DNA from: Marivirga aurantiaca
GTDB lineage: Bacteria; Bacteroidota; Bacteroidia; Cytophagales; Cyclobacteriaceae
Reading direction: 5' to 3'
DNA length: 64,000 nt
Assembly: GCF_016679925.1 (NCBI RefSeq)
Contig: NZ_JAEQBW010000002.1
Span: 62,001 to 126,000 of the forward strand
Below are positions 1 through 64,000 of this stretch, piece by piece (within the stretch, counting starts at the first letter, position 1; every line of letters begins with the position of its first letter). The translations under genes and the position numbers were made by a program. Below the pieces are notes generated by a model, which was not told the origin of the DNA, did not search any database, and saw only the letters and a program-made list of their open reading frames with translations.

Positions 1-110
1 TCATGAAGACATTCTAAGAGGTCTTACTTGCAAAGAGAAACGTAATGTAATCCTTACATAATCTTAGAACGTCCTTGCGAACGCAGTGAAGCAAACTTTC
101 TTTAGAAGCC
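1..110. repeat. REP-like palindromic element, left copy
   Basis: Imperfect palindrome: GAAGACATTCTAAG near position 5 is mirrored by CTTAGAACGTCCTTGCG ending near 78. It resembles the element at 506-625 and lies on the other side of the GIY-YIG gene. The window edge may cut it. No gene is seen here. Confidence 0.6.
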
Positions 111-123
111 TTTAGGCCGATTC

Positions 124-423
124 TCAATCGATCCTGTTTGTATAAAACAGATCAATCCATTCAGGATTTTCTTGATTTATTAAATCAAGCTTTTTCTGCC
201 TGGATCCGGCTTTAATTTGTTTTTCACGTGCTATAGCTTCTATGATAGAGCTGAATCTTTCAAAATACACCAATTTATCAACTTTATACCTGAAAGTAAA
301 TCCTTTATTAAGTTTCTCTTTATGCTCAGTCACTCTACGTCTTATATTATTGGTTACTCCAGTATAAAGAACAGTGTTATTCCTATTGGTAAGGATATAA
401 ATAAAGTAATTGTGGTCCCTCAT
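124..423 (-). CDS. GIY-YIG nuclease family protein, small single-domain
   Basis: A 99-residue protein made of one GIY-YIG domain. The family signature is spread over YFIYILTNR...YTGVTNNIRRR...EH in residues 6-35, with the downstream region REKQIKAGSRQKKLDLI typical of the small UvrC-N-terminal-like group found in Bacteroidota. Enzymes of this fold cut or nick DNA using the GIY/YIG tyrosines, an arginine and a distal glutamate; the substrate of this small group is unknown. It stands alone, with imperfect palindromic repeats on both sides (1-110 and 506-625). That recalls the arrangement of REP-associated transposases, so it may act on those repeats, which is inference. Family assignment is firm, function is not. 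Confidence 0.9.
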   Translation of the reverse strand: MRDHNYFIYILTNRNNTVLYTGVTNNIRRRVTEHKEKLNKGFTFRYKVDKLVYFERFSSIIEAIAREKQIKAGSRQKKLDLINQENPEWIDLFYTNRID

Positions 424-505
424 CCTTTGTACATTAGGATCACTAAGGTAATAATTTCTTCAATCTTTTTGAATAGTATTAAGATAAGGCTGCTTCGCTA
501 TAGTT

Positions 506-625
506 GATAGAGATCGCTTCGTGCCTCGCGAAGACATTCTAATAATATTTTCATTAAAAGAAAATCGTAAAGCAGTCCTAACATATTCTTAGAATGTCTT
601 TGCGAACGCATGTGAAGTAATCTTT
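506..625. repeat. REP-like palindromic element, right copy
   Basis: CGCGAAGACATTCTAA (526-541) is matched by TTAGAATGTCTTTGCG (591-606) with one mismatch, and the outer sequences around GATCGCTTCGTGCCTCG and GTGAAGTAATC also roughly mirror each other. The result is a hairpin element of about 120 bp, about two thirds identical to the copy at 1-110 across the GIY-YIG gene. Confidence 0.65.
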
Positions 626-630
626 CTGCC

Positions 631-700
631 CTCTCCCTATCCTTAGTCTTCAGCGCAGCGGACTAAGGATTTGCAAATAGAAGTGAGTCTTCGGCTCATT
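631..700. repeat. 70-bp hairpin repeat, copy A
   Basis: Nearly identical to 1147-1216. It contains two stem-loops: ATCCTTAGTC (639-648) with GACTAAGGAT (661-670), and a small GAGTC...GGCTC hairpin. In copy B the small hairpin is GAGTC/GACTC, so pairing is kept through a G-T to A-T change. Confidence 0.75.
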
Positions 701-810
701 GATAATTCTAATACACCAGTTTTTTTCCAAGCCTCCCAAATCTAAACTTACTGGTAATTGCGAACATTCAATTCTGACTTTAGGGCAGAATTAATGTGCG
801 GCAATCTTTT

Positions 811-884
811 CCATATGAAATGAGCATAAATTTTAGAATCCTTAACATACCAACCGAGGATGAATAAAATTTATTGAATTCCAT
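811..884. repeat. Dispersed 70-bp repeat, copy A (copy B near 24205)
   Basis: The stretch from ATGAAATGAGCATAA to GAATTCCAT is repeated almost base for base at 24208-24278. Homology continues after the block (GTGACCA, AATAAAC, ATACACATGAA), but copy A carries an extra segment of about 22 bp containing CCCCGACTAAATCGGGG that copy B lacks. Confidence 0.75.
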
Positions 885-1020
885 AGCCTGCCCCGACTAA
901 ATCGGGGTGACCATTTACAATAAACTTATACACATGAAATATCAAATCATGTAAAAGATTCCTTCGTGCATTGGAATAACCATAAGGTTCAGTTGAGTTG
1001 TTAATAAAGCCTCTGATGGA

Positions 1021-1041
1021 TGGTACGTGAGACACGTACCA
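1021..1041. repeat. Short palindrome, GTG-AGA-CAC loop family
   Basis: TGGTACGTG-AGA-CACGTACCA is a perfect 9-bp stem. The inner GTGAG(A/C)CAC is shared with hairpins at 2225-2243 and 2983-3005 while the outer bases differ. Confidence 0.55.
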
Positions 1042-1146
1042 TGGCTTACAGCGGTGAAATTCTAGTCTCTCTTCCTTTAGTTGTGGTGCAGTAACTACCG
1101 GATTGTCCAATTAATTAATTGGATACTTAGACTAATTGTTGTGATT

Positions 1147-1216
1147 CTCTCTCTATCCTTAGTCTTCAGCGCAGCGGACTAAGGATATACAAATAGAAGT
1201 GAGTCTGAGACTCATT
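1147..1216. repeat. 70-bp hairpin repeat, copy B
   Basis: Second direct copy of 631-700, with the same ATCCTTAGTC/GACTAAGGAT stem and a GAGTC-TGA-GACTC hairpin. It lies just downstream of the hydratase stop codon and could also end that transcript. Confidence 0.75.
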
Positions 1217-1223
1217 TATTCCT

Positions 1224-1997
1224 TTACTTCCCTTTAAACTCAGGTTTTCTTTTATCAATAAAGGCATTCATCCCTTCTGTTTGATCTTCGGAAGCAAAAG
1301 TGAGGTAGAAATTTTTTCTCTCAAAATGCAATCCTTCATCCAAATGAGTTTCAAAAGTTCGGTTGACAGATTCCTTAGCTAGTTTTACTGCTACCGGGGA
1401 TAATTCAGCAATTTGCTCGGCTAGTTCTATAGCAGCGTCCAAATACATTTCTACGGGAACAACTTTATTGATCAGTCCGTATTTCTCCGCTTCTTCAGCA
1501 CCGATAAACTTCCCGGTCAATACCATTTCCATTGCTTTTGCCTTGCCTATGGCTCTAGTTAGTCTTTGTGTACCACCTGCACCGGGCATAACCCCGATTT
1601 TTATTTCCGGCTGACCGAATTTAGCAGATTCCGAAGCTACAATCATGTCGCAAGTCATGGCTAATTCACAACCGCCACCCAAAGCAAAGCCTGATACAGC
1701 CGCAATGATTGGTTTTTTTGTTTTTTTGATCTGGTCCCAGGTGCTGAATTGATCGACATTAAGCATGTCGATAGCAGTTTTACCAGCCATTTGTTTAATA
1801 TCGGCTCCTGCGGCAAAAGCTTTTTCATTCCCTGTTAACACAATAACCCGCACCTCATCATTGTCATCCAGTGCTTTAAGAGTATCTCTTAACTCTCCCA
1901 TTAACTGTAAGTTTAAGGCATTCAATTCTTTAGGCCTGTTTAAAGTAATGAGTGCAATATGTTTTTTATAGCTGATGTTGAGTTTTATAAATTCCAT
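1224..1997 (-). CDS. Enoyl-CoA hydratase/isomerase (crotonase) family protein
   Basis: A 257-residue crotonase-fold protein, the usual length for a soluble enoyl-CoA hydratase of beta-oxidation or amino-acid breakdown. Both catalytic glutamates are present: E111 in FALGGGCELAMTCD and E131 in QPEIKIG, followed by MPGAGGTQRL. The CoA-binding oxyanion loop AFAAGADIKQM is at 60-70. The ATG at 1997 is preferred because the frame upstream of it encodes Ser/Tyr-rich residues unlike any crotonase N-terminus. It is transcribed alone; its 3' side is repeat DNA. Syn-hydration of trans-2-enoyl-CoA is the likely reaction, but crotonase paralogues vary and the exact acyl chain cannot be told from sequence. 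Confidence 0.93.
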   Translation of the reverse strand: MEFIKLNISYKKHIALITLNRPKELNALNLQLMGELRDTLKALDDNDEVRVIVLTGNEKAFAAGADIKQMAGKTAIDMLNVDQFSTWDQIKKTKKPIIAAVSGFALGGGCELAMTCDMIVASESAKFGQPEIKIGVMPGAGGTQRLTRAIGKAKAMEMVLTGKFIGAEEAEKYGLINKVVPVEMYLDAAIELAEQIAELSPVAVKLAKESVNRTFETHLDEGLHFERKNFYLTFASEDQTEGMNAFIDKRKPEFKGK

Positions 1998-2043
1998 ACT
2001 GTAAAGATAAAAAGCAGATAAGCATAAAAAAGAAGTAGACACA

Positions 2044-2160
2044 AAAAAAGCTCTCTTTTTTCAAAGAAAGCTTTTAATGTTAAACAGGTGTATGAATAAA
2101 ATTTGTGTGTTTGTATAGGTACATACATCTCACAAGTAAAAAGTAACCCCTGTCATCTGA
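2044..2160. repeat. 120-bp repeat with terminator-like hairpin, copy 1
   Basis: First of three direct copies (also 2371-2489 and 2797-2914). Each opens with a stem-loop of the AGTCTTCTTTTTTCAAAGAAGACTT type (here with AGCTCTC/GAAAGCT changes), then a nearly invariant stretch containing AACAGGTGTATGAATAAAAT, and ends with AAAAGTAACCCCTGT. Copies are spaced about 330 and 425 bp apart. Confidence 0.8.
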
Positions 2161-2224
2161 AATAAGTTGACAATTTATAAAATAGCAATTAACAAGGATG
2201 TGCTTTCTCTTTCTCCCGTTCCGG

Positions 2225-2243
2225 GGTCTGTGGCTCACAGACC
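2225..2243. repeat. Short palindrome GGTCTGTG-GCT-CACAGACC
   Basis: An 8-bp perfect stem with a GCT loop. Same design as 2983-3005 and, in the other orientation, 1021-1041. Confidence 0.55.
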
Positions 2244-2370
2244 TTCCAAAGGGCGCCTATAATTTGGTTTGAAAGGGTATCTCCTGAAATAAGTTGACAA
2301 TTACATCAATAAACAATTAACGAGGATGTATTTCAATACGAAATGGTCGGTGTGGAAGTAATTGCCAGAA

Positions 2371-2489
2371 AGCAAAAAAGTCTTCTTTTTTCAAAGAAGA
2401 CTTTAATGTTAAACAGGTGTATGAATAAAATTTGTGTGTTTGTGTAGGTATATACATCTCACAAGTAAAAAGTAACCCCTGTTATCTGA
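2371..2489. repeat. 120-bp repeat with terminator-like hairpin, copy 2
   Basis: Second copy of the unit at 2044, with a perfect AAGTCTTC/GAAGACTT stem. The 60 bases before it (from CTCCTGAAATAAGTTGACAA at about 2281) also recur before copy 3 (about 2707) and after copy 1 (about 2157), so the true unit is longer than 120 bp. Confidence 0.8.
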
Positions 2490-2542
2490 AAAATATCATT
2501 TTTTTTGCCTGCCAATTAGCACCCAATTCGCCAAAGTTTGTG

Positions 2543-2694
2543 TCCTCACAAACTTCCTGCTAATCGAGGAGATGTATTCAGGAAACCATGCTCAGGCTCC
2601 TTTCCAAAGCTAAAGTCACAAAAGGCTTCTGACGGTTGTTTGCCGGCTCTTACAACCGTCTGACGCCTTCGTGGAAAATTTGTGTTTAATAAAG
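2543..2694. repeat. 152-bp dispersed repeat, copy A
   Basis: Matches 6066-6217 at roughly 85-90% from CTGCTAATCGAGGAG to TTTAATAAAG. It contains a stem of GACGGTTG with CAACCGTC around a GC-rich loop. A spurious 84-codon frame on the minus strand (2546-2800) runs through it and is not counted as a gene. Confidence 0.8.
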
Positions 2695-2796
2695 CCATAA
2701 AAGTTATCTCCTGAAATAAGTTGACAATCACATAAAATAAACAATTGACAATGATGTGCTTCAATAAAATATGGTTGCGGAACCAGTTATCAGAAA

Positions 2797-2914
2797 GCAA
2801 AAAAGTCTTCTTTTTTCAAAGAAGACTTTAATGTTAAACAGGTGTATGAATAAAATTTGTGTGTTTGTATAGGTATATACTTTTCGCAAGGAAAAAGTAA
2901 CCCCTGTTACCTAA
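2797..2914. repeat. 120-bp repeat with terminator-like hairpin, copy 3
   Basis: Third copy of the 2044 unit. It is identical to copy 2 through the hairpin and the conserved core, then diverges after TATATAC. Confidence 0.8.
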
Positions 2915-2982
2915 ATAAATATTATTTTTTTTGTAAAGCCTATTTTCATTGTTTTAAGAGGGGTTTTCCCCTTCTTCCGTCC

Positions 2983-3005
2983 AAGGTTTGTGGCTCACAA
3001 ACCTT
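2983..3005. repeat. Short palindrome AAGGTTTGTG-GCT-CACAAACCTT
   Basis: Perfect 10-bp stem with GCT loop, a member of the same palindrome family as 2225-2243. Confidence 0.55.
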
Positions 3006-3045
3006 CGAAGACCTTTTTAGAAAGTATGGAAAGTTGGGTTGCTAT

Positions 3046-3079
3046 TAAAAAAGAAAAGGACGATTTTTACCGTCCTTTT
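3046..3079 (-). terminator. Rho-independent terminator of sucD
   Basis: On the minus strand AAAAGGACG (3071-3079) pairs with CGTCCTTTT (3054-3062) around an 8-base loop, followed by CTTTTTT. It lies 45 bp past the sucD stop. Confidence 0.8.
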
Positions 3080-3124
3080 AGTTCTATAATAAAATTAGTA
3101 TCTGAACTTTCTCAAATATTAATA

Positions 3125-3997
3125 TTAAGCCAATGCTTTTTTCATAGTCTCCCCAATATCAGCAGGAGATTGTACCACGAAAATACCACACTCGTCCATG
3201 ATCTTCATTTTAGCTTCAGCGGTATCATCTTTCCCTCCAATAATAGCACCAGCATGACCCATTCTTCTTCCGGCAGGGGCCGTTTTCCCAGCAATGAAAC
3301 CTACAACAGGTTTTTTGTTGCCATTTTCCTTGATCCAACGAGCAGCTTCCGCTTCATAATTTCCTCCAATCTCACCAATCATTACAATTGCGTCAGTTTC
3401 ATCATCTTCCATCAACATTTTCACAGCTTCTTTTGTAGGTGTACCAATGATGGGGTCACCACCGATACCAATAGCTGTAGAAATACCGAAACCTGCTTTT
3501 ACGATTTGATCGGCAGCTTCGTAAGTTAAGGTTCCTGATTTGGAAACAATACCTATTCTTCCTTTTTTGAATACAAAACCTGGCATAATACCCACTTTCG
3601 CTTCTCCCGGAGTAATAACACCAGGGCAGTTAGGACCTATTAACACCAAATCTTTACCTTGAATATAGGTTTTAGCCTGCATCATATCTTTTACAGGAAT
3701 TCCTTCAGTAATAGTGATGATCACTTTTATGCCTGCGTCAGCGGCTTCCATGATAGCATCAGCTGCAAATGCAGGGGGCACAAAAATAATAGAAACATTA
3801 GCTCCAGCTTTTTCAACTGCTTCAGCAACAGTATTAAATACTGGCTTGCCCAAATGAGTTTGACCACCTTTTCCAGGAGTAACCCCACCTACAATGTTTG
3901 TACCGTATTCAATCATTTGTTCAGCATGAAAAGTGCCTTCTGAACCGGTAAAACCCTGAACTATAACTTTGGAATCTTTATTTACTAAAACGCTCAT
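3125..3997 (-). CDS. sucD: Succinate-CoA ligase (ADP-forming) subunit alpha
   Basis: A 290-residue alpha subunit of succinyl-CoA synthetase, the TCA-cycle enzyme that couples succinyl-CoA cleavage to ATP or GTP formation. The N-terminal CoA-binding Rossmann domain starts with [19 protein letters not shown], and the ligase domain contains [12 protein letters not shown] (121-132). The phosphorylated active-site histidine is H248 in [13 protein letters not shown]. Length is standard for the family. The beta-subunit gene sucC is not adjacent, which is common in Bacteroidota. It is a single-gene transcript: a good promoter lies at 4021-4051 and a clear terminator at 3046-3079. Confidence 0.98.
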
Positions 3998-4323
3998 TAA
4001 TACTCATTTTTAAGTTTGTGCAAAAATAGAAGAAATGACCGCATTACCCAAGCAAAATCTTGTATATGTGTATTTAATCGTAAAAATACAAGATAGCTTG
4101 AAATTCACCGGAGACTTAGCCAGAAATGAGCTAAAGAAGTAACAGTCATAAGGCAGGAACGTTAAAAATAAATTCATGTTTTAGGGAGGAAATAGAGGAG
4201 AGCAATGTGATGTTTTATGAATTCTTACTAGAAAAGGCAATTTGTAATGAAATCATATAACTTGCCACCAGCCAGGAAATATAAAAGAAAAATGGACGAG
4301 ACTATAATTAAGCATACAAGTAG
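3998..4323. other. Intergenic region between sucD and the fructosamine-kinase-like gene
   Basis: 326 bp between divergent genes. It contains the sucD promoter (4021-4051). Nothing else is recognised; I found no clear -7/-33 pair for the rightward gene. Confidence 0.6.
4021..4051 (-). promoter_or_regulatory. Bacteroidota-type promoter of sucD
   Basis: On the minus strand TTG (4049-4051), a 20-base spacer, then TATTTTTG (4021-4028), fitting the TTG...TAnnTTTG consensus of the primary sigma factor of this phylum. Predicted transcription start is about 15-20 bases before the ATG. Confidence 0.7.
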
Positions 4324-5187
4324 ATGATTCCACAGGAAATAATAAAGGTTATTAATCATTTCTTTTCCTCAAAGAATATAGCATTTGAATATGTTTCAGG
4401 TGGGAGTATCAATCAGGCATTTCGTTTTTCGATTAATGAATCTTCATATTTTCTGAAATTTAATAATGCCAATCAATATCCTGACATCATTCAATCTGAA
4501 GTAGAGGGTTTAAAAGCCATTACAAAAACCGGCACTATTCAGGTTCCAAAAATAATTTTCTTTGAAAGGGTAGAAAACTATGAAGTTCTGGTACTTCCAT
4601 TCATTCGGGAAGAACATCCTACTGATCAATTATGGGAGAATTTCGCCATTTCATTAGCTAATATGCACCGTCAGCCTGCTAAATATTTCGGTTGGGAAAG
4701 GGATAACTACATTGGCAGTTTGCCACAAAGTAACACCAGGTGTAATAATTTTCTTACTTTCTTTAAAGAAGAAAGATTACAAAGTCAAATAGACTTGGCT
4801 AATCGAAGTGGTTTATTAAGTAAGTCTGATAATGAGGCTTTTGAATCGTTGTTTAAAATGCTGGAACAAATTATTCCCGATGCATCTCCTTCCTTGGTAC
4901 ATGGAGATTTATGGAGTGGCAATTTCCTGGCAGGTGAGGGGCAGACACCTTATTTGATTGATCCTTCCATTCAATATAGTTTCAGGGAAACGGACTTGGC
5001 ATTTACCCATCTCTTTGGTGGGTTCGGAAAAAGATTCTACGAGGCCTATGAAAATAGCTTTCCTTTGGTGCCGGATTTCCACGAAAGAATTGCTATCTAT
5101 AATTTATATCCCCTTTTAGTCCACCTGAATTTATTTGGCAGCTCTTATTTATCATCTATTAGATCTACCCTCCGGAAATTCTCCTGA
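4324..5187 (+). CDS. Fructosamine kinase family protein
   Basis: A 287-residue member of the fructosamine/ketosamine-3-kinase family, which phosphorylates sugars attached to protein amines so that the adduct falls off (deglycation). The N-lobe has SGGSINQAFRF (25-35) and the conserved SYFLKFN lysine (K45). The catalytic loop is HGDLWSGN with H193, D195 and N200, and the metal-binding aspartate is D213 in YLIDPSI. Length matches the family. The gene stands alone and ends 166 bp before the next one. Related aminoglycoside phosphotransferases share the fold, but HGDLWSGN is typical of fructosamine kinases. The bacterial substrate is not certain. Confidence 0.92.
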   Translation: MIPQEIIKVINHFFSSKNIAFEYVSGGSINQAFRFSINESSYFLKFNNANQYPDIIQSEVEGLKAITKTGTIQVPKIIFFERVENYEVLVLPFIREEHPTDQLWENFAISLANMHRQPAKYFGWERDNYIGSLPQSNTRCNNFLTFFKEERLQSQIDLANRSGLLSKSDNEAFESLFKMLEQIIPDASPSLVHGDLWSGNFLAGEGQTPYLIDPSIQYSFRETDLAFTHLFGGFGKRFYEAYENSFPLVPDFHERIAIYNLYPLLVHLNLFGSSYLSSIRSTLRKFS

Positions 5188-5353
5188 TTTTAACTGTCCC
5201 ATTATCGCATATTCGACTGTACGGTTGTGAACACTTCTCTAAAATCTATTTTTGAAAATAGCCTTTTAAATCGTTTAGAAGCTGATTTGCAACTATGGAA
5301 TATTTGGCAGCGTCTTAGCTATAGAATAAGAAAAAAACATAAAAATTAAAATC

Positions 5354-5716
5354 ATGAAAAATTTAAGAACCTCCGCAAAAGTTAGTTTGATGATTCTGGC
5401 AATGGGCATCATCAGTAGTGTACAAGTAATGGCGAACGAAACATCAATTTCTGATAAAGAGAAAAAGGAAGCTAAATATTTAGCTGAATTGAAAGCTGAA
5501 TCTGAGTTGGATAAAATGGGAAGAGAATTGGTAGAAGCTGGTGTGATTCTATGTGACAATATAACTATTGTAAAAATACTTGATGAAAAGGATGAAATAA
5601 TTTATCAAGGTGAGCTGAATGCTTTTGATACTCAAGACCCTGAACTTAAAAAATGGATGGGCAGAGCTGACTTTTTATTGAACGTTGATAACACCTCTTT
5701 TTATAAAATATTCTAA
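5354..5716 (+). CDS. Small secreted protein of unknown function
   Basis: 120 residues. I do not recognise a family. The N-terminus (basic KNLRTSAK, hydrophobic SLMILAMGIISSVQV, then MANE) is a signal peptide with likely cleavage after VMA near residue 27. The mature part starts with a charged helix rich in Lys and Glu, followed by a short beta-rich half around ITIVKILDEKDEIIYQGEL. It is therefore probably periplasmic. It is transcribed alone and followed by a perfect terminator at 5764-5801. A real gene is supported by the signal peptide, normal codon use and the terminator. Confidence 0.75.
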   Translation: MKNLRTSAKVSLMILAMGIISSVQVMANETSISDKEKKEAKYLAELKAESELDKMGRELVEAGVILCDNITIVKILDEKDEIIYQGELNAFDTQDPELKKWMGRADFLLNVDNTSFYKIF

Positions 5717-5763
5717 AGGTTTCAATGCAACATATCGAAGAGCAGTGTTAATCCAACAGGGTT

Positions 5764-5801
5764 AACAAACAAGGCATGGATTTTTCCATGCCTTGTTTGT
5801 T
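5764..5801 (+). terminator. Strong stem-loop terminator
   Basis: A 17-bp perfect stem (AACAAACAAGGCATGGA with its complement) around TTTT. It follows the small secreted-protein gene by 48 bp. The U-rich 3' arm TTGTTTGTT supports termination. Confidence 0.75.
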
Positions 5802-6065
5802 GTAAGGGTTTTTTGCTTTGTATAAACAGTTACAAAAAACAAGTAGCCGGATAAGCAAAACCTGGCAACGAAGTTTAGCCAACAGATTGCTTTACATGAA
5901 TTCCGTTGGCACGGAATAGCATGCTCGCAATAACCAATGGGAGCAAATCCCGGTACCGAACCTTGGTCTGACCTAAGTGCGGGTTATCGGCTCCGGTCAG
6001 ACGGTTCCAAACCGTCAGAAACGGTGGGTAGCTAGCTTTTCCTCTTTCCGATTTGCTATTAGCTT

Positions 6066-6217
6066 TCCTCACAAACTTTCTGCTAATCGAGGAGGTATAT
6101 TCAGGAAACCAGGCTCAGGCTCCTTTCCAAAGCTGAAGTCACAAAAGGCTTCTGACGGTTGTTTGTCGGTTCTTACAACTGTCTGACGCCTCCCCGGACA
6201 ATTTGATTTTAATAAAG
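6066..6217. repeat. 152-bp dispersed repeat, copy B
   Basis: Second copy of 2543-2694 in the same orientation, with scattered substitutions. The GACGGTTG...CAAC(T/C)GTC stem is kept apart from one C-to-T change. Confidence 0.8.
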
Positions 6218-6288
6218 CAGACCCATGTTCGTTTGAGACTGCACAAATATTTTTGAGTAACTGGACAGATGTTAAGTACAGAAAAACT

Positions 6289-6322
6289 AAAAAAAATAGC
6301 CCGCACTTTGGGCACGAGCTAT
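6289..6322 (-). terminator. Terminator of the alanine/sodium symporter gene
   Basis: On the minus strand ATAGC...GCTAT closes a stem extended by G-C and G-T pairs around a CCAAA loop and is followed by TTTTTTTTAG. It begins 24 bp past the stop codon. Confidence 0.7.
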
Positions 6323-6345
6323 CAATAGGTTCAACTTTTTGTTAA

Positions 6346-8073
6346 TTATTTAAACTTAGGATGTTTCTCCCCAGGGAAATTTTTCTCGAAGAAATCACCA
6401 TAATCTCTGATGGTATTTTTCATATCCTTCCTCAGCCATATAATTCCAATTAAGTTAGGAATAGTCATCAAAGCAATAGTTATGGCCGATAATGTCCAAA
6501 TAATGGTAGTATCCTGGAAAGAGGCAAAGAAAAATGCCACTACATAAACTATTCTATAGTAAACCACTGATTTGGTTCCAAATAAATAAGTCATTGCCCG
6601 ATCCCCATAGTAGGACCAGCTAATAGCTGTACTGAAAGCAAACAGTAAAAGACCAATGGCAACAATATATTGTCCCCAGTCGCCAAAGTACCCTTGGTTA
6701 AAAGCCAGCGCTGTAAGTGGTGAACTGTGCACTAAAGATTGGCCAATAATTTTCAATGGCGTATCATCACTTATGTTCCCATTTTGTATATTGATAGAGC
6801 CTGTAAAAAGTTCATCCACTAATAACCCTTCATTTTTATAGATGGTCACGCTATCTGCAAAACTTCGTGCATGAATAAATGTAAATTCATTGGTATTGGT
6901 AATCTTGCCATTTTCCACCTCTATTGCACCTGAATATCTTGCTAATTTTTCTTCATCGTTAAGGTGATTGTAAATCTTCTGAACATGTTCAGGATTGTCT
7001 TCGGTGAATTGTTTGGACAATAGTTCAATTTCGGAATATTCAAATTGATTGATATGCTTTTGATTCCATACTCCTGATGACAGTAGTACTAATCCTGTTA
7101 CTGTACAAATAATGATGGTGTCAATAAATGGCTCTAATATAGCCACCATACCTTCTGATAAAGGCTCATTTGCCTTGGCCGATGCGTGTGCAATAGGGGC
7201 TGATCCCTGTCCGGCTTCATTTGAAAACAAACCTCTGTTTACTCCTCTGTTAAAAGCGAATGCTAAGTTAGCACCAATAAAACCTCCTGTTGCGGCTGAT
7301 CCGGTAAAGATATCTCCAAAAATAGCTATTAATGAAGGGATAATGTTTTCAGCATTGTAAAAGATTACGGCAAAGGCTCCAATGAAATAAATGATTGCCA
7401 TTCCCGGTACCAGTTTAGAAGTAACGGCAGCAATTCTTTTAATGCCACCAATAATTACTAATCCGAGTAGAACAGCCAATACAGCTCCCGTTATCATCTG
7501 ATCTAAGCCAAAAGTAGCTAATAAGGTACTGGAGATACTGTTGATTTGAGGCAAACTACCTGTTCCAAAGGACGAAAGTACAGTTGCAAAAGCAAAAATA
7601 GCAGCTAACCATTTTAAGTTCACCTTCTTGCCCCTCAATTTAAATGTAGCATTCCTCATATAATACATTGGTCCACCAGCCATACTGCCATCATCCAGCT
7701 TGGTACGGTACTTATGGGATAGAGCTACTTCCACAAACTTAGTACACATACCCAATACGGCCGTAATCAACATCCAGAATAAGGCAGCGGGACCTCCAAG
7801 GTGAATGGCAAAGGCCACCCCGGCAATATTACCGGTACCTACAGTACCTGAAAGTGCAGTCGCCAGAGCCTGAAAGTGGGAAGTGTCCCCGGGTAGATCG
7901 CTTCTGTCAAACTTTCCGCTTACTATTCGTAAAGCATGCTTGAAAAACCTTATTTGTGGAAATTTTAAATAAATAGTAAAAAACAAACCTGTTCCTAACA
8001 AAGCATATGGAAACCAGGTGGCACTACCTATAAAACTATCAATGAAAATGAGGAAATTATTTACTTCTTGCAT
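6346..8073 (-). CDS. Alanine/glycine:cation symporter (AGCS family)
   Basis: A 575-residue polytopic inner-membrane protein of the sodium:alanine symporter family, importing alanine or glycine with Na+ or H+. Family motifs are [12 protein letters not shown] (79-90), the MAGGPMYYM region (131-139) and [23 protein letters not shown] split around residues 275-297. Typical members are about 450-490 residues. The excess is a hydrophilic insert at about 335-455, between the helix ending LVLLSSGVW and the one starting near [11 protein letters not shown], which probably forms an extracytoplasmic domain. A TAGTTTTG box at 8115-8122 may be its promoter. Transport class is firm, substrate is inferred. 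Confidence 0.95.
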
Positions 8074-8323
8074 AAAAAAAAGCTGATATAATATTTTAAA
8101 TATTCCGAGTTCGGCAAAACTAACAAATATTCTATAAGATTGGCGAATTAACTTTCAAGAATTGTGTAAGTATCGTTTATTTACAGGTAAATCTTTCGTT
8201 TTCCTCCTTTTTGTTGCAATAAATACGCCCATTTCAAGGGGAATTGAATTTTTTTCAGAAATGATTGTGGGATTTTTCTCTTTCATTCTAACTATATTTG
8301 GCAAATTTTAAATATCAATCCTA
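8074..8323. promoter_or_regulatory. Divergent promoter region
   Basis: 250 bp between divergent genes. On the minus strand TAGTTTTG (8115-8122) lies 42 bp before the symporter start. On the plus strand TATATTTG (8293-8300) lies 24 bp before the aspartic-protease-like gene. Neither has an exact TTG at the expected -33 spacing. Confidence 0.45.
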
Positions 8324-9202
8324 ATGAAGAACCATTTCCTAAATTTCTTGCTTTCATTCAGTTTAATTTATTTACCAATTGATGTTGTAGCCCAATTTGA
8401 ACTTGATAGTTTGAAAAATAAGTGGGAAGTGGAAGGGAGGCATGATATAGAGGGGATATATTCTCTTAATAGCAGTAGCAGGACTTACAGTATTGCTTTA
8501 GCCAGGGAAAATGATGTTTATAAGTTGGTTTACCTGAGTGGGGATCAGGAAAATTGGCTGTATGGTGATTTAAAAGCCATTGTGGCACCATCCGAAGAGA
8601 AAATATATGAAGGGAGATGGAATGCCGGAAGACCTGAAGAACCTTTATTGGAAGATATAAAAATAGTATTCGGTGATAAAAAATTTATTCTGTATTGGTC
8701 CGATTGGTCCATTGATGAATTTAGAATGACCTTTCCTGAAAAGGCTGAAAGTAAAACAAATATTAATAAAGCTTTTGATGATGAAATATTTAGGAGGAAC
8801 AATATTGTGATTCCCATCCAAAAGACTGATTCCGGCCTGGTAGAATTCCCACTCCTTGTCAATGATGTGTTGCAAATTTATGTCAGTATGGACAAAATAA
8901 ATGCAGATGTTGTTGTCTCAAAAGATATTGCCCAAACGTTGATTCAAACAAGAACATTAGGATACAAAGAATGGGTTGAAGGCAACTTTTATGAGTTTAT
9001 TGATAAAAATAAACCGTTAAATTCTTCTCACATTTTCCTGATAAAATCACTTAAAGTTGGAAGTGAAGAAATAAATAATGTGAAAGCCGTTATTTCCAAA
9101 GACTTATCTCAATCCATGTTGATCAACATAAAATTATTGGAAAAAATAGGCAAGGTAAACATAGATCTGGATAAGGAGTTATTAACAATAACCAAAAAAT
9201 AA
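8324..9202 (+). CDS. Secreted retropepsin-like aspartic protease homologue, active site degenerate
   Basis: 292 residues with a signal peptide (cleavage near VVAQ, residue 24). The C-terminal 120 residues follow the bacterial clan AA aspartic-protease pattern: a flap-side region, VVVSKDIAQTLIQTRTL, HIFLIKSLKVGSEEINNVKAVIS and a final strand pair. Where active members have D-T/S-G-A-S-D, this protein has D190-K-I-N-A-D, and the later LLG-S motif is LINIK. The aspartate is kept but the Thr/Ser-Gly that builds the active-site loop is lost, so it is probably not a working protease. The N-terminal part (30-140) is unassigned. It is the first gene of a three-gene run (5-bp gap to the next). Confidence 0.75.
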   Translation: MKNHFLNFLLSFSLIYLPIDVVAQFELDSLKNKWEVEGRHDIEGIYSLNSSSRTYSIALARENDVYKLVYLSGDQENWLYGDLKAIVAPSEEKIYEGRWNAGRPEEPLLEDIKIVFGDKKFILYWSDWSIDEFRMTFPEKAESKTNINKAFDDEIFRRNNIVIPIQKTDSGLVEFPLLVNDVLQIYVSMDKINADVVVSKDIAQTLIQTRTLGYKEWVEGNFYEFIDKNKPLNSSHIFLIKSLKVGSEEINNVKAVISKDLSQSMLINIKLLEKIGKVNIDLDKELLTITKK

Positions 9203-9207
9203 AAAAA

Positions 9208-9639
9208 ATGCTTTATTCATTATTTCTAGCCTTTCAATTATTTCAATATAGTATTCAGGAAACCGAAACAACTGGCACTATCACGGTTGAGGTTAGTGAG
9301 TTTAAAAATACTGATGGACATTTACTAATCTCTTTATTTAATTCTGCGGAACATTTTCCTGACAATGCTGAGGAATCATTTAAAAATAAAAAAGTTGAGG
9401 TGGATCAAAATAAACTCGAGGTAGTTTTTGAAAATGTGCCTTTTGGTGAGTATGCTCTTGTTTTTCTTCACGATGAAAACGAAAATGGGGAAATGGATAC
9501 TAACTTTGTTGGGGCACCAAAGGAGGGCTATGGAGCAAGTAATGATGCCGTCAATACTTTTAGCGCACCAAAATATTCGGATGCCAAATTCAATCTAAAT
9601 AGTAAGACAAAAGAAATATCTTTAAAAGTATTTTACTGA
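9208..9639 (+). CDS. DUF2141 domain protein, probably exported
   Basis: 143 residues. After a hydrophobic N-terminus the protein is a single DUF2141 beta-sandwich: GHLLISLFNSAEHFP, then FENVPFGEYALVFLHDENENGEMDTN with the Asp/Asn/Gly-rich turn, then GAPKEGYGASNDA, all typical of the family. DUF2141 proteins are small periplasmic or surface proteins of unknown function. The signal sequence lacks a clear basic n-region, so a start slightly upstream cannot be excluded. The stop codon overlaps the next gene's ATG by one base (TGATG), so translation of the two is probably coupled. Confidence 0.88.
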   Translation: MLYSLFLAFQLFQYSIQETETTGTITVEVSEFKNTDGHLLISLFNSAEHFPDNAEESFKNKKVEVDQNKLEVVFENVPFGEYALVFLHDENENGEMDTNFVGAPKEGYGASNDAVNTFSAPKYSDAKFNLNSKTKEISLKVFY

Positions 9640-10118
9640 TGAAACTAAACTACGTATTTTCTCTACTTGCATTTTTTTCCCTGATGATATCTGCCTGTGA
9701 TCCTAAAATTGAAGGTAGGGAGAATGATAGCGGATTATGGGCTTATGAAAAAGAGCTGATGGAAAAAGGTAATGATATACCTGTAAAGGAATATAATGAA
9801 GCCATCGAAAAGGCATTATCTATAAGAATGCCATGGGTGTATAGCCCAATAAGTATTGCTTTGCGTATTGCGGGCCAGCAGATGGTAAGTTCGGAAGTAA
9901 ATGTTGCTTCCAAAAGTCTAAGTCCTACTCATTTAATTACTCATGTGGCAGTAATGGTTGAGAAGAAAGAATTACAGGAGGGATTGATTCATGATCAATA
10001 TTATAGAATTGAATTGAAATTAGGAGGAAGCATATGGCAGGTAACTCAAATCCATAATGCATGGAAATGTAAGGAAGGTAAAGGGCCTCAGGCATTAACC
10101 TCTGAACCATGTAAATAA
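9639..10118 (+). CDS. Lipoprotein of unknown function
   Basis: 159 residues. The N-terminus is a lipoprotein signal peptide with lipobox SLMISAC (Cys20), so the mature protein is lipid-anchored, probably in the outer membrane. The rest has no family I recognise: a helical region around KELMEKGNDIPVKEYNEAIE, then a central stretch with RMPWVYSPISIALRIAG, and a C-terminus with cysteines at KCKEG and SEPCK that could form a disulfide. It starts at the TGATG overlap with the DUF2141 gene, so it probably belongs to the same operon as the protease-like gene. Confidence 0.8.
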   Translation: MKLNYVFSLLAFFSLMISACDPKIEGRENDSGLWAYEKELMEKGNDIPVKEYNEAIEKALSIRMPWVYSPISIALRIAGQQMVSSEVNVASKSLSPTHLITHVAVMVEKKELQEGLIHDQYYRIELKLGGSIWQVTQIHNAWKCKEGKGPQALTSEPCK

Positions 10119-10150
10119 AAAAGATTGACCTGAGTTCGATTGCTATAGAA

Positions 10151-10178
10151 TAGCCGTCCCCGCAAAACGGGGCAGGCT
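10151..10178. repeat. Short REP-like hairpin CCCCG-CAAAA-CGGGG
   Basis: TAGCC and GGCTA extend the stem around CCCCG/CGGGG. The CGGGGCAGGCT piece recurs at 45119-45130 and, inverted, in the extra segment near 885-905. Confidence 0.55.
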
Positions 10179-10189
10179 ATGCCGGAAAA

Positions 10190-10275
10190 TTAAGACTTAC
10201 CTTTTCAAAAAAGTCTTAAATTATCCGTGATCTCATGCTAAATATTAATGAGATCACGGATAATTTTCTTTTTTT
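10190..10275. terminator. Bidirectional terminator between convergent genes
   Basis: A perfect 19-bp stem (10218-10236 with 10248-10266, 11-base loop) is followed by TTTTCTTTTTTT on the plus strand. An AAGACTT...AAGTCTT hairpin stands just before it. Both the lipoprotein gene (plus) and kbl (minus) converge here. Confidence 0.75.
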
Positions 10276-10384
10276 GAAAAATGTAATCCCGCACGAGCGG
10301 GAACGTCCTAATGTAGTTTTACATGAACTTTTAAAATCGAGGTTACTGTTAATTTTTTATTACAACTGGATCCACTCCCAGAAC

Positions 10385-11572
10385 TTAAATTATCCCCAAT
10401 TCTTTCCCCACTTTGGTAAAAGCCGCAACAGCAGTATCCAAATGTGCTTTTTCATGGCCTGCTGAAAGCTGTACTCTTATACGAGCCTGGCCTTTTGGCA
10501 CTACAGGAAAGAAGAAGCCAATTACATAAATCCCTTCTTCCAATAGTCTATCTGCAAATTTCTGGGATAGAGCTGCATCATATACCATAATAGGTACAAT
10601 AGCTGATTCACCATCTTTTATATCAAATCCGGCAGATTTAATTTCTTTTTTAAAGTAGTTGACATTCGATTCTAACTTATCTCTCAATTCTGTGGTGTTG
10701 CTTAGTAAATCGAATACTGCTATGGAAGCACCAACAATAGAGGGTGCCAGAGAATTGGAGAAAAGATATGGTCTTGATTTTTGGCGCAACATTTCAATAA
10801 TTTCTTTTCTGCCACTTGTAAAACCACCCATAGCCCCGCCCAATGCTTTTCCGAGCGTACCTGTAATAATATCTACTCTGCCCATCACATTGTTTAGCTC
10901 GTGAGTACCTCTTCCGGTTTTTCCGATAAACCCCGTAGCGTGACAATCATCCACCATTACCAGAGCATTATATTGCTCTGCCAAATCACAAATTTTGTCC
11001 AATTGTGCCACATATCCATCCATTGAGAACACTCCATCCGTAACAATTATTTTGCTTTTCGCATCTTTGGCTTGCTTCAATTGCTCTTCCAGGTCAGCCA
11101 TATCATTATTCTGGTAGCGGTAACGAGCTGCTTTACAAAGTCTTACTCCATCAATAATAGAGGCATGGTTTAATGAATCGGAAATGATTGCATCCTCAGG
11201 ACCCAGGATAGGTTCAAATACTCCGCCATTGGCATCAAAAGCAGCAGCATATAATATCGTATCTTCAGTACCCAGGAAGCTGGCAATTTTCTCTTCCAGC
11301 TCTTTATGAATATCCTGAGTGCCGCAAATAAAGCGAACGGAGGACATGCCAAAGCCATGAGTATCAAGAGTTTTTTTAGCGGCTTCCAATACTTTTGGAT
11401 GAGAGGAAAGACCCAGGTAGTTATTTGAACAAAAATTAAGCACCTCTTTGCCAGTAGTGGTTTTAATGGACGCACTCTGAGGGGTAGTGATGATCCGTTC
11501 CTTTTTATATAAACCTTCTTTCTCCAAAGTTTTAAGGTCTTCTTGTAATCTTTCTTTTAAAGCACCGTACAT
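10385..11572 (-). CDS. kbl: Glycine C-acetyltransferase (2-amino-3-ketobutyrate CoA ligase)
   Basis: 395 residues, a PLP-dependent alpha-oxoamine synthase. It cleaves 2-amino-3-ketobutyrate with CoA to glycine and acetyl-CoA in threonine breakdown. The PLP lysine is K242 in [14 protein letters not shown], and other family landmarks are [14 protein letters not shown] (46-59), [11 protein letters not shown] and [13 protein letters not shown]. Length equals that of E. coli Kbl, and [14 protein letters not shown] fits Kbl better than BioF or HemA. No tdh (threonine dehydrogenase) lies beside it. A TATCTTTG box at 11622-11629 is a likely promoter element; termination is at 10190-10275. Confidence 0.95.
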
Positions 11573-12098
11573 GATTTTAATTTTTATATGAAATAGAGTT
11601 TTTCAGTTGTATTGTTAAGTACAAAGATAAAGGTCGAATGTTGGAAAGAAATACTATTGATGGGAATCTTTATCAATCAAGAGTTACTGCTACCGTAAAG
11701 AGTTAACTGCGTTCAACATTAATGGTTTCATCCTCTAAACATTTGGGGATAATTATATCATGAATGGAGCATAGGGTGTTTATTCGGAAAGGAGTCTCAT
11801 GTACTATTATTCTATTTTTAAGAAAGATAGGTTATTCATATTAAGTAGATCACCTACGTATAAAAACAAGTCAGTTTAAGTGTTTTTTTACAAATAGCCT
11901 CATACTAAAAGATACCCTTGATTTTTTTAAATTTTCTAAACACTTATCGAATGGCAATTATCTGAACCTCCTTTGTAATGTTAGATAGCAATCCTGTTTT
12001 TGTCTGACTTCAAATCTCTCTAATTTTGCTTTTAAGGTGTATAATGTTAACTAGACAATTTTTAAAATAGTCTGGATTGAATAATTTTTTTAAATTAT
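11573..12098. other. Intergenic region between kbl and the first histidine kinase
   Basis: 526 bp between divergent genes, with no gene seen. It carries the kbl -7 box (11622-11629, minus) and the histidine kinase promoter (11998-12028, plus). Confidence 0.65.
11998..12028 (+). promoter_or_regulatory. Promoter of the first histidine kinase gene
   Basis: TTG (12000-12002, within TTTTTG), an 18-base spacer, then TAATTTTG (12021-12028). This leaves a leader of about 65 bases before the ATG at 12099. Confidence 0.65.
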
Positions 12099-13565
12099 AT
12101 GGAGACCATTCGAAATTTAATGAGTAATGTGAGTGATAAGGTGTACACTTTTTTCACAAACAATCCATCACCGATGTTTCTTAAAAATTCAGATTCAGTT
12201 GAAGTTCTGGCATATAATAAAGCTTTTATGGAGAACGAATGTGATTATAAGCATTTCGTTTCAGTGTGGAAGCAGGGATATTTTGAACATCATCAGAAGA
12301 ATACCACTTTAGTAGAGTCCGGTCACGAAAAGGCGCAGTTTCTCACTACAGCTTTAGATGATAATATTTCATTGGTTCAATTGATTCGTTTACCAGTTCA
12401 AAGCCATCAAAAAACAGGGAAAGATGATAATAATGAAAAGCATACTTTAAAAAGCGACTCCAGTACTGTGGCCATTGATAAACCAGTAAAAAAAATCTCA
12501 AGGACAGGGAATAGATTCAGGAAAATGGCAGAAATAGCTCCCATTGGGGTCGTTTTTACTAATCCTACTTATGATATCTTATGGAGTAATGAAAAATGCC
12601 TTCATCTCTTTGGTAGGAATAGCCTTCATAAGACCAATTTTTTGGATGCTATTTACATGGAAAACATTTCTGATTTTTGGGCAAAAATTAAAGAATCCAA
12701 AGAGAGGGGTAAGCCTGTTCAATTTAATTTTACTATTAAAAACCTTAAATCGGCTAAAGATATTTATGTCAAATGTTCGGCTTTTGCTGTAGATGATGAC
12801 CTGGAGTATAAAGAAGGGTATGTGTTTCTTTTGGAGGATAATACAGAAAACACGAATTTTTCCGAAGAAATTACTGAAAGGAATCTTGAGTTAAACCATA
12901 GAAATCATGAATTGGATAAGTTTCTTTACAGTGTGTCTCATAACATTCGTGGGCCGGTAGCTTCTTTGCAAGGACTGTTAGAAGTAATAGAAATCTCAGA
13001 TGTTCAGACAGTTAATCAGTTGAAACATCATTTAAGATTGAATCTGCGCTTATTGAACGCTTTTGTGCAAGATATTAGTAATGTGGCAACCAATATACAT
13101 ACCCATGTTAAAAATAAAGAGCTTAACCTCTATTCCATTGTTGACGAACTATTACATTTCATGGACAATATCTATGAAGTAAATGCTGTAAAGGAAATTA
13201 CTATTCCTTTTGGTTACACTTTAACAAGTGATGAAGATAGATTATCGATTGTATTGAAAAGTATCTTAAAAAACAGTTTTCAATACAGAGATACAAGGAA
13301 AAATGAATTAAACATACACGTGTCAGTTAACAAAAATGAATATTTCCATATAATAACCATACAAGACAACGGTATAGGAATAGCTGAAGAAGTAAAGCCA
13401 AAGGTTTTTGACATGTTTTATCGCGGAACAGAACTTTCCACAGGCAATGGAATGGGCTTGCATAATGCAAGGGAAATTCTAAAAAAGATAGGAGGCACCA
13501 TGAATATTGAAAGCCTGGACAGACACTGGACTAAGGTGAAAATATACTTACCTATTAAGGTTTAA
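12099..13565 (+). CDS. Soluble PAS-domain sensor histidine kinase
   Basis: 488 residues with no transmembrane helix, so a cytoplasmic sensor. An N-terminal region of unknown fold (1-135) is followed by a PAS domain (about 140-250, MAEIAPIGVVFTNPTYDILW), a short coiled linker, the dimerisation/phosphoacceptor motif [13 protein letters not shown] (H281), and an ATPase domain with N box LKNSFQYR (N392), DNGIGI (423-428) and GNGMGL (449-454). No receiver domain is attached, so the partner is presumably the nearby CheY or another regulator. It is a close paralogue of the kinase at 21906-23354, and the last 35-40 coding bases are identical. An IS element separates it from cheY. Confidence 0.93.
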   Translation: METIRNLMSNVSDKVYTFFTNNPSPMFLKNSDSVEVLAYNKAFMENECDYKHFVSVWKQGYFEHHQKNTTLVESGHEKAQFLTTALDDNISLVQLIRLPVQSHQKTGKDDNNEKHTLKSDSSTVAIDKPVKKISRTGNRFRKMAEIAPIGVVFTNPTYDILWSNEKCLHLFGRNSLHKTNFLDAIYMENISDFWAKIKESKERGKPVQFNFTIKNLKSAKDIYVKCSAFAVDDDLEYKEGYVFLLEDNTENTNFSEEITERNLELNHRNHELDKFLYSVSHNIRGPVASLQGLLEVIEISDVQTVNQLKHHLRLNLRLLNAFVQDISNVATNIHTHVKNKELNLYSIVDELLHFMDNIYEVNAVKEITIPFGYTLTSDEDRLSIVLKSILKNSFQYRDTRKNELNIHVSVNKNEYFHIITIQDNGIGIAEEVKPKVFDMFYRGTELSTGNGMGLHNAREILKKIGGTMNIESLDRHWTKVKIYLPIKV

Positions 13566-13735
13566 ATAAAAATTATTATTCTAATCTTGCTTAAATGTTC
13601 CAACATACGAATATTCCTTCAATAGGTTTCAATATGTACTAATTTTTAAGATAATGTTTATTATGTAACATTTTTCACATATAGTGTTTAATTTTTTTTA
13701 ATGAAAATTAAACAGTTAAACTTTAAATATTTTTG

Positions 13736-14693
13736 AGGCTATGCATAAACCACATCCTTAAGATAAGGAAAATTGTGCTTGCTTTGGGGATATGGAAATT
13801 CCTAAAAATCAAATGAAATTTGAAAAGATGTTCGCCACTGAAGAACAGTGTTTGGAATACATTAAAAAAATCAGGTATTCAAATGGTTATGTATGTAGGA
13901 AATGCCAGAACAGGGACTATTGGGTAAATAATAGAGGGGTCTTAAAATGCCGAAAGTGTAGAGATGAAATTTCTGTCACTTCTGGCACTATCTTTCATAA
14001 TAGTAAGCTGCCCATGATATTGGTTTTTAGGGCTTTATGGTGGATGGTTGCTCAAAAAAATGGTGTAAGTGCTACAGGTTTGCAACGCATTCTGGGGATT
14101 GGGAGTTACCGAACCGCATGGTCATGGCTTCATAAATTCAGAAGCCTGATGTTATATGCAGAGCAGGAGAAACTTAATGGAAACGTGGAAGTAGATGATG
14201 TTTTTATTGGAGGAAAAAACTCCGGTAAGCAGGTAGCAGTTGTTATCGCTATTGAATTATCCCAAAAGGGTACCCGAAGGGTTAAAATGGCCATACTCCC
14301 TCTCAAATCGGAAAAGGCACACATTAATTTTATTCTACAAAACATTAACAAGGGGAGTACCTTAATTACAGACTCACGCTCAGTTTTTAAAGGACTCAAA
14401 AACCTTGGGTATGATCATTGTGTGGAAAGCAACAAAGCGGTACTTGATGAAAAGGAAATTTTACCGAATGTATACAGAGTGGCTAGTTTGATTAGGCGCT
14501 GGTTGTTGGGAACACACCAAAATTTTATTGGACAACAATATCTTTCCAATTACCTGGATGAGTACACATTTAGGTATAACAGAAGGAAATCGAATAATAG
14601 AGGATTGCTGTTTTATAAATTATTAGAACAAGGTATAATCCACCAATCAATTGACTATAAGTCGGTTAAAAGGATGTAGTTAGTGCATAGCCT
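13736..14693 (+). mobile_element. IS1595-type insertion sequence, complete
   Basis: A 958-bp element with 23-bp terminal inverted repeats: left 13736-13758 starts AGGCTATGCA and ends ACATCCT, right 14671-14693 is its inverse with 20 of 23 positions matching. One transposase gene fills it and its stop codon lies inside the right repeat. No perfect 8-bp target duplication is visible; the closest is ATATTTTT (13727-13734) against ATCTTTTT (14694-14701), so the insertion may be old. It sits between the kinase gene and cheY. Confidence 0.85.
13792..14679 (+). CDS. IS1595 family transposase
   Basis: 295 residues, full length and apparently intact. The N-terminus has a zinc ribbon (C35, C38, C53, C56) in YVCRKCQNR and LKCRKCRDE, followed by the conserved FRALWWMVAQKNGVSATGLQR helix region and the ISXO2-like DDE domain: VEVDDVFIGG (D135), LITDSRSVFKGL (D194), and the terminal GTHQNFIGQQYLSNYLDEYT-FRYNRR signature of the family. 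Such enzymes move DNA by cut-and-paste. Most relatives have VDE after the first aspartate where this one has VDD, a small deviation. It is the only transposase in the window. Confidence 0.93.
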   Translation: MEIPKNQMKFEKMFATEEQCLEYIKKIRYSNGYVCRKCQNRDYWVNNRGVLKCRKCRDEISVTSGTIFHNSKLPMILVFRALWWMVAQKNGVSATGLQRILGIGSYRTAWSWLHKFRSLMLYAEQEKLNGNVEVDDVFIGGKNSGKQVAVVIAIELSQKGTRRVKMAILPLKSEKAHINFILQNINKGSTLITDSRSVFKGLKNLGYDHCVESNKAVLDEKEILPNVYRVASLIRRWLLGTHQNFIGQQYLSNYLDEYTFRYNRRKSNNRGLLFYKLLEQGIIHQSIDYKSVKRM

Positions 14694-14873
14694 ATCTTTT
14701 TCAATTGCAAATCAACCTGCTTTTCAAGCTAAAAAAGCGCGTTATTTCTCCTTATTCTACGATTTTGCACCTGAGTAACATTTGTATTTATTATTGATTT
14801 TATTAGCTTTTTATTCAGAATAGTTTTGGAATATTCTCATTTCAAAAAAAACAAATTACCAAAACTATTAATT
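14694..14873 (+). promoter_or_regulatory. Probable promoter region of the chemotaxis operon
   Basis: 180 bp between the IS end and the cheY start. TAGTTTTG at 14821-14828 fits the -7 consensus and lies 46 bp before the chosen ATG. No exact -33 TTG is found at the normal distance. Confidence 0.45.
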
Positions 14874-15257
14874 ATGAAGACTAAAATTCTTGTAGTTGAC
14901 GATTTCCAAATTATTAGAGAATTGTTAAAAAGTACCTTAAGCATAAAAGGGTATGAAATTACCACTGCTAATAATGGCAAAGAGGCTCTTAATGTTCTAA
15001 ATGAGGTACATGATCCATATGACTTAATTATTTCAGATTACAATATGCCTGAAATGAATGGTTATGAGCTCCTCAAACAAATCAGAATCAATCCTATTTA
15101 CCAATATAAGCCTTTTATATTATTAACTACGGAGAAAGACCCTCAGAAAATGAGAGATGCAAAAAATGCCGGAGTTACCGCCTGGATTGGGAAACCTTAT
15201 AAACTGGATGCGTTCCTGGCACAGATCAAATATGTAATCAATAAATCCAAAAACTAA
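14874..15257 (+). CDS. cheY: Single-domain response regulator, CheY type
   Basis: 127 residues, one receiver domain. Acidic pocket D9/D10 in ILVVDDF, phosphorylation site D55 in LIISDYNMPEMNGYELL, the switch threonine in ILLTTEK and the conserved lysine in WIGKPYKLD are all present. In chemotaxis it is phosphorylated by CheA and carries the signal to the motility machine; for a non-flagellated glider the target is not known. The ATG at 14874 is chosen because MKTKILVVDD is the normal receiver start; an upstream ATG at 14826 would overlap the -7 box. Its stop overlaps the cheA ATG by one base (TAATG). Confidence 0.92.
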   Translation: MKTKILVVDDFQIIRELLKSTLSIKGYEITTANNGKEALNVLNEVHDPYDLIISDYNMPEMNGYELLKQIRINPIYQYKPFILLTTEKDPQKMRDAKNAGVTAWIGKPYKLDAFLAQIKYVINKSKN

Positions 15258-17242
15258 TGGATAATATTGAAGAGGGTTTTTTTGATGATATAAACGATTT
15301 GCTCAATTCTTTGGAAGAATGTTTTCTGAAACTAGAGACAGACGCTGATAATCAAGAACTACTGGAACAGGCTTTCCGGGATTTACACACCATCAAAGGG
15401 GCGGCTTATATGTTTGATATGCGTTCTTTGGGCGATTTCATTCATCAGCTGGAAAATGTGTATGACCACATTCGCAATGGAAAATATTCTATAAATAAGG
15501 AAATCATTATATGCAGCCTTAATTCGATTGATTTTGGCAAACAAGCTTTGCAGGACCCTGTCTTTACCAAGGCAACAACCAGAAAGCGTGCTCGGGAAAT
15601 TATAAATGATATAGAGGCCATCATTGAAAATTCCGCACTTTCTAACTCATTATCTGAAGATAAGTCCCTACGCTTATTTCTAATAGAAATTGATCCAAAG
15701 GTAGAATTGGCGAAAAATGATGGACACCCACTTCATTTTCTAATTGATGATTTAAAGGAGAATCCCCATTTGGAATTTCTAATATTCAAAAAGCAACCCG
15801 GAGAGGCAATTAAAAAATGGAAATTGTTGGTTGAGACCACTCAAAAACTTGAAGAAATAGAGAGCCTTTTTATTTTCATTGAGGATGATTTAACTCTTTT
15901 TATTGAGGAATTTATTCTTGAGCCAGGTAGGGTGAAGTTTCAAATCAATCAATTGAAAGGATCACTTGAAAGTAAGTCAGGAATTGAATTGGTGGAGGAT
16001 ATTAGACTTGCAATCATCAAGAGTGCGGAAGTTCAGGAGAATTCCGAAGTAAATAATGCAAGCACGGGTAAAAAAAAACTTAAAGATAAAATTCAGGAAT
16101 CATCCTACATCAAAGTTAGCCGAAAAAAAATTGATGATCTGATGAGTTGGGTGAGCGAACTCATTACCATGCAGGCAACCCTGAAGGCTGAAGCCGATAG
16201 ATTTCAATCCCAAACATTATATCGGGTTTCCGAAAACATGGAATTTATTACCGAAAATCTTCGTCAAACAATATTTTCCGTCAGCCTAATGCCTATAAGT
16301 AGATTGGAAACACGCTTTAATAGATTGATCCATGATTTATCCAATAGTTTGGGCAAGGAAGTAAATTTTAGTAGCGAGGGAAGGGAAACAGAACTTGATA
16401 AAAAAATAATTGACACCCTTATGGACCCCCTACTTCATGTGATAAGAAACTGTATGGACCATGGAATAGAAACACCAGAAATCAGAATGTCCAAGGGCAA
16501 AGCGAAAGCTGGGAATATCCACCTCAATGCTTATTACAATGGCAACCATGTCATCATTGAAATTAGTGATGATGGAAAAGGCATTGATCCTGAGATCATA
16601 AAGAAAAAGGCGATCGAGAGAGGTATTATTGGAAGTGAGGATAATTTGAAAAAAGAAGATTTGCTTAATATGATCTTTCATCCAGGTTTTTCTACAGCTG
16701 AAAAAGTGAGTGATGTTTCTGGCAGGGGTGTGGGCATGGATGTAGTGCGCAAGAAAATCCAGGAAATTAGGGGGGAAGTATTGGTTACATCAGAAGTTGA
16801 TCAAGGAACCTCACTTACTATAAAGATACCGTTATCCCTTTCCATTATTGATGGACTGCTTACCAAAGTGGGAAATCTTCATTTTGTACTGCCTCTGAAT
16901 ACAGTACGTGAAATTCACAGAGTAGAAAAAAAAGTCTTTTCTGAAATGCCACCAGGTTCGCACATACTTGACATAGAGGGTCATCAAATGTCGGTGATTT
17001 CTTTGGAACATGCCTTTGATATAGCGGATATTGGAAATAGCACTTCAGATATTGTCACTGTTGATGTAGGTCTCTCCAAAAAAGGAATAGCAGTTGATCA
17101 AATAAAGGGGCAGATTAAAGCTGTATTAAAACCCTTGTCAGAATACTATGAAGCACAGGAGTTTATCTCCGGAGGTACCATCTTAGGTGATGGGAGTTTA
17201 GCATTAATATTGGATATAAATCAATTGATCACTAAAAACTAA
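15257..17242 (+). CDS. cheA: Chemotaxis histidine kinase CheA
   Basis: 661 residues with the CheA domain order: an Hpt (P1) domain with phospho-accepting H44 in FRDLHTIKGAAYMFDM, a poorly conserved middle region (about 130-270) that could hold a P2-like CheY-binding segment, the P3 dimerisation helices (about 285-345), a P4 kinase domain with NCMDHGIETPEIR, DDGKGID and GRGVGMDVV, and a C-terminal P5 CheW-like domain (about 525-655). CheA reads the state of the receptor array and phosphorylates CheY and CheB. It is preceded by cheY with a one-base overlap and followed by cheW after 4 bp, so all are cotranscribed. Confidence 0.96.
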   Translation: MDNIEEGFFDDINDLLNSLEECFLKLETDADNQELLEQAFRDLHTIKGAAYMFDMRSLGDFIHQLENVYDHIRNGKYSINKEIIICSLNSIDFGKQALQDPVFTKATTRKRAREIINDIEAIIENSALSNSLSEDKSLRLFLIEIDPKVELAKNDGHPLHFLIDDLKENPHLEFLIFKKQPGEAIKKWKLLVETTQKLEEIESLFIFIEDDLTLFIEEFILEPGRVKFQINQLKGSLESKSGIELVEDIRLAIIKSAEVQENSEVNNASTGKKKLKDKIQESSYIKVSRKKIDDLMSWVSELITMQATLKAEADRFQSQTLYRVSENMEFITENLRQTIFSVSLMPISRLETRFNRLIHDLSNSLGKEVNFSSEGRETELDKKIIDTLMDPLLHVIRNCMDHGIETPEIRMSKGKAKAGNIHLNAYYNGNHVIIEISDDGKGIDPEIIKKKAIERGIIGSEDNLKKEDLLNMIFHPGFSTAEKVSDVSGRGVGMDVVRKKIQEIRGEVLVTSEVDQGTSLTIKIPLSLSIIDGLLTKVGNLHFVLPLNTVREIHRVEKKVFSEMPPGSHILDIEGHQMSVISLEHAFDIADIGNSTSDIVTVDVGLSKKGIAVDQIKGQIKAVLKPLSEYYEAQEFISGGTILGDGSLALILDINQLITKN

Positions 17243-17246
17243 TTTT

Positions 17247-17735
17247 ATGGAACAAACAGCAACAATGTCTACAAAGGCCTATCTGACTTTTAGCTTGGGA
17301 AAAGAGAGCTTTGCGCTCACGGTAGACTCAGTAATTGAAATCCTGGAGCTTTCTACCATTACGGAAGTGCCCCAATCGCCCCATTTTATGCGAGGTATTA
17401 TTAACCTGCGTGGCAATGTTTTGCCTGTGGTGGATACACGTATAAAGTTTGGTTTACCTACAGCAGAAGACACGCTCAAAACGAGGATTATAGTGTTGAA
17501 TGTGAAAGGTAAAAATGGTAGCATTCAAGTGGGGGCAGTTGTGGATGTAGCTAGCCAGGTAATGGATTTTAAACAGGAAGAAATACTTCCTGCTCCTTCA
17601 TTGGAAGATTATGAACGTGCCGAATTTATTGATGGCATCATTAAATATAAAGAACAGTTCATTATGATCCTTAATGCCCAAAAATTGTTTGGCAGTCAGG
17701 ATGTTGAAATGCTTGAAGAAACCCAGTTATCATAA
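17247..17735 (+). CDS. cheW: Chemotaxis coupling protein CheW
   Basis: 162 residues consisting of one CheW domain of two SH3-like beta barrels. Landmarks are [18 protein letters not shown], the motif [19 protein letters not shown] (46-64) and [14 protein letters not shown]. It joins the receptor to CheA. An alternative start at the second Met (MSTKAYLTF) would remove six residues. It is the only free CheW in the cluster. It sits 4 bp after cheA and 22 bp before the receptor start. Confidence 0.95.
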
Positions 17736-17757
17736 AACCTTTAAACCTAATTTAATT

Positions 17758-19926
17758 ATGACTATTAAAACCAAACTTATCGTATCATTCATCTTGTTGA
17801 TATTTTTTGCCGGATTGATTTTTTTACTTGCTTCTATCAACATGTCCGGCCTAAACAAGCGTATCAATAGAATAGCTGATTCTACTGCCCAGAAAATAAA
17901 GCATGGAGCAAGGGTCAATAGAGAGATCATCAATATAGCGCAAGCGGAAAAAGACCTGATATTGACTGAAAGTTCGGAAGAAATGGAGCGCCTAATCCGA
18001 CAAATAGAACAAAAACAGCTAGATGTAGAAAGTAGACTTAAATTTATTAGCGATAATTCCGAAGAAGAAGGGAAAAACATTATCAATAATTTCTCCGCAA
18101 AATGGAATGCTTATTTGGGCAATTTGGCCAGTGTGCAACAACTGGCTCTTGCCAATACTAATACTAAGGCAAGAGCCATTTCCAATAATGAGGTTCTAAC
18201 CGCCTTAAATAAATCCCAAAGCTATTTGGAAAAAATTACAGATGATCTTCGCAAAAGTGGTGATAACAATATGGCATTTGTTGCTTTTGAAATTTCATCT
18301 CTTTTAACGGAGTTATATTCTGAACAAAAGAATATGATATCCCAAAGGGACATGGAGCGTATGTTGGCTGTTGAGCAGAAAACCGAAAACCTGGCTCAGA
18401 AACTGGAAATGTTAAGTGCAAAATTGAGCAACAATATCAGTGGGAGCAACAAAACCTTGTTGGATAATTTTAACAGGCAATATGACAAGTTTCTTGATTA
18501 CGATAAAGAAGTGAAAAGACTTACTAAGGAAAACTCTAACATTAAAGCATTTGATCTTGCCAACACTATCGGCAAAAAGCTACATGATGATGCTCTGGCT
18601 GAAATGGTAAAACTAGTAGATTTAAATGATAACCAGCTTACAATTGACAAGGAAAATAGTGATACTGCCTACGCTTCGGCCAATTTGCAGATGATTGTAA
18701 TATTAATTCTGTCTACTGTAATCAGTATTCTTATTGCCTGGTGGATAATAACCACCATCACTTCAGGAATAAACAATGCAAAGTTTGTTGTTGGCAGAGT
18801 GGCGAAGGGAGACTTTTCAAAGGATGTTGAGATCAATAGTAAAGATGAAATAGGAGAGATGATGAAAAGTATCCAGTATATGATAATAAAAATACGTGGA
18901 AGCGTTGAATTGGCACAAAAAATAGCTGATGGAAATCTTACCATGGACTTGAAGAATGACAAGAACCGGGAAGGGGATTTAGATGATGCACTTGAACAAA
19001 TGTTGGAAAAGCTGAAGGAGGTAGCTATAACCATTAGGACAGGTGCAGATAATATTGCTTCGGCCAGCCATCAAGTAAGTAGTAGTTCTCAACAACTGGC
19101 AGAGGGTTCTCAGGAACAAGCCAGTTCTACACAGGAAGCATCTTCTGCCATGGAACAAATGTCCGCCAATATCCAACAAAGCAAAGATAATGCGCAGCAA
19201 ACTAATGCCATGGCCACAAAGGCTGCAGAAGATATAAGAAATAGCAGGGATCATGTGAATGAATCTGTTAAGGCAATTGACTTAATTGCCGAGAAAATCT
19301 CTGTCATTAGCGAAATAGCTTCTAAAACAGATTTATTAGCCTTGAACGCAGCTGTAGAAGCTGCCCGGGCCGGAGAACATGGTAAAGGGTTTGCCGTAGT
19401 GGCTGCTGAAGTTAGAAAACTGGCTGAAAGAAGCCAGAAAGCAGCTATTGAAATTGATGAGATATCTGTTGCAACGGTGGAAAAAGCCAGGAAATCCGGA
19501 AAAATGTTGAACGATGTAGTGCCGGATATAGAAAAGACAGCTGAGTTGATTAAGGAAATTTCCGCCTCTTCTATAGAACAATCTACAGGTTCAGAACAAG
19601 TGAATTCAAGCTTGCAACAACTGTCTGAGGTTATTCAGGAAAATGCTTCAGCTTCAGAAGAATTGGCATCCAGTTCTGAGGAATTAAATAGTCAGGCGGA
19701 GGAAATGAAGGCTGCTGTAGGGTTCTTTAAATTATCAGCTGATAATAATGGAGCAAGTACTTTTGACAAAACGCCTTTTCGGGGTAAAACTGACTTGGAA
19801 AGGAAACAGGGTCAATATAAAACTTCAAGCCAAAAAGAAGCAGGATTTGAGCTAGAAATGAATGAATCAAAGTCATCAAATGGGAAAGAAAATTTTGATG
19901 ATAAGGACTTTGAACAATTTCAATAA
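17758..19926 (+). CDS. Methyl-accepting chemotaxis protein
   Basis: 722 residues. TM1 lies at about 8-28 and TM2 at 311-334, framing a helical periplasmic sensor of about 280 residues of the four-helix-bundle type, then a HAMP domain (about 335-390) and the cytoplasmic hairpin with its tip around [34 protein letters not shown] (written in pieces: tip at about residues 523-556). Ligand unknown. The ATG at 17758 is chosen because the frame before it overlaps cheW and is basic. The last residues are DFEQF plus one Gln, resembling the NWETF-type CheR tether of high-abundance receptors with Phe in place of Trp. Confidence 0.95.
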
Positions 19927-19933
19927 TCCACAA

Positions 19934-19968
19934 GGAAGGTTGATTTTCCGGATTAACCTTCCCTTTCT
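19934..19968 (+). terminator. Stem-loop between mcp and cheR
   Basis: GGAAGGTT (19934-19941) pairs with AACCTTCC (19955-19962) around 13 bases and is followed by CTTTCTTCATTTTTG. It could attenuate read-through into cheR, giving less cheR and cheB than receptor. Confidence 0.45.
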
Positions 19969-20014
19969 TCATTTTTGTTTCTTTACACTATTACAATCAT
20001 TATTTGAATTCATT

Positions 20015-20842
20015 ATGCAAAACCTAAGGCCTGTTATTGATGATTTTAGCTTTGAGAAAATTAGTCAGTTCATTACTAAAAACTATGGAATAAAATTGGA
20101 TCAGTCCAAGCGTTCACTGGTAGAAAGCAGGCTCGGTAGTCGGGTAAGAAGCCTAAACTTTGATAGTTACCATTCTTATTTGGGATATGTTTTCCAAAGA
20201 AACAATAAAAGTGAACTCAACCTATTGGTAGATTTGATTACTACTAATAAAACCGATTTTTTCCGGGAACCAAGCCATTTTAATTTTCTTACAGAGTATC
20301 TTTTACCTGATTTTGTCAAACACTATGGACAAAATATCAATATTTGGTCTTCAGCATGTTCTTCCGGGGAGGAGGTCTATACACTGGCCATGGTGTTGGA
20401 TGATTATTCTAGAAAATATCGGCTAACGTACAATATTTCAGGCTCGGATCTTTCCTATCAAATGTTGGAGCAGGCAAAGGCAGGCGTATATCATTTAAAC
20501 AGGCTGGGACCTATACCCGAGGAATATAAGAAACGCTATATGTTGAAAAGTAAAAATCCAAAACAGCATTTGGCAAGGTTTAAACCGGAAATCCGAAATA
20601 AAGTGGTTTTCTACCAAAGGAATTTGATGGAACCTAATTATGGTAACCAGAAATTCCATGTTATTTTCTGTAGAAACGTTTTAATATATTTTGATAAGCA
20701 AAAACAAGAAGAGGTAGTAAACAGGCTTGCAAGACAGTTGCATCAGGGAGGTTACCTTTTTTTAGGACATTCTGAGTCGGTGCTAGGAATGAAAGTTGAT
20801 ATTACCCAGATTCAACCCACTATTTATCGTAAACTATTATGA
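20015..20842 (+). CDS. cheR: Chemotaxis protein methyltransferase CheR
   Basis: 275 residues. An N-terminal helical domain (about 1-75) is followed by an S-adenosylmethionine-binding fold with [19 protein letters not shown] near residue 111 and the late motif [14 protein letters not shown], ending in [11 protein letters not shown]. CheR methylates glutamates of the receptor to adapt the response. The ATG at 20015 gives the normal family length; the open frame continues 51 codons upstream but overlaps the receptor gene and encodes no CheR-like sequence. The stop overlaps the cheB start (ATGA, 4 bases). Confidence 0.95.
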
Positions 20843-21909
20843 AAAATAAGAAAGTTTTAATAATTGATGACTCTGCAATAGTAAGGAGTGCTTTGACTAT
20901 GCTTATAGAGGAAGAACCTGGTTTGGAAGTAATGGCAACTGCAGCAGATCCTTTTTTTGCGGCCCAGAAAATAAAACGGGAAATCCCTGATGTAATCACT
21001 TTGGATATTGAAATGCCCCGAATGGATGGCATTACTTTTTTAAAAACTTTAATGGCCCAATATCCTATTCCTGTGGTAATTGTTTCATCCCTTACGCAAA
21101 TGGGCTCCGAAACAGCTATTCAGGCATTGCAATATGGTGCGGTAGAGATTATAACAAAACCAAAAATGTACGGTTTGGGTGAGGAGGTGGAAGAAAACAG
21201 GTTACGATTAGTGCAAGCTATAAAGTCGGCTTCCCATGCTAAGGTCAAGAGAAGAAGTATTAATGGAACCAGGCACAAGCCCTTGAAGGTAGAGCCTAAA
21301 TACTCTGCTGATGCTGTGATTTCCAAAATTTCCCCTAAAAGCATGGTTAAAACCACAGAAAAGATTGTTTTGATAGGTGCTTCTACGGGAGGTACTGAAG
21401 CGCTTAGGTCAATATTGTGCAAATTACCTGCTGATTCACCCGGTATTGCCATTGTGCAGCATATGCCAGAACATTTTACCCGCTCCTTTGCCGAAAGTCT
21501 TGACAAGGTTTGTAAAGTGAGGGTGCAAGAAGCCAAAAATGGTGATACTATTGTTCGGGGCAACGTATTGATTGCTCCCGGGAACAAACATATGTTGGTG
21601 AAAAGATCCGGGGCACGTTATTATGTGGAAATTAAAGATGGCCCTTTGGTGAACAGACATCGCCCATCAGTTGATGTCTTGTTTCGCTCTGCAGCCAATT
21701 ATGTTGGGGCAAATTGCAAAGGTATCTTGCTAACAGGAATGGGAGCTGATGGAGCCAGGGGATTATTGGAAATGAAAAACAATGGCGCTTTTACAGTTGC
21801 ACAAGATGAAAAGAGTTGTATAGTTTTTGGTATGCCCAAAGAGGCTATTGCGTTAGATGCAGTCAGTAAGGTTTGCTCATTAGAGGAAATTAATTCTTGT
21901 ATATTTTGA
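20839..21909 (+). CDS. cheB: Chemotaxis methylesterase/deamidase CheB
   Basis: 356 residues. An N-terminal receiver domain with D56 in [12 protein letters not shown] is joined by a linker to the methylesterase domain with catalytic S182 in GASTGG, H208 in VQHMP and D304 in GMGADGARG. It removes methyl groups from the receptor when phosphorylated by CheA, opposing CheR. It is translationally coupled to cheR (4-base ATGA overlap). Its own stop overlaps a TTG start of the following kinase (TTGA). All catalytic residues are intact. Confidence 0.96.
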
Positions 21910-23354
21910 AGAAATCGCATAGCATAGCCTGGTTCAGAAATCCAAACCTGGAATTAAAGAGAATTTTTGACGCATCTTCAGTACCTCTATGTATATACAG
22001 CAGTGGTTCAGAAAAAATAACAGCACGTAATCGTGCATATCGTTGGAATAAAAACCTGCTAAGTAAGTCGAAAAACGTAGAGAAAGAATTACTGAAAATA
22101 CTTAAGGATTTTAAAAGAATCCACTTCGACCTGAATTTGATCCATCTTGAAGAGGATTTTTATTTAGTTGAATGCCATAATTATTTCAATACAATTAGGA
22201 AAGGAATGAGTAGTCAATCCATCCAGAAATTGGAAGAGGAAAAGTTTCATTCAGAAGTAATGGCCCGGGAATTAGGGAAAAAATTGGCTAGATCTATTGT
22301 GCAATTTCAGAATATAGCCGAGATCGCACCAATTGGTATTTTATTTACGGATTATAATTTAAAAATCAGGTGGTTTAATCGCAAGGCAGAGCAATTATTT
22401 GGCACCAAATCAATTCTTCAAAATTCCCTGACTGATCTAATCTCTGTTAAAATGAATGCCGATTTTCATGAAAAACTGATGAAAATGATTTCGTCAAACA
22501 AAAATGTGAAGCTTAAATTCTCCATTATTAACCTTAAAAACGGTTCCAAACATTATATCAACAGTAATGCTTTTGAATCTACAAACAAGGAAACGGGGGA
22601 AATAAGTTATGTCTTTATCTTAGAAGATATTACAGAAAGCTTTCATTTCTCTGATGAAATCAATAAACGAAATTTTGAATTAACACATACTAATCATCAA
22701 TTGGACAAGTTTCTCTATAGCGTTTCGCACAACATACGCGGACCTGTTGCCTCATTGGAAGGACTCTTGAATGTAATTGAAATATCCGATGTTTTAACAG
22801 TAAATAAATTAAAACATCACTTGCGCCTAAATTTACGCCTATTGAATTCTTTTGTTAACGACTTAGCCAATGTTTCAACAAATATTCATAAGCATACTCA
22901 ATTTGAAAAGGTGAACTTACAGGAAATATTAGAAGAGCAAATCCTTTTTGTAGAAAATATTTATGGAGATATCGCCCATAAGACTATTAATATTGATCAT
23001 GGGCGTGAGCTGATCACCGATACTGAGAGGTTTGAAATGGTACTCAAAAACCTATTAAAAAATTCATTTCAGTATAGGGACAAAAGAAAAGAGAAATTTG
23101 AGCTACAGATATCAGCAAGCTACTTGGATGGTTTTCACCTGATAGAGATTCTTGACAATGGAATTGGTATCTCAGACCAAGTGAAACCTCAAGTATTTGA
23201 CATGTTTTATCGAGGCACGGAACTCTCTACAGGTAATGGAATGGGTTTGTATAGTGCAAGGGAAATCCTTAAAAAAATGGGAGGGACAATAAATATTGAA
23301 AGCCAAGACAGCCAGTGGACTAAGGTGAAAATATACTTACCTATTAAGGTTTAA
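21906..23354 (+). CDS. Soluble PAS-domain sensor histidine kinase, second paralogue
   Basis: About 482 residues, cytoplasmic. An N-terminal segment unlike that of its paralogue is followed by a PAS domain ([21 protein letters not shown]), the phosphoacceptor motif [15 protein letters not shown] (H275), N box [15 protein letters not shown] and GNGMGL. From the PAS domain on it follows the kinase at 12099-13565 closely, and the 3' ends are identical at DNA level. No ATG is available near the start. TTG at 21906 overlaps the cheB stop as TTGA, the same design as folP-cdaA in this window; TTG at 21897 is the alternative. It is the last gene of the chemotaxis operon. Confidence 0.9.
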
Positions 23355-23483
23355 CCTCAATTCCCATCTATCGGATAATGCTGACTATCAGCATAGGTAT
23401 CAATGTTATGGTTATAGATTGCGGGTTTTGAAACGCAGGCTTACTTCTTCAGGTTTCTGGCTTTCGGTTCCAAATTTTAGCCC

Positions 23484-23558
23484 CCGGTCGGTTGGCTCAC
23501 CGACCGGAAGCAGAAAAGTTAGCTAATTGCGTGAGATGGTCGATGCCCCACCGACCAT
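23484..23558. repeat. Pair of short palindromes after the chemotaxis operon
   Basis: CCGGTCGGT...ACCGACCGG (23484-23507, loop TGGCTC) and ATGGTCG...CGACCAT (23536-23558). The first has the TGGCTCAC loop of the 2225/2983 family. They lie between two convergent genes. Confidence 0.5.
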
Positions 23559-23569
23559 GGAATCATTTA

Positions 23570-24163
23570 TTAAAAAAAGTAGTACAGACCAAAAGAAGGA
23601 GATAAAGTGTTTATTCCTAACCTGAAGCTATTATCTGTAGTTGTTTGCTCACCTCCGCCAATCTGTGGGGTAGTTCTGGAGTTTCTGTTAAAGGAGAATA
23701 GGTTTAGACCCAAATCCACTCCTATGCTGGGAGAGAGCAAATACATAACCCCTGTTCCAACTCCAAGCCTTAAGTTAGTATCGTCATAAGCATCAGTACT
23801 GGTATTGCCTACATAGTTTTTGGCTCCACCAAATGATAAACCTAAAGATCCTTGTCCATAAATGTAAGCCTGATCTGTAAGAGTCCAGAAATATCTCACG
23901 GCAGGAGTAATGTGCAAGAAGTTTGTTCTTGTATAATCATCTTCCCCAGGATTGTTTCTCCAGGTTTGAAAACCTACGGAACCTCCAATAGCCAATTGAT
24001 CGGATATAAAATAATAAGCTGTAGGAGAGAATGTAAATGAGTTAGTGTTGGTATTATTAACGATTTCCATCGTACCACCGGCAAATAAATTGCCTGCACC
24101 TATCTGTGCATAAGTAGCTTGTACGGTAAAAAGTGCGACTAAAATTGTAAGTTTGATTTTCAT
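23570..24163 (-). CDS. Outer-membrane beta-barrel protein
   Basis: 197 residues. Signal peptide with cleavage after TYAQ (about residue 20), then alternating amphipathic strands of an eight-stranded small barrel (OMP_b-brl / OmpA-like porin class): TFSPTAYYFISDQLAIGGSV, HITPAVRYFW, AYIYGQGSLGLSFG, RLGVGTGVMYLLSPSIGVDL. It ends in Tyr-Tyr-Phe-Phe, the aromatic C-terminal signal for barrel insertion. Specific function is unknown. It is convergent with the chemotaxis operon and monocistronic, with the dispersed repeat 24205-24278 just upstream. Confidence 0.88.
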   Translation of the reverse strand: MKIKLTILVALFTVQATYAQIGAGNLFAGGTMEIVNNTNTNSFTFSPTAYYFISDQLAIGGSVGFQTWRNNPGEDDYTRTNFLHITPAVRYFWTLTDQAYIYGQGSLGLSFGGAKNYVGNTSTDAYDDTNLRLGVGTGVMYLLSPSIGVDLGLNLFSFNRNSRTTPQIGGGEQTTTDNSFRLGINTLSPSFGLYYFF

Positions 24164-24204
24164 AATCCTGTTTTTATGTGAAATTAATTTTAAAATTGAT
24201 TAAC

Positions 24205-24278
24205 TATCATGAAATGAGCATAAATTTTAGAATCCTTAACATACCAACCGAGGATGAATAAAATTTATTGAATTCCAT
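24205..24278. repeat. Dispersed 70-bp repeat, copy B
   Basis: Same segment as 811-884, followed by GTGACCA and AATAAACATATACACATGAA without the 22-bp palindromic insertion found in copy A. Confidence 0.75.
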
Positions 24279-24363
24279 GTGACCAATGGAAATAAACATA
24301 TACACATGAATTAAGGATATTATATACACTCATGCATGAAAGTCTTTTCTTTCTGATTTTTCC

Positions 24364-24399
24364 AAAAAAAAAGCGCCTAACATTTCGTGTGTTAAGCGC
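24364..24399 (-). terminator. Terminator of the DUF6588-like gene
   Basis: On the minus strand GCGCTTAACA pairs with TGTTAGGCGC (one bulge) around CACGAAA and is followed by TTTTTTTTT. It lies 48 bp past the stop. Confidence 0.85.
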
Positions 24400-24446
24400 A
24401 TTTTAACGGAGATGAATTAAGTTAGGTTTTATTTTCTCAATTCCGA

Positions 24447-25442
24447 TTACCTTACATTTATTCCAAGGCCAATATTTAAAGTATTATATTTTTGCACCGT
24501 ATAATCTACAGAAAGAGCAAGTACCCATAATATCTTGAGCCTGGCACCTACAGTTAGCCTTCCGCCTCCCAAATTATCATAAACAAATTCAGCGTTATCA
24601 ACATTTGCATCTTCTGACGAGAATGATAAAGTAGAATTAATAGCATTAAAGCCCAGGCCTACAAAAGGAGTGAAAAAGAGTAATTTCTTTGAAGCCAGTA
24701 CCTGAAAATTTGTAGCACTTGATTTAAATTCTGCATCATTGCCTTCACCATCGTTATAGGCAAATCTGTAACGGTTATGTCCTACAAAAGCTGAAATGTC
24801 CATTGGAAATAATTTCATTCCCGGAATCCACTGCTTGATGTCATGCAATACGCCTACACCAAATGAACCATCTATAGAAATGTCATCTCCAATACTGGAA
24901 ACAGGTGAAAACCGTACTCTTAATTCAGTGTTTTTTGGTAAGCCCACACCTATATTTCCTAATATTATTGGCACCCCGGCCCTCACTACAGGTATATCTT
25001 CCAGGCCTATACCTGAAATAGGATCAAAAGTTGAGGTAGTAACTCCTGTATTTGCTTCATAGGCTTCCAATTGTATGGAAGGATCTGGATCTCCACCAGC
25101 AAATGTAGGTATCTCTGCTTCCGTTCCGCTACTTAACCTTAAAGTATTATAGTCCTCATTTCTGAATGTAAATAAATAATCCGCATCAGGTATGCCTGCT
25201 ACACTTATAGTGGCAGTGATGTCAAATCCAAATAATTTATGAGGCTTGGCAGTATTGTTCCAGCCATTGGCCAGACCATTACTAGCCGAGATTATTGCAG
25301 GCTCAAAATATTTGCCCAAATAATTAATTCCATCCTCTTGACTGTTCCTAAAAACCTCATCCGGGTCTTGTGCTTGTGAAATTTGGATTGATGCCATTGT
25401 AACCAATGCACCAACCAATATTTTAGTAAAGTTTGTCTTCAT
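24447..25442 (-). CDS. Outer-membrane protein, DUF6588-like
   Basis: 331 residues. Signal peptide with cleavage at SQAQD (about residue 25). The beginning of the mature part (DGINYLGKYFEPAIISASNGLANGWNNTAKPHKLFGFDI, conserved in this Bacteroidota family) and the regularly spaced beta strands point to an outer-membrane barrel of the DUF6588 type. It ends YNTLNIGLGINVR. The ATG at 25442 is chosen because it starts a normal signal peptide; the upstream ATG would add eight polar residues. Monocistronic with its own terminator at 24364-24399. Function unknown. The family name is from memory and should be confirmed. Confidence 0.75.
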   Translation of the reverse strand: MKTNFTKILVGALVTMASIQISQAQDPDEVFRNSQEDGINYLGKYFEPAIISASNGLANGWNNTAKPHKLFGFDITATISVAGIPDADYLFTFRNEDYNTLRLSSGTEAEIPTFAGGDPDPSIQLEAYEANTGVTTSTFDPISGIGLEDIPVVRAGVPIILGNIGVGLPKNTELRVRFSPVSSIGDDISIDGSFGVGVLHDIKQWIPGMKLFPMDISAFVGHNRYRFAYNDGEGNDAEFKSSATNFQVLASKKLLFFTPFVGLGFNAINSTLSFSSEDANVDNAEFVYDNLGGGRLTVGARLKILWVLALSVDYTVQKYNTLNIGLGINVR

Positions 25443-25515
25443 ATTTGTTTTTTTAGGTGAAACCATTTGTGAAAATTATAAAATATATTGAATAAATTAA
25501 ATGATTTTCAATCAA

Positions 25516-26598
25516 TTAGCTAAACAAAGATAAGAAATTGTTGCTATTGCTATTAACAGTGTAATGTTTCCTTACTTTTTGCAGGCCATTTAACCCCATT
25601 TCGATTCTTCTATTCTCTTGAGTGAGCAAGGTTGTTAAAGCAGTTTCCCACTCTGCCTCTGTAACTGCAAGATATCCGCTCCTTCCATTTTCAATAATAT
25701 GTTGGTTAACCCCCACCGGTGAAGCGACTACTGGCTTAGCTAATGCCATGTACTGTAATGCTTTAAATCCGCATTTACCCTTGCTCCATATATCGTCAGT
25801 CAGTGGCATAATACCAATGTCCATTTGATTGAGATCTTTTATTTCGGTGGCTTTGTTCCAGGGGATATAGATCAATGATTTGAGGGAAAAATCAGGCCTT
25901 TTATTGGCTATTACCAGAAATTTGAAATCATATTGTGTTTCCAGTTTTTCCAGAATTGGGATTACATCATTCAGATAATGTAAAGTAGAATGAGTTCCTG
26001 TCCAACCTATTATCGGGGGTGTCTTTTTATCAGTTTGTGGCAGCTTATTTTGCACCATATGTAAATTTTCCGAATCAATAGTGGTAGGGTTTACTACTAC
26101 CATAGCATTAAATTTACTTGCAAAATCAGCTAAATATTGATTGCCACAACTTACTTTGTAGCTCCATTTACAGATGCTTTTAACCTTCTTTTTCCATTTT
26201 ATTCTACTTTTTAGGCTTCCTGCTTCATTTGGATCGTCCAGCCATATAGCATCATCAAAATCATAGATGATCTTTTTCCTCCAAAGAAACCTTACTGCCC
26301 ATTCAAAAAATGGAGGGCCTACCGGACTGGCTTCTCTATGGATGAAAATAAAATCATAGGGTTTGAGCTGGAATAGTAAAGCGCTTCTTTTCATAAATGA
26401 AAAGAAAATTGAAGTAACTTTTTTTAGTTTGTTTCCTTTTTGATAAAGTACTGCCCAGGCTTTGGGTGAAAGAAAAGGAGCTATTTTATATTGAAACCCT
26501 TTTTCTTTCAAAACCGGGAAGTATTGTTCAAATCTGAAACGCTGACTTGGGGCTTCATCAAAAGGGTAGGGGCATACAAAAAGGATTTTCTTACTCAT
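25516..26598 (-). CDS. Glycosyltransferase family 4-like protein
   Basis: 360 residues, a GT-B fold transferase. The N-terminal half begins ILFVCPYPFDEAPSQRFRFEQY and carries FIHREASPVGPP and YDFDDAIWL. The C-terminal nucleotide-sugar half has IIGWTGTHSTLHYL, DIGIMPLTDDIWSKGKCGFK and ALQYMALAKPVVASPVGVN, the usual acceptor and donor signature region of GT4 enzymes, although a lysine stands where the first Glu of the EX7E motif is often found. It probably adds a sugar to a surface polysaccharide or lipid. It starts 7 bp after the phzF-like gene ends and is cotranscribed with it. Confidence 0.88.
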   Translation of the reverse strand: MSKKILFVCPYPFDEAPSQRFRFEQYFPVLKEKGFQYKIAPFLSPKAWAVLYQKGNKLKKVTSIFFSFMKRSALLFQLKPYDFIFIHREASPVGPPFFEWAVRFLWRKKIIYDFDDAIWLDDPNEAGSLKSRIKWKKKVKSICKWSYKVSCGNQYLADFASKFNAMVVVNPTTIDSENLHMVQNKLPQTDKKTPPIIGWTGTHSTLHYLNDVIPILEKLETQYDFKFLVIANKRPDFSLKSLIYIPWNKATEIKDLNQMDIGIMPLTDDIWSKGKCGFKALQYMALAKPVVASPVGVNQHIIENGRSGYLAVTEAEWETALTTLLTQENRRIEMGLNGLQKVRKHYTVNSNSNNFLSLFS

Positions 26599-26605
26599 GA
26601 ATAGT

Positions 26606-27508
26606 TTATATACGAATTTCTCCTTTGCCCATAATTACTGATTCCCCACCTATCAATACTTTAGATATTTTACCTCCTTCTTGCTCAATTTGCATGTTAA
26701 TACGGGCTGGTCTTCCCATTTCAATACCTTGTTCACCAATGACTAATTGTTTCATTTCTGCCATTTGATAATTAAAGAGATATGCAGCTAATGGTCCATG
26801 GGCACTTCCTGTTGCCGGATCTTCAATCATGCCTAAATGAGGGGCAAACATCCGGCTATGTGTAAGTGTGTCAGCGGAAGTGGTTTCCAGACTGAAAGCC
26901 ATAATTCCTGTGATTTTAATCTCATCAAGGATTTGATAAAATAAATCATGGTTTAATTTCAATCTTTCCATCGTCCTCAGTTGCCTGACAGGAATTATTA
27001 AAAAAGGATTTCCACAGTTGACTATTCTGCAAGGAAATTCTCTCTCAATTTCATTTTCTTCAATGGATAATAAGGAAGCTACTAGTTTTTTGTCTTTAAA
27101 TGTTTGCTCAAATTTCGGCAAAGGTTGTTGCATCATTATATTGACAAAGGAGTCATGGTCTTTCTGAAAGTTGACCTGGATGTTGCCAATACTTTGCTCT
27201 AATGTGATTTGATTCGTCTTTTTAGGCACAATAAGCTTTTCCTCCAACAACAAAAAGGCAGTTCCAATAGTGGGATGTCCTGCGGTTGGTAGTTCCATTC
27301 CCGGGGTATAAATCCGCATCCTTAAATCGGCATCCGGATGGGTAGGTTTTAGAAGAAACACTGATTCCGAAAGATTTAATTCTTTTGTTAGTTTTTGCAT
27401 TTGCTCCCCGGTAAATCCATCAGCATTAGGAAATACCGCCAGCGGATTACCACCAAAGGGTTGATTGGTGAATACATCCAGTAAATAATAGGTAGCTTTT
27501 TGTTGCAT
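26606..27508 (-). CDS. PhzF family isomerase
   Basis: 300 residues with the two-domain diaminopimelate-epimerase-like fold of the PhzF family. Motifs: DVFTNQPFGGNPLAVFP (11-27), the catalytic glutamate E48 in LNLSESVFL, ELPTAGHPTIGTAF, and the late EDPATGSAHGPLAAYL. Members isomerise small metabolites (PhzF itself acts in phenazine synthesis), but nothing here suggests phenazines, and the substrate is unknown. It is the first gene of a two-gene operon with the glycosyltransferase and has a good promoter at 27526-27555. Confidence 0.93.
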   Translation of the reverse strand: MQQKATYYLLDVFTNQPFGGNPLAVFPNADGFTGEQMQKLTKELNLSESVFLLKPTHPDADLRMRIYTPGMELPTAGHPTIGTAFLLLEEKLIVPKKTNQITLEQSIGNIQVNFQKDHDSFVNIMMQQPLPKFEQTFKDKKLVASLLSIEENEIEREFPCRIVNCGNPFLIIPVRQLRTMERLKLNHDLFYQILDEIKITGIMAFSLETTSADTLTHSRMFAPHLGMIEDPATGSAHGPLAAYLFNYQMAEMKQLVIGEQGIEMGRPARINMQIEQEGGKISKVLIGGESVIMGKGEIRI

Positions 27509-27525
27509 AAGACACTTATTCTCAT

Positions 27526-27555
27526 CAAAAATAGCTAATTATGATGGAGTTGCAA
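27526..27555 (-). promoter_or_regulatory. Promoter of the phzF-glycosyltransferase operon
   Basis: On the minus strand TTG (27553-27555), a 19-base spacer and TATTTTTG (27526-27533), a close match to the phylum consensus. The ATG follows 17 bp later. Confidence 0.7.
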
Positions 27556-27719
27556 TATGTTTTGTCAACGAACCTGAACGCCATTATTTATTAATAATAG
27601 AAGCTCAGCTTTTAAATTATATTCTACTATATCACAAGATTTTATTTTTCAGCTGATACCACTATTATTTCCTGAAATAGCACCCTTGTATTAATACCCC
27701 TATAATCCCCTCTAATGCT

Positions 27720-27795
27720 ATTAAGTTAAGATTTTTTGCAAACCTCATCCTTTTGTCCTTCTCCGGTGGGAGAAGGAAGATTGTCTTAACTTAAT
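27720..27795. repeat. Nested inverted repeat, MITE-like
   Basis: 12-bp outer arms and an inner 9-bp hairpin, 76 bp in total. No second copy is seen in this window. Confidence 0.5.
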
Positions 27796-27934
27796 ATCAT
27801 TTTAATCCCCTCTCAGGGGATAGTTTTTACAGATTTACATCAGTAGAAAACCATAAACTTTATCACAATTTTCTACTGTAGTAAAAGTCCTGTTATCTCG
27901 TTTGAAGTTCGGTTTACTCACCGCTAATTTCTTG

Positions 27935-27977
27935 TTATAAAAAAAAGGCTTGGTTTGAATTTCAAACCAAGCCTTTT
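27935..27977 (-). terminator. Terminator of the proS-nfeD-floA operon
   Basis: 17-bp arms AAAAGGCTTGGTTTGAA (27943-27959 and its complement 27961-27977) are followed on the minus strand by TTTTTTTTATAA. It starts 20 bp past the floA stop. Confidence 0.9.
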
Positions 27978-27997
27978 GCATTATCTAAAGATTGTTA

Positions 27998-29005
27998 TCA
28001 ATCATCTTTCTTTTTTCCACTGTCAGGTTTCTTTCTTGAACTACCTCCTTTATCAGTTCCCGAAATAGACTCTCTCATATCTGTGTCAGCCTGAATGTTT
28101 TTCATTCTGTAGTAATCCATGATCCCCAGATTACCATTTCTAAATGATTCTGCAATGGCTTGTGGTACTTGTGCCTCTGCTTCAATTACTTTTGCACGAG
28201 CTTCCTGTGCTTTGGCTTTCATTTCCTGCTCTTCGGCAACGGCCATGGCCCTACGCTCTTCAGCTTTGGCTTCTGCAACTTTTAAATCTGCTGATGCCTG
28301 ATCAGTTTGTAATTTGGCTCCAATGTTGGCTCCTACATCTACATCTGCAATATCAATGGAAAGGATTTCAAATGCTGTTCCTGCATCCAATCCTCTTTGT
28401 AAAACCAGTTTGGAAATTTTATCCGGATTCTCCAATACATTTTTATGTGATGCAGCTGAACCAATGGAGGTTACAATACCCTCACCAACCCTTGCTAAAA
28501 TGGTATCTTCACCGGCACCACCTACTAATTGCTGAATGTTGGCACGTACAGTTACCCTTGCAATGGCGATCAACTGAATACCATCAGCGGCTACCGCAGC
28601 CACTTTAGGAGTAGTAATTACTTTTGGGTTTACAGAAATTTGAACCGCTTCAAATACATCTCTTCCTGCCAAATCAATGGCTGTGGCTTGCTTAAAACCT
28701 AAAGTGATATTGGCTTTGTCTGCAGAAATTAAGGCTTTAATTACTGTGGGAACATTTCCTCCTGCGAGGTAGTGGGTTTCTAATTCATTGGTTGTTACCT
28801 CCAGTCCGGCCTTGGTTGCAGTAATCATGGATTCCACTATTATTCTTGGTGGAACTTTCCTGATTCGCATAAAAACCAGCTCAAACAATCCAACTTTTAC
28901 TCCTGAAAAGATGGCTGTGATCCAGAGATTAACGGGTACAAAATACAGGAATACAAAAAACAGTACTATTCCTGCTATTACAATAAAAATTAATGATGCG
29001 TCCAT
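27998..29005 (-). CDS. floA: Flotillin-like protein FloA
   Basis: 335 residues. One N-terminal membrane segment (about 5-30) is followed by an SPFH-type domain ([63 protein letters not shown]) and a Glu/Ala-rich coiled coil (about 240-295: [20 protein letters not shown]), with a Lys/Ser-rich tail. FloA proteins organise membrane microdomains and oligomerise through the coiled coil. The gene follows nfeD by one base, the usual NfeD-flotillin pair. Assignment is firm. Confidence 0.95.
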
Positions 29006-29006
29006 A

Positions 29007-29468
29007 TTATTTAATTGGTTCTACAAATATTCTTTTATTATCAATTTTCACGACCTGTATCGGTTCACCTGAACCTATCCAATCGCCTTTACTTCTGACT
29101 TCGTAAATCTTGCCAAAAATTTCGGCTTTTCCAATTGGTTTTAAATCTGATATGGTTTTACCCCTTTCGCCTACTTGAAAAGCATAAATATCTTCATCAT
29201 TTACCTTACTGTTACTGATGGATTTCAATGAAAACCTGTCCCATGAATTAGATTTAAAACTATAGACAATGGCTATTATGGTGACAACACCGGTGCCTGC
29301 GATCGTCCAGTAGCCGGCAATATTTCCATAGTCGTTAAAAACCATGAATATACCGGAGATGACTAATACAAGTCCTAAAATGCCAACTATGGTGGTTCCC
29401 GGTACAAAAATGAGCTCAGCTATAATAAGTGCCAGGCCTGCAAGTATTAGAAAAGTGATTCCAATCAT
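29007..29468 (-). CDS. NfeD family protein (partner of FloA)
   Basis: 153 residues. Four hydrophobic helices ([54 protein letters not shown]) are followed by a C-terminal OB-fold domain (about 100-150: [31 protein letters not shown]) of the NfeD-C type. It lacks the ClpP-like protease domain of long NfeD proteins, so it belongs to the short class found next to flotillins. The ATG at 29468 removes a basic extension overlapping proS and starts directly before the first helix. It lies 35 bp after proS and 1 bp before floA. Confidence 0.88.
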
Positions 29469-29503
29469 ATGAAAATTTAAATAATTCCTAAAAATAGTAA
29501 AAA

Positions 29504-30979
29504 TCAATAGGCTTTAGCAAATAACACTCTTTTATTTGAAGGTTTTCCTGAGTAAATACATGTTCCGGCCTCTTCTTTTGCATCCAAAGGGATACATCGT
29601 ATAGTGGCTTTTGTTTCTTCTTTTATTCTGTCTTCAGTTTCAGCAGTACCATCCCAATGAGCCGATACAAAGCCTGCTTTATTTTCTAAAATATCCTTAA
29701 ATTCTTCGTAGGTATCCACCTGATGAGTGTTCTCAGTTCTAAAGGCCTTTGCTTTATCATAAATATTGATCTGAATTTTGTCTAAAGTATCTTCAATAAC
29801 CTGATCTATCCCTTCAATATTAACCGTTTGCTTTTCTTTGGTGTCTCGTCTTGCCAACTCAACAGTTCCATTTTCCAAATCACGAGGACCAATCGCTATT
29901 CTTAGCGGAACTCCTTTCAACTCCCACTCTGCAAATTTAAACCCTGGTTTATGGGTATCCCGGTTGTCGAAGTTGACTGAAATATGCTTTTTCTTTAAGG
30001 AAGCCCTAAGCTCATTGGCTACTTTGGCAATATTATTTCGATCTTCTTCTGTTTTATAAATAGGAACAATTACTACTTGAATGGGAGCCAGTTTAGGTGG
30101 CAATACTAAACCTTCATCATCGGAATGAGCCATGATTAAAGCACCTATCAAGCGGGTACTAACACCCCATGAGGTTCCCCATACGAAATCCTGCTTTCCA
30201 TCTTTGGCAGTAAACTTTACATCAAAAGCTTTGGCGAAATTCTGTCCAAGGAAATGAGAGGTTCCGGCTTGTAGTGCTTTACCATCCTGCATTAAGCCTT
30301 CAATGCAATAGGTTTCCAGGGCTCCTGCAAAACGTTCGCTTTCCGATTTAATACCTTTTATTACAGGAAGTGCCATGTATTCCTCCGCAAATTCTGAATA
30401 GATGTTAATCATCTGCACTGTTTCATCCAGGGCCTCTTGTTTGGTAGCATGTGCTGTGTGGCCCTCTTGCCATAAAAATTCAGCAGTACGTAAAAACAGG
30501 CGGGTTCTCATTTCCCAACGTACTACATTGGCCCATTGATTAATGAGTAAAGGAAGGTCCCTGTAAGATTGAACCCAGTTTTTATAGGTATTCCATATTA
30601 TGGTTTCAGAAGTAGGGCGTACAATAAGTTCTTCTTCCAATTTAGCATCAGGATCTACCACTACTCCTTTGCCATTTTCATCATTCTTTAATCTGTAGTG
30701 AGTTACTACTGCGCATTCTTTGGCAAAGCCTTCTACATGGTCAGCTTCTTTGCTGAGATAGGATTTAGGGATAAATAATGGGAAATAAGCATTGCTGTGA
30801 CCAGTTTCTTTAAACATGTCGTCTAGTTGGCGTTGCATTTTCTCCCATATAGAGTACCCATAAGGTTTTATGATCATGCAGCCTCGTACTGCAGAATTTT
30901 CAGCCAAATCAGCTTTTTTCACTAATTCGTTGTACCACTGTGCATAATCTTCGCTTCTTTTTGGTAAACCTTTGCTCAT
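29504..30979 (-). CDS. proS: Proline-tRNA ligase (short, archaeal/eukaryotic-like type)
   Basis: 491 residues, a class II aminoacyl-tRNA synthetase charging tRNA-Pro. The start [20 protein letters not shown], the catalytic motifs RPTSETIIW and [25 protein letters not shown], the anticodon-binding domain and the C-terminal zinc-like domain ending in Ala-Tyr (FAKAY) are those of the type-3 ProRS found in Bacteroidota, without the editing domain of the E. coli enzyme. The ATG at 30979 is chosen over an upstream ATG because it matches the family N-terminus. It is the first gene of the proS-nfeD-floA run. Confidence 0.97.
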
Positions 30980-31104
30980 TATCGTGTTTTTGGTATGATA
31001 TTTGTATCTTTCAGTGTAGATTATAAAGTGAGAAATAAATATCAAACTGAAATTTATTTTCTCGAATAATCGTTGTAAAATTAGAAACTAAAAATTAAGT
31101 AGCC

Positions 31105-32565
31105 ATGAAAACCTTAAGCTTTATCTTATTAATATTTAGCATAGGACTTAATCCCTATCTTGGAAATGCTCAATCCGATCTTCAAACTGAGAATGACGAT
31201 TTGTATTTCACAGCCAATGACCGTGAAGTATTAAATAAAAAGTTAAAAGCGGAAGAGGAGGCTAAAGCCAGAGAATTGAGGAATTCAGGTTATGCTTATA
31301 ATGATTTTGAATCTTCAGATGAATCTTTCGAGTCTTTTAAAGAGGATCAAAAAGATCAAAATGCTGAACTCAACAAAACTCCCGAAGCCAATCAGGAAGA
31401 GGGGTGGTATTATGACGAGCAAGCGGCTAGAAGAGGACAAAATTCCGGGAATAGAAACTTAGGACAGACCCAAATATATAATTACTATGGAATGGCTCCG
31501 GGGATGATGGGAATGTATGATCCCTATATGATGGGGAATCCTTACATGTACGATCCCTACTTCGGTGGTTATGGTATGATGCGTCCTGGCTTTAATATTG
31601 GTTTTGGATTTAGCTCATTTGGTGGAAGTTATTGGTCAATGGGATACGGTAGAGGTTTCTATGATCCATTTTTTGATCCTTACTGGGGCTATAATCCTTA
31701 TGGATTTAGAAGAGGTTGGGGTTATGGTGGTGGTTATGCCATGGGCTATCACCACGGCTACAGAAACGGATTCTATGATGGATTCTACCATAGCAATTAT
31801 TATGTAACTGATAATAACGTTAACAATAGACGTAACAGGGTGTATAGTAATAGCCCACGTATTAGTAGAACCGGTACTTCATCCAATGTAAATACAAGAA
31901 GTAGCAGAGTAGCTTATAATACCAGTAGAAATGTAGGAGCTGAAAGATCCAGAGATGTAATAACTTCCAGAAGTAGCAGAACGAGTGTTGCCAATAATGC
32001 AAATACCAGCAGAACAAGGTCAGCGACTCTTTCATCGAATGCAAGACAAAGCAGAACTGATTATGCAGCAAGAACAGCGGTTTACAGTAGTAACAGAACT
32101 TCAAGGACTGCAGAGTACAGTAATTCAAGAACAGCTGGTAATACAAGTAGGGCAGCTACATTAAATAGCTCGAGAACAAGCAGAACGGATGGAAGCAGCG
32201 TTACAAGGACTCCTTCTAACAATACTTCCAGAAATGCCGGCCAATATTATAATAGCTCCAGAACTACTAATAGTAGAGGAACTTATTCCAGATCATCAGG
32301 GAATACAAGTACAAGGAGTTCAAGTTATGGTACTTCCGGAAATACCAGAAACTCAAGTTTCGGAAACTCTTCAAGAGGATCTAGTTCTTCTTACGGAAGA
32401 TCTTCTTCAGGCTCAAGTAGCAGAAGTAGCTCCAGTGTTGGAAGATCGAGCTCAAGTTCTTCAAGAAGCAGTGGTTCAGTTGGAAGGTCATCTTCAGGTA
32501 GTAGTAGCCGTTCTTCAGGCTCCTCATCCAGAAGCAGTGGTGGCTCAAGAGGAAGAGGTAACTAA
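31105..32565 (+). CDS. Secreted low-complexity Tyr/Gly- and Ser/Arg-rich protein
   Basis: 486 residues in four zones. A signal peptide (cleavage near GNAQ, residue 23) is followed by an acidic helical zone (about 25-115), a Tyr/Gly/Met/Pro-rich zone (about 120-245) with repeats like DPYMMGNPYMYDPYFGGYG, and a long Ser/Arg/Thr/Asn zone (about 255-486) built on SRT, SSR and SSSGSSSR motifs. There are no Cys residues and no recognisable enzyme domain. The composition suggests a disordered surface or adhesive protein, or a nucleic-acid- or polysaccharide-binding cationic polymer; that is inference. It is monocistronic with a terminator at 32583-32616. Confidence 0.85.
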   Translation: MKTLSFILLIFSIGLNPYLGNAQSDLQTENDDLYFTANDREVLNKKLKAEEEAKARELRNSGYAYNDFESSDESFESFKEDQKDQNAELNKTPEANQEEGWYYDEQAARRGQNSGNRNLGQTQIYNYYGMAPGMMGMYDPYMMGNPYMYDPYFGGYGMMRPGFNIGFGFSSFGGSYWSMGYGRGFYDPFFDPYWGYNPYGFRRGWGYGGGYAMGYHHGYRNGFYDGFYHSNYYVTDNNVNNRRNRVYSNSPRISRTGTSSNVNTRSSRVAYNTSRNVGAERSRDVITSRSSRTSVANNANTSRTRSATLSSNARQSRTDYAARTAVYSSNRTSRTAEYSNSRTAGNTSRAATLNSSRTSRTDGSSVTRTPSNNTSRNAGQYYNSSRTTNSRGTYSRSSGNTSTRSSSYGTSGNTRNSSFGNSSRGSSSSYGRSSSGSSSRSSSSVGRSSSSSSRSSGSVGRSSSGSSSRSSGSSSRSSGGSRGRGN

Positions 32566-32582
32566 TAACTAATTAAGTCCAC

Positions 32583-32616
32583 AGGCGTTTCACAAAAAAA
32601 GTGAGACGCCTTTTTT
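32583..32616 (+). terminator. Terminator of the Ser/Arg-rich protein gene
   Basis: AGGCGTTTCAC pairs with GTGAGACGCCT around seven A residues, followed by TTTTTT. Confidence 0.85.
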
Positions 32617-32647
32617 CACACTATTTACAACAATTAAAATTACAGCT

Positions 32648-34189
32648 ATGAAAATGATCAAATTCATTTTTGCAATGACTCTCTGTGCATTGACTTTTTC
32701 GGTTTCCGGTCAGCAGGTATATAGTCAATTTTCCAATGATGCAGTAAGGTTTAGTCAATCAACTACATCCGGAACAGCCAGGTTCATAGGTTTAGGTGGA
32801 GCCAACACTTCCCTGGGAGGTGATATATCAAGTATTTCCGGTAATCCTGCGGGTTTGGGCTTTTACAATAAATCGGCATGGAGTATATCTCCTGTTATGA
32901 GGTTCGGTGATTTTAGCTCCAGTTATAGAGGTACTAACTCCAATAATTTTGGATTGAGTGTTCAGGTGCCCAATGCGGGAATGGTATTCCACAATCGTTT
33001 TGAAGAATATGCAGGATCAAATTGGATTTCAGGAACATTTGGAATTGCCTGGAATCAGAAAACATCTTTTTATAATGTTATAGATTATGAAGGCGTAGTG
33101 CCTGTAGGTGAAAATGGATTGGTCAACGATTTTGTAGAGTTTACATTACAACCCTTTATAGATACAGATGGTAGTTTAAAAAGATATCCATCTGAGGATG
33201 CTATGGAACCTGATTTTCTTTCCAATCCTTATACTGATTTGGCAAGCCTGGTAGGATTGCTTGAGGTTTTTACGGTAGAAGATGGGGATGGCAATATACT
33301 GGGTTATGAAGTGGATCGATACGATTTTGATCAGATCAATCCTGTAAGGCAGACTGAGAGTATAGTAAGAACAGGAGGGGTAACTACCATGGACCTTTCT
33401 TATGGAGCCAATTATAATGATAAGATATTTTTAGGAGCAGGGCTTAATATCCATTTCCTTAACTTTAATGAAACACGTACTTTTAGGGAAAATCCCGATA
33501 ATGATTATTTGAATTATTATGAGCTGACAGAGGAAAAGGAAATTTCCGGTGCCGGTGCCGGCCTTACTATTGGTGCTATTTACAAACCCATTAATATGGT
33601 AAATATTGGCGTTTCCTATTCCACACCAACATTTATAGCGATTTCAGAAATTCAGGAAATTAACCTGACAGCTTTTTTTACTGATGGAACATCAGAAAGT
33701 GAAATTTTAAATGAAGTACCGGAATACAGCTTTATGATACCGCAAAAGGTAAGTGGGGGAGCAACTGTATTTTTAAACAAATATGGCTTTGTGACTGCTG
33801 ATGTGGAATTAATTGATTATTCCAGTGCAAGATTTAACAGTAACAACGGGGCTTTTGAGGGACAAGATCCTGATGCTGTTAACAGGGAATTGAAAAGTGC
33901 AATAAACCTTAGGTTGGGGGCAGAAGGTAGGTTGGATATTTTCCGTGTAAGAGCCGGATATGCTTATTTTGATAATCCTTATGCTAATTTAGATGGGCAA
34001 CGCTTCTCACAGGATAGAAATATGATAAGTGGAGGTGTTGGAATTTTGAAAAATGGTTTTTCTGCTGATTTAACTTATAGCTTAAGTAGCTTTAATAACC
34101 CTGATTTCAATGCTTATCCAGGAAGTGCTTTAGTGTCCTCAGACTCTAAGATATCTTCATTCAGATTAACGTTAGGAAAAACCTTTTAA
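32648..34189 (+). CDS. OmpP1/FadL/TodX family outer-membrane transport protein
   Basis: 513 residues. Signal peptide with cleavage near VSGQQ. The mature N-terminus has the FadL-type pattern GTARFIGLGGANTSLGGDIS and ISGNPAGLGFYNKS, in which the NPAG motif forms the plug hatch of hydrophobic-substrate channels. The long barrel ends with LTLGKTF, an aromatic insertion signal. Members move long-chain fatty acids or other hydrophobic compounds across the outer membrane; the substrate here is unknown. It is convergent with aroK, whose stop codon overlaps this one by three bases, so no terminator fits between them. Confidence 0.9.
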   Translation: MKMIKFIFAMTLCALTFSVSGQQVYSQFSNDAVRFSQSTTSGTARFIGLGGANTSLGGDISSISGNPAGLGFYNKSAWSISPVMRFGDFSSSYRGTNSNNFGLSVQVPNAGMVFHNRFEEYAGSNWISGTFGIAWNQKTSFYNVIDYEGVVPVGENGLVNDFVEFTLQPFIDTDGSLKRYPSEDAMEPDFLSNPYTDLASLVGLLEVFTVEDGDGNILGYEVDRYDFDQINPVRQTESIVRTGGVTTMDLSYGANYNDKIFLGAGLNIHFLNFNETRTFRENPDNDYLNYYELTEEKEISGAGAGLTIGAIYKPINMVNIGVSYSTPTFIAISEIQEINLTAFFTDGTSESEILNEVPEYSFMIPQKVSGGATVFLNKYGFVTADVELIDYSSARFNSNNGAFEGQDPDAVNRELKSAINLRLGAEGRLDIFRVRAGYAYFDNPYANLDGQRFSQDRNMISGGVGILKNGFSADLTYSLSSFNNPDFNAYPGSALVSSDSKISSFRLTLGKTF

Positions 34190-34707
34190 GGAACTATAAT
34201 CTTATCAAAATCATTTAAAGTGACTTCAAATGCGCCCGGTACGACTTCGTATCGGGCTTTTTTATAGTACTCGATCCTTCCAGTTAATAAGTGGTTCAAA
34301 TGAGCTATAACTTGATCCTGCGACTTTAATCCGGCAAAAAGAGGCCTCTGCTCAATTTCTTCATGGGTCATTAAGTTTTTAGCAATCCATTCAGGTGGTG
34401 TGTTGAGGAAGATGGTGGTGCCGGCTGTATTCATCCGTTCCATATTTTGATGAAAACAAGGGGTTCCACCACCACAAGCTAAAATGAGTTGCTCATTTTC
34501 GATAATGATTTCCTGAAGTGCCTCAGATTCCAATTCACGAAAATAGACCTCTCCTTTTTCTTTAAAAATATCTGTAATACTTTTTGTTTCTTTTACCTCA
34601 ATATGTGCATCTAAGTCTAAAAATGGCAATTGGTATTTTTCTGCCAGTTTTTTTGCCCAAAAGCTTTTGCCACTACCTGGCAGGCCTGTGAGGAAATACC
34701 GCATCAC
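34186..34707 (-). CDS. aroK: Shikimate kinase
   Basis: 173 residues, the P-loop kinase that phosphorylates shikimate in aromatic amino acid synthesis. Walker A is GLPGSGKSFWAKKLA (8-22). The substrate and Mg sites are DLDAHIE (31-37), FRELESEAL (56-64) and ACGGGTPC (77-84), and the lid arginine region is EQRPLFAGL. Length is standard. Its start overlaps the end of the BT_3928-like gene by 4 bases, so it is the last gene of the DUF1599 operon. Assignment is firm. Confidence 0.96.
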   Translation of the reverse strand: MMRYFLTGLPGSGKSFWAKKLAEKYQLPFLDLDAHIEVKETKSITDIFKEKGEVYFRELESEALQEIIIENEQLILACGGGTPCFHQNMERMNTAGTTIFLNTPPEWIAKNLMTHEEIEQRPLFAGLKSQDQVIAHLNHLLTGRIEYYKKARYEVVPGAFEVTLNDFDKIIVP

Positions 34708-35798
34708 CTCAATAATTCAGATAAATCAGAGGGATCTGGCACATCATTGTAATGCCATTTTGCTAATACAGTTCCATCTTCTACTAAAACCAATCCGGGA
34801 TTAGAGCGGATGATGGTTTTTAATACTGTTGCATCACCATAGTAAAAGTCAGGAGTTAAGCCTCTTTCTGCCTTTACCTTTAATACACCTTCTGCTGAAG
34901 AGGAAGTAAGAATGATTGGAGTGATGTCTCCCGGTAATCGTGATATCAAACTGTTAATATCAATAAGACCCTCAGTAGATGCTTCCTCAATATTATAAGC
35001 GATAATCCATAATTTCTTTCCGCTGAGCATCTCTTTTGTTTTGTCTCCGGATTCATTCCATACTGCAAAATCCGTAATTTTTGGTGTGGAAATATCGGGA
35101 TTAGTGATTTCATGGCTTACCAGTTTATACCCCTCTTTCTCAGTCAGGTATTGATAAGATTTTATTGTCTCTCCTTCTTTTTCAAAAGTATATTGGAATT
35201 TTGGACTTTCCTTTGCTGTCATGGCTTCAGGGATATTTACCCCCACCTTGTAAGCCCTGAAATCAATAAATGGTAAATGCCTGATGGCATAAATACACAA
35301 TAATACAGATAGGGCTGTAACACATATAATGATTATGTTTTTGGCTGCAAAGGTGCTGTCTTTGATCTTGTTACGAAAAATTAAAAGGAATCCTATAAGC
35401 ACCAGTAGAATGACATCTTTTGTGAAAGATTCCCAGGGTGTTAACTTGATGGCATCTCCAAAACAACCGCAGTCTGTTACTTTGTTGAAATAAGCCGAAT
35501 AAAATGTTAAAAAGGTAAAAAATACTATCAGTATGCTCAATAAGGTAATGGTAAATTTCACTCTCCATTTTATGATAAGGGCAATTCCTAATACTACTTC
35601 CAATACATTAAGAAATATACCAATAACTAAAGCGTAAGGCTCAAATATCGAGAAGAAGGGGGCAATATCACCGGCAAAAACCGCGAAATATTCTTCCAGT
35701 TTAATGGCTGTACCTACAGGATCATTGATTTTTATCAATCCACTGAATATAAATAAACCTCCTACTAAGTATCTGGCAATGTCAGTTAATATCTTCAT
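34704..35798 (-). CDS. BT_3928-like protein: DoxX/MauE-type membrane domain plus thioredoxin-like domain
   Basis: 364 residues. Four transmembrane helices at the N-terminus (within 1-170) belong to the DoxX/MauE group, with the motif VTDCGCFGDAIKLTPWESFTKD and its paired cysteines facing the periplasmic side. A C-terminal soluble part (about 240-364) looks like a thioredoxin/redoxin fold (KKLWIIAYNI, TPIILTSSS, NPGLVLVEDGTVLAKWHYND) but has no CxxC. The family is usual beside DUF1599 in Bacteroidota. A role in envelope disulfide or quinone-linked redox chemistry is inference. It overlaps both neighbours (1 base and 4 bases). Confidence 0.88.
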   Translation of the reverse strand: MKILTDIARYLVGGLFIFSGLIKINDPVGTAIKLEEYFAVFAGDIAPFFSIFEPYALVIGIFLNVLEVVLGIALIIKWRVKFTITLLSILIVFFTFLTFYSAYFNKVTDCGCFGDAIKLTPWESFTKDVILLVLIGFLLIFRNKIKDSTFAAKNIIIICVTALSVLLCIYAIRHLPFIDFRAYKVGVNIPEAMTAKESPKFQYTFEKEGETIKSYQYLTEKEGYKLVSHEITNPDISTPKITDFAVWNESGDKTKEMLSGKKLWIIAYNIEEASTEGLIDINSLISRLPGDITPIILTSSSAEGVLKVKAERGLTPDFYYGDATVLKTIIRSNPGLVLVEDGTVLAKWHYNDVPDPSDLSELLR

Positions 35799-36343
35799 TA
35801 TAAATTATTTCCTATTTTAATTAAACAAAAAACCGCATAATTAATCATGTCCTGATAATTCGCTTTTACTGGTTCTGAAATAAGGGTTTCCCCCATATTA
35901 TCCTCTATTTGTTTCACTCTGTACAGTTTCATCAGGATGATATCAGTAATAGAACTTATTCTCATATCACGCCAGGCCTCTCCATAATCGTGATTTTTAT
36001 CCAATAATAAAGAAAGTGTTTCTTGCACTACTTTATCATAAAGTGGTTCTAGCTCATTATAAGGAATCTCTAAAGGAGAATCTTCACTTAATTCTTCCTG
36101 AATAATAGCAATAATGGAGTAATTTATAATGCCAATAAACTCATTTCGAATGTCTTCTTCAATTTTTTGAACACCTTTCTCCTGAACAGACCTGATTCTT
36201 TGTGCTTTGATAAAAAGTTGATCTGTAATGGAGGGCAATCTTAAAATTCTCCATGCAGTTCCGTAATCTTTTGTTTTCTTTTCGAAAACATCTTTACACA
36301 GCGCAATAACTTGCTTATATTCGCTTTCAGTTTGAGTAATCAA
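35798..36343 (-). CDS. DUF1599 domain protein
   Basis: 181 residues made of two homologous halves. Each has a K-x-x-DYG-x-AWR motif (KTKDYGTAWRILRLPSITDQ at about 23-42, KNHDYGEAWRDMRISSITDI at about 116-135) followed by a helix with KAQRIRSVQ or KLYRVKQIE and a later NY(S/A) motif. The duplication is plain. DUF1599 has been linked to nucleotide-modification systems by name, but this conserved chromosomal copy has no proven function. First gene of an operon with the BT_3928-like gene and aroK, and divergent from folP with only 35 bp between starts. Confidence 0.92.
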   Translation of the reverse strand: MITQTESEYKQVIALCKDVFEKKTKDYGTAWRILRLPSITDQLFIKAQRIRSVQEKGVQKIEEDIRNEFIGIINYSIIAIIQEELSEDSPLEIPYNELEPLYDKVVQETLSLLLDKNHDYGEAWRDMRISSITDIILMKLYRVKQIEDNMGETLISEPVKANYQDMINYAVFCLIKIGNNL

Positions 36344-36378
36344 CAGAATGAAAATTTAATCGGTTAGATAAATTATTT

Positions 36379-37236
36379 TTGGAAGCGAAAGATACAGCAT
36401 TTTCTTATAAAAAAACACTCAATATCAAGGGAACATTAATGGATTTGAGTCAGCCCAAAGTAATGGGAATAGTAAACCGTACCCCTGACTCTTTTTATGA
36501 TGGAGGTAAGACAACAGATTTAAAACAAGCTTTGAAGCAAGTGGAGCAAATGCTTACTGAAGGAGCGGATTTTATTGATGTTGGAGGTTATTCTACCAGG
36601 CCCAATGCTGAAGAAGTAAGTGTTGAGGAGGAAATGAACCGGGTGATTCCGCTGATAGAGCAAGTGATGGTAAATTTTCCTCATGCTGTTATTTCCATTG
36701 ATACCTTTAGAAGCGAAGTGGCCAGGGCTGCAGTAGAAGCCGGGGCATCCATTGTTAATGATGTTTCAGGGGGAAACCTGGATAAAGAAATGTTTGAAAC
36801 AGTTGCCGAATTGAAAGTTCCCTACATTTTAATGCATATGCGTGGAACACCAGCCACAATGCAGAAAATGAATACTTATGAGCATTTGCTTAAGGATATA
36901 CTCTTGGAGCTTTCTGTTAAGGTTAACGAACTAAGAAAGCTTTCGGTAAATGATATTATTGTGGATCCTGGATTAGGATTTGCAAAAAGCATCGGGCAGA
37001 ATTATGAAATACTTAAAAATTTAACCTATTTTGATTTCCTGGACTGTCCCATATTAATGGGATTGTCTCGTAAATCAATGATATATAAAACATTAGGGAT
37101 AAATGTGGAGCAAGCGCTGAACGGTACTACTGCTTTAAATATGGTTGCTTTGCTTAATGGAGCTAATATATTAAGAGTTCATGATATAAAAGAAGCTGTG
37201 GAAACAGTAAAATTATTTAATACCTTACAAAATTGA
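36379..37236 (+). CDS. folP: Dihydropteroate synthase
   Basis: 285 residues, the TIM-barrel enzyme that joins p-aminobenzoate to dihydropterin pyrophosphate in folate synthesis; the target of sulfonamides. Motifs: PKVMGIVNRTPDSFYDGG (26-43; most relatives have NVTPDSF), FIDVGGYSTRPNAE, SIDTFRSEVA, NDVSGG, DPGLGFAKS, GLSRKS and RVHDI near the end. The TTG at 36379 is chosen because the first strand, KKTLNIKGTLMDLSQPKVMG, is needed by the fold; the first in-frame ATG (36439) would cut it. The stop overlaps the cdaA TTG start (TTGA). Confidence 0.95.
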   Translation: MEAKDTAFSYKKTLNIKGTLMDLSQPKVMGIVNRTPDSFYDGGKTTDLKQALKQVEQMLTEGADFIDVGGYSTRPNAEEVSVEEEMNRVIPLIEQVMVNFPHAVISIDTFRSEVARAAVEAGASIVNDVSGGNLDKEMFETVAELKVPYILMHMRGTPATMQKMNTYEHLLKDILLELSVKVNELRKLSVNDIIVDPGLGFAKSIGQNYEILKNLTYFDFLDCPILMGLSRKSMIYKTLGINVEQALNGTTALNMVALLNGANILRVHDIKEAVETVKLFNTLQN

Positions 37237-38084
37237 TAGTTGCTTTTAACGTAGGTTTTTTACAAGTAAGTCTGGTCGATATTCTGGATATCGCCCTGGT
37301 AAGCTTTTTATTGTTTCAGGTGTACAGCCTGATGAGGGGTAGCGTGGCTGTCAGGATATTTATCGGATTTTTGTCATTATATCTTATTTACCTGGTAGTG
37401 CGTGCTGCTGAAATGGAGTTGCTCTCCGCCATATTGGGGCAATTCATGGGAGTGGGAGTAATTGCAGCTATTATACTATTTCAACAGGAGATCAGGAAAT
37501 TTTTGTTGTTACTGGGAAAAACTACTTCGTTTAATCGGGATAACGGTTTCCTGGCCAATTTACCTTGGAAAAAGAAACAGTTAGCAGGTGATGTAGACAT
37601 TACAGCCTTAATAGAGGCTGCCAAATCATTGGGAGGTACAAATATTGGTGCATTGGTGGTATTGTCCAAGGGTTCTGAGCTTAGGTTTTATGCGGAATCA
37701 GGGGATAGGATTGATGCCCTTGTTTCTAAAAGGTTGCTCATTGCTATTTTCAATAAAACAAGTCCATTACACGATGGGGCTGTAATTATACATAAAGGAC
37801 GGATAATTGCAGCGCGATGTGTGTTGCCCGTAACAGAGAAAGATGTACCTGCTCAATTCGGGTTGAGGCACAGGGCGGCTATTGGAATGTCGGAAGCAAC
37901 AGATACCATTATTTTGATTGTTTCGGAGGAAACCGGACAGATTTCTGTGGCAAGAAATGGCACCATCTATCATAACCTTTCCAATCAGGAAATAAGAGCC
38001 AAAATCAGAGAATACCTGATGGAGGAAACCAAGAAAAAGGATAAAAAGACTGAAAAAGCTACTGATGAGGAAGTAGTGAAATAA
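37233..38084 (+). CDS. cdaA: Diadenylate cyclase CdaA (c-di-AMP synthase)
   Basis: 283 residues. Three N-terminal transmembrane helices (about 12-32, 38-58, 66-84) anchor a DisA_N cyclase domain with both catalytic motifs: SPLHDGAVII (DGA 181-183) and GLRHRAAIGMSE (RHR 212-214). It makes c-di-AMP from two ATP, a messenger controlling potassium and osmotic balance. The C-terminal tail is Lys/Glu-rich. Translation starts at TTG overlapping the folP stop by four bases, so it is coupled to folP. The folP-cdaA pair is typical of Bacteroidota. Confidence 0.96.
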   Translation: MIVAFNVGFLQVSLVDILDIALVSFLLFQVYSLMRGSVAVRIFIGFLSLYLIYLVVRAAEMELLSAILGQFMGVGVIAAIILFQQEIRKFLLLLGKTTSFNRDNGFLANLPWKKKQLAGDVDITALIEAAKSLGGTNIGALVVLSKGSELRFYAESGDRIDALVSKRLLIAIFNKTSPLHDGAVIIHKGRIIAARCVLPVTEKDVPAQFGLRHRAAIGMSEATDTIILIVSEETGQISVARNGTIYHNLSNQEIRAKIREYLMEETKKKDKKTEKATDEEVVK

Positions 38085-38401
38085 CTCATTTATATTGTCT
38101 GCAACTATTTTTCTTAATCATATGTTGGACTTTTGCATGGAGTGACTTTCTTTTGAGCTTTGATTTTAATATAATTAATAATACAATTCTTGCCTTATCT
38201 TCTTATTTAACAGAAGGACTAAGAGTTGAGATTTAGTTTCCCATTCTTAATTAGAAACAATTTTTCTTTTTCACTAATTAATTTAGAGCTAAAGTAAAAA
38301 AGCGAAAAAGTATTTTGCTACCTTTGCATCCTGATTGGTTGGAGAATTCATTTGAAATCGCAACTAATTGATTATCAAATATTTTATTTTATATCAAGTC
38401 A
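38085..38401. promoter_or_regulatory. Leader and promoter region of typA
   Basis: 317 bp. TACCTTTG (38319-38326) is a canonical -7 box, about 75 bp before the typA ATG. No clear -33 TTG. Nothing else is recognised. Confidence 0.55.
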
Positions 38402-40207
38402 ATGACAGAAATTAGAAATGTGGCCATTATCGCCCACGTTGATCACGGGAAAACAACCTTAGTAGACAAAATCATTCATGCATGTCAGGTTTTTCGTGTA
38501 GGTCAAGAAACAGATGAATTAATTCTTGATAACAATGATTTGGAGCGTGAGCGTGGGATTACTATTTTAAGTAAGAACGTTTCTGTTACCTACAAAGGTG
38601 TCAAAATTAATATTATTGACACTCCGGGTCACTCCGATTTTGGAGGAGAGGTAGAGCGTGTGCTTAAAATGGCAGATGGTGTATTACTTTTAGTGGATGC
38701 ATTTGAAGGCGCTATGCCACAAACCAGATTTGTATTAGGTAAAGCCTTAGCTTTAGGTTTAAAGCCTATTGTTGTGGTTAATAAAGTAGATAAAGAAAAT
38801 TGCCGTCCTGATGTAGTGCAAGAACAGGTATTCGATTTAATGTTCAACCTGGATGCTACCGAAGAGCAGTTGGATTTCGTAACAATGTACGGTTCCAGCA
38901 AGAATGGTTGGATGAACCATGACTGGACAAAACCCAATGACAATATTTTTCCTCTTTTGGACGAGATAATCAAAACCATTCCACCGGCTCCTTCTAATGA
39001 AGGTGTGCCAAGATTACAGGTTGTGTCTTTGGATTACTCTGCATTTGTTGGGCGAATAGCTATTGGAAGATTATACCAAGGTACCTTGAAAGAGGGTATG
39101 ACAGTAGGTCTTTGTAAGAAAGATGGTTCTGTTAAGAGAACAAAAATTAAAGAGCTTCAAATATTTGAAGGTTTAGCCAAAAAGAGGGTAGAAGAAGTTC
39201 ATTCAGGAGAGATTTGCGCACTTGTTGGTATTGAAGGTTTTGATATTGGTGATACTATCACTGATTTTGAAAATCCTGAGCCTCTTCCAAGAATTTCCAT
39301 TGATGAGCCTACTATGAGTATGCTTTTCACTATCAACAACTCACCATTCTTTGGTAAAGAGGGTAAATTTGTTACTTCCCGTCACCTGAGAGAAAGGTTG
39401 ATGAAGGAAACTGAAAAGAACCTTGCATTAAGAGTAGAGCCTGCAGGTTCAGAAGATAAATTCCTGGTTTTTGGTCGCGGTATCTTGCACTTATCGGTTT
39501 TAATTGAAACCATGCGTAGAGAAGGTTATGAAATTCAGGTAGGACAGCCTCAGGTGCTTTTCAAAGAAATTGATGGTACAAGACATGAGCCAATAGAGCA
39601 TTTGGTTATTGATGTGCCTGAAGATGTAGCAGGTAAAGCCATTGAATTGGTGACTATGCGTAAAGGTGAATTATTGGTAATGGAGCCAAAAGGTGATGTA
39701 CAGCATTTGGAATTTGATATTCCTGCCAGGGGATTGATCGGTTTGAGAAATAACATCCTAACAGCAACTGCTGGTGAAGGTATTATGACACACCGCTTCA
39801 AAGGATATGAGCCTTACAAAGGAGCTATCCAGGGGAGAATAAATGGTTCTATGATTTCTATGGAGGCCGGTTCATCCACTGCTTACTCAATGGATAAATT
39901 GACTGATAGAGGTGTGTTCTTTATTTCTCCGGGAGATGAATTGTACGTGGGCCAGGTAATTGGTGAGCATTCAAGAGATAATGATCTTGTTGTAAACGTT
40001 ACTAAAGGTAAAAAACTGACTAACATGCGTGCTTCCGGTACAGATGATAGTAACAAATTAGCTCCGCCAAGAAGATTCTCTTTAGAGGAAGCCTTGGAAT
40101 ATATCCAGAAAGATGAGTATTTGGAAGTGACTCCAAAGAGCATTCGAATGAGAAAAATCTATTTGGATGAAAACGAGAGAAAAAGAATGTCTAATAAGAT
40201 TGATTAA
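38402..40207 (+). CDS. typA: Ribosome-associated GTPase TypA/BipA
   Basis: 601 residues, an EF-G-related translational GTPase that acts in 50S assembly and stress adaptation. G1 is AHVDHGKTT (11-19), the switch region has RERGITI, G3 is DTPGHSDFG and G4 is NKVDKENCRPD. After domain II come the EF-G-like domains and the TypA-specific C-terminal region (RGLIGLRNNILTATAGEGIM, DRGVFFISPGDELYVGQVIG). Length is typical. Monocistronic, with promoter box 38319-38326 and terminator 40231-40266. Confidence 0.98.
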   Translation: MTEIRNVAIIAHVDHGKTTLVDKIIHACQVFRVGQETDELILDNNDLERERGITILSKNVSVTYKGVKINIIDTPGHSDFGGEVERVLKMADGVLLLVDAFEGAMPQTRFVLGKALALGLKPIVVVNKVDKENCRPDVVQEQVFDLMFNLDATEEQLDFVTMYGSSKNGWMNHDWTKPNDNIFPLLDEIIKTIPPAPSNEGVPRLQVVSLDYSAFVGRIAIGRLYQGTLKEGMTVGLCKKDGSVKRTKIKELQIFEGLAKKRVEEVHSGEICALVGIEGFDIGDTITDFENPEPLPRISIDEPTMSMLFTINNSPFFGKEGKFVTSRHLRERLMKETEKNLALRVEPAGSEDKFLVFGRGILHLSVLIETMRREGYEIQVGQPQVLFKEIDGTRHEPIEHLVIDVPEDVAGKAIELVTMRKGELLVMEPKGDVQHLEFDIPARGLIGLRNNILTATAGEGIMTHRFKGYEPYKGAIQGRINGSMISMEAGSSTAYSMDKLTDRGVFFISPGDELYVGQVIGEHSRDNDLVVNVTKGKKLTNMRASGTDDSNKLAPPRRFSLEEALEYIQKDEYLEVTPKSIRMRKIYLDENERKRMSNKID

Positions 40208-40230
40208 ATCTTTAAAAGCATAAAACACAA

Positions 40231-40266
40231 AAGGCTGATTCATTCATTTGATTCAGCCTTTTTTTT
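40231..40266 (+). terminator. Terminator of typA
   Basis: AAGGCTGA (40231-40238) pairs with TCAGCCTT (40253-40260), followed by TTTTTTTT, 24 bp past the stop. Confidence 0.85.
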
Positions 40267-40291
40267 GAACAAAACCCAGGGATTTTGCAGG

Positions 40292-41314
40292 TCACTTTAC
40301 ACTCATTTCAATATAAGCCCGTAAATCTTCCACCTGCTGGTGCGACATTTTTTCCAAGGTATAATGTGGCATATATTCCTTATGTCCCACTTCAGAATAA
40401 GTGCCCTTTCTGATGATCTCGTATATAGATTTTGGGGAATTCTTAGTGATATTCTTTTTAAGCCATTTAAAAGTATAAACAGAATTGTCCAGTACTAAAT
40501 CACTTTCTCCATAAGGATGATGGCAATGCTGACAACCCAATTCGTAAATGGCTTTTCCGAATTCAGGCCTTCCCGTATAAGGATACCCTTCTTTTTTGCT
40601 TTCAGGAACCTCTGTAAATGTAGCAGGTGATTTAGTTAGGTATTTAGATTTTAAAAGATTGATTGCACTATCATTTTTCTGATGTGCAACTAATTCATTT
40701 ATAGCGGCTAATTCATTTTCGGATAAATCCAGGTCACTTACTTTCATTTGCAAGGTCCATAAGTAGGAGAGAATGCTATTCATTTCCCACTCTTCCAGAT
40801 ATCTTCCCTGGGAACACACCTGGGCACATAATTGGATACTTTCTTTTAGGCTACTCTCTGCTTTTCTCACTAAATCGCCATACTTTAAAACATAATCATC
40901 ATTGTACCAGCTTTCCCTATTGACCACACCCCAAAAAGTGGAACCTTGTAGGTAAGGAATTTTATTATCCATTGCAAATTGCAGTCGGGCATCCTGGTCT
41001 ACTACGTCTAATTCCGAATCCTCTTTTACCATATTATGGCAACTTGTACAGGTATAGAACTTACTGATGGAGGTGGAGATAATACCTGAAGGTGGTTTTG
41101 TTTTGCCAATATGAACTAATTCATATCCTCTTTTAATGGCTGATGAGTCAATGTTATCAATATAATGATCAGGATAGTCTTCACCTAAGGCATGATAAAT
41201 TTCCATTAAATTATCCGAAGGAGAAATCAGCTGGTTTTTAAATGTATAGGCCGAAATAGTAGCTATTAAAATAGCACATACTCCTATAATATTCTTCAAT
41301 CGTTGTGACTTCAT
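40292..41314 (-). CDS. Exported diheme cytochrome c
   Basis: 340 residues with an N-terminal signal/anchor helix (8-24). There are two haem-c sites: CTSCH (89-93) and CQHCH (near 260), with a candidate distal Met in EYMPHYTLEKM. The first domain (60-200) resembles the SoxA/CccA-like class with VCSQGRYLEEWEMNSILSYLW, the second is a class I mono-haem domain ending in VEDLRAYIEMS. It is a periplasmic electron carrier with unknown partner oxidase. Last of three tightly packed genes (8 bp after the DUF5777 gene) that probably form one electron-transfer unit. Confidence 0.9.
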   Translation of the reverse strand: MKSQRLKNIIGVCAILIATISAYTFKNQLISPSDNLMEIYHALGEDYPDHYIDNIDSSAIKRGYELVHIGKTKPPSGIISTSISKFYTCTSCHNMVKEDSELDVVDQDARLQFAMDNKIPYLQGSTFWGVVNRESWYNDDYVLKYGDLVRKAESSLKESIQLCAQVCSQGRYLEEWEMNSILSYLWTLQMKVSDLDLSENELAAINELVAHQKNDSAINLLKSKYLTKSPATFTEVPESKKEGYPYTGRPEFGKAIYELGCQHCHHPYGESDLVLDNSVYTFKWLKKNITKNSPKSIYEIIRKGTYSEVGHKEYMPHYTLEKMSHQQVEDLRAYIEMSVK

Positions 41315-41322
41315 TGTCTGAT

Positions 41323-42156
41323 TTATTTTCTTGGGCCTACTTTAAAATCCCTGGTGATGTTGAAACCAAAATGGATATCTCCTTTTTCTATCACGCCTTC
41401 AGTTTCAGCAATATAAAGTGGAGCTATGAGCCCCAGCGAATTAGTGAAATTAAATTGGAAAATATGCCCTTTCGTTTCAAACTCTACCCCTAAACCTGCT
41501 GATGATTGAATATTATCCATCAGCTGATCAGGTAATAAGTAATAATATTCCAGGTTAACAGCAATTACCTTTGTAAGTTGAAAACGCCCTGCGGCACCTA
41601 AGCTGTAAACATCATTTTTGCTTGTTTCATCTAATACATAATTTCTGTGAACAAAGCTTGGTGAAAGCTGTAAGCTAAAGAAATCATTGAACTTACGGGC
41701 AATCAACAGTTGATGAACATAGGCCAGGTTATTGGTAAAAGTAAGATTTTCTGTTTGGCTATTAATTAATGTTCTTACAGAGGCATTTGTATAATACACC
41801 AGGGACAATGGGGATTTACCATTGTTTTTTTGTTGCAGGATTCTGTATTTCAGGTAAACATCATAATGCTTTTGGAAAGAACTTCGGCCAAAGCCAATAT
41901 TGAGTTGATCAATTATACCATAATCCAATCCCATTCTTATGGTGGAATTATCCAGTCCGTAAAGCTGCTGAAAGCCTGAATTTAGTTTCCCGAAGCGATG
42001 AGATATAATGAATTTCATAGTCCCTTTGGGGATTAACTCTGTGGAATGACCATTGATAATTCTTGTATCTCTAAAAACTTTTGTGCGATCTTCCTGTGCA
42101 GTCAGGCTAGTAACTACAAACACCAAAACTGATATTAAACTTATTATTCTTGTCAT
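41323..42156 (-). CDS. DUF5777 family beta-barrel protein
   Basis: 277 residues. Signal peptide with cleavage near LTAQED. The mature N-terminus VFRDTRIINGHSTELIPKGTMKFIISHRFG is typical of DUF5777, and the rest alternates strands of an outer-membrane barrel (MGLDYGIIDQLNIGFGRSS, YDVYLKYRIL, FSLQLSPSFVHRNY). The family occurs beside cytochromes and haem lipoproteins in Bacteroidota; its role is unknown, and an electron-transfer conduit or lipid-associated barrel is only a guess. It begins 1 bp after the lipoprotein gene ends. Confidence 0.85.
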   Translation of the reverse strand: MTRIISLISVLVFVVTSLTAQEDRTKVFRDTRIINGHSTELIPKGTMKFIISHRFGKLNSGFQQLYGLDNSTIRMGLDYGIIDQLNIGFGRSSFQKHYDVYLKYRILQQKNNGKSPLSLVYYTNASVRTLINSQTENLTFTNNLAYVHQLLIARKFNDFFSLQLSPSFVHRNYVLDETSKNDVYSLGAAGRFQLTKVIAVNLEYYYLLPDQLMDNIQSSAGLGVEFETKGHIFQFNFTNSLGLIAPLYIAETEGVIEKGDIHFGFNITRDFKVGPRK

Positions 42157-42157
42157 A

Positions 42158-42967
42158 TTAATTATTTAATGAACCATCATTTACCCAGCAGGCTATTAAA
42201 TCAATTTCCTGTTGAGTCAAATCTTGCCTTCCAGCGGGAGGCATTGTCCCACTACTTGTTCTGCTTCTGATGTTGGAAGCATTATTAATAATATTTTCTT
42301 TGACACTTAAGTTGGGTGACTGAGCTCCATTATGGCACCCATTTACTGCACAATTAGCTATAATTATGGGTTGCACCTGATCGGAGAGACTCACCCCTGT
42401 ACTAATTCGGATGTTGGAAATGCTTGATTCACAATCAAGAGCATCTTTGGCAGTTACATTATAAACCCCACTGCTTAAGCCTGTGAAAGTAGCTTCCTGC
42501 TGAAACTCTCCATTATTAATTCTATATTCAATAGGGGCAAGGCCATTTTCCTGGGTGATGCTAATACTGCCGGAACTACTGCCACAATCAGTATTGCTTT
42601 TTTGAGATAAGGTGATTTGTAATCCGTCTATATTCAATACATCTTCTGTTATGGGATCGCTTATACATAAAGTAATTGCATCTCTTGCCACTATTTCATA
42701 AGTGCCTGAACTTAAGTTGCTAAAAACCCCTTCTTTTGTAAATGCACTTTCATTGATACTGAATTCATATTCACCATCACCCCCCTCGGCTGTTACCACA
42801 ATTTCTCCTTCATTTGTACCACAGGATGTGTTTTCCACAGATTGCAGGTTTAGCACAATTGCATTTGTGCTACAGTCTGTTGAAATGCGTTCATATTCAC
42901 ATCCTGACAAAAGGATAACGAATAGTAAATAAGTAAAGAAGGGAAAAGATTTAATCATTATTCTCAT
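42158..42967 (-). CDS. Lipoprotein with SprB-like repeats and a C-terminal CX4CH haem-type domain
   Basis: 269 residues. Lipobox LLSGC (Cys23). Two beta-sandwich repeats follow (about 45-115 and 125-190), each with the pattern C-G/GS...G-x-I-x-V/I-T...G...YE/YRIN...F-x-x-L-S-S-G-x-Y, as in SprB-type repeats of Bacteroidota surface proteins. The C-terminal part has IIIANCAVNGCHNGAQSPNL (CX4CH at about 205-211) and a later GTMPPAG, which is the layout of the cytochrome-c-like domain common in this phylum, with Met as possible distal ligand. It is the first gene of the cytochrome cluster. Whether haem is bound through CX4CH is untested. Confidence 0.82.
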   Translation of the reverse strand: MRIMIKSFPFFTYLLFVILLSGCEYERISTDCSTNAIVLNLQSVENTSCGTNEGEIVVTAEGGDGEYEFSINESAFTKEGVFSNLSSGTYEIVARDAITLCISDPITEDVLNIDGLQITLSQKSNTDCGSSSGSISITQENGLAPIEYRINNGEFQQEATFTGLSSGVYNVTAKDALDCESSISNIRISTGVSLSDQVQPIIIANCAVNGCHNGAQSPNLSVKENIINNASNIRSRTSSGTMPPAGRQDLTQQEIDLIACWVNDGSLNN

Positions 42968-43201
42968 AAATTTATAAAAAACGAATTTTAAACCTAAGAT
43001 ACGAAACTTCTTTTATATTGGATTCTGAATAGCTGATTTGAAAAAAGCATCTTTTTATCGTTAATCATTTTTTAATAGTATATTAAATTGTCATTTCAAA
43101 CTAATTATTAAAATGAACAGATTGTCCTAAATCCGGTTTTAAATTTAATGCGTAGTTCAAATTGTCGACAAACAAATAATTTTCGTACACTAAAAACTAT
43201 T

Positions 43202-44992
43202 ATGATGAGACTAAAAAAAGTAAACAAGTTTATAAGCAAAGCATTAATGGCTTTGGGAGCAGGAGCAATTTTATTGTCTGCCTGCAAGGATGATGAACCG
43301 AATACTCCTGACATACCTACCGGAATGTTAACAGTATCAGACCAAACACTTTCACAAAATAAAATCAAAGTAGAAAATGTTAACCTTGATCAAAATGGTT
43401 GGGTTGTGGTGCATGCCAGTACAGCAGAAGGTGGTCCGGTAGTGCCTGAAATTATTTCGGAGCCATTATTTGTGGAAGCCGGGTCAACGGATAATTTGGA
43501 GCTTACATTGACTGATGTTGATAATCTTTCAGATGGAGATAAGCTATGGGTGATGTTGCATACTGATGACGGTACTGAAGGTACTTATGAATTTGATGGA
43601 GTCAATGGATTTGATGCCCCTATACTCACTGATGGAGGAGATATAGTGATGAGTGATATTACCATTTCGGCAGCAAGTGTTTCTGTAGAGAATCAAGCTG
43701 TAAGTGAGAATAAAGTGGTTATCAGTGAAGTGAATGCTGCAGTTGATGGATGGATAGTTATTCATTCCGGTGATGCAGGAGGTCCTGTAATAGGCCAGAC
43801 AATGGTAACGGCAGGAGTTAATACCGATGTTGAGGTAGATTTAGGAGAGAACACTTTTTCAGGTGGCGAGATGTTGTTTCCTATGTTGCACATTGAAAGC
43901 CCGGCCGATGGAGAATATGGTTTTCCTGATAATGGAGATGGCCCGGAAGTTTTCGGTGAAGATGTAATAGTAGTAGGTTTTGAAACGCTTGCGCCATCCG
44001 GAAGCATAGTAGCAGAAAATCAAATTGTTCAGGGCAACACAATTACTGTTGCAGAGCTTACTGTTAATGCCACTGCCTGGGTAGTAGTACATGCAAGTAA
44101 CGAGACAAATGATGGTCCGCAAGTTCCGGAAATTATTTCTACTCCAGTTCAGTTAGAAGCCGGAACGAATACGGATGTTGAGATTGAAATAGATGAATCA
44201 AATCCTTTAAATGAAGGGGATGTGATTTATATAATGTTACATACTGAGAATGGTACAATTGGAGAATATGAATTTGATGGCGCCAATGGATTTGACGGGC
44301 CTATCACAACTCAAGCTATTACTGTGGAGGCACCAACAGGAACTTTTGTTGCCAATGATCAAACTTTATCCGCGGGTAAGTTAATAGTAGAAAGTGTTAC
44401 TGTAGGACAGCCATCATGGGTTGTGGTTCACAGAGATGATGGTACCGGTGAGGGATTTGTGGCTCCGGGCATTATATCTGAACCTGTTGCAGTTGAAGCA
44501 GGTACAACAACAGATGTGGAAATTACCTTTACAGAAGAAGTAGCCGATGGTGAAATATTATGGGTGATGTTACATAATGATAATGGTACTGTAGGTACAT
44601 ATGAATTTGACGGGGCCAATGGTTTTGATAATCCTATCTCTTTCTCGTCCCTTACTGTCTCAGTTTCCAACGTCATCAATTATGATGTGACACACAGTGG
44701 TACCAGTGCGTATTTGTTTAGTGGCAATGGCTTAAATGAGGATTCTAATCCGGATATTACTTTAACAAGAGGTGAAACCTATACTTTTACAATTAGTGCA
44801 AGTGGACACCCATTTTATATTAAATCAGTACAGTCTACTGGTACTGCTGATGCTTATAATGATGGCGTAGAAAATAATGGAGCACAATCAGGAACTATAA
44901 CTTTTACGGTTCCTGCTAATGCACCAAGTACTTTGTTTTATAATTGTGAATTTCATGCTTCCATGACAGGAAGATTCACAATTATTGACTAA
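43202..44992 (+). CDS. Large lipoprotein with four DUF7282-like repeats and a cupredoxin domain
   Basis: 596 residues. The lipobox LLSAC puts the lipidated Cys at 28. Four repeats follow (about 41-145, 152-260, 266-372, 379-485), each with the core WVVVHAS...P-x-I-I-S-x-P-V...V-x-x-G-x-x-T-D-V-E and a LWVMLHTDDGTEGTYEFDG-like end, with NGFD following in repeats 1, 3 and 4. The last 105 residues form a plastocyanin-like domain with all type-1 copper ligands: H536 in SGHPFYIKS and C582, H585, M588 in YNCEFHASMTG. It is therefore a surface-anchored copper protein, probably an electron carrier. Monocistronic, terminator 45013-45050. Repeat 2 is the most divergent. Confidence 0.88.
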   Translation: MMRLKKVNKFISKALMALGAGAILLSACKDDEPNTPDIPTGMLTVSDQTLSQNKIKVENVNLDQNGWVVVHASTAEGGPVVPEIISEPLFVEAGSTDNLELTLTDVDNLSDGDKLWVMLHTDDGTEGTYEFDGVNGFDAPILTDGGDIVMSDITISAASVSVENQAVSENKVVISEVNAAVDGWIVIHSGDAGGPVIGQTMVTAGVNTDVEVDLGENTFSGGEMLFPMLHIESPADGEYGFPDNGDGPEVFGEDVIVVGFETLAPSGSIVAENQIVQGNTITVAELTVNATAWVVVHASNETNDGPQVPEIISTPVQLEAGTNTDVEIEIDESNPLNEGDVIYIMLHTENGTIGEYEFDGANGFDGPITTQAITVEAPTGTFVANDQTLSAGKLIVESVTVGQPSWVVVHRDDGTGEGFVAPGIISEPVAVEAGTTTDVEITFTEEVADGEILWVMLHNDNGTVGTYEFDGANGFDNPISFSSLTVSVSNVINYDVTHSGTSAYLFSGNGLNEDSNPDITLTRGETYTFTISASGHPFYIKSVQSTGTADAYNDGVENNGAQSGTITFTVPANAPSTLFYNCEFHASMTGRFTIID

Positions 44993-45012
44993 AATTAGTT
45001 TTAGATACATTT

Positions 45013-45050
45013 AAAAAGCGGCTTCATCTAAAAATGAAGCCGCTTTTTTT
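45013..45050 (+). terminator. Terminator of the DUF7282-cupredoxin gene
   Basis: AAAGCGGCTTCAT pairs with ATGAAGCCGCTTT around CTAAAA, followed by a run of T. Confidence 0.9.
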
Positions 45051-45186
45051 GTAAAATAGAGAGGATCTCCTGCAGTTCGGTTCTAGAACTACGGAGGCCT
45101 GACAAAAATAATAAAGTTCGGGGCAGGCTGTAGGTTTATGGCTCACGGCCTTCTACTCATTACACTTTCACCCTTTTTTATCTTAT

Positions 45187-46749
45187 CTAATTTTTCAATT
45201 TCCGAGCAGCTTCTGAGTGATTGGATAGCATACGGTGATTTTCCAGCCCTGTAATGATAAACCTATTTAATTCCGCTTCTCGTTCTATGTATTTGACATA
45301 TGCCATAAAGGAATGGTCAATATACTTTGCTTGACTAAAGTTTAATTCAACACTTCCTTGTTCTAAGTATTTTTCTATGGCTTTTTTTATTCCGATTAAA
45401 TTAGAAAAAATGGCGCAGTCCTTAACTTTAATCAAGGTAATTTGCTCTTTTTCAACTACCTCAAGGTTAGCTTTGAATAAAGATTTAAAAGGCACACCAT
45501 TTCGTAATTCAATAATAAATTTCACCACAATACCTGCAGCAATACCTAATAACAAATCTTCAACCAAAGTAACTATAACGGTCACCAAGAAAATAAGTAA
45601 CTGTTCTTTACCAATTTTATATGCATGGATATAATGTTTAGGAGCTGTCAAATTATAACCTGCATAAATCAGCATGGCTGCAAGTGCTGCATTCGGAATA
45701 AGTTCAATAAGTGGTATCATGAAAATCATGGCAAGCAGGAGGAATAAACCATGAAAAAAGTTCGCCCACTTTGACTGAGCATTGAAACTCACATTGGCAG
45801 AGCTTCTCACCACTTCTGATATCACAGGAGTACCTCCTAATAAACCTGCAATTGTATTAGCACTCCCCTGTCCGATAATGTCACCATTAGGATTGGAGAT
45901 TCTCTTTGCGGGGTCTAAACCATCAATTGCTTTTACCGTAAGCAAAGATTCTAAAGAACTCACAAAATAAAACATGAGGACATACTTCCAAAATGTGAAT
46001 GTTGTAATGGCCGAAAAATCTATATGTAAACCTATGGAACCCCAAAAATCACCAATAGAAACCAACGAATATGGCGGCTCCGTTTCGTTAAAATGCCAAA
46101 CAATTGATAGAGGAACAGCCACTAATAGAACCACCAGCGGAGCAGGAATGCTTTTTAGCATTCTGTTATTGATTTTTGGAAAAACAACCATAATTACCAA
46201 CGCAGTAATCCCTACTAAAGCAATGTGCCAATGAGCGTGCATAATAAATTCTGGTATATCCATTAACAGTTCAATAGGACCTTCACCTTGATACAATGAA
46301 GGTTCATCTCCCAATAAAACTGGTATCTGCTTTAAAATAATAATAATTCCGATGGCGGCTAACATACCGTGCACTGCCGAATGTGGAAAAAAATCACTCA
46401 AACTACCTAGTTTTAGTATTCCCGTAAGGATTTGTAAAATGGCCATGACCACAACCACGGCAGATACTATTTGCCACGTTTTTTCGTTTCCACCAAATTC
46501 TAGCATTGCAGCTGCAGAAATGGTTATAAGCCCGGCAGCCGGTCCTTTAATGGTTAAAGGCGCTACATTGAAAAACAAAGTAGCTATACCTCCTATCATC
46601 GCTGAAAGTACACCCATTGCCGCAGGATATCCGCTGGCTTTGGCAATACCTAAACTTAGAGGTAAAGCCAAGAGAAAAACCATAAAACCTGAAATCATAT
46701 CTGATTTCCAACTCAATTTTAATTGAGATACTATATTTTTATTTCTCAT
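45187..46749 (-). CDS. SulP family anion transporter with STAS domain
   Basis: 520 residues. About 12 membrane segments of the SLC26/SulP fold, starting with SGFMVFLLALPLSLGIAKASGYPAAMG and containing APLTIKGPAAGLITISAAAM and the conserved NPNGDIIGQGSANTIAGLLGGTPVISEVVRSSAN (in pieces near 285-318). A C-terminal STAS domain covers about 435-520. SulP proteins carry sulfate, bicarbonate or other anions. Its place 11 bp after dabB suggests bicarbonate or carbonate as substrate here. It is last in the dabA-dabB-sulP operon. The transporter family is firm, the substrate is inferred from context. Confidence 0.92.
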   Translation of the reverse strand: MRNKNIVSQLKLSWKSDMISGFMVFLLALPLSLGIAKASGYPAAMGVLSAMIGGIATLFFNVAPLTIKGPAAGLITISAAAMLEFGGNEKTWQIVSAVVVVMAILQILTGILKLGSLSDFFPHSAVHGMLAAIGIIIILKQIPVLLGDEPSLYQGEGPIELLMDIPEFIMHAHWHIALVGITALVIMVVFPKINNRMLKSIPAPLVVLLVAVPLSIVWHFNETEPPYSLVSIGDFWGSIGLHIDFSAITTFTFWKYVLMFYFVSSLESLLTVKAIDGLDPAKRISNPNGDIIGQGSANTIAGLLGGTPVISEVVRSSANVSFNAQSKWANFFHGLFLLLAMIFMIPLIELIPNAALAAMLIYAGYNLTAPKHYIHAYKIGKEQLLIFLVTVIVTLVEDLLLGIAAGIVVKFIIELRNGVPFKSLFKANLEVVEKEQITLIKVKDCAIFSNLIGIKKAIEKYLEQGSVELNFSQAKYIDHSFMAYVKYIEREAELNRFIITGLENHRMLSNHSEAARKLKN

Positions 46750-46760
46750 CTCTATATTGT

Positions 46761-48632
46761 CTAAATCGTTAAATCTTTTTTTAATTGGAATGTATTATTC
46801 GTATGACCAAGGAATAATCTTGCATAAATTCGAATGACTGCTATACCATTCACAATGAATGTAGAAGCAAATAGAATAGCTAAAATCCACTGGTCTTCTT
46901 GGATGTGTGTTAAAACTAAATCTTCGCCTAAAAATGAACTAGTGATAGGAAAACCGGCTACACCAAGGACACTGAGTAAAAACACAATACCTAAATTTGG
47001 GTATTTCGTTATGAGCCCATGAAATCTATTCAACCCGATTGATTTTCCTTCTCTTTGATGAATAATTTGTAGACAAGCAAACCCAATGATGCCCGATACC
47101 AAAATACCACTCAGATAAATTCCTGCTTCTTTTAAGTTCAAATGGTCATTGAAGGTGATGGATAAATCGATGAAGAAATGTGCGAACACAGATAAAGTCC
47201 AAGCCAGTCTTGCACTACTTCGTTCATTGTACGATTTTGCCACGAACAAAAACGCAATCAATAAGGTGGCAACAGCCAAATAATATTTAAAGAGCGTGTA
47301 ACTATTCTCATCAAAATAGGCCATGTACATACCCAAAACATAAAGTGGAATGAGAATCCAAAAAACAGTTCTAATGGTAATAAAAGCTATAAGAGAGCGT
47401 ATTCTTTTCAAAGGTTTAAAAACAAACCTAAAAACCAGGTTTTCCAGATACCACTCCTTGAGAGATAGCAGATAAAATGCCTTTTTTAGGTGCTCATAGC
47501 GACTCAGTTGTCTGGTCTCTTTTCCTTTTTGAAAAGTAAAAAATTGCTCTTTTATTAAATAAGATACCACAGAGGGTGAAATCAATAGTTGGTAACTTCT
47601 CAAGAATGCATTTCCTGCAAAATGAATGAGAGCTAACCATTCTAAACCTAAGGCAATTTCGATAAATATAAGGCCTATTTGGCTTGAGGAACTGTATGCG
47701 ATTTTACCCTTTATAGTAGTTTGCACGCTTGACATATAATGACCAAGCAAGGCAGTGATGAACCCAACCAAAATAATCAGAATGACGATAGAGGTTTGCT
47801 GTTCCCAAAAAGGATGCGTACGTAATAAAAGAAATGCACCCATGTGGACGGACAATGCCCCGTAAAAAATAGCACTTGAGGGCGTGGGACCCTCCATCGC
47901 TCTCGGTAGCCAAGTAGTAAAAGGGAATTGAGCTGATTTGGCTGCCGCTGCCAACAAAAGCATAATAGAAATAAAAATGCCTACTTCGCTGTGTGAACTT
48001 AATTGCTCATGCACCAAGTCGTAGTTATGTAAGGCTTTAAAAGTGATGTTTTCATGCCATAAATGATGGCTCATCCACATAGCTAAAAGCATTCCAATAT
48101 CACCTAGGCGATAAATCGAGAAAACCTTAATGGCATTCTTTACGGGTAGGTAACGCAAGCGATAAAAGGCGATTAACAAAAAGGAGGATAACCCTAGTAT
48201 TTCCCAACCTATAAATAAGGTCTCAAAATTCCCGGCTAAAACCACCACAATGTATCCTAAATAGAAAAACAGGATATTATTAAAATATCTTTTATAGCCA
48301 GATTCTCTGTGCAGATATATGCTGCTAAACCGAACTACCAAGAAGGAAAGCAAGGCACCCACCAACAAGAATACTGCCGTAGTACCGTCAAAATATAGGT
48401 CTATAAAAAAATTAAATCCTTCATCTTGGTATAGAGTAACTTCTCTATAGTTAACGGCTATTCGCTTATTGAATAACCAATATCCTGAAAAAAAGAATGC
48501 ACACAATAAATTGATACCTGTGGTCAAAAAAGCTGTTCTCGCCAGCCATTTTTCGTTGGTTTTTGGCAAGATTAGGCTTATTAAAAAGCCAATAATCGGA
48601 ATAATTAATAAAACGATGATATACTTTTCCAT
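46761..48632 (-). CDS. dabB: DabB-like proton-conducting membrane subunit (NuoL/MrpA-related)
   Basis: 623 residues, highly hydrophobic, of the NADH-quinone oxidoreductase chain 5 / antiporter-like family. Landmarks are GNFETLFIGWEILGLSSFLLIAFY, the IYRLGDIGMLLAMW helix and AAAAKSAQFPFTTWLPRAMEGPTPSSAI (read in pieces), the proton-channel lysines and glutamate region of the family. No other nuo or mrp subunits are nearby. The gene after it in the operon is sulP and the gene before it is dabA (6 bp), so this is DabB of a DAB inorganic-carbon pump rather than complex I. It would conduct cations to energise CO2 hydration by DabA. Confidence 0.9.
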   Translation of the reverse strand: MEKYIIVLLIIPIIGFLISLILPKTNEKWLARTAFLTTGINLLCAFFFSGYWLFNKRIAVNYREVTLYQDEGFNFFIDLYFDGTTAVFLLVGALLSFLVVRFSSIYLHRESGYKRYFNNILFFYLGYIVVVLAGNFETLFIGWEILGLSSFLLIAFYRLRYLPVKNAIKVFSIYRLGDIGMLLAMWMSHHLWHENITFKALHNYDLVHEQLSSHSEVGIFISIMLLLAAAAKSAQFPFTTWLPRAMEGPTPSSAIFYGALSVHMGAFLLLRTHPFWEQQTSIVILIILVGFITALLGHYMSSVQTTIKGKIAYSSSSQIGLIFIEIALGLEWLALIHFAGNAFLRSYQLLISPSVVSYLIKEQFFTFQKGKETRQLSRYEHLKKAFYLLSLKEWYLENLVFRFVFKPLKRIRSLIAFITIRTVFWILIPLYVLGMYMAYFDENSYTLFKYYLAVATLLIAFLFVAKSYNERSSARLAWTLSVFAHFFIDLSITFNDHLNLKEAGIYLSGILVSGIIGFACLQIIHQREGKSIGLNRFHGLITKYPNLGIVFLLSVLGVAGFPITSSFLGEDLVLTHIQEDQWILAILFASTFIVNGIAVIRIYARLFLGHTNNTFQLKKDLTI

Positions 48633-48638
48633 AATGAG

Positions 48639-51131
48639 TTAGTTTACCATTAAAGCAGGTTCTTTTTTGTTGATTACATCCAGTTGGGCTTGCTCATCAG
48701 TCATACGTTTAAGGGATTTGTTTACAGGGGTGTATTCTGAAAAACGTTGTTCACTAAAACGATATATCTTTTTCGTTTCCGGATGAATAGCGGTCAAGAG
48801 TACCCACTCATTATGTACCCATTCTTTGAGTGATTTGTCCTTTGAAATCACGTTGTCTATTACCTCAGGGAATTGTTCAATGACGAATAAGATGCGGACA
48901 GGCTCGTGAATTTCAATCATCTGGCTGGGTAATCCGGTTCTTAAATCTCCATCCACACCAGTATTTAAGCCAAATAACCCTACCACATTATGGGGGAGTT
49001 TTGTGCCTGCGCCTAATTTCTGTTGATCTACTGTTGAGAAATAATACTCCAAATTTATCCCACCACATACAGGTATGGTGGCACTTAAAATGGAGTGCAG
49101 TAATTCTCCATTTTCATCTTGAGTATAATCGTAGGAGTTTAGAAAGGGGCGCTTATCTAAGTACAGCTTATCATACAGGGATTTTCGCCCTATGATGCAT
49201 AATGCATTATCCGTATGGTTCCATTCCGGACGAGGTTCAAATAAGGAAATTGACCGTTTTTTTACCTTGTGATGTACTTTGTGCAAAGATGCTGCACTGT
49301 TTATATTTTCAAATCGGTAGGAGCGTTCCAGCGCATTGCGCATCAATGCCTCTTTGAAAATAGCTTCATTTTTTTGATGAAGTGCTTGCAGTTTTTTTGG
49401 TATTTTTTCTTCATCGTAGAATTCAATTTCGTCCCGGGTGGTATCGTGCATTGCACCCACAAAACAGGTAGTTTGGGGTATGTTCAATCCATTCTGTTGA
49501 AGTATATCACGCACCTCTTTTTTATTGGCCATATAGGCAAATACACGTGCATTTACAGCCCCGGGACGCCCTGCACAAGCACCGCAATCATACCCTGCAT
49601 AATAGGTGTTGTTTACTGAACTTCCTCCATGTCCAACCAAATAAACGATGGGCACAAAGTCTTGGGTCAGCCCGATACTTTTTAAGACTTTCTCAACCCT
49701 ATTAGCCATTTCTACCGGCTTAAAACCTATGTTGCGACCCTCTTCTTGTTCTCCCGTAAAATCAATTTGTAAACCCGCCTGTTTATCCGCATGCTGGAAA
49801 GAATGAACCGTAAGCGGACTTATAGAAGGACGGAAAAGATTGAATAACAACTTCATGGCAGACCAAAAGCCAAGCGTTCCTGAAATGAGACCACCCCAGT
49901 GGGCTTTGTGAGTACTTTGGTGAAAGTGAGGGTCTTTTTGAATGTTCTTCTTTCGGTTTACTTCTTTGATGATATACTTAGGGTCGATATTCGCAGGGCA
50001 GGCAAGCGTTAAAAACTTACCGTTTTCGGGTTGAAAGTAAAATTCTATCCCAAAATATCCGGGTGTACCAAAGGTTTGTGCTGTGGGCGAAAGTGCTTCA
50101 ATATGTCTTCGTAATGAATACTCTCTATCGTCAATACAAAACAACCCTTGAAATGACGGATGTTTAGTCTCAACAAGTTTTTTGGAAGACAGCAGAATAC
50201 CAGAAAGCACGCTATCAAAATAGCTCCACTCAAGTGCTTCTTGCCAAAGTTGTAGCACGGTCTTAATCTCGTGGTAAGGCACCTCGCCAAACAAGTCTTG
50301 AATTACTGCACCTTCATTTTGAATCATCAAAGGCTTCCACATTTCACCGAATTTGTGGTCAAGCGCATCTATCTCCAGCAATAATTCAAAATAAATCAGC
50401 TCTTGTAGACTGATCTTTCTTTCATCGAACAGTGTCTTGGGCTTATGCTCTACAACGCTTACAAAACCAGACCAGCCCGGGTGATTGAACTGCTGCTCAA
50501 AGAGATATTGTTCAAAATATGCCTCATCGCCTACCACAATGGCAAGCAAATCGGCTACTTTTTTCTTGTTCTCTAACAAAATTCTCCTTGCCCTTTTCGC
50601 CTTAAAAAGGCTGATATAGCCATTCTGCTCTAAATCTCGCAGCGAATCGAGAAAATCATCTTTTAGACTGGGGAATTTCCAATCGGCTATACCTTGGTCT
50701 AGATAGGCAGCAAGTAGCCTAAACAATAAAGGGTGCACAACCTTTGGCAAATTGACTTTGTATTGCAATTTCCATAAGTCATAAAATTGATTTAAACGGC
50801 TATGAATATGCTTATTATATTGCTTTTGTAGGAGCTTCTCTTTCCAGTTTTCTTTTTCGCTTACGGTAGAAAAATGGGCATCGATAACTCTATCTAAAAT
50901 TGCAGGGCTAATCATTCCCTTGTGATATCTTTCCCTAAATTCATCGATGCCTATGTAGGTACGATAACCAAAAATCACAGAAGCTTCCCAAAGTGCTTTA
51001 TGAAATTCTTTACTTTGGAAAGCGTGTAACGTATTGTGGTGAACAAAATCTTTTAATGCTGCCTGAGCAGGTAGATAATGTTTTAAATGCTCTAAGGTCT
51101 TATGTTCATCGAAATTTGATGTGTTAATCAT
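48639..51131 (-). CDS. dabA: DabA: probable inorganic-carbon transporter subunit (DUF2309)
   Basis: 830 residues, a peripheral membrane protein of the DUF2309/UPF0753 family. It carries the zinc site of the beta-carbonic-anhydrase-like centre: C332 and D334 in GLFCIDDREYSLRRH, H501 in YLVGHGGSS and C516 in GYDCGACAGRPG. The C-x-D pair and the 15-residue spacing between His and Cys are as in characterised DabA. With DabB it is thought to hydrate CO2 vectorially and trap bicarbonate in the cytoplasm, feeding carboxylating enzymes in heterotrophs. First gene of the dabA-dabB-sulP operon. No regulator gene is adjacent. Confidence 0.94.
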   Translation of the reverse strand: MINTSNFDEHKTLEHLKHYLPAQAALKDFVHHNTLHAFQSKEFHKALWEASVIFGYRTYIGIDEFRERYHKGMISPAILDRVIDAHFSTVSEKENWKEKLLQKQYNKHIHSRLNQFYDLWKLQYKVNLPKVVHPLLFRLLAAYLDQGIADWKFPSLKDDFLDSLRDLEQNGYISLFKAKRARRILLENKKKVADLLAIVVGDEAYFEQYLFEQQFNHPGWSGFVSVVEHKPKTLFDERKISLQELIYFELLLEIDALDHKFGEMWKPLMIQNEGAVIQDLFGEVPYHEIKTVLQLWQEALEWSYFDSVLSGILLSSKKLVETKHPSFQGLFCIDDREYSLRRHIEALSPTAQTFGTPGYFGIEFYFQPENGKFLTLACPANIDPKYIIKEVNRKKNIQKDPHFHQSTHKAHWGGLISGTLGFWSAMKLLFNLFRPSISPLTVHSFQHADKQAGLQIDFTGEQEEGRNIGFKPVEMANRVEKVLKSIGLTQDFVPIVYLVGHGGSSVNNTYYAGYDCGACAGRPGAVNARVFAYMANKKEVRDILQQNGLNIPQTTCFVGAMHDTTRDEIEFYDEEKIPKKLQALHQKNEAIFKEALMRNALERSYRFENINSAASLHKVHHKVKKRSISLFEPRPEWNHTDNALCIIGRKSLYDKLYLDKRPFLNSYDYTQDENGELLHSILSATIPVCGGINLEYYFSTVDQQKLGAGTKLPHNVVGLFGLNTGVDGDLRTGLPSQMIEIHEPVRILFVIEQFPEVIDNVISKDKSLKEWVHNEWVLLTAIHPETKKIYRFSEQRFSEYTPVNKSLKRMTDEQAQLDVINKKEPALMVN

Positions 51132-51224
51132 TTTATTACTTTAAGAATTGTATTAATTAAACAAATGATAATTCAGTACTTTAAAAAAAGTCCGAACAAC
51201 TCATTGTATGCTAAGTATCAATTC

Positions 51225-51626
51225 TTAAAATGAGGGTATCTTCCAGGAATGGAAAAGTTTGTAGAAAGGTGTAATGCTGACGAAAAAGCGGTTATTTATT
51301 GTTTGCCCAATGGCTAACTTACCATTTTTTAATTCCTTATATTCTTTTTTATAGTTGGTAAAAAATTGTTTCTTATTAACTTTCCTCTTGTCTTCTTCTT
51401 CAACTTTTTCAAATCGCAATTCAATGATGTCTGGATTTGAAGAATATTCTTTTAAATTATCGAAATTCTTCTTTAAAATATCTGCAGGTTCTCTGCTGAA
51501 TTCGCTTATGTAAGTACAATCAACACGACATGTTCTGCTATCCAGCTCGATAGGGAATGATGCTACGGGCTTATAATTCCATACTATAAGCAGAAGTACT
51601 AAAGATATTTTTATAAAAAACTTCAT
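51225..51626 (-). CDS. Small exported protein of unknown function
   Basis: 133 residues. Signal peptide KFFIKISLVLLLIVWNYKPVAS, then a mature part with a Cys pair (RTCRVDC) that could form a disulfide, a charged helical middle (FEKVEEEDKRKVNKKQFFTNYKK in pieces) and a short hydrophobic end. I recognise no family. The ATG at 51626 gives a proper signal peptide. TATCTTTG at 51636-51643 (minus strand) is a likely -7 box, so the leader is very short. The gene starts 35 bp after an attC-like site (51661-51858), which is where the first gene of an integron cassette would sit. Confidence 0.65.
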   Translation of the reverse strand: MKFFIKISLVLLLIVWNYKPVASFPIELDSRTCRVDCTYISEFSREPADILKKNFDNLKEYSSNPDIIELRFEKVEEEDKRKVNKKQFFTNYKKEYKELKNGKLAIGQTINNRFFVSITPFYKLFHSWKIPSF

Positions 51627-51660
51627 TGAGAAGTGCAAAGATACTATTTTTTTGGGTGAA

Positions 51661-51858
51661 GCATAACGCTATAGTTATGATGGGCGGGGCTTATAAACAA
51701 CTAAGCTTGCCAACTGCACACAGGCTCAGTATTCCGATAGCTATCGGAATAAATTTAAACATTGTGCCTGACTTTCTCCCAAAGGGATCCCAATGGGGCA
51801 ACTACTATCAAACTTTCCTGTCTGATAAAACCCCATTCATTCATAGGTGTCGTTAGCT
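51661..51858 (-). other. attC-like recombination site 2
   Basis: A 198-bp imperfect palindrome. One end is GCATAACGC (51661), the other CGTTAGCT (51851-51858), and the arms TAACGCTATAGTTATGATGG and the complement of the other side pair over much of 35 bp. A 20-bp perfect palindrome ATTCCGATAG-CTATCGGAAT (51731-51750) lies in the middle. The downstream gene starts 35 bp away and the upstream gene ends inside the site. Confidence 0.45.
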
Positions 51859-52589
51859 GGTGTCTTTATTTTATTAATGTAAAGTTCATAACGGGTTTCA
51901 CCCATCCTGCTCTTTATAAGTTCGTCTGTTTTTTGGTCGTTAACTTTGTCGTATGTAATTGACCAGTCTGGATATCTTTTCAGTTTCAACTTGGAACGAG
52001 TCCATTTCAAAATCTTGTAAGTTTTAATATCAGAACTGTCGTATATCCAATGCCATGTCAAATAAACGTTGCCCGTCAGTCGTGAGGTGTTTGCTGGAAC
52101 TTCTAAATCAATTGGGTCATATCCAATAAATTGAATGCGAAGTGTTCGGTTTTCGCTAGTAATATTTGTTTTAAAAGTTGCCTGACCATTTTCATTTGAA
52201 ACTGTACCTTTTCTTTCGGAGGGAAAGTAAACATTAACACCTGCTAGTTCGCTATCATCTGTCCATTCTCTAATAGTCAGGTTTATTTCTAGACTATCTT
52301 CTGCTAGTTTCTCTTCGGATTCTATTTGTATGTTCTCTTCACACTTTAAGCAGTCCGTAAATTGGAGTTGCAATGAATCGCCAGAAACAACTTCATATAT
52401 TCCTTTCCCAAACCCTGTTCCAGTACAAGTGAAGAATATGTAACTGAAGGTACCGTCTTCTTGAAATTGAAAAATGTCCGATTCAAATCCAATGTCCTTT
52501 TTTGTTGTGAAGTAAGTTCCAGGATGTGGTTCCTGTCCAAAACACAACAAAGTTAAAGATGTCAATATAGTGGTTATAATTATTTTCAT
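51837..52589 (-). CDS. Exported protein with carboxypeptidase-regulatory-like domain
   Basis: 250 residues. Signal peptide with cleavage near CFGQE (residue 18). A first part (about 20-85) has two Cys pairs (FFTCTGTG, FTDCLKCEE). The middle (about 95-165: INLTIREWTDDSELAGVNVYF then SNENGQATFKT and LRIQFIGYDPIDL) is a CarboxypepD_reg-like beta sandwich, common as N-terminal domain of Bacteroidota surface proteins. The C-terminal 80 residues are unassigned. No enzyme domain is visible. It begins 15 bp after attC-like site 1 and its last codons overlap attC-like site 2, so it may be a single-gene cassette. Confidence 0.78.
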   Translation of the reverse strand: MKIIITTILTSLTLLCFGQEPHPGTYFTTKKDIGFESDIFQFQEDGTFSYIFFTCTGTGFGKGIYEVVSGDSLQLQFTDCLKCEENIQIESEEKLAEDSLEINLTIREWTDDSELAGVNVYFPSERKGTVSNENGQATFKTNITSENRTLRIQFIGYDPIDLEVPANTSRLTGNVYLTWHWIYDSSDIKTYKILKWTRSKLKLKRYPDWSITYDKVNDQKTDELIKSRMGETRYELYINKIKTPANDTYE

Positions 52590-52603
52590 TCTTGCTATAT
52601 GCC

Positions 52604-52805
52604 AGCTAACGCGAAGCTAAAATGCGTTTGCTACACTTGGCTGATGAAATACTAAAGTAGCGAAGCCAAATCATAACCACAATTATTGAAAGAGAAATGA
52701 AGGAAAAAATCCTGAATCTAAATGAAATATTAAGTTTGGCTTTGTGGAGAAATACCTTCACTCTTTACTAAAAGCAGTAAGCAAGTGCAGCAGCAAATGT
52801 TATGC
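52604..52805 (-). other. attC-like recombination site 1
   Basis: A 202-bp interval bounded by AGCTAAC (52604-52610) and GTTATGC (52799-52805). Inside, GCGTTTGCTACACTTG (from 52624) is complementary with small bulges to AAGTGCAGCAGCAAAT (ending 52798), forming a long stem. The hepT stop codon lies inside GTTATGC and the next gene starts 15 bp past the other end, as in integron cassettes. Confidence 0.5.
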
Positions 52806-53138
52806 ACCTTTTAATGTTCTGATTTCGTCAGCTAAAACAGGAACATTCCTTTGAATTATCCCCCATAACATCTCTGGTTCAACCGAATCGTAAGCGTGTG
52901 AAATAATATTTCTCAATCCAATGATGTTTTTAGAGGCTGAAATTTGAACGTTTGGGTTAGTATCAATGATTTTCCGAATGGCTTCGCCAATGATTTCTAA
53001 ATCCCTCTCTATAGCCCGTTGCAAAATAATGTCATTAGAAAAATTGTTGAAGTCATTTTGAGTTTTCTGCTTAATAGATTCGATCTCCTGGATAACACTC
53101 TCAATGTCTAAAATGTATTTGAGTAGTTTAGGCTGCAT
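52800..53138 (-). CDS. hepT: HEPN-domain toxin, HepT/DUF86 family
   Basis: 112 residues, all helical. The RX4HXY motif of HepT ribonuclease toxins is intact: R76, H81 and Y83 in LRNIISHAYD. The preceding RAIERDLEIIGEAIRKI (41-57) is the conserved second helix. HepT cleaves RNA, and in characterised pairs the MntA partner neutralises it by adenylylating the Tyr of this motif. It overlaps mntA by 11 bases (mntA first). The stop codon lies in an attC-like core, which fits a toxin-antitoxin cassette. Confidence 0.93.
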   Translation of the reverse strand: MQPKLLKYILDIESVIQEIESIKQKTQNDFNNFSNDIILQRAIERDLEIIGEAIRKIIDTNPNVQISASKNIIGLRNIISHAYDSVEPEMLWGIIQRNVPVLADEIRTLKGA

Positions 53139-53436
53139 ACAAATCTACTTTTGACTGGTATACCTCTTTTTTGAGAATTGGGTTCTTCAGTGATTTGGTA
53201 GACACGAGGTCGACTTTTCTATCTAGAATTTCTTGAAGCTGATGCAATAAAGAGAAATAGTTATCAGCATAGTCCAAAACGTCAATATTATCAGAAAAAT
53301 CAACAAGAAGGTCGATATCGCTGTCTTCATTCATAGCATCTTTTGCAGCTGATCCAAACAAAGCAATAGCAACCACATGATGTTTTTTACATGCGTCTAC
53401 AATCTCATGAAGTTTATTTTGAACCAAATCAACCAT
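53128..53436 (-). CDS. mntA: MntA-type nucleotidyltransferase antitoxin
   Basis: 102 residues, a minimal nucleotidyltransferase. The active-site pattern GSX10DXD is complete: G28-S29 in ALFGSAAKD, D40 and D42 in EDSDIDLLVDF, with a further Asp near DRKVDLVS. Members of this type transfer AMP to the HepT tyrosine and so switch the toxin off. It is the first gene of the pair. On the upstream side GGTGCACAACA (53485-53495) mirrors TGTTATGCACC (52798-52808) with one mismatch, so the two-gene unit is flanked by inverted cassette-end-like sequences. Confidence 0.93.
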   Translation of the reverse strand: MVDLVQNKLHEIVDACKKHHVVAIALFGSAAKDAMNEDSDIDLLVDFSDNIDVLDYADNYFSLLHQLQEILDRKVDLVSTKSLKNPILKKEVYQSKVDLYAA

Positions 53437-53651
53437 AATTCAAAGATACATGAAATTTTGAATAATCCTTAATCTATGCTGTATGGTGCACAACAATTCG
53501 CTAAACTCTATAGAGAGTTTAACCACAATATAACAACATTGTGTTTATATATTATTATCAAATGTTCCGAAAAGTTAATTGAATCTGTCGGGGCATACAG
53601 GGTACATTTTATTGAGTGGCACTGCCAACCTATTTCAGGATTAAAAGCTCT

Positions 53652-53851
53652 CCCGGGCGAAGTGATCAGTCTCCCGGCTTAATTTTGCCCGTCCCGGGAG
53701 AGTTAGCAGGCTTCCCGGCTAAGTTGGCACCTTTCCCGGGTGAATATATACCCGTCCCGGGTGAATTTGCGGTGCTCCCGGCTCCCGGGGAACCCCCAAA
53801 GTCTCCCGGGAAGCACTTAAGGTGTCCCGGGAAGCCTGAATTTCTCCCGGG
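53652..53851. repeat. 21-bp phased tandem array of CCCGG(G) cores
   Basis: Eleven CCCGG cores start at 53652, 53673, 53693, 53714, 53735, 53756, 53777, 53784, 53805, 53826 and 53846. Spacings are 21, 20, 21, 21, 21, 21, 7, 21, 21 and 20 bp. Eight cores are the full palindrome CCCGGG, and the sequence between cores is variable. The array ends 19 bp from the stop codon of the GC-rich gene 53871-54569, on its downstream side. Confidence 0.85.
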
Positions 53852-53870
53852 AGAGCATGAAAAAGCAAAT

Positions 53871-54569
53871 TTAACGGTTGTGGTACTTGCTTGTATACCC
53901 CTTTTTCCTCACCTCATCCTTCCAGAAGATGTATTTTCCGGCTTCCCTGATTTCATCTACAGCTTGCTTCAGGTAGGAGTAGGCCTTATCCCGGGTGATT
54001 TTGGGCTGGTTGTCTTCCCTTCTTTCGCCATTGGATTTAGCCAACAGTATGTTTAAGTCGGATGCCTGGCTGGCGGCCTGGTTGAGTTTGTCTTCTTCAA
54101 AATTGATGGCTTGCAACATAGGTAAGTTGGCCATTCCGAGTGCGGAAAGATCACTCAAATCCTGCACCAGGTCGGCATGGCCGCTGCCTTCTTCCACGCT
54201 TTGCACTTTCTTCAGTAAATCGGTACGCTTACGGAAGGCAAAACGGAAGGCGTGTTCCATTTGATTTTTTAAATCGTAGGCTTTCGGGCTTGTTTCGTCC
54301 CATTCCTGCTGGGCTTGTTCTTTGGTGTACCGGGCTTTGTTCCAGGCCGACTGGGCATAGCGCAATGCGCCAATGCGGGCTTCAAGTCCATCAAACAAGG
54401 CTTGGTCCACGCCCACGGCAATGAGTTTTTCCTGGTCTGTCCGACTCCATTCCTGCAGGTCGGAGGCTTCCTGCAAAAATACATCAACAGGCATGTTAGG
54501 GATTTGTGTTTCGGTAGGTAGAAGTGCTTCAATACTGCCTTTTAGGGCTTCAAAATTGTCTTTTGACAT
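53871..54569 (-). CDS. All-helical protein of unknown function, GC-rich island gene
   Basis: 232 residues, predicted helical throughout, with no membrane segment or signal peptide. The core has many Ala, Gln, Glu and Leu (AQSAWNKARYTKEQAQQEWDE), and the C-terminus ITRDKAYSYLKQAVDEIREAGKYIFW is helical and ends basic. I think related proteins occur widely in Bacteroidota accessory regions, but I know no function. The ATG at 54569 is favoured; the frame upstream adds 21 residues rich in Tyr and Phe. Base composition is clearly richer in GC than neighbouring genes, suggesting transfer. A 21-bp phased CCCGGG array follows the stop codon directly. Confidence 0.75.
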   Translation of the reverse strand: MSKDNFEALKGSIEALLPTETQIPNMPVDVFLQEASDLQEWSRTDQEKLIAVGVDQALFDGLEARIGALRYAQSAWNKARYTKEQAQQEWDETSPKAYDLKNQMEHAFRFAFRKRTDLLKKVQSVEEGSGHADLVQDLSDLSALGMANLPMLQAINFEEDKLNQAASQASDLNILLAKSNGERREDNQPKITRDKAYSYLKQAVDEIREAGKYIFWKDEVRKKGYTSKYHNR

Positions 54570-55018
54570 TTTTCCGGGGTTTAGTTGAAAATTATACTGG
54601 TGAAATTTATAAAGGCCAACAATAGATGTCAAGTAAATATTGGTATTATTTTATGTATGTGAGGGGTGAGGTAGATGAAGATGGTTTTGTGGAGTTCTCT
54701 GTCAGATCATTCCTGTTCTTTATTGTTCAAAAAGATGGGGAAAGAGCACCAAAAAATCTACTGGTTCAGATTTCCCGGAATGTAAACTAAGATAGCTCAT
54801 GTTATTTACTGCTCAGAATATTATGGAAACCAGTGCGATAATCAGTGCAAGTATAGCTATCATGTGATTTAATGAGATAATTTATCAAGCTGCCATGATG
54901 TAACGTTTAGTATAAGAATAGTAGTCGACTGTGTTGATCTTTCCTGTCAAATTACAAACATGCTAAGCGAGAAACAACCCCTGAATTTACTACTGAATCG
55001 GCTATTATTTTTACATTG
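54570..55018. other. Intergenic region with attC-like site 3
   Basis: About 450 bp. The right third (54899-55024) is an attC-like palindrome. I see no gene or clear promoter in the rest. Confidence 0.5.
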
Positions 55019-55024
55019 TTATGC
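54899..55024 (-). other. attC-like recombination site 3
   Basis: 126 bp bounded by ATGTAAC (54899-54905) and GTTATGC (55018-55024). TTTAGTATAAGAATAGTAG near the left end is partly complementary to GCTATTATTTTTACA near the right end. The stop codon of the nuclease-like gene (55019-55021) lies inside the GTTATGC core. Its GTTACAT end departs from the GTTRRRY consensus. Confidence 0.45.
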
Positions 55025-55654
55025 ACAGGCATTCTTCAGTATTTCTTTGGCAAACAATTCAGATAAAAAGAAATAGGAAGTAACATCCTGTGGTTTTTCG
55101 GTTTTGGGTTTGTAAACAAATTCAATACTGTCAAAGTCTACTGAAATTAATCCGATATTGCTTTCTTTAAGCAAATTCAAATCAACCCGGTGTATGTATT
55201 GTTTAGGGTAAGCCAAATATGATTTATGAGAAAAAAACTTATACCGTAGTGCTTGATAGAACCCCGATTTCCAGTCTTTGAGTTTTGCTTCTATTGAGAA
55301 TAAATTTTGGGTATGCGATTTATACTTCCTTTTCTGAATAATTTTATTGCCATCCATGCAAATGAAATTTTCACTTTTAAGGCAATTCAATAATTTTTTC
55401 AAACGCATTTTATCAAAACAATTTTCATAAAGCAAATCTGAATTCAATATTTGTTTTTGTTGGAACAAACTCACAAACAGAGACATCATATCGTAACTGT
55501 TCAAAAAAAGGTTTTCTTCATTCATTTCGGTAGTAAAAACCAAATCAGCCACACCATTGCCTGTACCAAATTCAGTGGTAATGTATTGGGTATTGAAAGT
55601 CTTTGTGAGATTTTCAATCAAAACAGGTATCATTTCACTTTCGTATCTAAACAT
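55019..55654 (-). CDS. PD-(D/E)XK nuclease-like protein with winged-helix-like insert
   Basis: 211 residues. The pattern of the PD-(D/E)XK superfamily is visible: E28 in ITTEFGTGNGVADLVF with D37, then E122-A-K124 in FSIEAKLKDWKSG and Q134 in YQALRYKFF, followed by a strand SYLAYP. Residues about 55-112 between the two motifs look like an inserted winged helix (KMRLKKLLNCLKSENFICMDGNK). No Cys cluster or signal peptide. It follows the kinase gene by 4 bp if the ATG at 55654 is used; an upstream ATG at 55711 would overlap the kinase by 53 bases. Nuclease activity is inferred from the motif only. Confidence 0.75.
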   Translation of the reverse strand: MFRYESEMIPVLIENLTKTFNTQYITTEFGTGNGVADLVFTTEMNEENLFLNSYDMMSLFVSLFQQKQILNSDLLYENCFDKMRLKKLLNCLKSENFICMDGNKIIQKRKYKSHTQNLFSIEAKLKDWKSGFYQALRYKFFSHKSYLAYPKQYIHRVDLNLLKESNIGLISVDFDSIEFVYKPKTEKPQDVTSYFFLSELFAKEILKNACA

Positions 55655-55658
55655 TTTC

Positions 55659-57707
55659 TTAACACATTTTTTCAAACACTTCTTTCCAGACAAATAAGTG
55701 TTTGTACTCATCCCTTTTATAAACAGCAGTAAGCTTTTGATAGTTACTGATAGCCTGATTTATTCTACCCAGAAAGTAAGAAGGTTTGTTTGAAACATTC
55801 TTTATTTGCTCCACTTCTTTATTAACAGAATAGATATAGTGTAATTTATTATTCTGGGCATTGATTACATCCTCTGCCGACTTACCATTACAATACCTGC
55901 AATGACAAGCACCCAATACATTTGAGATTTGATTTAATCTAGTTGGTCTTTTCTTTTCAATGGAAACTGTTCCTAACAATTCGGGAAAATAATATCGCTC
56001 ATATAAATTATATCCTACTCCTGCCTCTTTATGTAAGTCTTCTGAAAAACTTTCAAATCTAGCTGCTCCTGCAGAGAAACCAACCAGGCCCAATGATATT
56101 AAACCTAAACCTAAACTATTCAACCGCCCTGCAATGACTGGCCTGCCAGTAAAGCGCTGCAAATTCAAAAGAGTATCAATGTAATGGAATAACACTATGG
56201 CTGAACTATTTCTATCGATACCATCTGCATAGACAATATATCCATCACACTCATGAGCTGAATAATAATTGAGTAAATCATTTTTGTATTGTTGGTCGGT
56301 TAAGCTGCTACTGTTGATACAAATTCCAGCATACAATTTTTTGTCAGCATATTCAGGAACTGAATTTTTGTAATCAATACTTTCTTTAAGCAGTTTAATA
56401 TCCAAATCAAACCATTGTTCAACGGGGTTCTGTTTGTATGTAGGCAAGACATTTGTGTTATGAGTGTAATGATAAGGCGAAACAAAAATATCAGCTCCCA
56501 ATTTAGCTTCTTCATCAATTACCAATTTAACATAATCTTGTTGCTTCTTATAGGTGTTGAGATATGAAGGAGTAATAACTTCAAAAGTTGGTGGGCAATA
56601 TGGAAGTTGCATTAAACCTTTTCTATCAGTGTAAGTGTCGTAAGCAAAGCGGACTGTTTCGGGGTCAATAATTCTTGAAAATTGATGGCCTTGTATTAGC
56701 CCCAATAATTTCTTTTGTTGAAATTGGTGAATTGCCGGAAACTCAACAAAAATAGTTTCATCAGAAGTTTTTAAATACTCTTCTAAAACACTTCCATCAT
56801 TCCATAAGCGCAAAACAAATTTTGGCGTGGTGTCATAATATCTTTTTAGTACTGCATCTTTTGAATTGAAAATGGTAATCAGTTCGTCAATATTTAAATA
56901 ACGTTGATACGGATTTTTTTCAAGTAACTTGAAAATTATGTTTTCAAATTTGTTGGTGATATCGGCAAAATATTTCCTCGGTGGAATAGGGCTTTCATTC
57001 TTTATTTTGTCAATGAGTTCGGGTAGACTATTGAAAACATAGGGAACTTTTGATGTAAGCATTTCATAAAAAATAATACCCAAAGTATAAAGGTCGCTTC
57101 GCTTATCTATATTCTTACTGTCTGTAATTTGTTCGGGTGATGAATAAAGTGGAGACCCTAAAAAATTTCCAGTACTCGTGAGTGTTGTGTAATCAATGAC
57201 TTTGGAGATTCCGTAGTCCAAAATTTTCACTTGTTCGCCATTGACAATAATATTTTCAGGTTTCAAATCACGGTGAATAATTCCCTTTGTTTCATCATCG
57301 CCCCGTACCTGATGCAAACCTTTGATGCCTTCCAAAATATTTTTAAAAATAGAAACTATCTGTGCTTCACTTGTTAATCCTTTGTTCTTTATAATCTTTT
57401 GCAGTGTTTCTCCTTCTGCAAATTCCATTACCAAAAAGTAAGAAGGCACACTCAAATCTTCTCCTTTAAAATCATCAACATACTTTATTAAGGAAGGATG
57501 ATTGACAGTTTTCATTATATCAATCTCCCTTTGAATGCGGTTGTTTTCTCCGCTGTGTTTGTATTCCTGAAGTATGTAATCTTCTCTGAAAACCTTTATT
57601 GCAAAAGTGTTTCCTTCTTTGATTGCTTTATAAACTGACCCAAAACCCCCAGCACCTATAAAATCAGTAAAAGTGTAACCTTTGATTCTTTGATTGATGA
57701 GTGCCAT
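55659..57707 (-). CDS. Ser/Thr protein kinase fused to a C-terminal TIM-barrel-like domain
   Basis: 682 residues. The N-terminal 280 are a complete Hanks-type kinase: glycine loop IGAGGFGSVYKAI (17-29), K38 in FAIKVF, HRDLKPEN (145-152), DYG in place of DFG (164-166) and SPLYSSPEQ (185-193). No transmembrane or sensor domain follows. Residues about 290-682 are a separate domain with alternating strands and helices (GADIFVSPYHY, DGYIVYADGIDR, GRPVIAGRLNS, GLVGFSAGAA) suggesting a TIM barrel, then C601-x-C603-x-x-C606 in GACHCRYCNG, similar in layout to the zinc site of tRNA-guanine-transglycosylase-like enzymes. First gene of a two-gene unit with the PD-(D/E)XK-like protein. Confidence 0.85.
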   Translation of the reverse strand: MALINQRIKGYTFTDFIGAGGFGSVYKAIKEGNTFAIKVFREDYILQEYKHSGENNRIQREIDIMKTVNHPSLIKYVDDFKGEDLSVPSYFLVMEFAEGETLQKIIKNKGLTSEAQIVSIFKNILEGIKGLHQVRGDDETKGIIHRDLKPENIIVNGEQVKILDYGISKVIDYTTLTSTGNFLGSPLYSSPEQITDSKNIDKRSDLYTLGIIFYEMLTSKVPYVFNSLPELIDKIKNESPIPPRKYFADITNKFENIIFKLLEKNPYQRYLNIDELITIFNSKDAVLKRYYDTTPKFVLRLWNDGSVLEEYLKTSDETIFVEFPAIHQFQQKKLLGLIQGHQFSRIIDPETVRFAYDTYTDRKGLMQLPYCPPTFEVITPSYLNTYKKQQDYVKLVIDEEAKLGADIFVSPYHYTHNTNVLPTYKQNPVEQWFDLDIKLLKESIDYKNSVPEYADKKLYAGICINSSSLTDQQYKNDLLNYYSAHECDGYIVYADGIDRNSSAIVLFHYIDTLLNLQRFTGRPVIAGRLNSLGLGLISLGLVGFSAGAARFESFSEDLHKEAGVGYNLYERYYFPELLGTVSIEKKRPTRLNQISNVLGACHCRYCNGKSAEDVINAQNNKLHYIYSVNKEVEQIKNVSNKPSYFLGRINQAISNYQKLTAVYKRDEYKHLFVWKEVFEKMC

Positions 57708-58165
57708 TATTTTTCTAATTTACATTTATCTTTGGGTCATTACGCTTGTGCATAACATTTGAATACGTGCACCTCAAGGTACACATACTCACTTTATATT
57801 TTAATTCACCGACAACAAACAAATGTAAGTATTTACAAACATTTACAAATAGTTTTATCGGATATACTAATTAAAGCGCTGAACATACTCCCTTCCCTCA
57901 TCAAATACTAATTATTCATCGAAAAGCAATGTAAAATACCTAAATGTAGGTAGTGGTTTTAGCCAAAAAGAGGAGTGAGGAGGAGAAATGTGGAGATAAT
58001 TCCGGAGTCCATGGTTTAAGCTGTGGGCTATGGAGAATGAACAATGGAATGATTTTAGCCATTTCCAGTCTTATAAGATAAATGAATAGGGGTAGGATTT
58101 GCCAGTCGGCAAGGTCTTTATCCAGCTTTGATATTAAATCCAGCAGGATTTGATGGGTTGAAAAT
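57708..58165. other. Intergenic region at the cassette-cluster boundary
   Basis: 458 bp. GCATAAC (57750-57756) near the kinase start is a possible attC end of the preceding cassette, but no matching arm is clear. The remainder up to the MATE gene has no recognised feature apart from a weak AAATCC/GGATTT hairpin near 58140. Confidence 0.45.
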
Positions 58166-59533
58166 TCAATCCATATGCCGGTTCCTTATAGTCCTTATTT
58201 TCCAGTAGCCCATTTTATAGTAAGTGAAAGCCACAATAGCCGCTATTAAATTGGAAACAGGAAAGGCCCACCAGATACCTTCGGCTCCTAAACTGGTTTT
58301 TTCTGAAAGAATAAATGCGCTGGGAAACCGGATCATCCATAAGCTAAATACGGAAATAAGGAGGGAGGCTTTTGTGAAGCCCGCACCATTAAATACGCCA
58401 TTTAATACTTGTTGCACTCCCAAAAGACCAAAACTTGGCGCCATAATTTTAATAAATAAAGCGCCATCTTTAATTACTTTTTCATCACCCGGAACAAAAA
58501 AGCGGGTAACAGGCTCTGCTAAAGCAAACAACAATAAACCCACACTTGTAAGACCAAAAAAAGCAATTTTATTACTTAGATTTCCAATCTTCTCTGCCCT
58601 TTTAATTTGCCCGGCACCAATATTCTGACTGACCAAAGTAGTGGTGGCAATAGCAAAACCAAGTGCCGGAACAATTACCAAACTGAGTATTCTGGCTCCA
58701 ATGCCATAAGCAGCAATAGCAGCACTCCCAAAGCTGGTAACCAGCATCACCATGATTGTCATAGCGGCTGAGCGGGAGGATTGCTCTAAACTTGCAGGAA
58801 TTCCCAGAAAAAACATTTTCCTGATCCATGGGAAATCCGGCTTCATTTGATGCCAATTAATTTTGATCCCCATTTTGCCTCTAAATAGAATAACAATACC
58901 AATAAAAGCTGATATACCCTGGGTGATCACACTTGCAATGGCTGCACCTGAAACGCCATAGCCCGGTATATCTCCATATCCAAAGATAAATAGGGGATCT
59001 AAAATCAAATTGAGCAATACAGTTCCCAGCACGATAAACATGGGGAGCATTACATTTCCAATGCCTCGCATGAGCGACTGAAACACGAAAAACATGAATA
59101 GAAATAGGAAACCGAAGGAGGAAACCTGGAAATAATCCACAGAATCTTTAAGAATTTCCGGACCTGCCCCAATGAGTTTCATTAAAGGATAAGCAGCAAA
59201 ATAACCGATGGCGGAAAGTAAGAGGGAAATAAAGAAAATAACAATTACAGTTTGAGAAGAGCTATAATTCACCAGCTTCTGGTCTCCGGCTCCTTTGTGG
59301 TTTCCCACTATTACAGTGCCTGCCAAAGTTAAACCTGCCCCTAAAGATAAAATGAGGAATAAAACAGGGAAGCTCAAACTCACGGCTGCCACAGCATTGG
59401 CACCTAAGCGTCCCAGCCAAAAAGTATCTATCAGCTGATAAGCAGTTTGCAAGATATTGGCCATAATAATAGGTATGGCCAGGCTTACCAGCGAATTGAG
59501 TATTTTTCCTTCTGTGTATTTTGACTTGTTCAA
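58166..59533 (-). CDS. MATE family efflux transporter
   Basis: 455 residues with 12 transmembrane helices in two homologous halves. The first has PIIMANILQTAYQLIDTFWLGRLG and the second SLEQSSRSAAMTIMVMLVTSFG with GFAIATTTLVSQNIGAGQ, typical of the NorM/DinF-like MATE group. Such pumps export organic cations or drugs in exchange for Na+ or H+. Substrate unknown. It is a single gene, with normal base composition, between the cassette cluster and a gene-poor region. Confidence 0.95.
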   Translation of the reverse strand: MNKSKYTEGKILNSLVSLAIPIIMANILQTAYQLIDTFWLGRLGANAVAAVSLSFPVLFLILSLGAGLTLAGTVIVGNHKGAGDQKLVNYSSSQTVIVIFFISLLLSAIGYFAAYPLMKLIGAGPEILKDSVDYFQVSSFGFLFLFMFFVFQSLMRGIGNVMLPMFIVLGTVLLNLILDPLFIFGYGDIPGYGVSGAAIASVITQGISAFIGIVILFRGKMGIKINWHQMKPDFPWIRKMFFLGIPASLEQSSRSAAMTIMVMLVTSFGSAAIAAYGIGARILSLVIVPALGFAIATTTLVSQNIGAGQIKRAEKIGNLSNKIAFFGLTSVGLLLFALAEPVTRFFVPGDEKVIKDGALFIKIMAPSFGLLGVQQVLNGVFNGAGFTKASLLISVFSLWMIRFPSAFILSEKTSLGAEGIWWAFPVSNLIAAIVAFTYYKMGYWKIRTIRNRHMD

Positions 59534-60876
59534 ATTGTAATGGATTATTCTCTATTATGCACGAAGATACTGAGACTTTGGTTAAACTTTGAAATTTACC
59601 AGCTCATGGGCACTAATACAATTGATTTTCCAGGTGTATTGATTTTGATCCCGCTTATCTTTTCCTTGCAGAGATATTAAAACTTCAATTTACTCTCCGA
59701 AATTTTTGCTTGATCCTTCTCATCTTGCTTTTATATTCATATATAAGTGGCTATAAACAAAAAAAAGCTCCTCATATTTCTATGAAGAGCTTGTGGAGGG
59801 GTGACAGGAATAGAAGTCTCAAAATGTGATTTTTGAAATCTGAGGAATCTATACTACCTCGAAGGATGTTGGCGGAGTCCCAAAGCCAAGCTTCAAGTAT
59901 TTCTAATTCTGTTATTGACATTTGGCTAAACTAAATTTATTTAATTAAAAAGTCATTAAAATTAAGGTGAAAAGATTGTAGATGCAATTAAATATACATG
60001 CAGTTTCCCGCTGAATTGGTGATAATAATATTTCTAAGAAGCGAGGATATTGATTTGGTTATACTGGTTTTACATCTTAATAAAAGGAAGAGTTAGATTT
60101 TTTCATTAAGGCTTCTTCGATTTTAGAAACTTAAATTATATCAATTTACAAAGAAATAAATTTCTTAATTAGATACCATTTTTCTGAATGTTACAGTTTT
60201 TTCTATTGTCATTTATAAATCCTTAGTTATAAATTATTTGCTTTACTTTTGATAATTATTAACATCTTAATGATTTATAGGTCTGATATCTTTATCTAAG
60301 TTATTTAATTCCACTTTTAAAATCCTAATTCTAAGTTCATATCTATAACTACCTGCATTAATTGGAACTCGATTTACAAAAGCAATATCTATCATATTAT
60401 GTTCTATAATGAATTTTTCGACAATTTTCCGACTCTTTATAGTAATATTCACCTAAAGTAAAAAAAGAAAGCAAAAACAAGCAACTATTAATAAAAATAC
60501 CCTTAATAATATTCAAATACATTTTATGCGCTTGGAATACTTGCTTGCAATGCTTTATTTGCTTGTTTTTGACTAGCAATTACTTTGATTTATGTAAAAT
60601 TGGATAATATAGCCTTCTGTATCAGAATGCGGTATCTGTTAAGGATATTTTAAGAATTATAATTCAGAGTTAAAATTTAAATGTAAAGAAGTGTAAATAT
60701 TTGAAAATTACAATATTTTTTTTTGCTGTTGGCTGTGGGAAACTTTATTGTATTTTTTCATAATGCCCAATTAGATACCTATAGGGTATATTTCTACTTG
60801 AAAAAATACAAACAACTAATTGGTATACAGGTGTTTAATAACTTATCCACACCTTTCTGTAGGTAACTTTTAAGCC
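59534..60876. other. Long AT-rich region without a convincing gene
   Basis: 1.34 kb. It holds a tRNA-3'-end-like fragment with a hairpin (59765-59813) and two short overlapping minus-strand frames (60267-60452 and 60397-60579) that might be one frameshifted small gene with an N-terminal hydrophobic segment. Otherwise nothing is recognised. Confidence 0.55.
59765..59813 (-). other. tRNA-3'-end-like fragment with terminator-like hairpin (1)
   Basis: On the minus strand ATTCCTGTCACCCCTCCA, similar to the T-arm/acceptor end of a tRNA, is followed by the AAGCTC(T)TCATA...TATGA(G)GAGCTT stem and TTTTTTT. The upstream part of a tRNA is missing; similarity stops at the T loop. Confidence 0.45.
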
Positions 60877-60907
60877 TTTGAGTATGCAAAATGATTAGTT
60901 AAATTTG
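60877..60907 (+). promoter_or_regulatory. Consensus promoter of the mini-ORF locus
   Basis: TTTG (60877-60880), a 19-base spacer, then TAAATTTG (60900-60907), one of the best promoter matches in the window. Predicted start is near 60914. Confidence 0.7.
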
Positions 60908-60918
60908 TTGTAATCGTC

Positions 60919-61017
60919 ATGGCAGAAAAAAAACCTAATGAAGTGGAGTTCATTAGGTTTGGATTTTGTCCTCTGTACTTCACTCTTAAAATAGATAACA
61001 TATGCAAGAGATCATAA
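60919..61017 (+). CDS. Leader mini-ORF, 32 residues
   Basis: ATG at 60919, only a few bases after the predicted transcription start, opens a 32-codon frame beginning MAEKKPNEVEF and ending DNICKRS. Its first third lies in a 12-bp hairpin, AAACCTAATGAA/TTCATTAGGTTT (60931-60960). It overlaps the next mini-ORF by 16 bases, so its translation could control that of the peptide downstream, as mok does for hok. It resembles no known protein. Support comes only from position, promoter and overlap. Confidence 0.35.
   Translation: MAEKKPNEVEFIRFGFCPLYFTLKIDNICKRS
60931..60960. terminator. 12-bp hairpin in the mini-ORF leader
   Basis: AAACCTAATGAA and TTCATTAGGTTT around GTGGAG. In the plus transcript it is a leader structure; on the minus strand it is followed by TTTTTTTT and could terminate leftward or antisense transcription. 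Confidence 0.6.
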
Positions 61018-61091
61018 TTGAAGTGGTCGCAATGTTCTTACCTATCATTATACAACTCATTGTTGAGTGGTATATCCGAAATAGTGATTAA
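61002..61091 (+). CDS. 29-residue hydrophobic membrane peptide (type I toxin-like)
   Basis: ATG at 61002 to TAA at 61091. The peptide starts MQEIIIEVVAMFLPIII and continues QLIVEWYIRNSD: one transmembrane helix with acidic residues on the N-terminal side and a short polar tail with Trp-Tyr at the boundary, the usual build of type I toxin peptides. It has its own promoter (60877-60907), a structured leader and a terminator 15 bp after the stop, so a dedicated short transcript is likely. No antisense RNA gene was identified with certainty. Function is inference from architecture. Confidence 0.5.
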   Translation: MQEIIIEVVAMFLPIIIQLIVEWYIRNSD

Positions 61092-61100
61092 GGACAGATG

Positions 61101-61133
61101 AAAACGGAGGTGTTAAAGCCTCCATTTTCTTTT
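61101..61133 (+). terminator. Terminator of the mini-ORF transcript
   Basis: GGAGG (61106-61110) pairs with CCTCC (61119-61123) with flanking A-T pairs, followed by ATTTTCTTTT. Confidence 0.65.
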
Positions 61134-61311
61134 ACAAAAATATGTTATTTATGATCAACTATCAAAAGAATTTGATATCATTTCGTACATCCTTCTTTAT
61201 ACCACATTAAGCCATCAAAACCTTACTATTTCCTAAATAGATTTTGAGAATCTTCTATTCTTATTCATCAATAAATAAAAGTGTCATGTGGGCATTAATT
61301 AAATCATACCT

Positions 61312-61344
61312 ATTAAAAAATGAGAGGCTTTATAATCAGCCTCT
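61312..61344 (-). terminator. Terminator of the NucS-like gene
   Basis: On the minus strand AGAGGCT pairs with AGCCTCT around GATTATAA, followed by CATTTTTT, starting just after the stop at 61352. Confidence 0.8.
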
Positions 61345-61351
61345 ATTTGAT

Positions 61352-61957
61352 TTAATTATCATCTGGTTTAAATTGATTAATGCACATATCAACTATTTCA
61401 TCCATAGCGCACTCTTTTACTTCAATTTCTGTTTGTTGGCAATTAGAATATGAAGTAAAAGTTAATCCATTTACTGGGTCTAAATAATATTCATGATTGT
61501 AGATGTTATAATTCTTCTGAAGGTGCATCATTGTATAAAAAGAATCACTAGTCCAATCACATTCTGTACCAACTAAATGTGAAAATATTCTTAACCTTTT
61601 TTTGTCAATCAGCATTTCAGTAAAGTCCCAGCCAGCAAAATAATTTTGTACATACTCTCGATATCGTAAAATTTGATCTAAAGCTCTGTATGTTATACCG
61701 TCTCGTTTCAATTCAATAATATGGACATCAAAGAACTCAGTCTTTTTTTCAATTGTTTTATGGACTGCTAATAGATCGATCAAACCTTTTTGGATTTCAA
61801 ATTCTTTATAAATTTTTAAATCTTTAATGATTGCTTGTTCATTTAAAGGATACCTAATCAGTTGTTTTTCTAAAATTGATCTGTTCTCATTATCAGTCAT
61901 CAAAAGTGATTCTTGAAGGTCTGATTCCCATTGAAAATAAGTGTTGATACTACTCAT
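61352..61957 (-). CDS. PD-(D/E)XK endonuclease-like protein, NucS-like
   Basis: 201 residues. The nuclease motif set is complete: KGLIDLLAVHK with D61, HIIELKRDGITYRALDQILR with E82 and K84, then Q95 and Y99 in DQILRYREYV. This matches the catalytic half of NucS-like/DUF91 endonucleases, which cut branched or mismatched DNA. The 50 residues before it are helical and the C-terminal 80 are unassigned; the N-terminal ssDNA-binding domain of full NucS is missing. It is divergent from the unknown gene at 62097 with 139 bp between starts, and ends at a clear terminator. Confidence 0.78.
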   Translation of the reverse strand: MSSINTYFQWESDLQESLLMTDNENRSILEKQLIRYPLNEQAIIKDLKIYKEFEIQKGLIDLLAVHKTIEKKTEFFDVHIIELKRDGITYRALDQILRYREYVQNYFAGWDFTEMLIDKKRLRIFSHLVGTECDWTSDSFYTMMHLQKNYNIYNHEYYLDPVNGLTFTSYSNCQQTEIEVKECAMDEIVDMCINQFKPDDN

Positions 61958-62096
61958 AATAATTAGTTTTTAGTTTAAAATTGTTCTTAAAGTGCTAATT
62001 ATTGAATAAATATTTATTCTTTTAGATGTTAAAAAATGCGAGTTACTGGTCTCCTAGAGTTTTTATTGACTATATTAAAGATCAATTTTTATAAAG

Positions 62097-62858
62097 ATGC
62101 AAGAGAAAATTTTTAGTACAGGTAATGGTGGTCATTATCATATTTTTGAGATTGGTGAGTTTGAATATTCTGATCCTTTGGAAATCTACCATGAATCGGA
62201 AGTTAATTCTATCAAGTCCAAATTTATTTTTTTATTAACAGCAGACTTCCCTAGTGCTCCGAAAGGACTTATCGAAACTAAAGCAAAAAAAGCAGCTCAA
62301 GAACACTGGAAGAAGAGACTCAGCGAAGTTGAGAATTGCAAATTGCCTAAAGAATTAGAATTCTTACTTTCAGAAAATAAAAAAGCAAGACAAATAAACT
62401 TACTTAAGAACCTAACACTTACAACAGATCAATTATTTAAATTTTATAAAATTACTTCCGAAAGGGGATTTAAAATGAGTCAGTACATCGGAGAATCATT
62501 GCCATTAAAAATTGAAGAATCGGAATTGCCAAAGATGACTTACATCGATGGTGATAAGATTGTAAAATTTGGACAGACAAGCTTGTCTGATGGTCAGCTT
62601 AGACATATGATAAAATTTAGGAATAAAACAATAGGTAAATTCTTAGACAAAGGAGATCACTGGCATTGCTTCTACATTACATTTCGTAGTATTGCTGGAA
62701 AAGAACCTTGGCAAAATGGACAAGCTCATTTACATTATTTATCAAATGCTTTTGGATTATCAAGGGCAGAAGTTGTAGATAGAATAAGGAAAAATAATGC
62801 ACCGTCTTCACCTGTTCATATTAATATTACAGATTATGGTAACCAGAGCAATCAATAA
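62097..62858 (+). CDS. Unknown protein with conserved-looking His clusters
   Basis: 253 residues, soluble, no signal peptide. I recognise no family. It has His-rich spots at both ends: GGHYHIFEIGEFEY (11-24), GDHWHCFYITFRSIAG and QAHLHYLSNAFGLSRAEVVDRI near residues 185-230; the middle is Lys/Glu/Leu-rich and helical (EHWKKRLSEVENCKLPKELE). Clustered His and Cys could bind a metal or form an RNase-like site, but that is speculation. The last 20 residues look disordered. It faces the NucS-like gene head to head, so the two may be one functional unit sharing a promoter region. Confidence 0.7.
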   Translation: MQEKIFSTGNGGHYHIFEIGEFEYSDPLEIYHESEVNSIKSKFIFLLTADFPSAPKGLIETKAKKAAQEHWKKRLSEVENCKLPKELEFLLSENKKARQINLLKNLTLTTDQLFKFYKITSERGFKMSQYIGESLPLKIEESELPKMTYIDGDKIVKFGQTSLSDGQLRHMIKFRNKTIGKFLDKGDHWHCFYITFRSIAGKEPWQNGQAHLHYLSNAFGLSRAEVVDRIRKNNAPSSPVHINITDYGNQSNQ

Positions 62859-62962
62859 ATGATATTGTAACCATAATTAAATGATGAGTATTAGTTATAG
62901 TTTTTCATGAATAACAATACTAAAGTAAAAATGGTACTATGATTGGTACTACTAAAATGAAA

Positions 62963-63012
62963 AAAGCCCCATACGTAATGTATGAGGCTTTTATAGTCGG
63001 GGTGGCAGGATT
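62963..63012 (-). other. tRNA-3'-end-like fragment with terminator (2)
   Basis: On the minus strand AATCCTGCCACCCCGAC (62996-63012) looks like the T-stem and acceptor end of a tRNA. It is followed by the AAAGCC(T)CATAC/GTATG(G)GGCTTT hairpin and a T run. The rest of the tRNA is absent. Confidence 0.5.
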
Positions 63013-63095
63013 ACTCATACGCACAAAACCATGCCGCACAATCCGTTCTCATCCTGCCTGCAATCTTTAATAAATCAAAAAAATGGACATAAAAA

Positions 63096-63140
63096 AAGCC
63101 AGCAGATTGATCTACTGGCTTATGTCGGGGTGACTGGATT
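63096..63140 (-). other. tRNA-3'-end-like fragment with terminator (3)
   Basis: On the minus strand AATCCAGTCACCCCGAC (63124-63140) is followed by AAGCCAG(T)AGAT/ATCT(G)CTGGCTT and TTTTT. Same layout as fragments 1 and 2, with the same acceptor bases as fragment 2. Confidence 0.5.
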
Positions 63141-63378
63141 ACAACCACCCCACGCAAATCTTTATGTATCAGTAAGTTACAAGAACGTATTTCAGCGGGT
63201 TCACCGTTCAGTTCTCAATTTATTCGAACTGGTTTGAGTGCATTTGGTGAACTCCGAAACCTTTGTAAATATACAAAAAAGCCTACGTTTTGGGTTCAAA
63301 TCGTGGCAAAAAGTGCTAAAATTTATTGGCAAAGAGTCATAGATTTTAGTGCCGTTTGACTGCCTTCATCTGGCAAGA

Positions 63379-63579
63379 TCAATCGGTGATGTAACGCTCA
63401 ACAATGGCCGGTGCAAGGCCGGTGAACTCGCAAAATTCATCTATGCTGATGAACTGATGCGGTTCTTTGGAAAGCTCCTCCCTGATCTTGTTTAGGAGCT
63501 TTCTTCCGTAACGCTCGCTCATGCCCGTGATTCGCTGCACGTCTTTTGGATAGATACAGGCTCTTTTGGTTTCAATCAT
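63379..63579 (-). CDS. Small helix-turn-helix-like protein
   Basis: 66 residues: IYPKDVQRITGMSERYGRKLLNKIREEL (helix-turn-helix-like, residues about 9-36) followed by HQFISIDEFCEFTGLAPAIVERYI, a second helical motif. The layout recalls excisionase- or MerR-type DNA-binding proteins of Bacteroidota accessory elements; I believe similar short proteins are common there but cannot name one. It is GC-rich compared with the chromosome and divergent from the partial gene at 63771, so it could regulate that gene. Confidence 0.65.
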   Translation of the reverse strand: MIETKRACIYPKDVQRITGMSERYGRKLLNKIREELSKEPHQFISIDEFCEFTGLAPAIVERYITD

Positions 63580-63770
63580 ACTTTATCTATGCTTCATCTA
63601 TGCTTTTGGTGTACTGTAAATATAGGAAATGCCATTGGCAGTTCATTTTGAACCAATCGGAATAAACGGTATCCAATGTTCCTATGCGGAACCTGTCTTT
63701 TGTCTTCCCTCCTGATTTATCTGATTTTCGGTGAGTTGCAACGAAGCAACAAATCAAAATTTCAAATGAT

Positions 63771-64000
63771 ATGGCAAGACAAGCTGGGATTATCAAGTTG
63801 AAGGGCAAGGTCGGTGACATGTCCTTTTACAAAACTAGAGATGGCTACCTGGCCCGTGAAAAGGGCGGGGTGGACAAGGAACGGATCCAGAACGATCCGG
63901 CTTTTCAGCGTACCCGCGAAAACGGTGCTGAGTTTGGCCGTGCCGGTGCAGCCGGACGGACTTTGAGAACGGCCTTCAGGCCGCTTCTTCTGCGAACCTC
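63771..64000 (+). CDS. Partial gene of a Bacteroidota-specific hypothetical family
   Basis: The first 76 codons are present and the frame is open at the window edge. The N-terminus is basic and rich in Gly: MARQAGIIKLKGKVGDMSFY, then GYLAREKGGVDKERI and NDPAFQRTRENGAEFGRAG. This strongly conserved opening is, as far as I recall, shared by many proteins of accessory regions in this phylum that have no assigned function. No signal peptide or membrane segment. Base composition is much richer in GC than the core genes here, as in the helical gene at 53871-54569, suggesting a common foreign source. Confidence 0.75.
   Translation, partial: MARQAGIIKLKGKVGDMSFYKTRDGYLAREKGGVDKERIQNDPAFQRTRENGAEFGRAGAAGRTLRTAFRPLLLRT

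Follow-up and report, generated by a model that had tools for sequence, protein, structure and literature searches.

On the reverse strand of the window (the whole stretch of DNA analysed, 64,000 nucleotides), a 682-aa reading frame taken from the ORF listing (55659-57707) encodes a Hanks kinase domain, here K, fused to a 393-aa C-terminal domain with the fold of tRNA-guanine transglycosylases (TGTs), here B. Four bases (55655-55658) separate it from the frame for a 211-aa partner, here N, a PD-(D/E)XK nuclease-like protein on the same strand (55019-55654, ATG at 55654). Both frames and their spacing agree with the preliminary description of this DNA, which had reported a kinase-barrel fusion followed by a nuclease-like protein. 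Neither B nor N of the window is covered by any Pfam, NCBIfam or PADLOC model, and N lies directly downstream of K-B in 10 of 10 relatives on genome contigs.

Domain structure of the kinase-barrel fusion and its partner

The kinase domain occupies residues 11-270 (56898-57677, reverse strand) and matches Pfam Pkinase at E 2.3e-50, with K38, E61, D147, N152 and D164 identical in all 11 kinase-bearing rows checked. As judged from this profile and the catalytic Lys, Asp and Asp, K is a Hanks Ser/Thr kinase, intact as first proposed. The PADLOC PD-T4-6 kinase models match it at E 6.6e-62, as they may other Hanks kinases, and a PADLOC mad6 match spans the domain. Neither the BREX/Pgl nor the MADS kinase model of NCBIfam fits the whole K-B protein, BREX_PglW scoring 47.5 of 990 bits with the kinase domain alone matching and MAD6 only 124 of 460 bits. 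The MAD6 kinase of MADS sits in a methylation-associated defence locus in which we know of no TGT-like barrel, and its likeness to the present protein is in the kinase domain. With PD-T4-6, a Ser/Thr kinase defending against phage, and with KKP, K has the Ser/Thr kinase in common; to our knowledge, neither includes a TGT barrel or a PD-(D/E)XK partner. PglW of BREX type 2/Pgl combines a Ser/Thr kinase and a NERD restriction-endonuclease domain (PMC12839542). PglW is a single multidomain protein, and here only the kinase domain matches it.

The fold of B (residues 290-682; 55662-56840, reverse strand) was assigned from structure prediction and fold search. The best AlphaFold2 model reached pLDDT 83.4 and pTM 0.85, with only one of the five models confident, and each of the 50 Foldseek matches listed from the PDB was a TGT (E 6e-7 to 1e-5, TMq 0.51-0.60). 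By sequence the resemblance is weak (hhalign probability 80.6%): none of 18 B members matches the TGT profile PF01702 at E <= 0.5, the B profile drew a single meaningless match (E 4.8) from PDB sequences, and PADLOC gave the barrels four weak single-member matches, none named as a TGT model. The CxCxxC motif at residues 601-606 (55890-55907, reverse strand), with His623 downstream, resembles the zinc site of TGTs and is a putative zinc site, in keeping with the barrel first described. It is not universal, all three Cys being present in 13 of 18 barrels, and CxCxxC plus His is kept in most B members.

TGTs employ one Asp as nucleophile and another to select guanine. In a profile alignment (not a superposition), the nucleophile column holds Asp in 0 of 18 barrels, and the position of the guanine-selecting Asp is a gap immediately preceding domain residue P122, columns 120-125 being devoid of Asp in all 18; D348-P349 is conserved in every barrel. 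Because there is no Pfam TGT match and no Asp at the nucleophile column, B is probably a remodelled TGT, sharing with the family its fold and, in most members, CxCxxC plus His, and differing in these two respects and in its kinase fusion. A housekeeping TGT is ruled out by the host's own, separate gene (G000:C11:739718) together with the missing PF01702 match; the concern that the C-terminal domain might belong to a housekeeping family holds for the fold, but the protein seems unlike the housekeeping enzyme. The suggestion of a base-modification/restriction pair is disfavoured because the TGT residues are changed in B.

In the predicted structure of N (pLDDT 91.8, pTM 0.86), strands and helices follow one another as in a PD-(D/E)XK core. 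A winged-helix-like insert at about residues 54-107 (55334-55495, reverse strand) is placed by the secondary structure of the model between D37 and E122-x-K124. Residues E5, E28, D37, E122-x-K124 and Q134 are invariant in 14 of 14 rows; in a wider alignment of 21 rows E122 is found in every one, D37, K124 and Q134 are kept in at least 90%, and the winged helix is missing from 4. The top two Foldseek matches, SPO1766 (3dnx, E 4.4e-4) and BsaWI (4zsf, E 9e-3), have low TM-scores to N (0.33 and 0.20, respectively), and N differs from both in carrying the insert. A search of PDB sequences with the N profile gave weak MarR-type matches, in line with the winged-helix-like insert, and unrelated ones. 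Model and fold search thus bear out the partner as first envisaged, in the PD-(D/E)XK fold with an E...D...ExK...Q signature and a winged-helix insert, and nuclease activity is predicted.

Integron-like ends and a probable neighbouring cassette

The K-B-N unit opens with GTTATGCAC (57748-57756, reverse strand) and closes with its inverse, GTGCATAAC (55018-55026), followed by an imperfect palindrome of about 120 bp. This attC-like closing element (54899-55026, reverse strand; matched part 54901-55021) has an 80% copy in a separate array elsewhere in this genome (G000:C11:399670-399793) and a 77% copy at L009:6820-6943, and a leader repeat upstream of the unit (57799-57961, reverse strand) matches that of the C11 array at 78% identity. 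Taken alone, the 7-mer of the ends is no commoner in the window than chance would give (7 seen against 7.0 expected). Folded as single-stranded DNA, the closing element does worse than most of its shuffles whichever strand is taken (z +1.3 and +2.2); the upstream flank outperforms shuffles on the minus strand (z -2.6) but not on the plus. No integron integrase IntI exceeds the cut-off in the genome, the best candidate scoring 81 of 265 bits, and with the poor folding this leaves a full integron unsupported. The attC-like ends reported earlier therefore hold as flanking repeats and a recurring palindrome but not by enrichment or folding, and we describe the unit as an integron-like cassette.

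An MntA-HepT toxin-antitoxin pair (52800-53436, reverse strand; Pfam matches at E 8e-19 for HepT-like and E 7e-16 for Polbeta) lies at a distance of 1.6 kb, past a single intervening ORF, confirming the module noted beside the pair. The C11 array contains a 79% copy of the element that ends this toxin-antitoxin pair (52608-52820), and MntA-HepT is probably another cassette.

Distribution and genomic context of the module

Homologs of the set are spread over several bacterial phyla and also occur in one archaeon. N shares the cluster, adjoining B or one gene off, at 21 of the 22 distinct B loci, and K is fused to B or in the cluster at 19; such co-occurrence, which the preliminary description had posed as a test, rules out chance neighbours. 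The pairwise identities of B track those of N (r 0.90 across 17 loci; across 11 distant loci, r 0.60 and Mantel p 0.0008). Since the gene arrangement varies (a K-B fusion followed by N, K-B facing N, three separate genes in the order N-K-B or K-B-N, a K-B operon facing N, and B-PIN facing N), the module is not one frozen operon. Six of the 22 B loci are on plasmid records. No Hanks kinase was present in the fetched stretch at L041, where 14 kb contain B and N but no K, or at L021, whose stretch contained no N either; the third K-less locus, L042, is cut by a contig end. Excluded from the B counts were six fetched loci where N relatives occur without K or B (L022-L026 and L028), a true archaeal TGT (G1115/L057), and a second Gordonia record with the same plasmid length and match as the first. 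Two 3.2-3.4-kb MAG contigs labelled 'archaeon' (L015) and 'Peptostreptococcaceae' (L016) carry copies resembling that of Chlorobiota L014; because they are probably misbinned, their labels were left out of the phylum count.

Phage records searched with N and viral contigs scanned with B as a single sequence gave no match, and one viral contig, L022, carries N only. In PHROGs the window's B found nothing and its N scored 0.028, while the Natribaculum N matches phrog_22231, a phage family of unknown function, at E 9e-12.

The module is embedded in restriction-modification (R-M) operons at six loci, as a raw count, with the genes spaced 1-6 bases apart or overlapping by 4-8 bases. Five are type I operons in the order hsdM-KB-N-161aa-hsdS-hsdR, two or three of them independent, four being 96.8-100% identical over the pair; the sixth is a type III operon in the order mod-KB-N-res. 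This placement supports a defence role. Other neighbours include an AbiEii gene, a ThiF/JAB set, an Eco57I-like methylase and an hsdM fragment. By eye, no defence neighbours were seen at L014 or L044, and the contigs of L007, L015 and L016 are too short to tell. According to ORF lists or incomplete annotation, with neighbours mostly outside the domain scan, no R-M operon adjoins the module at the window, L014, Priestia, Kocuria, Polaromonas or Arthrobacter.

Proposed function and alternatives

Because the set recurs across phyla, and in some lineages inside known anti-virus clusters, K-B-N may be an undescribed immune system. For the candidate new defence system put forward at the outset, a defence role is likely, and we judge the chances about evenly balanced that K-B-N is a mobile antiviral (anti-MGE) module with B as its sensor, K as its signalling part and N as its nuclease. 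B, the remodelled TGT barrel, would sense or bind a ligand; K, a Hanks kinase that looks active and is in most cases fused to B, would convert the state of B into phosphorylation; and N, of the PD-(D/E)XK type and mostly equipped with a winged-helix insert, would be the effector, cutting nucleic acid after licensing that is either direct or via phosphorylation of a partner. We infer the defence role, the order from B to K to N and the sensor role of B, possibly for tRNA or a modified nucleobase; the sensor kinase licensing a nuclease, suggested in the preliminary description, is likewise a hypothesis. On its own the module might act as a cassette or plasmid gene set, and within R-M operons of types I and III it might serve as a second line. 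A tentative extension, less likely than not, is a new immune strategy in which B, as a catalytically retired TGT that reads tRNA or modified bases, senses infection for a kinase licensing a nuclease, as an R-M fail-safe against phages with modified DNA or blocked restriction. Among the matches listed in full-text literature, mostly outside subscription papers, no kinase-TGT-nuclease system was found, which is weak evidence of absence.

The roles could also be reversed, with K-B as a toxic effector that phosphorylates host or phage proteins after infection and N as a DNA-binding regulator or restrainer. KKP, which consists of two kinases and a phosphatase, offers a precedent, its kinases being toxic and defending against phage according to PMC11341870, and the PD-T4-6 score of K and the winged-helix-like segment of N would fit. 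The conservation of the active site of N is odd for a mere regulator, however, the winged helix is dispensed with in some N rows, and L041 combines B and N without K; we consider this arrangement unlikely.

Retained enzymatic activity in B, with altered chemistry resembling that of Cap10 or DpdA, would have it modify DNA, RNA or a partner protein, with N restricting unmarked targets and K as regulator. Type IV CBASS has a CD-NTase and a QueC-like gene beside its TGT-like gene; QueC had no match in the Pfam-scanned neighbours at the window, L010, L013, L018, L041, L042 and L043, and the window's MntA gave a weak PADLOC cyclase match (E 1.8e-4), though it is paired with HepT. PMC11996544 describes Cap10 as a remodelled TGT-family enzyme that binds a protein-linked deazaguanine. 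At the level of the fold, a TGT-family structure remodelled for antiviral use is the common ground with B, whereas B is accompanied by a Hanks kinase and a PD-(D/E)XK protein and PADLOC gave no TGT-type match. DpdA TGTs serve R-M-like systems (PMC12839542). The TGT fold and the invariant D348-P349 speak for such an enzyme; the loss of both TGT Asp by alignment and the want of PF01702 or TGT-named PADLOC matches speak against it, and we consider it quite unlikely.

Very unlikely is a plasmid or cassette addiction module, not antiviral as such, in which N poisons and K-B restrains: the plasmid-borne loci and the window's cassette near another toxin-antitoxin pair are compatible with it, but addiction alone leaves the tight packing in six R-M operons unexplained. 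That the module is a regulator or accessory of host R-M enzymes, for example phosphorylating Hsd or Res to control restriction, is scarcely credible, since its position between methylase and restriction genes of both types is offset by the loci with no R-M operon beside it.

If the sensing, signalling and cutting module does defend, its repurposed TGT would add a sensing fold to prokaryotic immunity, echoing Cap10, and the module would provide an example of a PD-(D/E)XK effector controlled by a kinase, recurring in type I and type III restriction operons. It would also supply defence-annotation tools with two protein families for which no model was found. The placement in R-M operons makes kinase-based backup within R-M systems a testable idea.

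The kinase-barrel fusion and its nuclease-like partner

The kinase-barrel protein is encoded by a 682-aa ORF on the minus strand (55659-57707 in the window's ORF list), followed four bases downstream by the 211-aa ORF of its partner, N (55019-55654, minus strand), as the preliminary description had it. The complete Hanks Ser/Thr kinase (K) claimed there was also borne out, with residues 11-270 identified by Pfam (E = 2.3e-50) and catalytic-site residues K38, E61, D147, N152, and D164 identical in all 11 kinase-bearing aligned sequences. Neither the last 393 residues, designated B, nor N has a significant Pfam or NCBIfam match or any PADLOC match.

The best AlphaFold2 model of B, with 13 aligned sequences as input, reached a pLDDT of 83.4 and a pTM of 0.85 (remaining four models, pLDDT 60.8-75.5). 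All 50 matches listed in a Foldseek search of the PDB are tRNA-guanine transglycosylases (TGTs; E = 6e-7 to 1e-5), with 71 matches at E ≤ 0.001. The sequence links between B and TGT are weak. The B profile matched nothing in 393 of the 395 genomes of its own class, although TGT is close to universal (40 of 41 genomes); the profile matched one archaeal protein, a genuine TGT (PF01702, E = 7e-75), over 62 positions of the zinc region (E = 1.5e-4 in that genome; 34 genomes searched), and pairwise alignment with a profile of 15 TGTs gave a probability of 80.6% (E = 1.3e-5).

The active site of TGT contains a nucleophile Asp, a guanine-selecting Asp, and one further Asp. The proposed TIM barrel with a TGT-like CxCxxC motif held as to fold among the matches listed, and all three cysteines are kept in 13 of 18 barrels, but the column aligned with the nucleophile is S, T, A, G, E, or Q, and Asp in none of the 18. 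The same profile alignment places the guanine-selecting Asp in a gap immediately before the invariant P122 of the B domain, where columns 120-125 lack Asp in 18/18 barrels. The invariant D59-P60 of B (protein residues 348-349) may, judged from strand order, lie near the other active-site Asp, a placement that is uncertain because the profile alignment put that residue elsewhere. The host encodes its own TGT on contig C11 (G000:C11), and B, judged from its sequence, is not an ordinary TGT.

The N model (AlphaFold2, 14 input sequences; pLDDT 91.8, pTM 0.86) is predicted to run from helix 5-20 through strands 24-30 and 35-41, a winged-helix-like region at 54-107, and strand 119-123 to helix 128-140, with the E...D...ExK...Q signature and insert as described from the sequence. 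E5, E28, G34, D37, E122, K124, W128, Q134, and R137 are invariant in 14/14 aligned sequences; across a wider alignment of 21, E28, E122, and W128 remain invariant, E5, D37, K124, Q134, and R137 are conserved in at least 90%, and the insert is present in 17. The sole Foldseek match at E ≤ 0.001 was SPO1766 (3dnx; E = 4.4e-4), followed by BsaWI (E = 9e-3), both with low TM-scores.

Co-occurrence, gene order, and distribution

Searching genome contigs with B recovered 10 loci, each with K fused and N directly downstream. Plasmid and whole-genome searches brought the total to 22 distinct B loci, of which 21 carry N within the cluster, three being biased towards its presence since Kocuria and Arthrobacter were found, and Natribaculum first found, through N. 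K is fused to B at 14 of the 22 and is a separate gene of the cluster at five. The exceptions, in the stretches fetched, are Gordonia (L021), with B but neither N nor a Hanks kinase; L041 of genome G172, where the cluster has a PIN-domain gene and no K; and L042 of G662, whose contig starts just upstream of B.

N adjoins B directly or is separated from it by K (Natribaculum, Polaromonas, G657) or the PIN gene (G172). Fused K-B precedes N in the window, L007-L016, and G978, and faces a convergent N in Priestia and Kocuria. Three-gene orders are N-K-B in Natribaculum, Polaromonas, and G657 (B truncated in the last) and K-B-N in G634; K and B face N as two genes in Arthrobacter, as does B-PIN in G172. 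Pairwise identities of B and N are correlated (r = 0.90, 17 loci; r = 0.60 for 11 distant loci, Mantel p = 0.0008), a sequence pattern that fits co-inheritance, and one that shared species history could also give.

Judged from their record titles, the B loci span Bacteroidota, Bacillota, Actinomycetota, Pseudomonadota, and one haloarchaeon. Counting the centre genome each time, B occurs in 2/395 genomes of its own phylum (single-sequence search), 2/395 of its own class (profile search), 4/348 of the phylum around G400, and 1/34 around G399 (true TGT left out). L015 (labelled archaeon) and L016 (labelled Peptostreptococcaceae), both short metagenome-assembled contigs, have copies that resemble the one from Chlorobiota; misbinning probably explains their labels.

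Among the loci fetched, six have neither B nor K beside N; five of these are on haloarchaeal plasmids and one is on a viral contig, so N is the broader family. The viral relative (L022:4776-5306) is short and lacks the winged-helix insert, and a DUF6884 gene immediately follows another N-only relative (L025:4495-5692). On two of the plasmids (L023:4405-5217, L024:4474-5238) N lies 1-2 kb from annotated DNA methyltransferase genes, neighbours from which N alone may have restriction-type roles.

Cassette-like structure and defence neighbourhood

The K-B-N unit of the window starts with GTTATGCAC and ends with GTGCATAAC, the latter overlapping the stop codon of N. Nucleotide similarity to L007 begins at the start codon and ceases at the end motif, and GTTATGCAC also precedes the L007 gene (by eye). 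A ~120-bp element after the unit has an 80% copy elsewhere in the genome, on a second contig, and a 77% copy upstream of K-B in L009. Positions 52608-57961 of the window and G000:C11:396500-402500 (L054) form two integron-like arrays with a common leader and two attC-like element types. The C11 array contains a 78% match to the leader and a 79% match to the element that follows HepT, and its two other units likewise end in inverted GTT...AAC. The attC-like ends described from the sequence appear here as inverted motifs and recurring elements. The ~120-bp element gave no folding signal, and inverted 9-mer pairs of this type arise readily by chance, the window containing 26. No integron integrase scored above cut-off, and the cassette argument rests on position and recurrence.

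Pfam scans of neighbours covered the window, L010, L013, L018, L041, L042, and L043, with two genes of L021 and one of L025. L010 has K-B and N directly after hsdM, followed by a 161-aa gene, then hsdS and hsdR, all spaced by 4-base gaps or overlaps, with HsdM, HsdS, and HsdR identified by Pfam; by tblastn, these genes also surround the pair in L008, L011, L012, and L045, contig ends cutting hsdM in L011, hsdR in L008, and hsdS in L012, where hsdR is off the contig. The gene between N and hsdS encodes 161-163 aa in all five operons (L010:6699-7184, L008:9816-10301, L045:9709-10200), and the L010 copy has no Pfam match. HsdS is only 37% (L008) and 28% (L045) identical, versus 93.9-99% for HsdM and HsdR of both, as would be expected from live specificity change. 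Because the pair is 96.8-100% identical among L010, L011, L012, and L045, with L008 ~91% identical to those four, these five loci count as two or three independent cases.

Elsewhere, the pair lies between type III Mod (N6_N4_Mtase, TypeIII_RM_meth) and Res (ResIII) in L013, an Eco57I-like methylase is 1.4 kb from N in L018, and L043 and L042 have an hsdM fragment and an AbiEii gene, respectively. MntA-HepT, a toxin-antitoxin pair, neighbours the window's unit, and L014 and L044 have none of these defence neighbours in ORF lists inspected by eye. Beside the kinase-less B-PIN-N set, L041:2641-8843 holds ThiF/JAB genes at a distance of 1.8-3.9 kb from B, together with a YukD-like gene that scored below threshold. 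A 201-aa ORF of the window (61352-61957) is possibly another nuclease, as it matches NucS_C weakly and below threshold (E = 0.0056).

Novelty and proposed mechanism

The preliminary description knew of no system with this composition. The window's B and N have no model in PADLOC 2023, NCBIfam 2026, or Pfam, a full-text literature search returned no description among the matches listed, and the DefensePredictor main text contains neither 'transglycosylase' nor 'TGT'. The folds and themes are known; the composition was found nowhere among those matches. Precedents are Cap10 of type IV CBASS for a remodelled TGT in immunity (PMC11996544), and KKP (PMC11341870) and PglW (PMC12839542) for kinase-based defence.

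We infer a signalling order among B, K, and N. B, with a TGT fold lacking the catalytic Asp and a zinc-site motif kept in most, would plausibly read tRNA or a modified base. It most likely sets the activity of the kinase, which has an intact-looking sequence and in most lineages is linked to B. N would be the likeliest effector, because its nuclease signature is kept and most aligned sequences retain the winged-helix insert.
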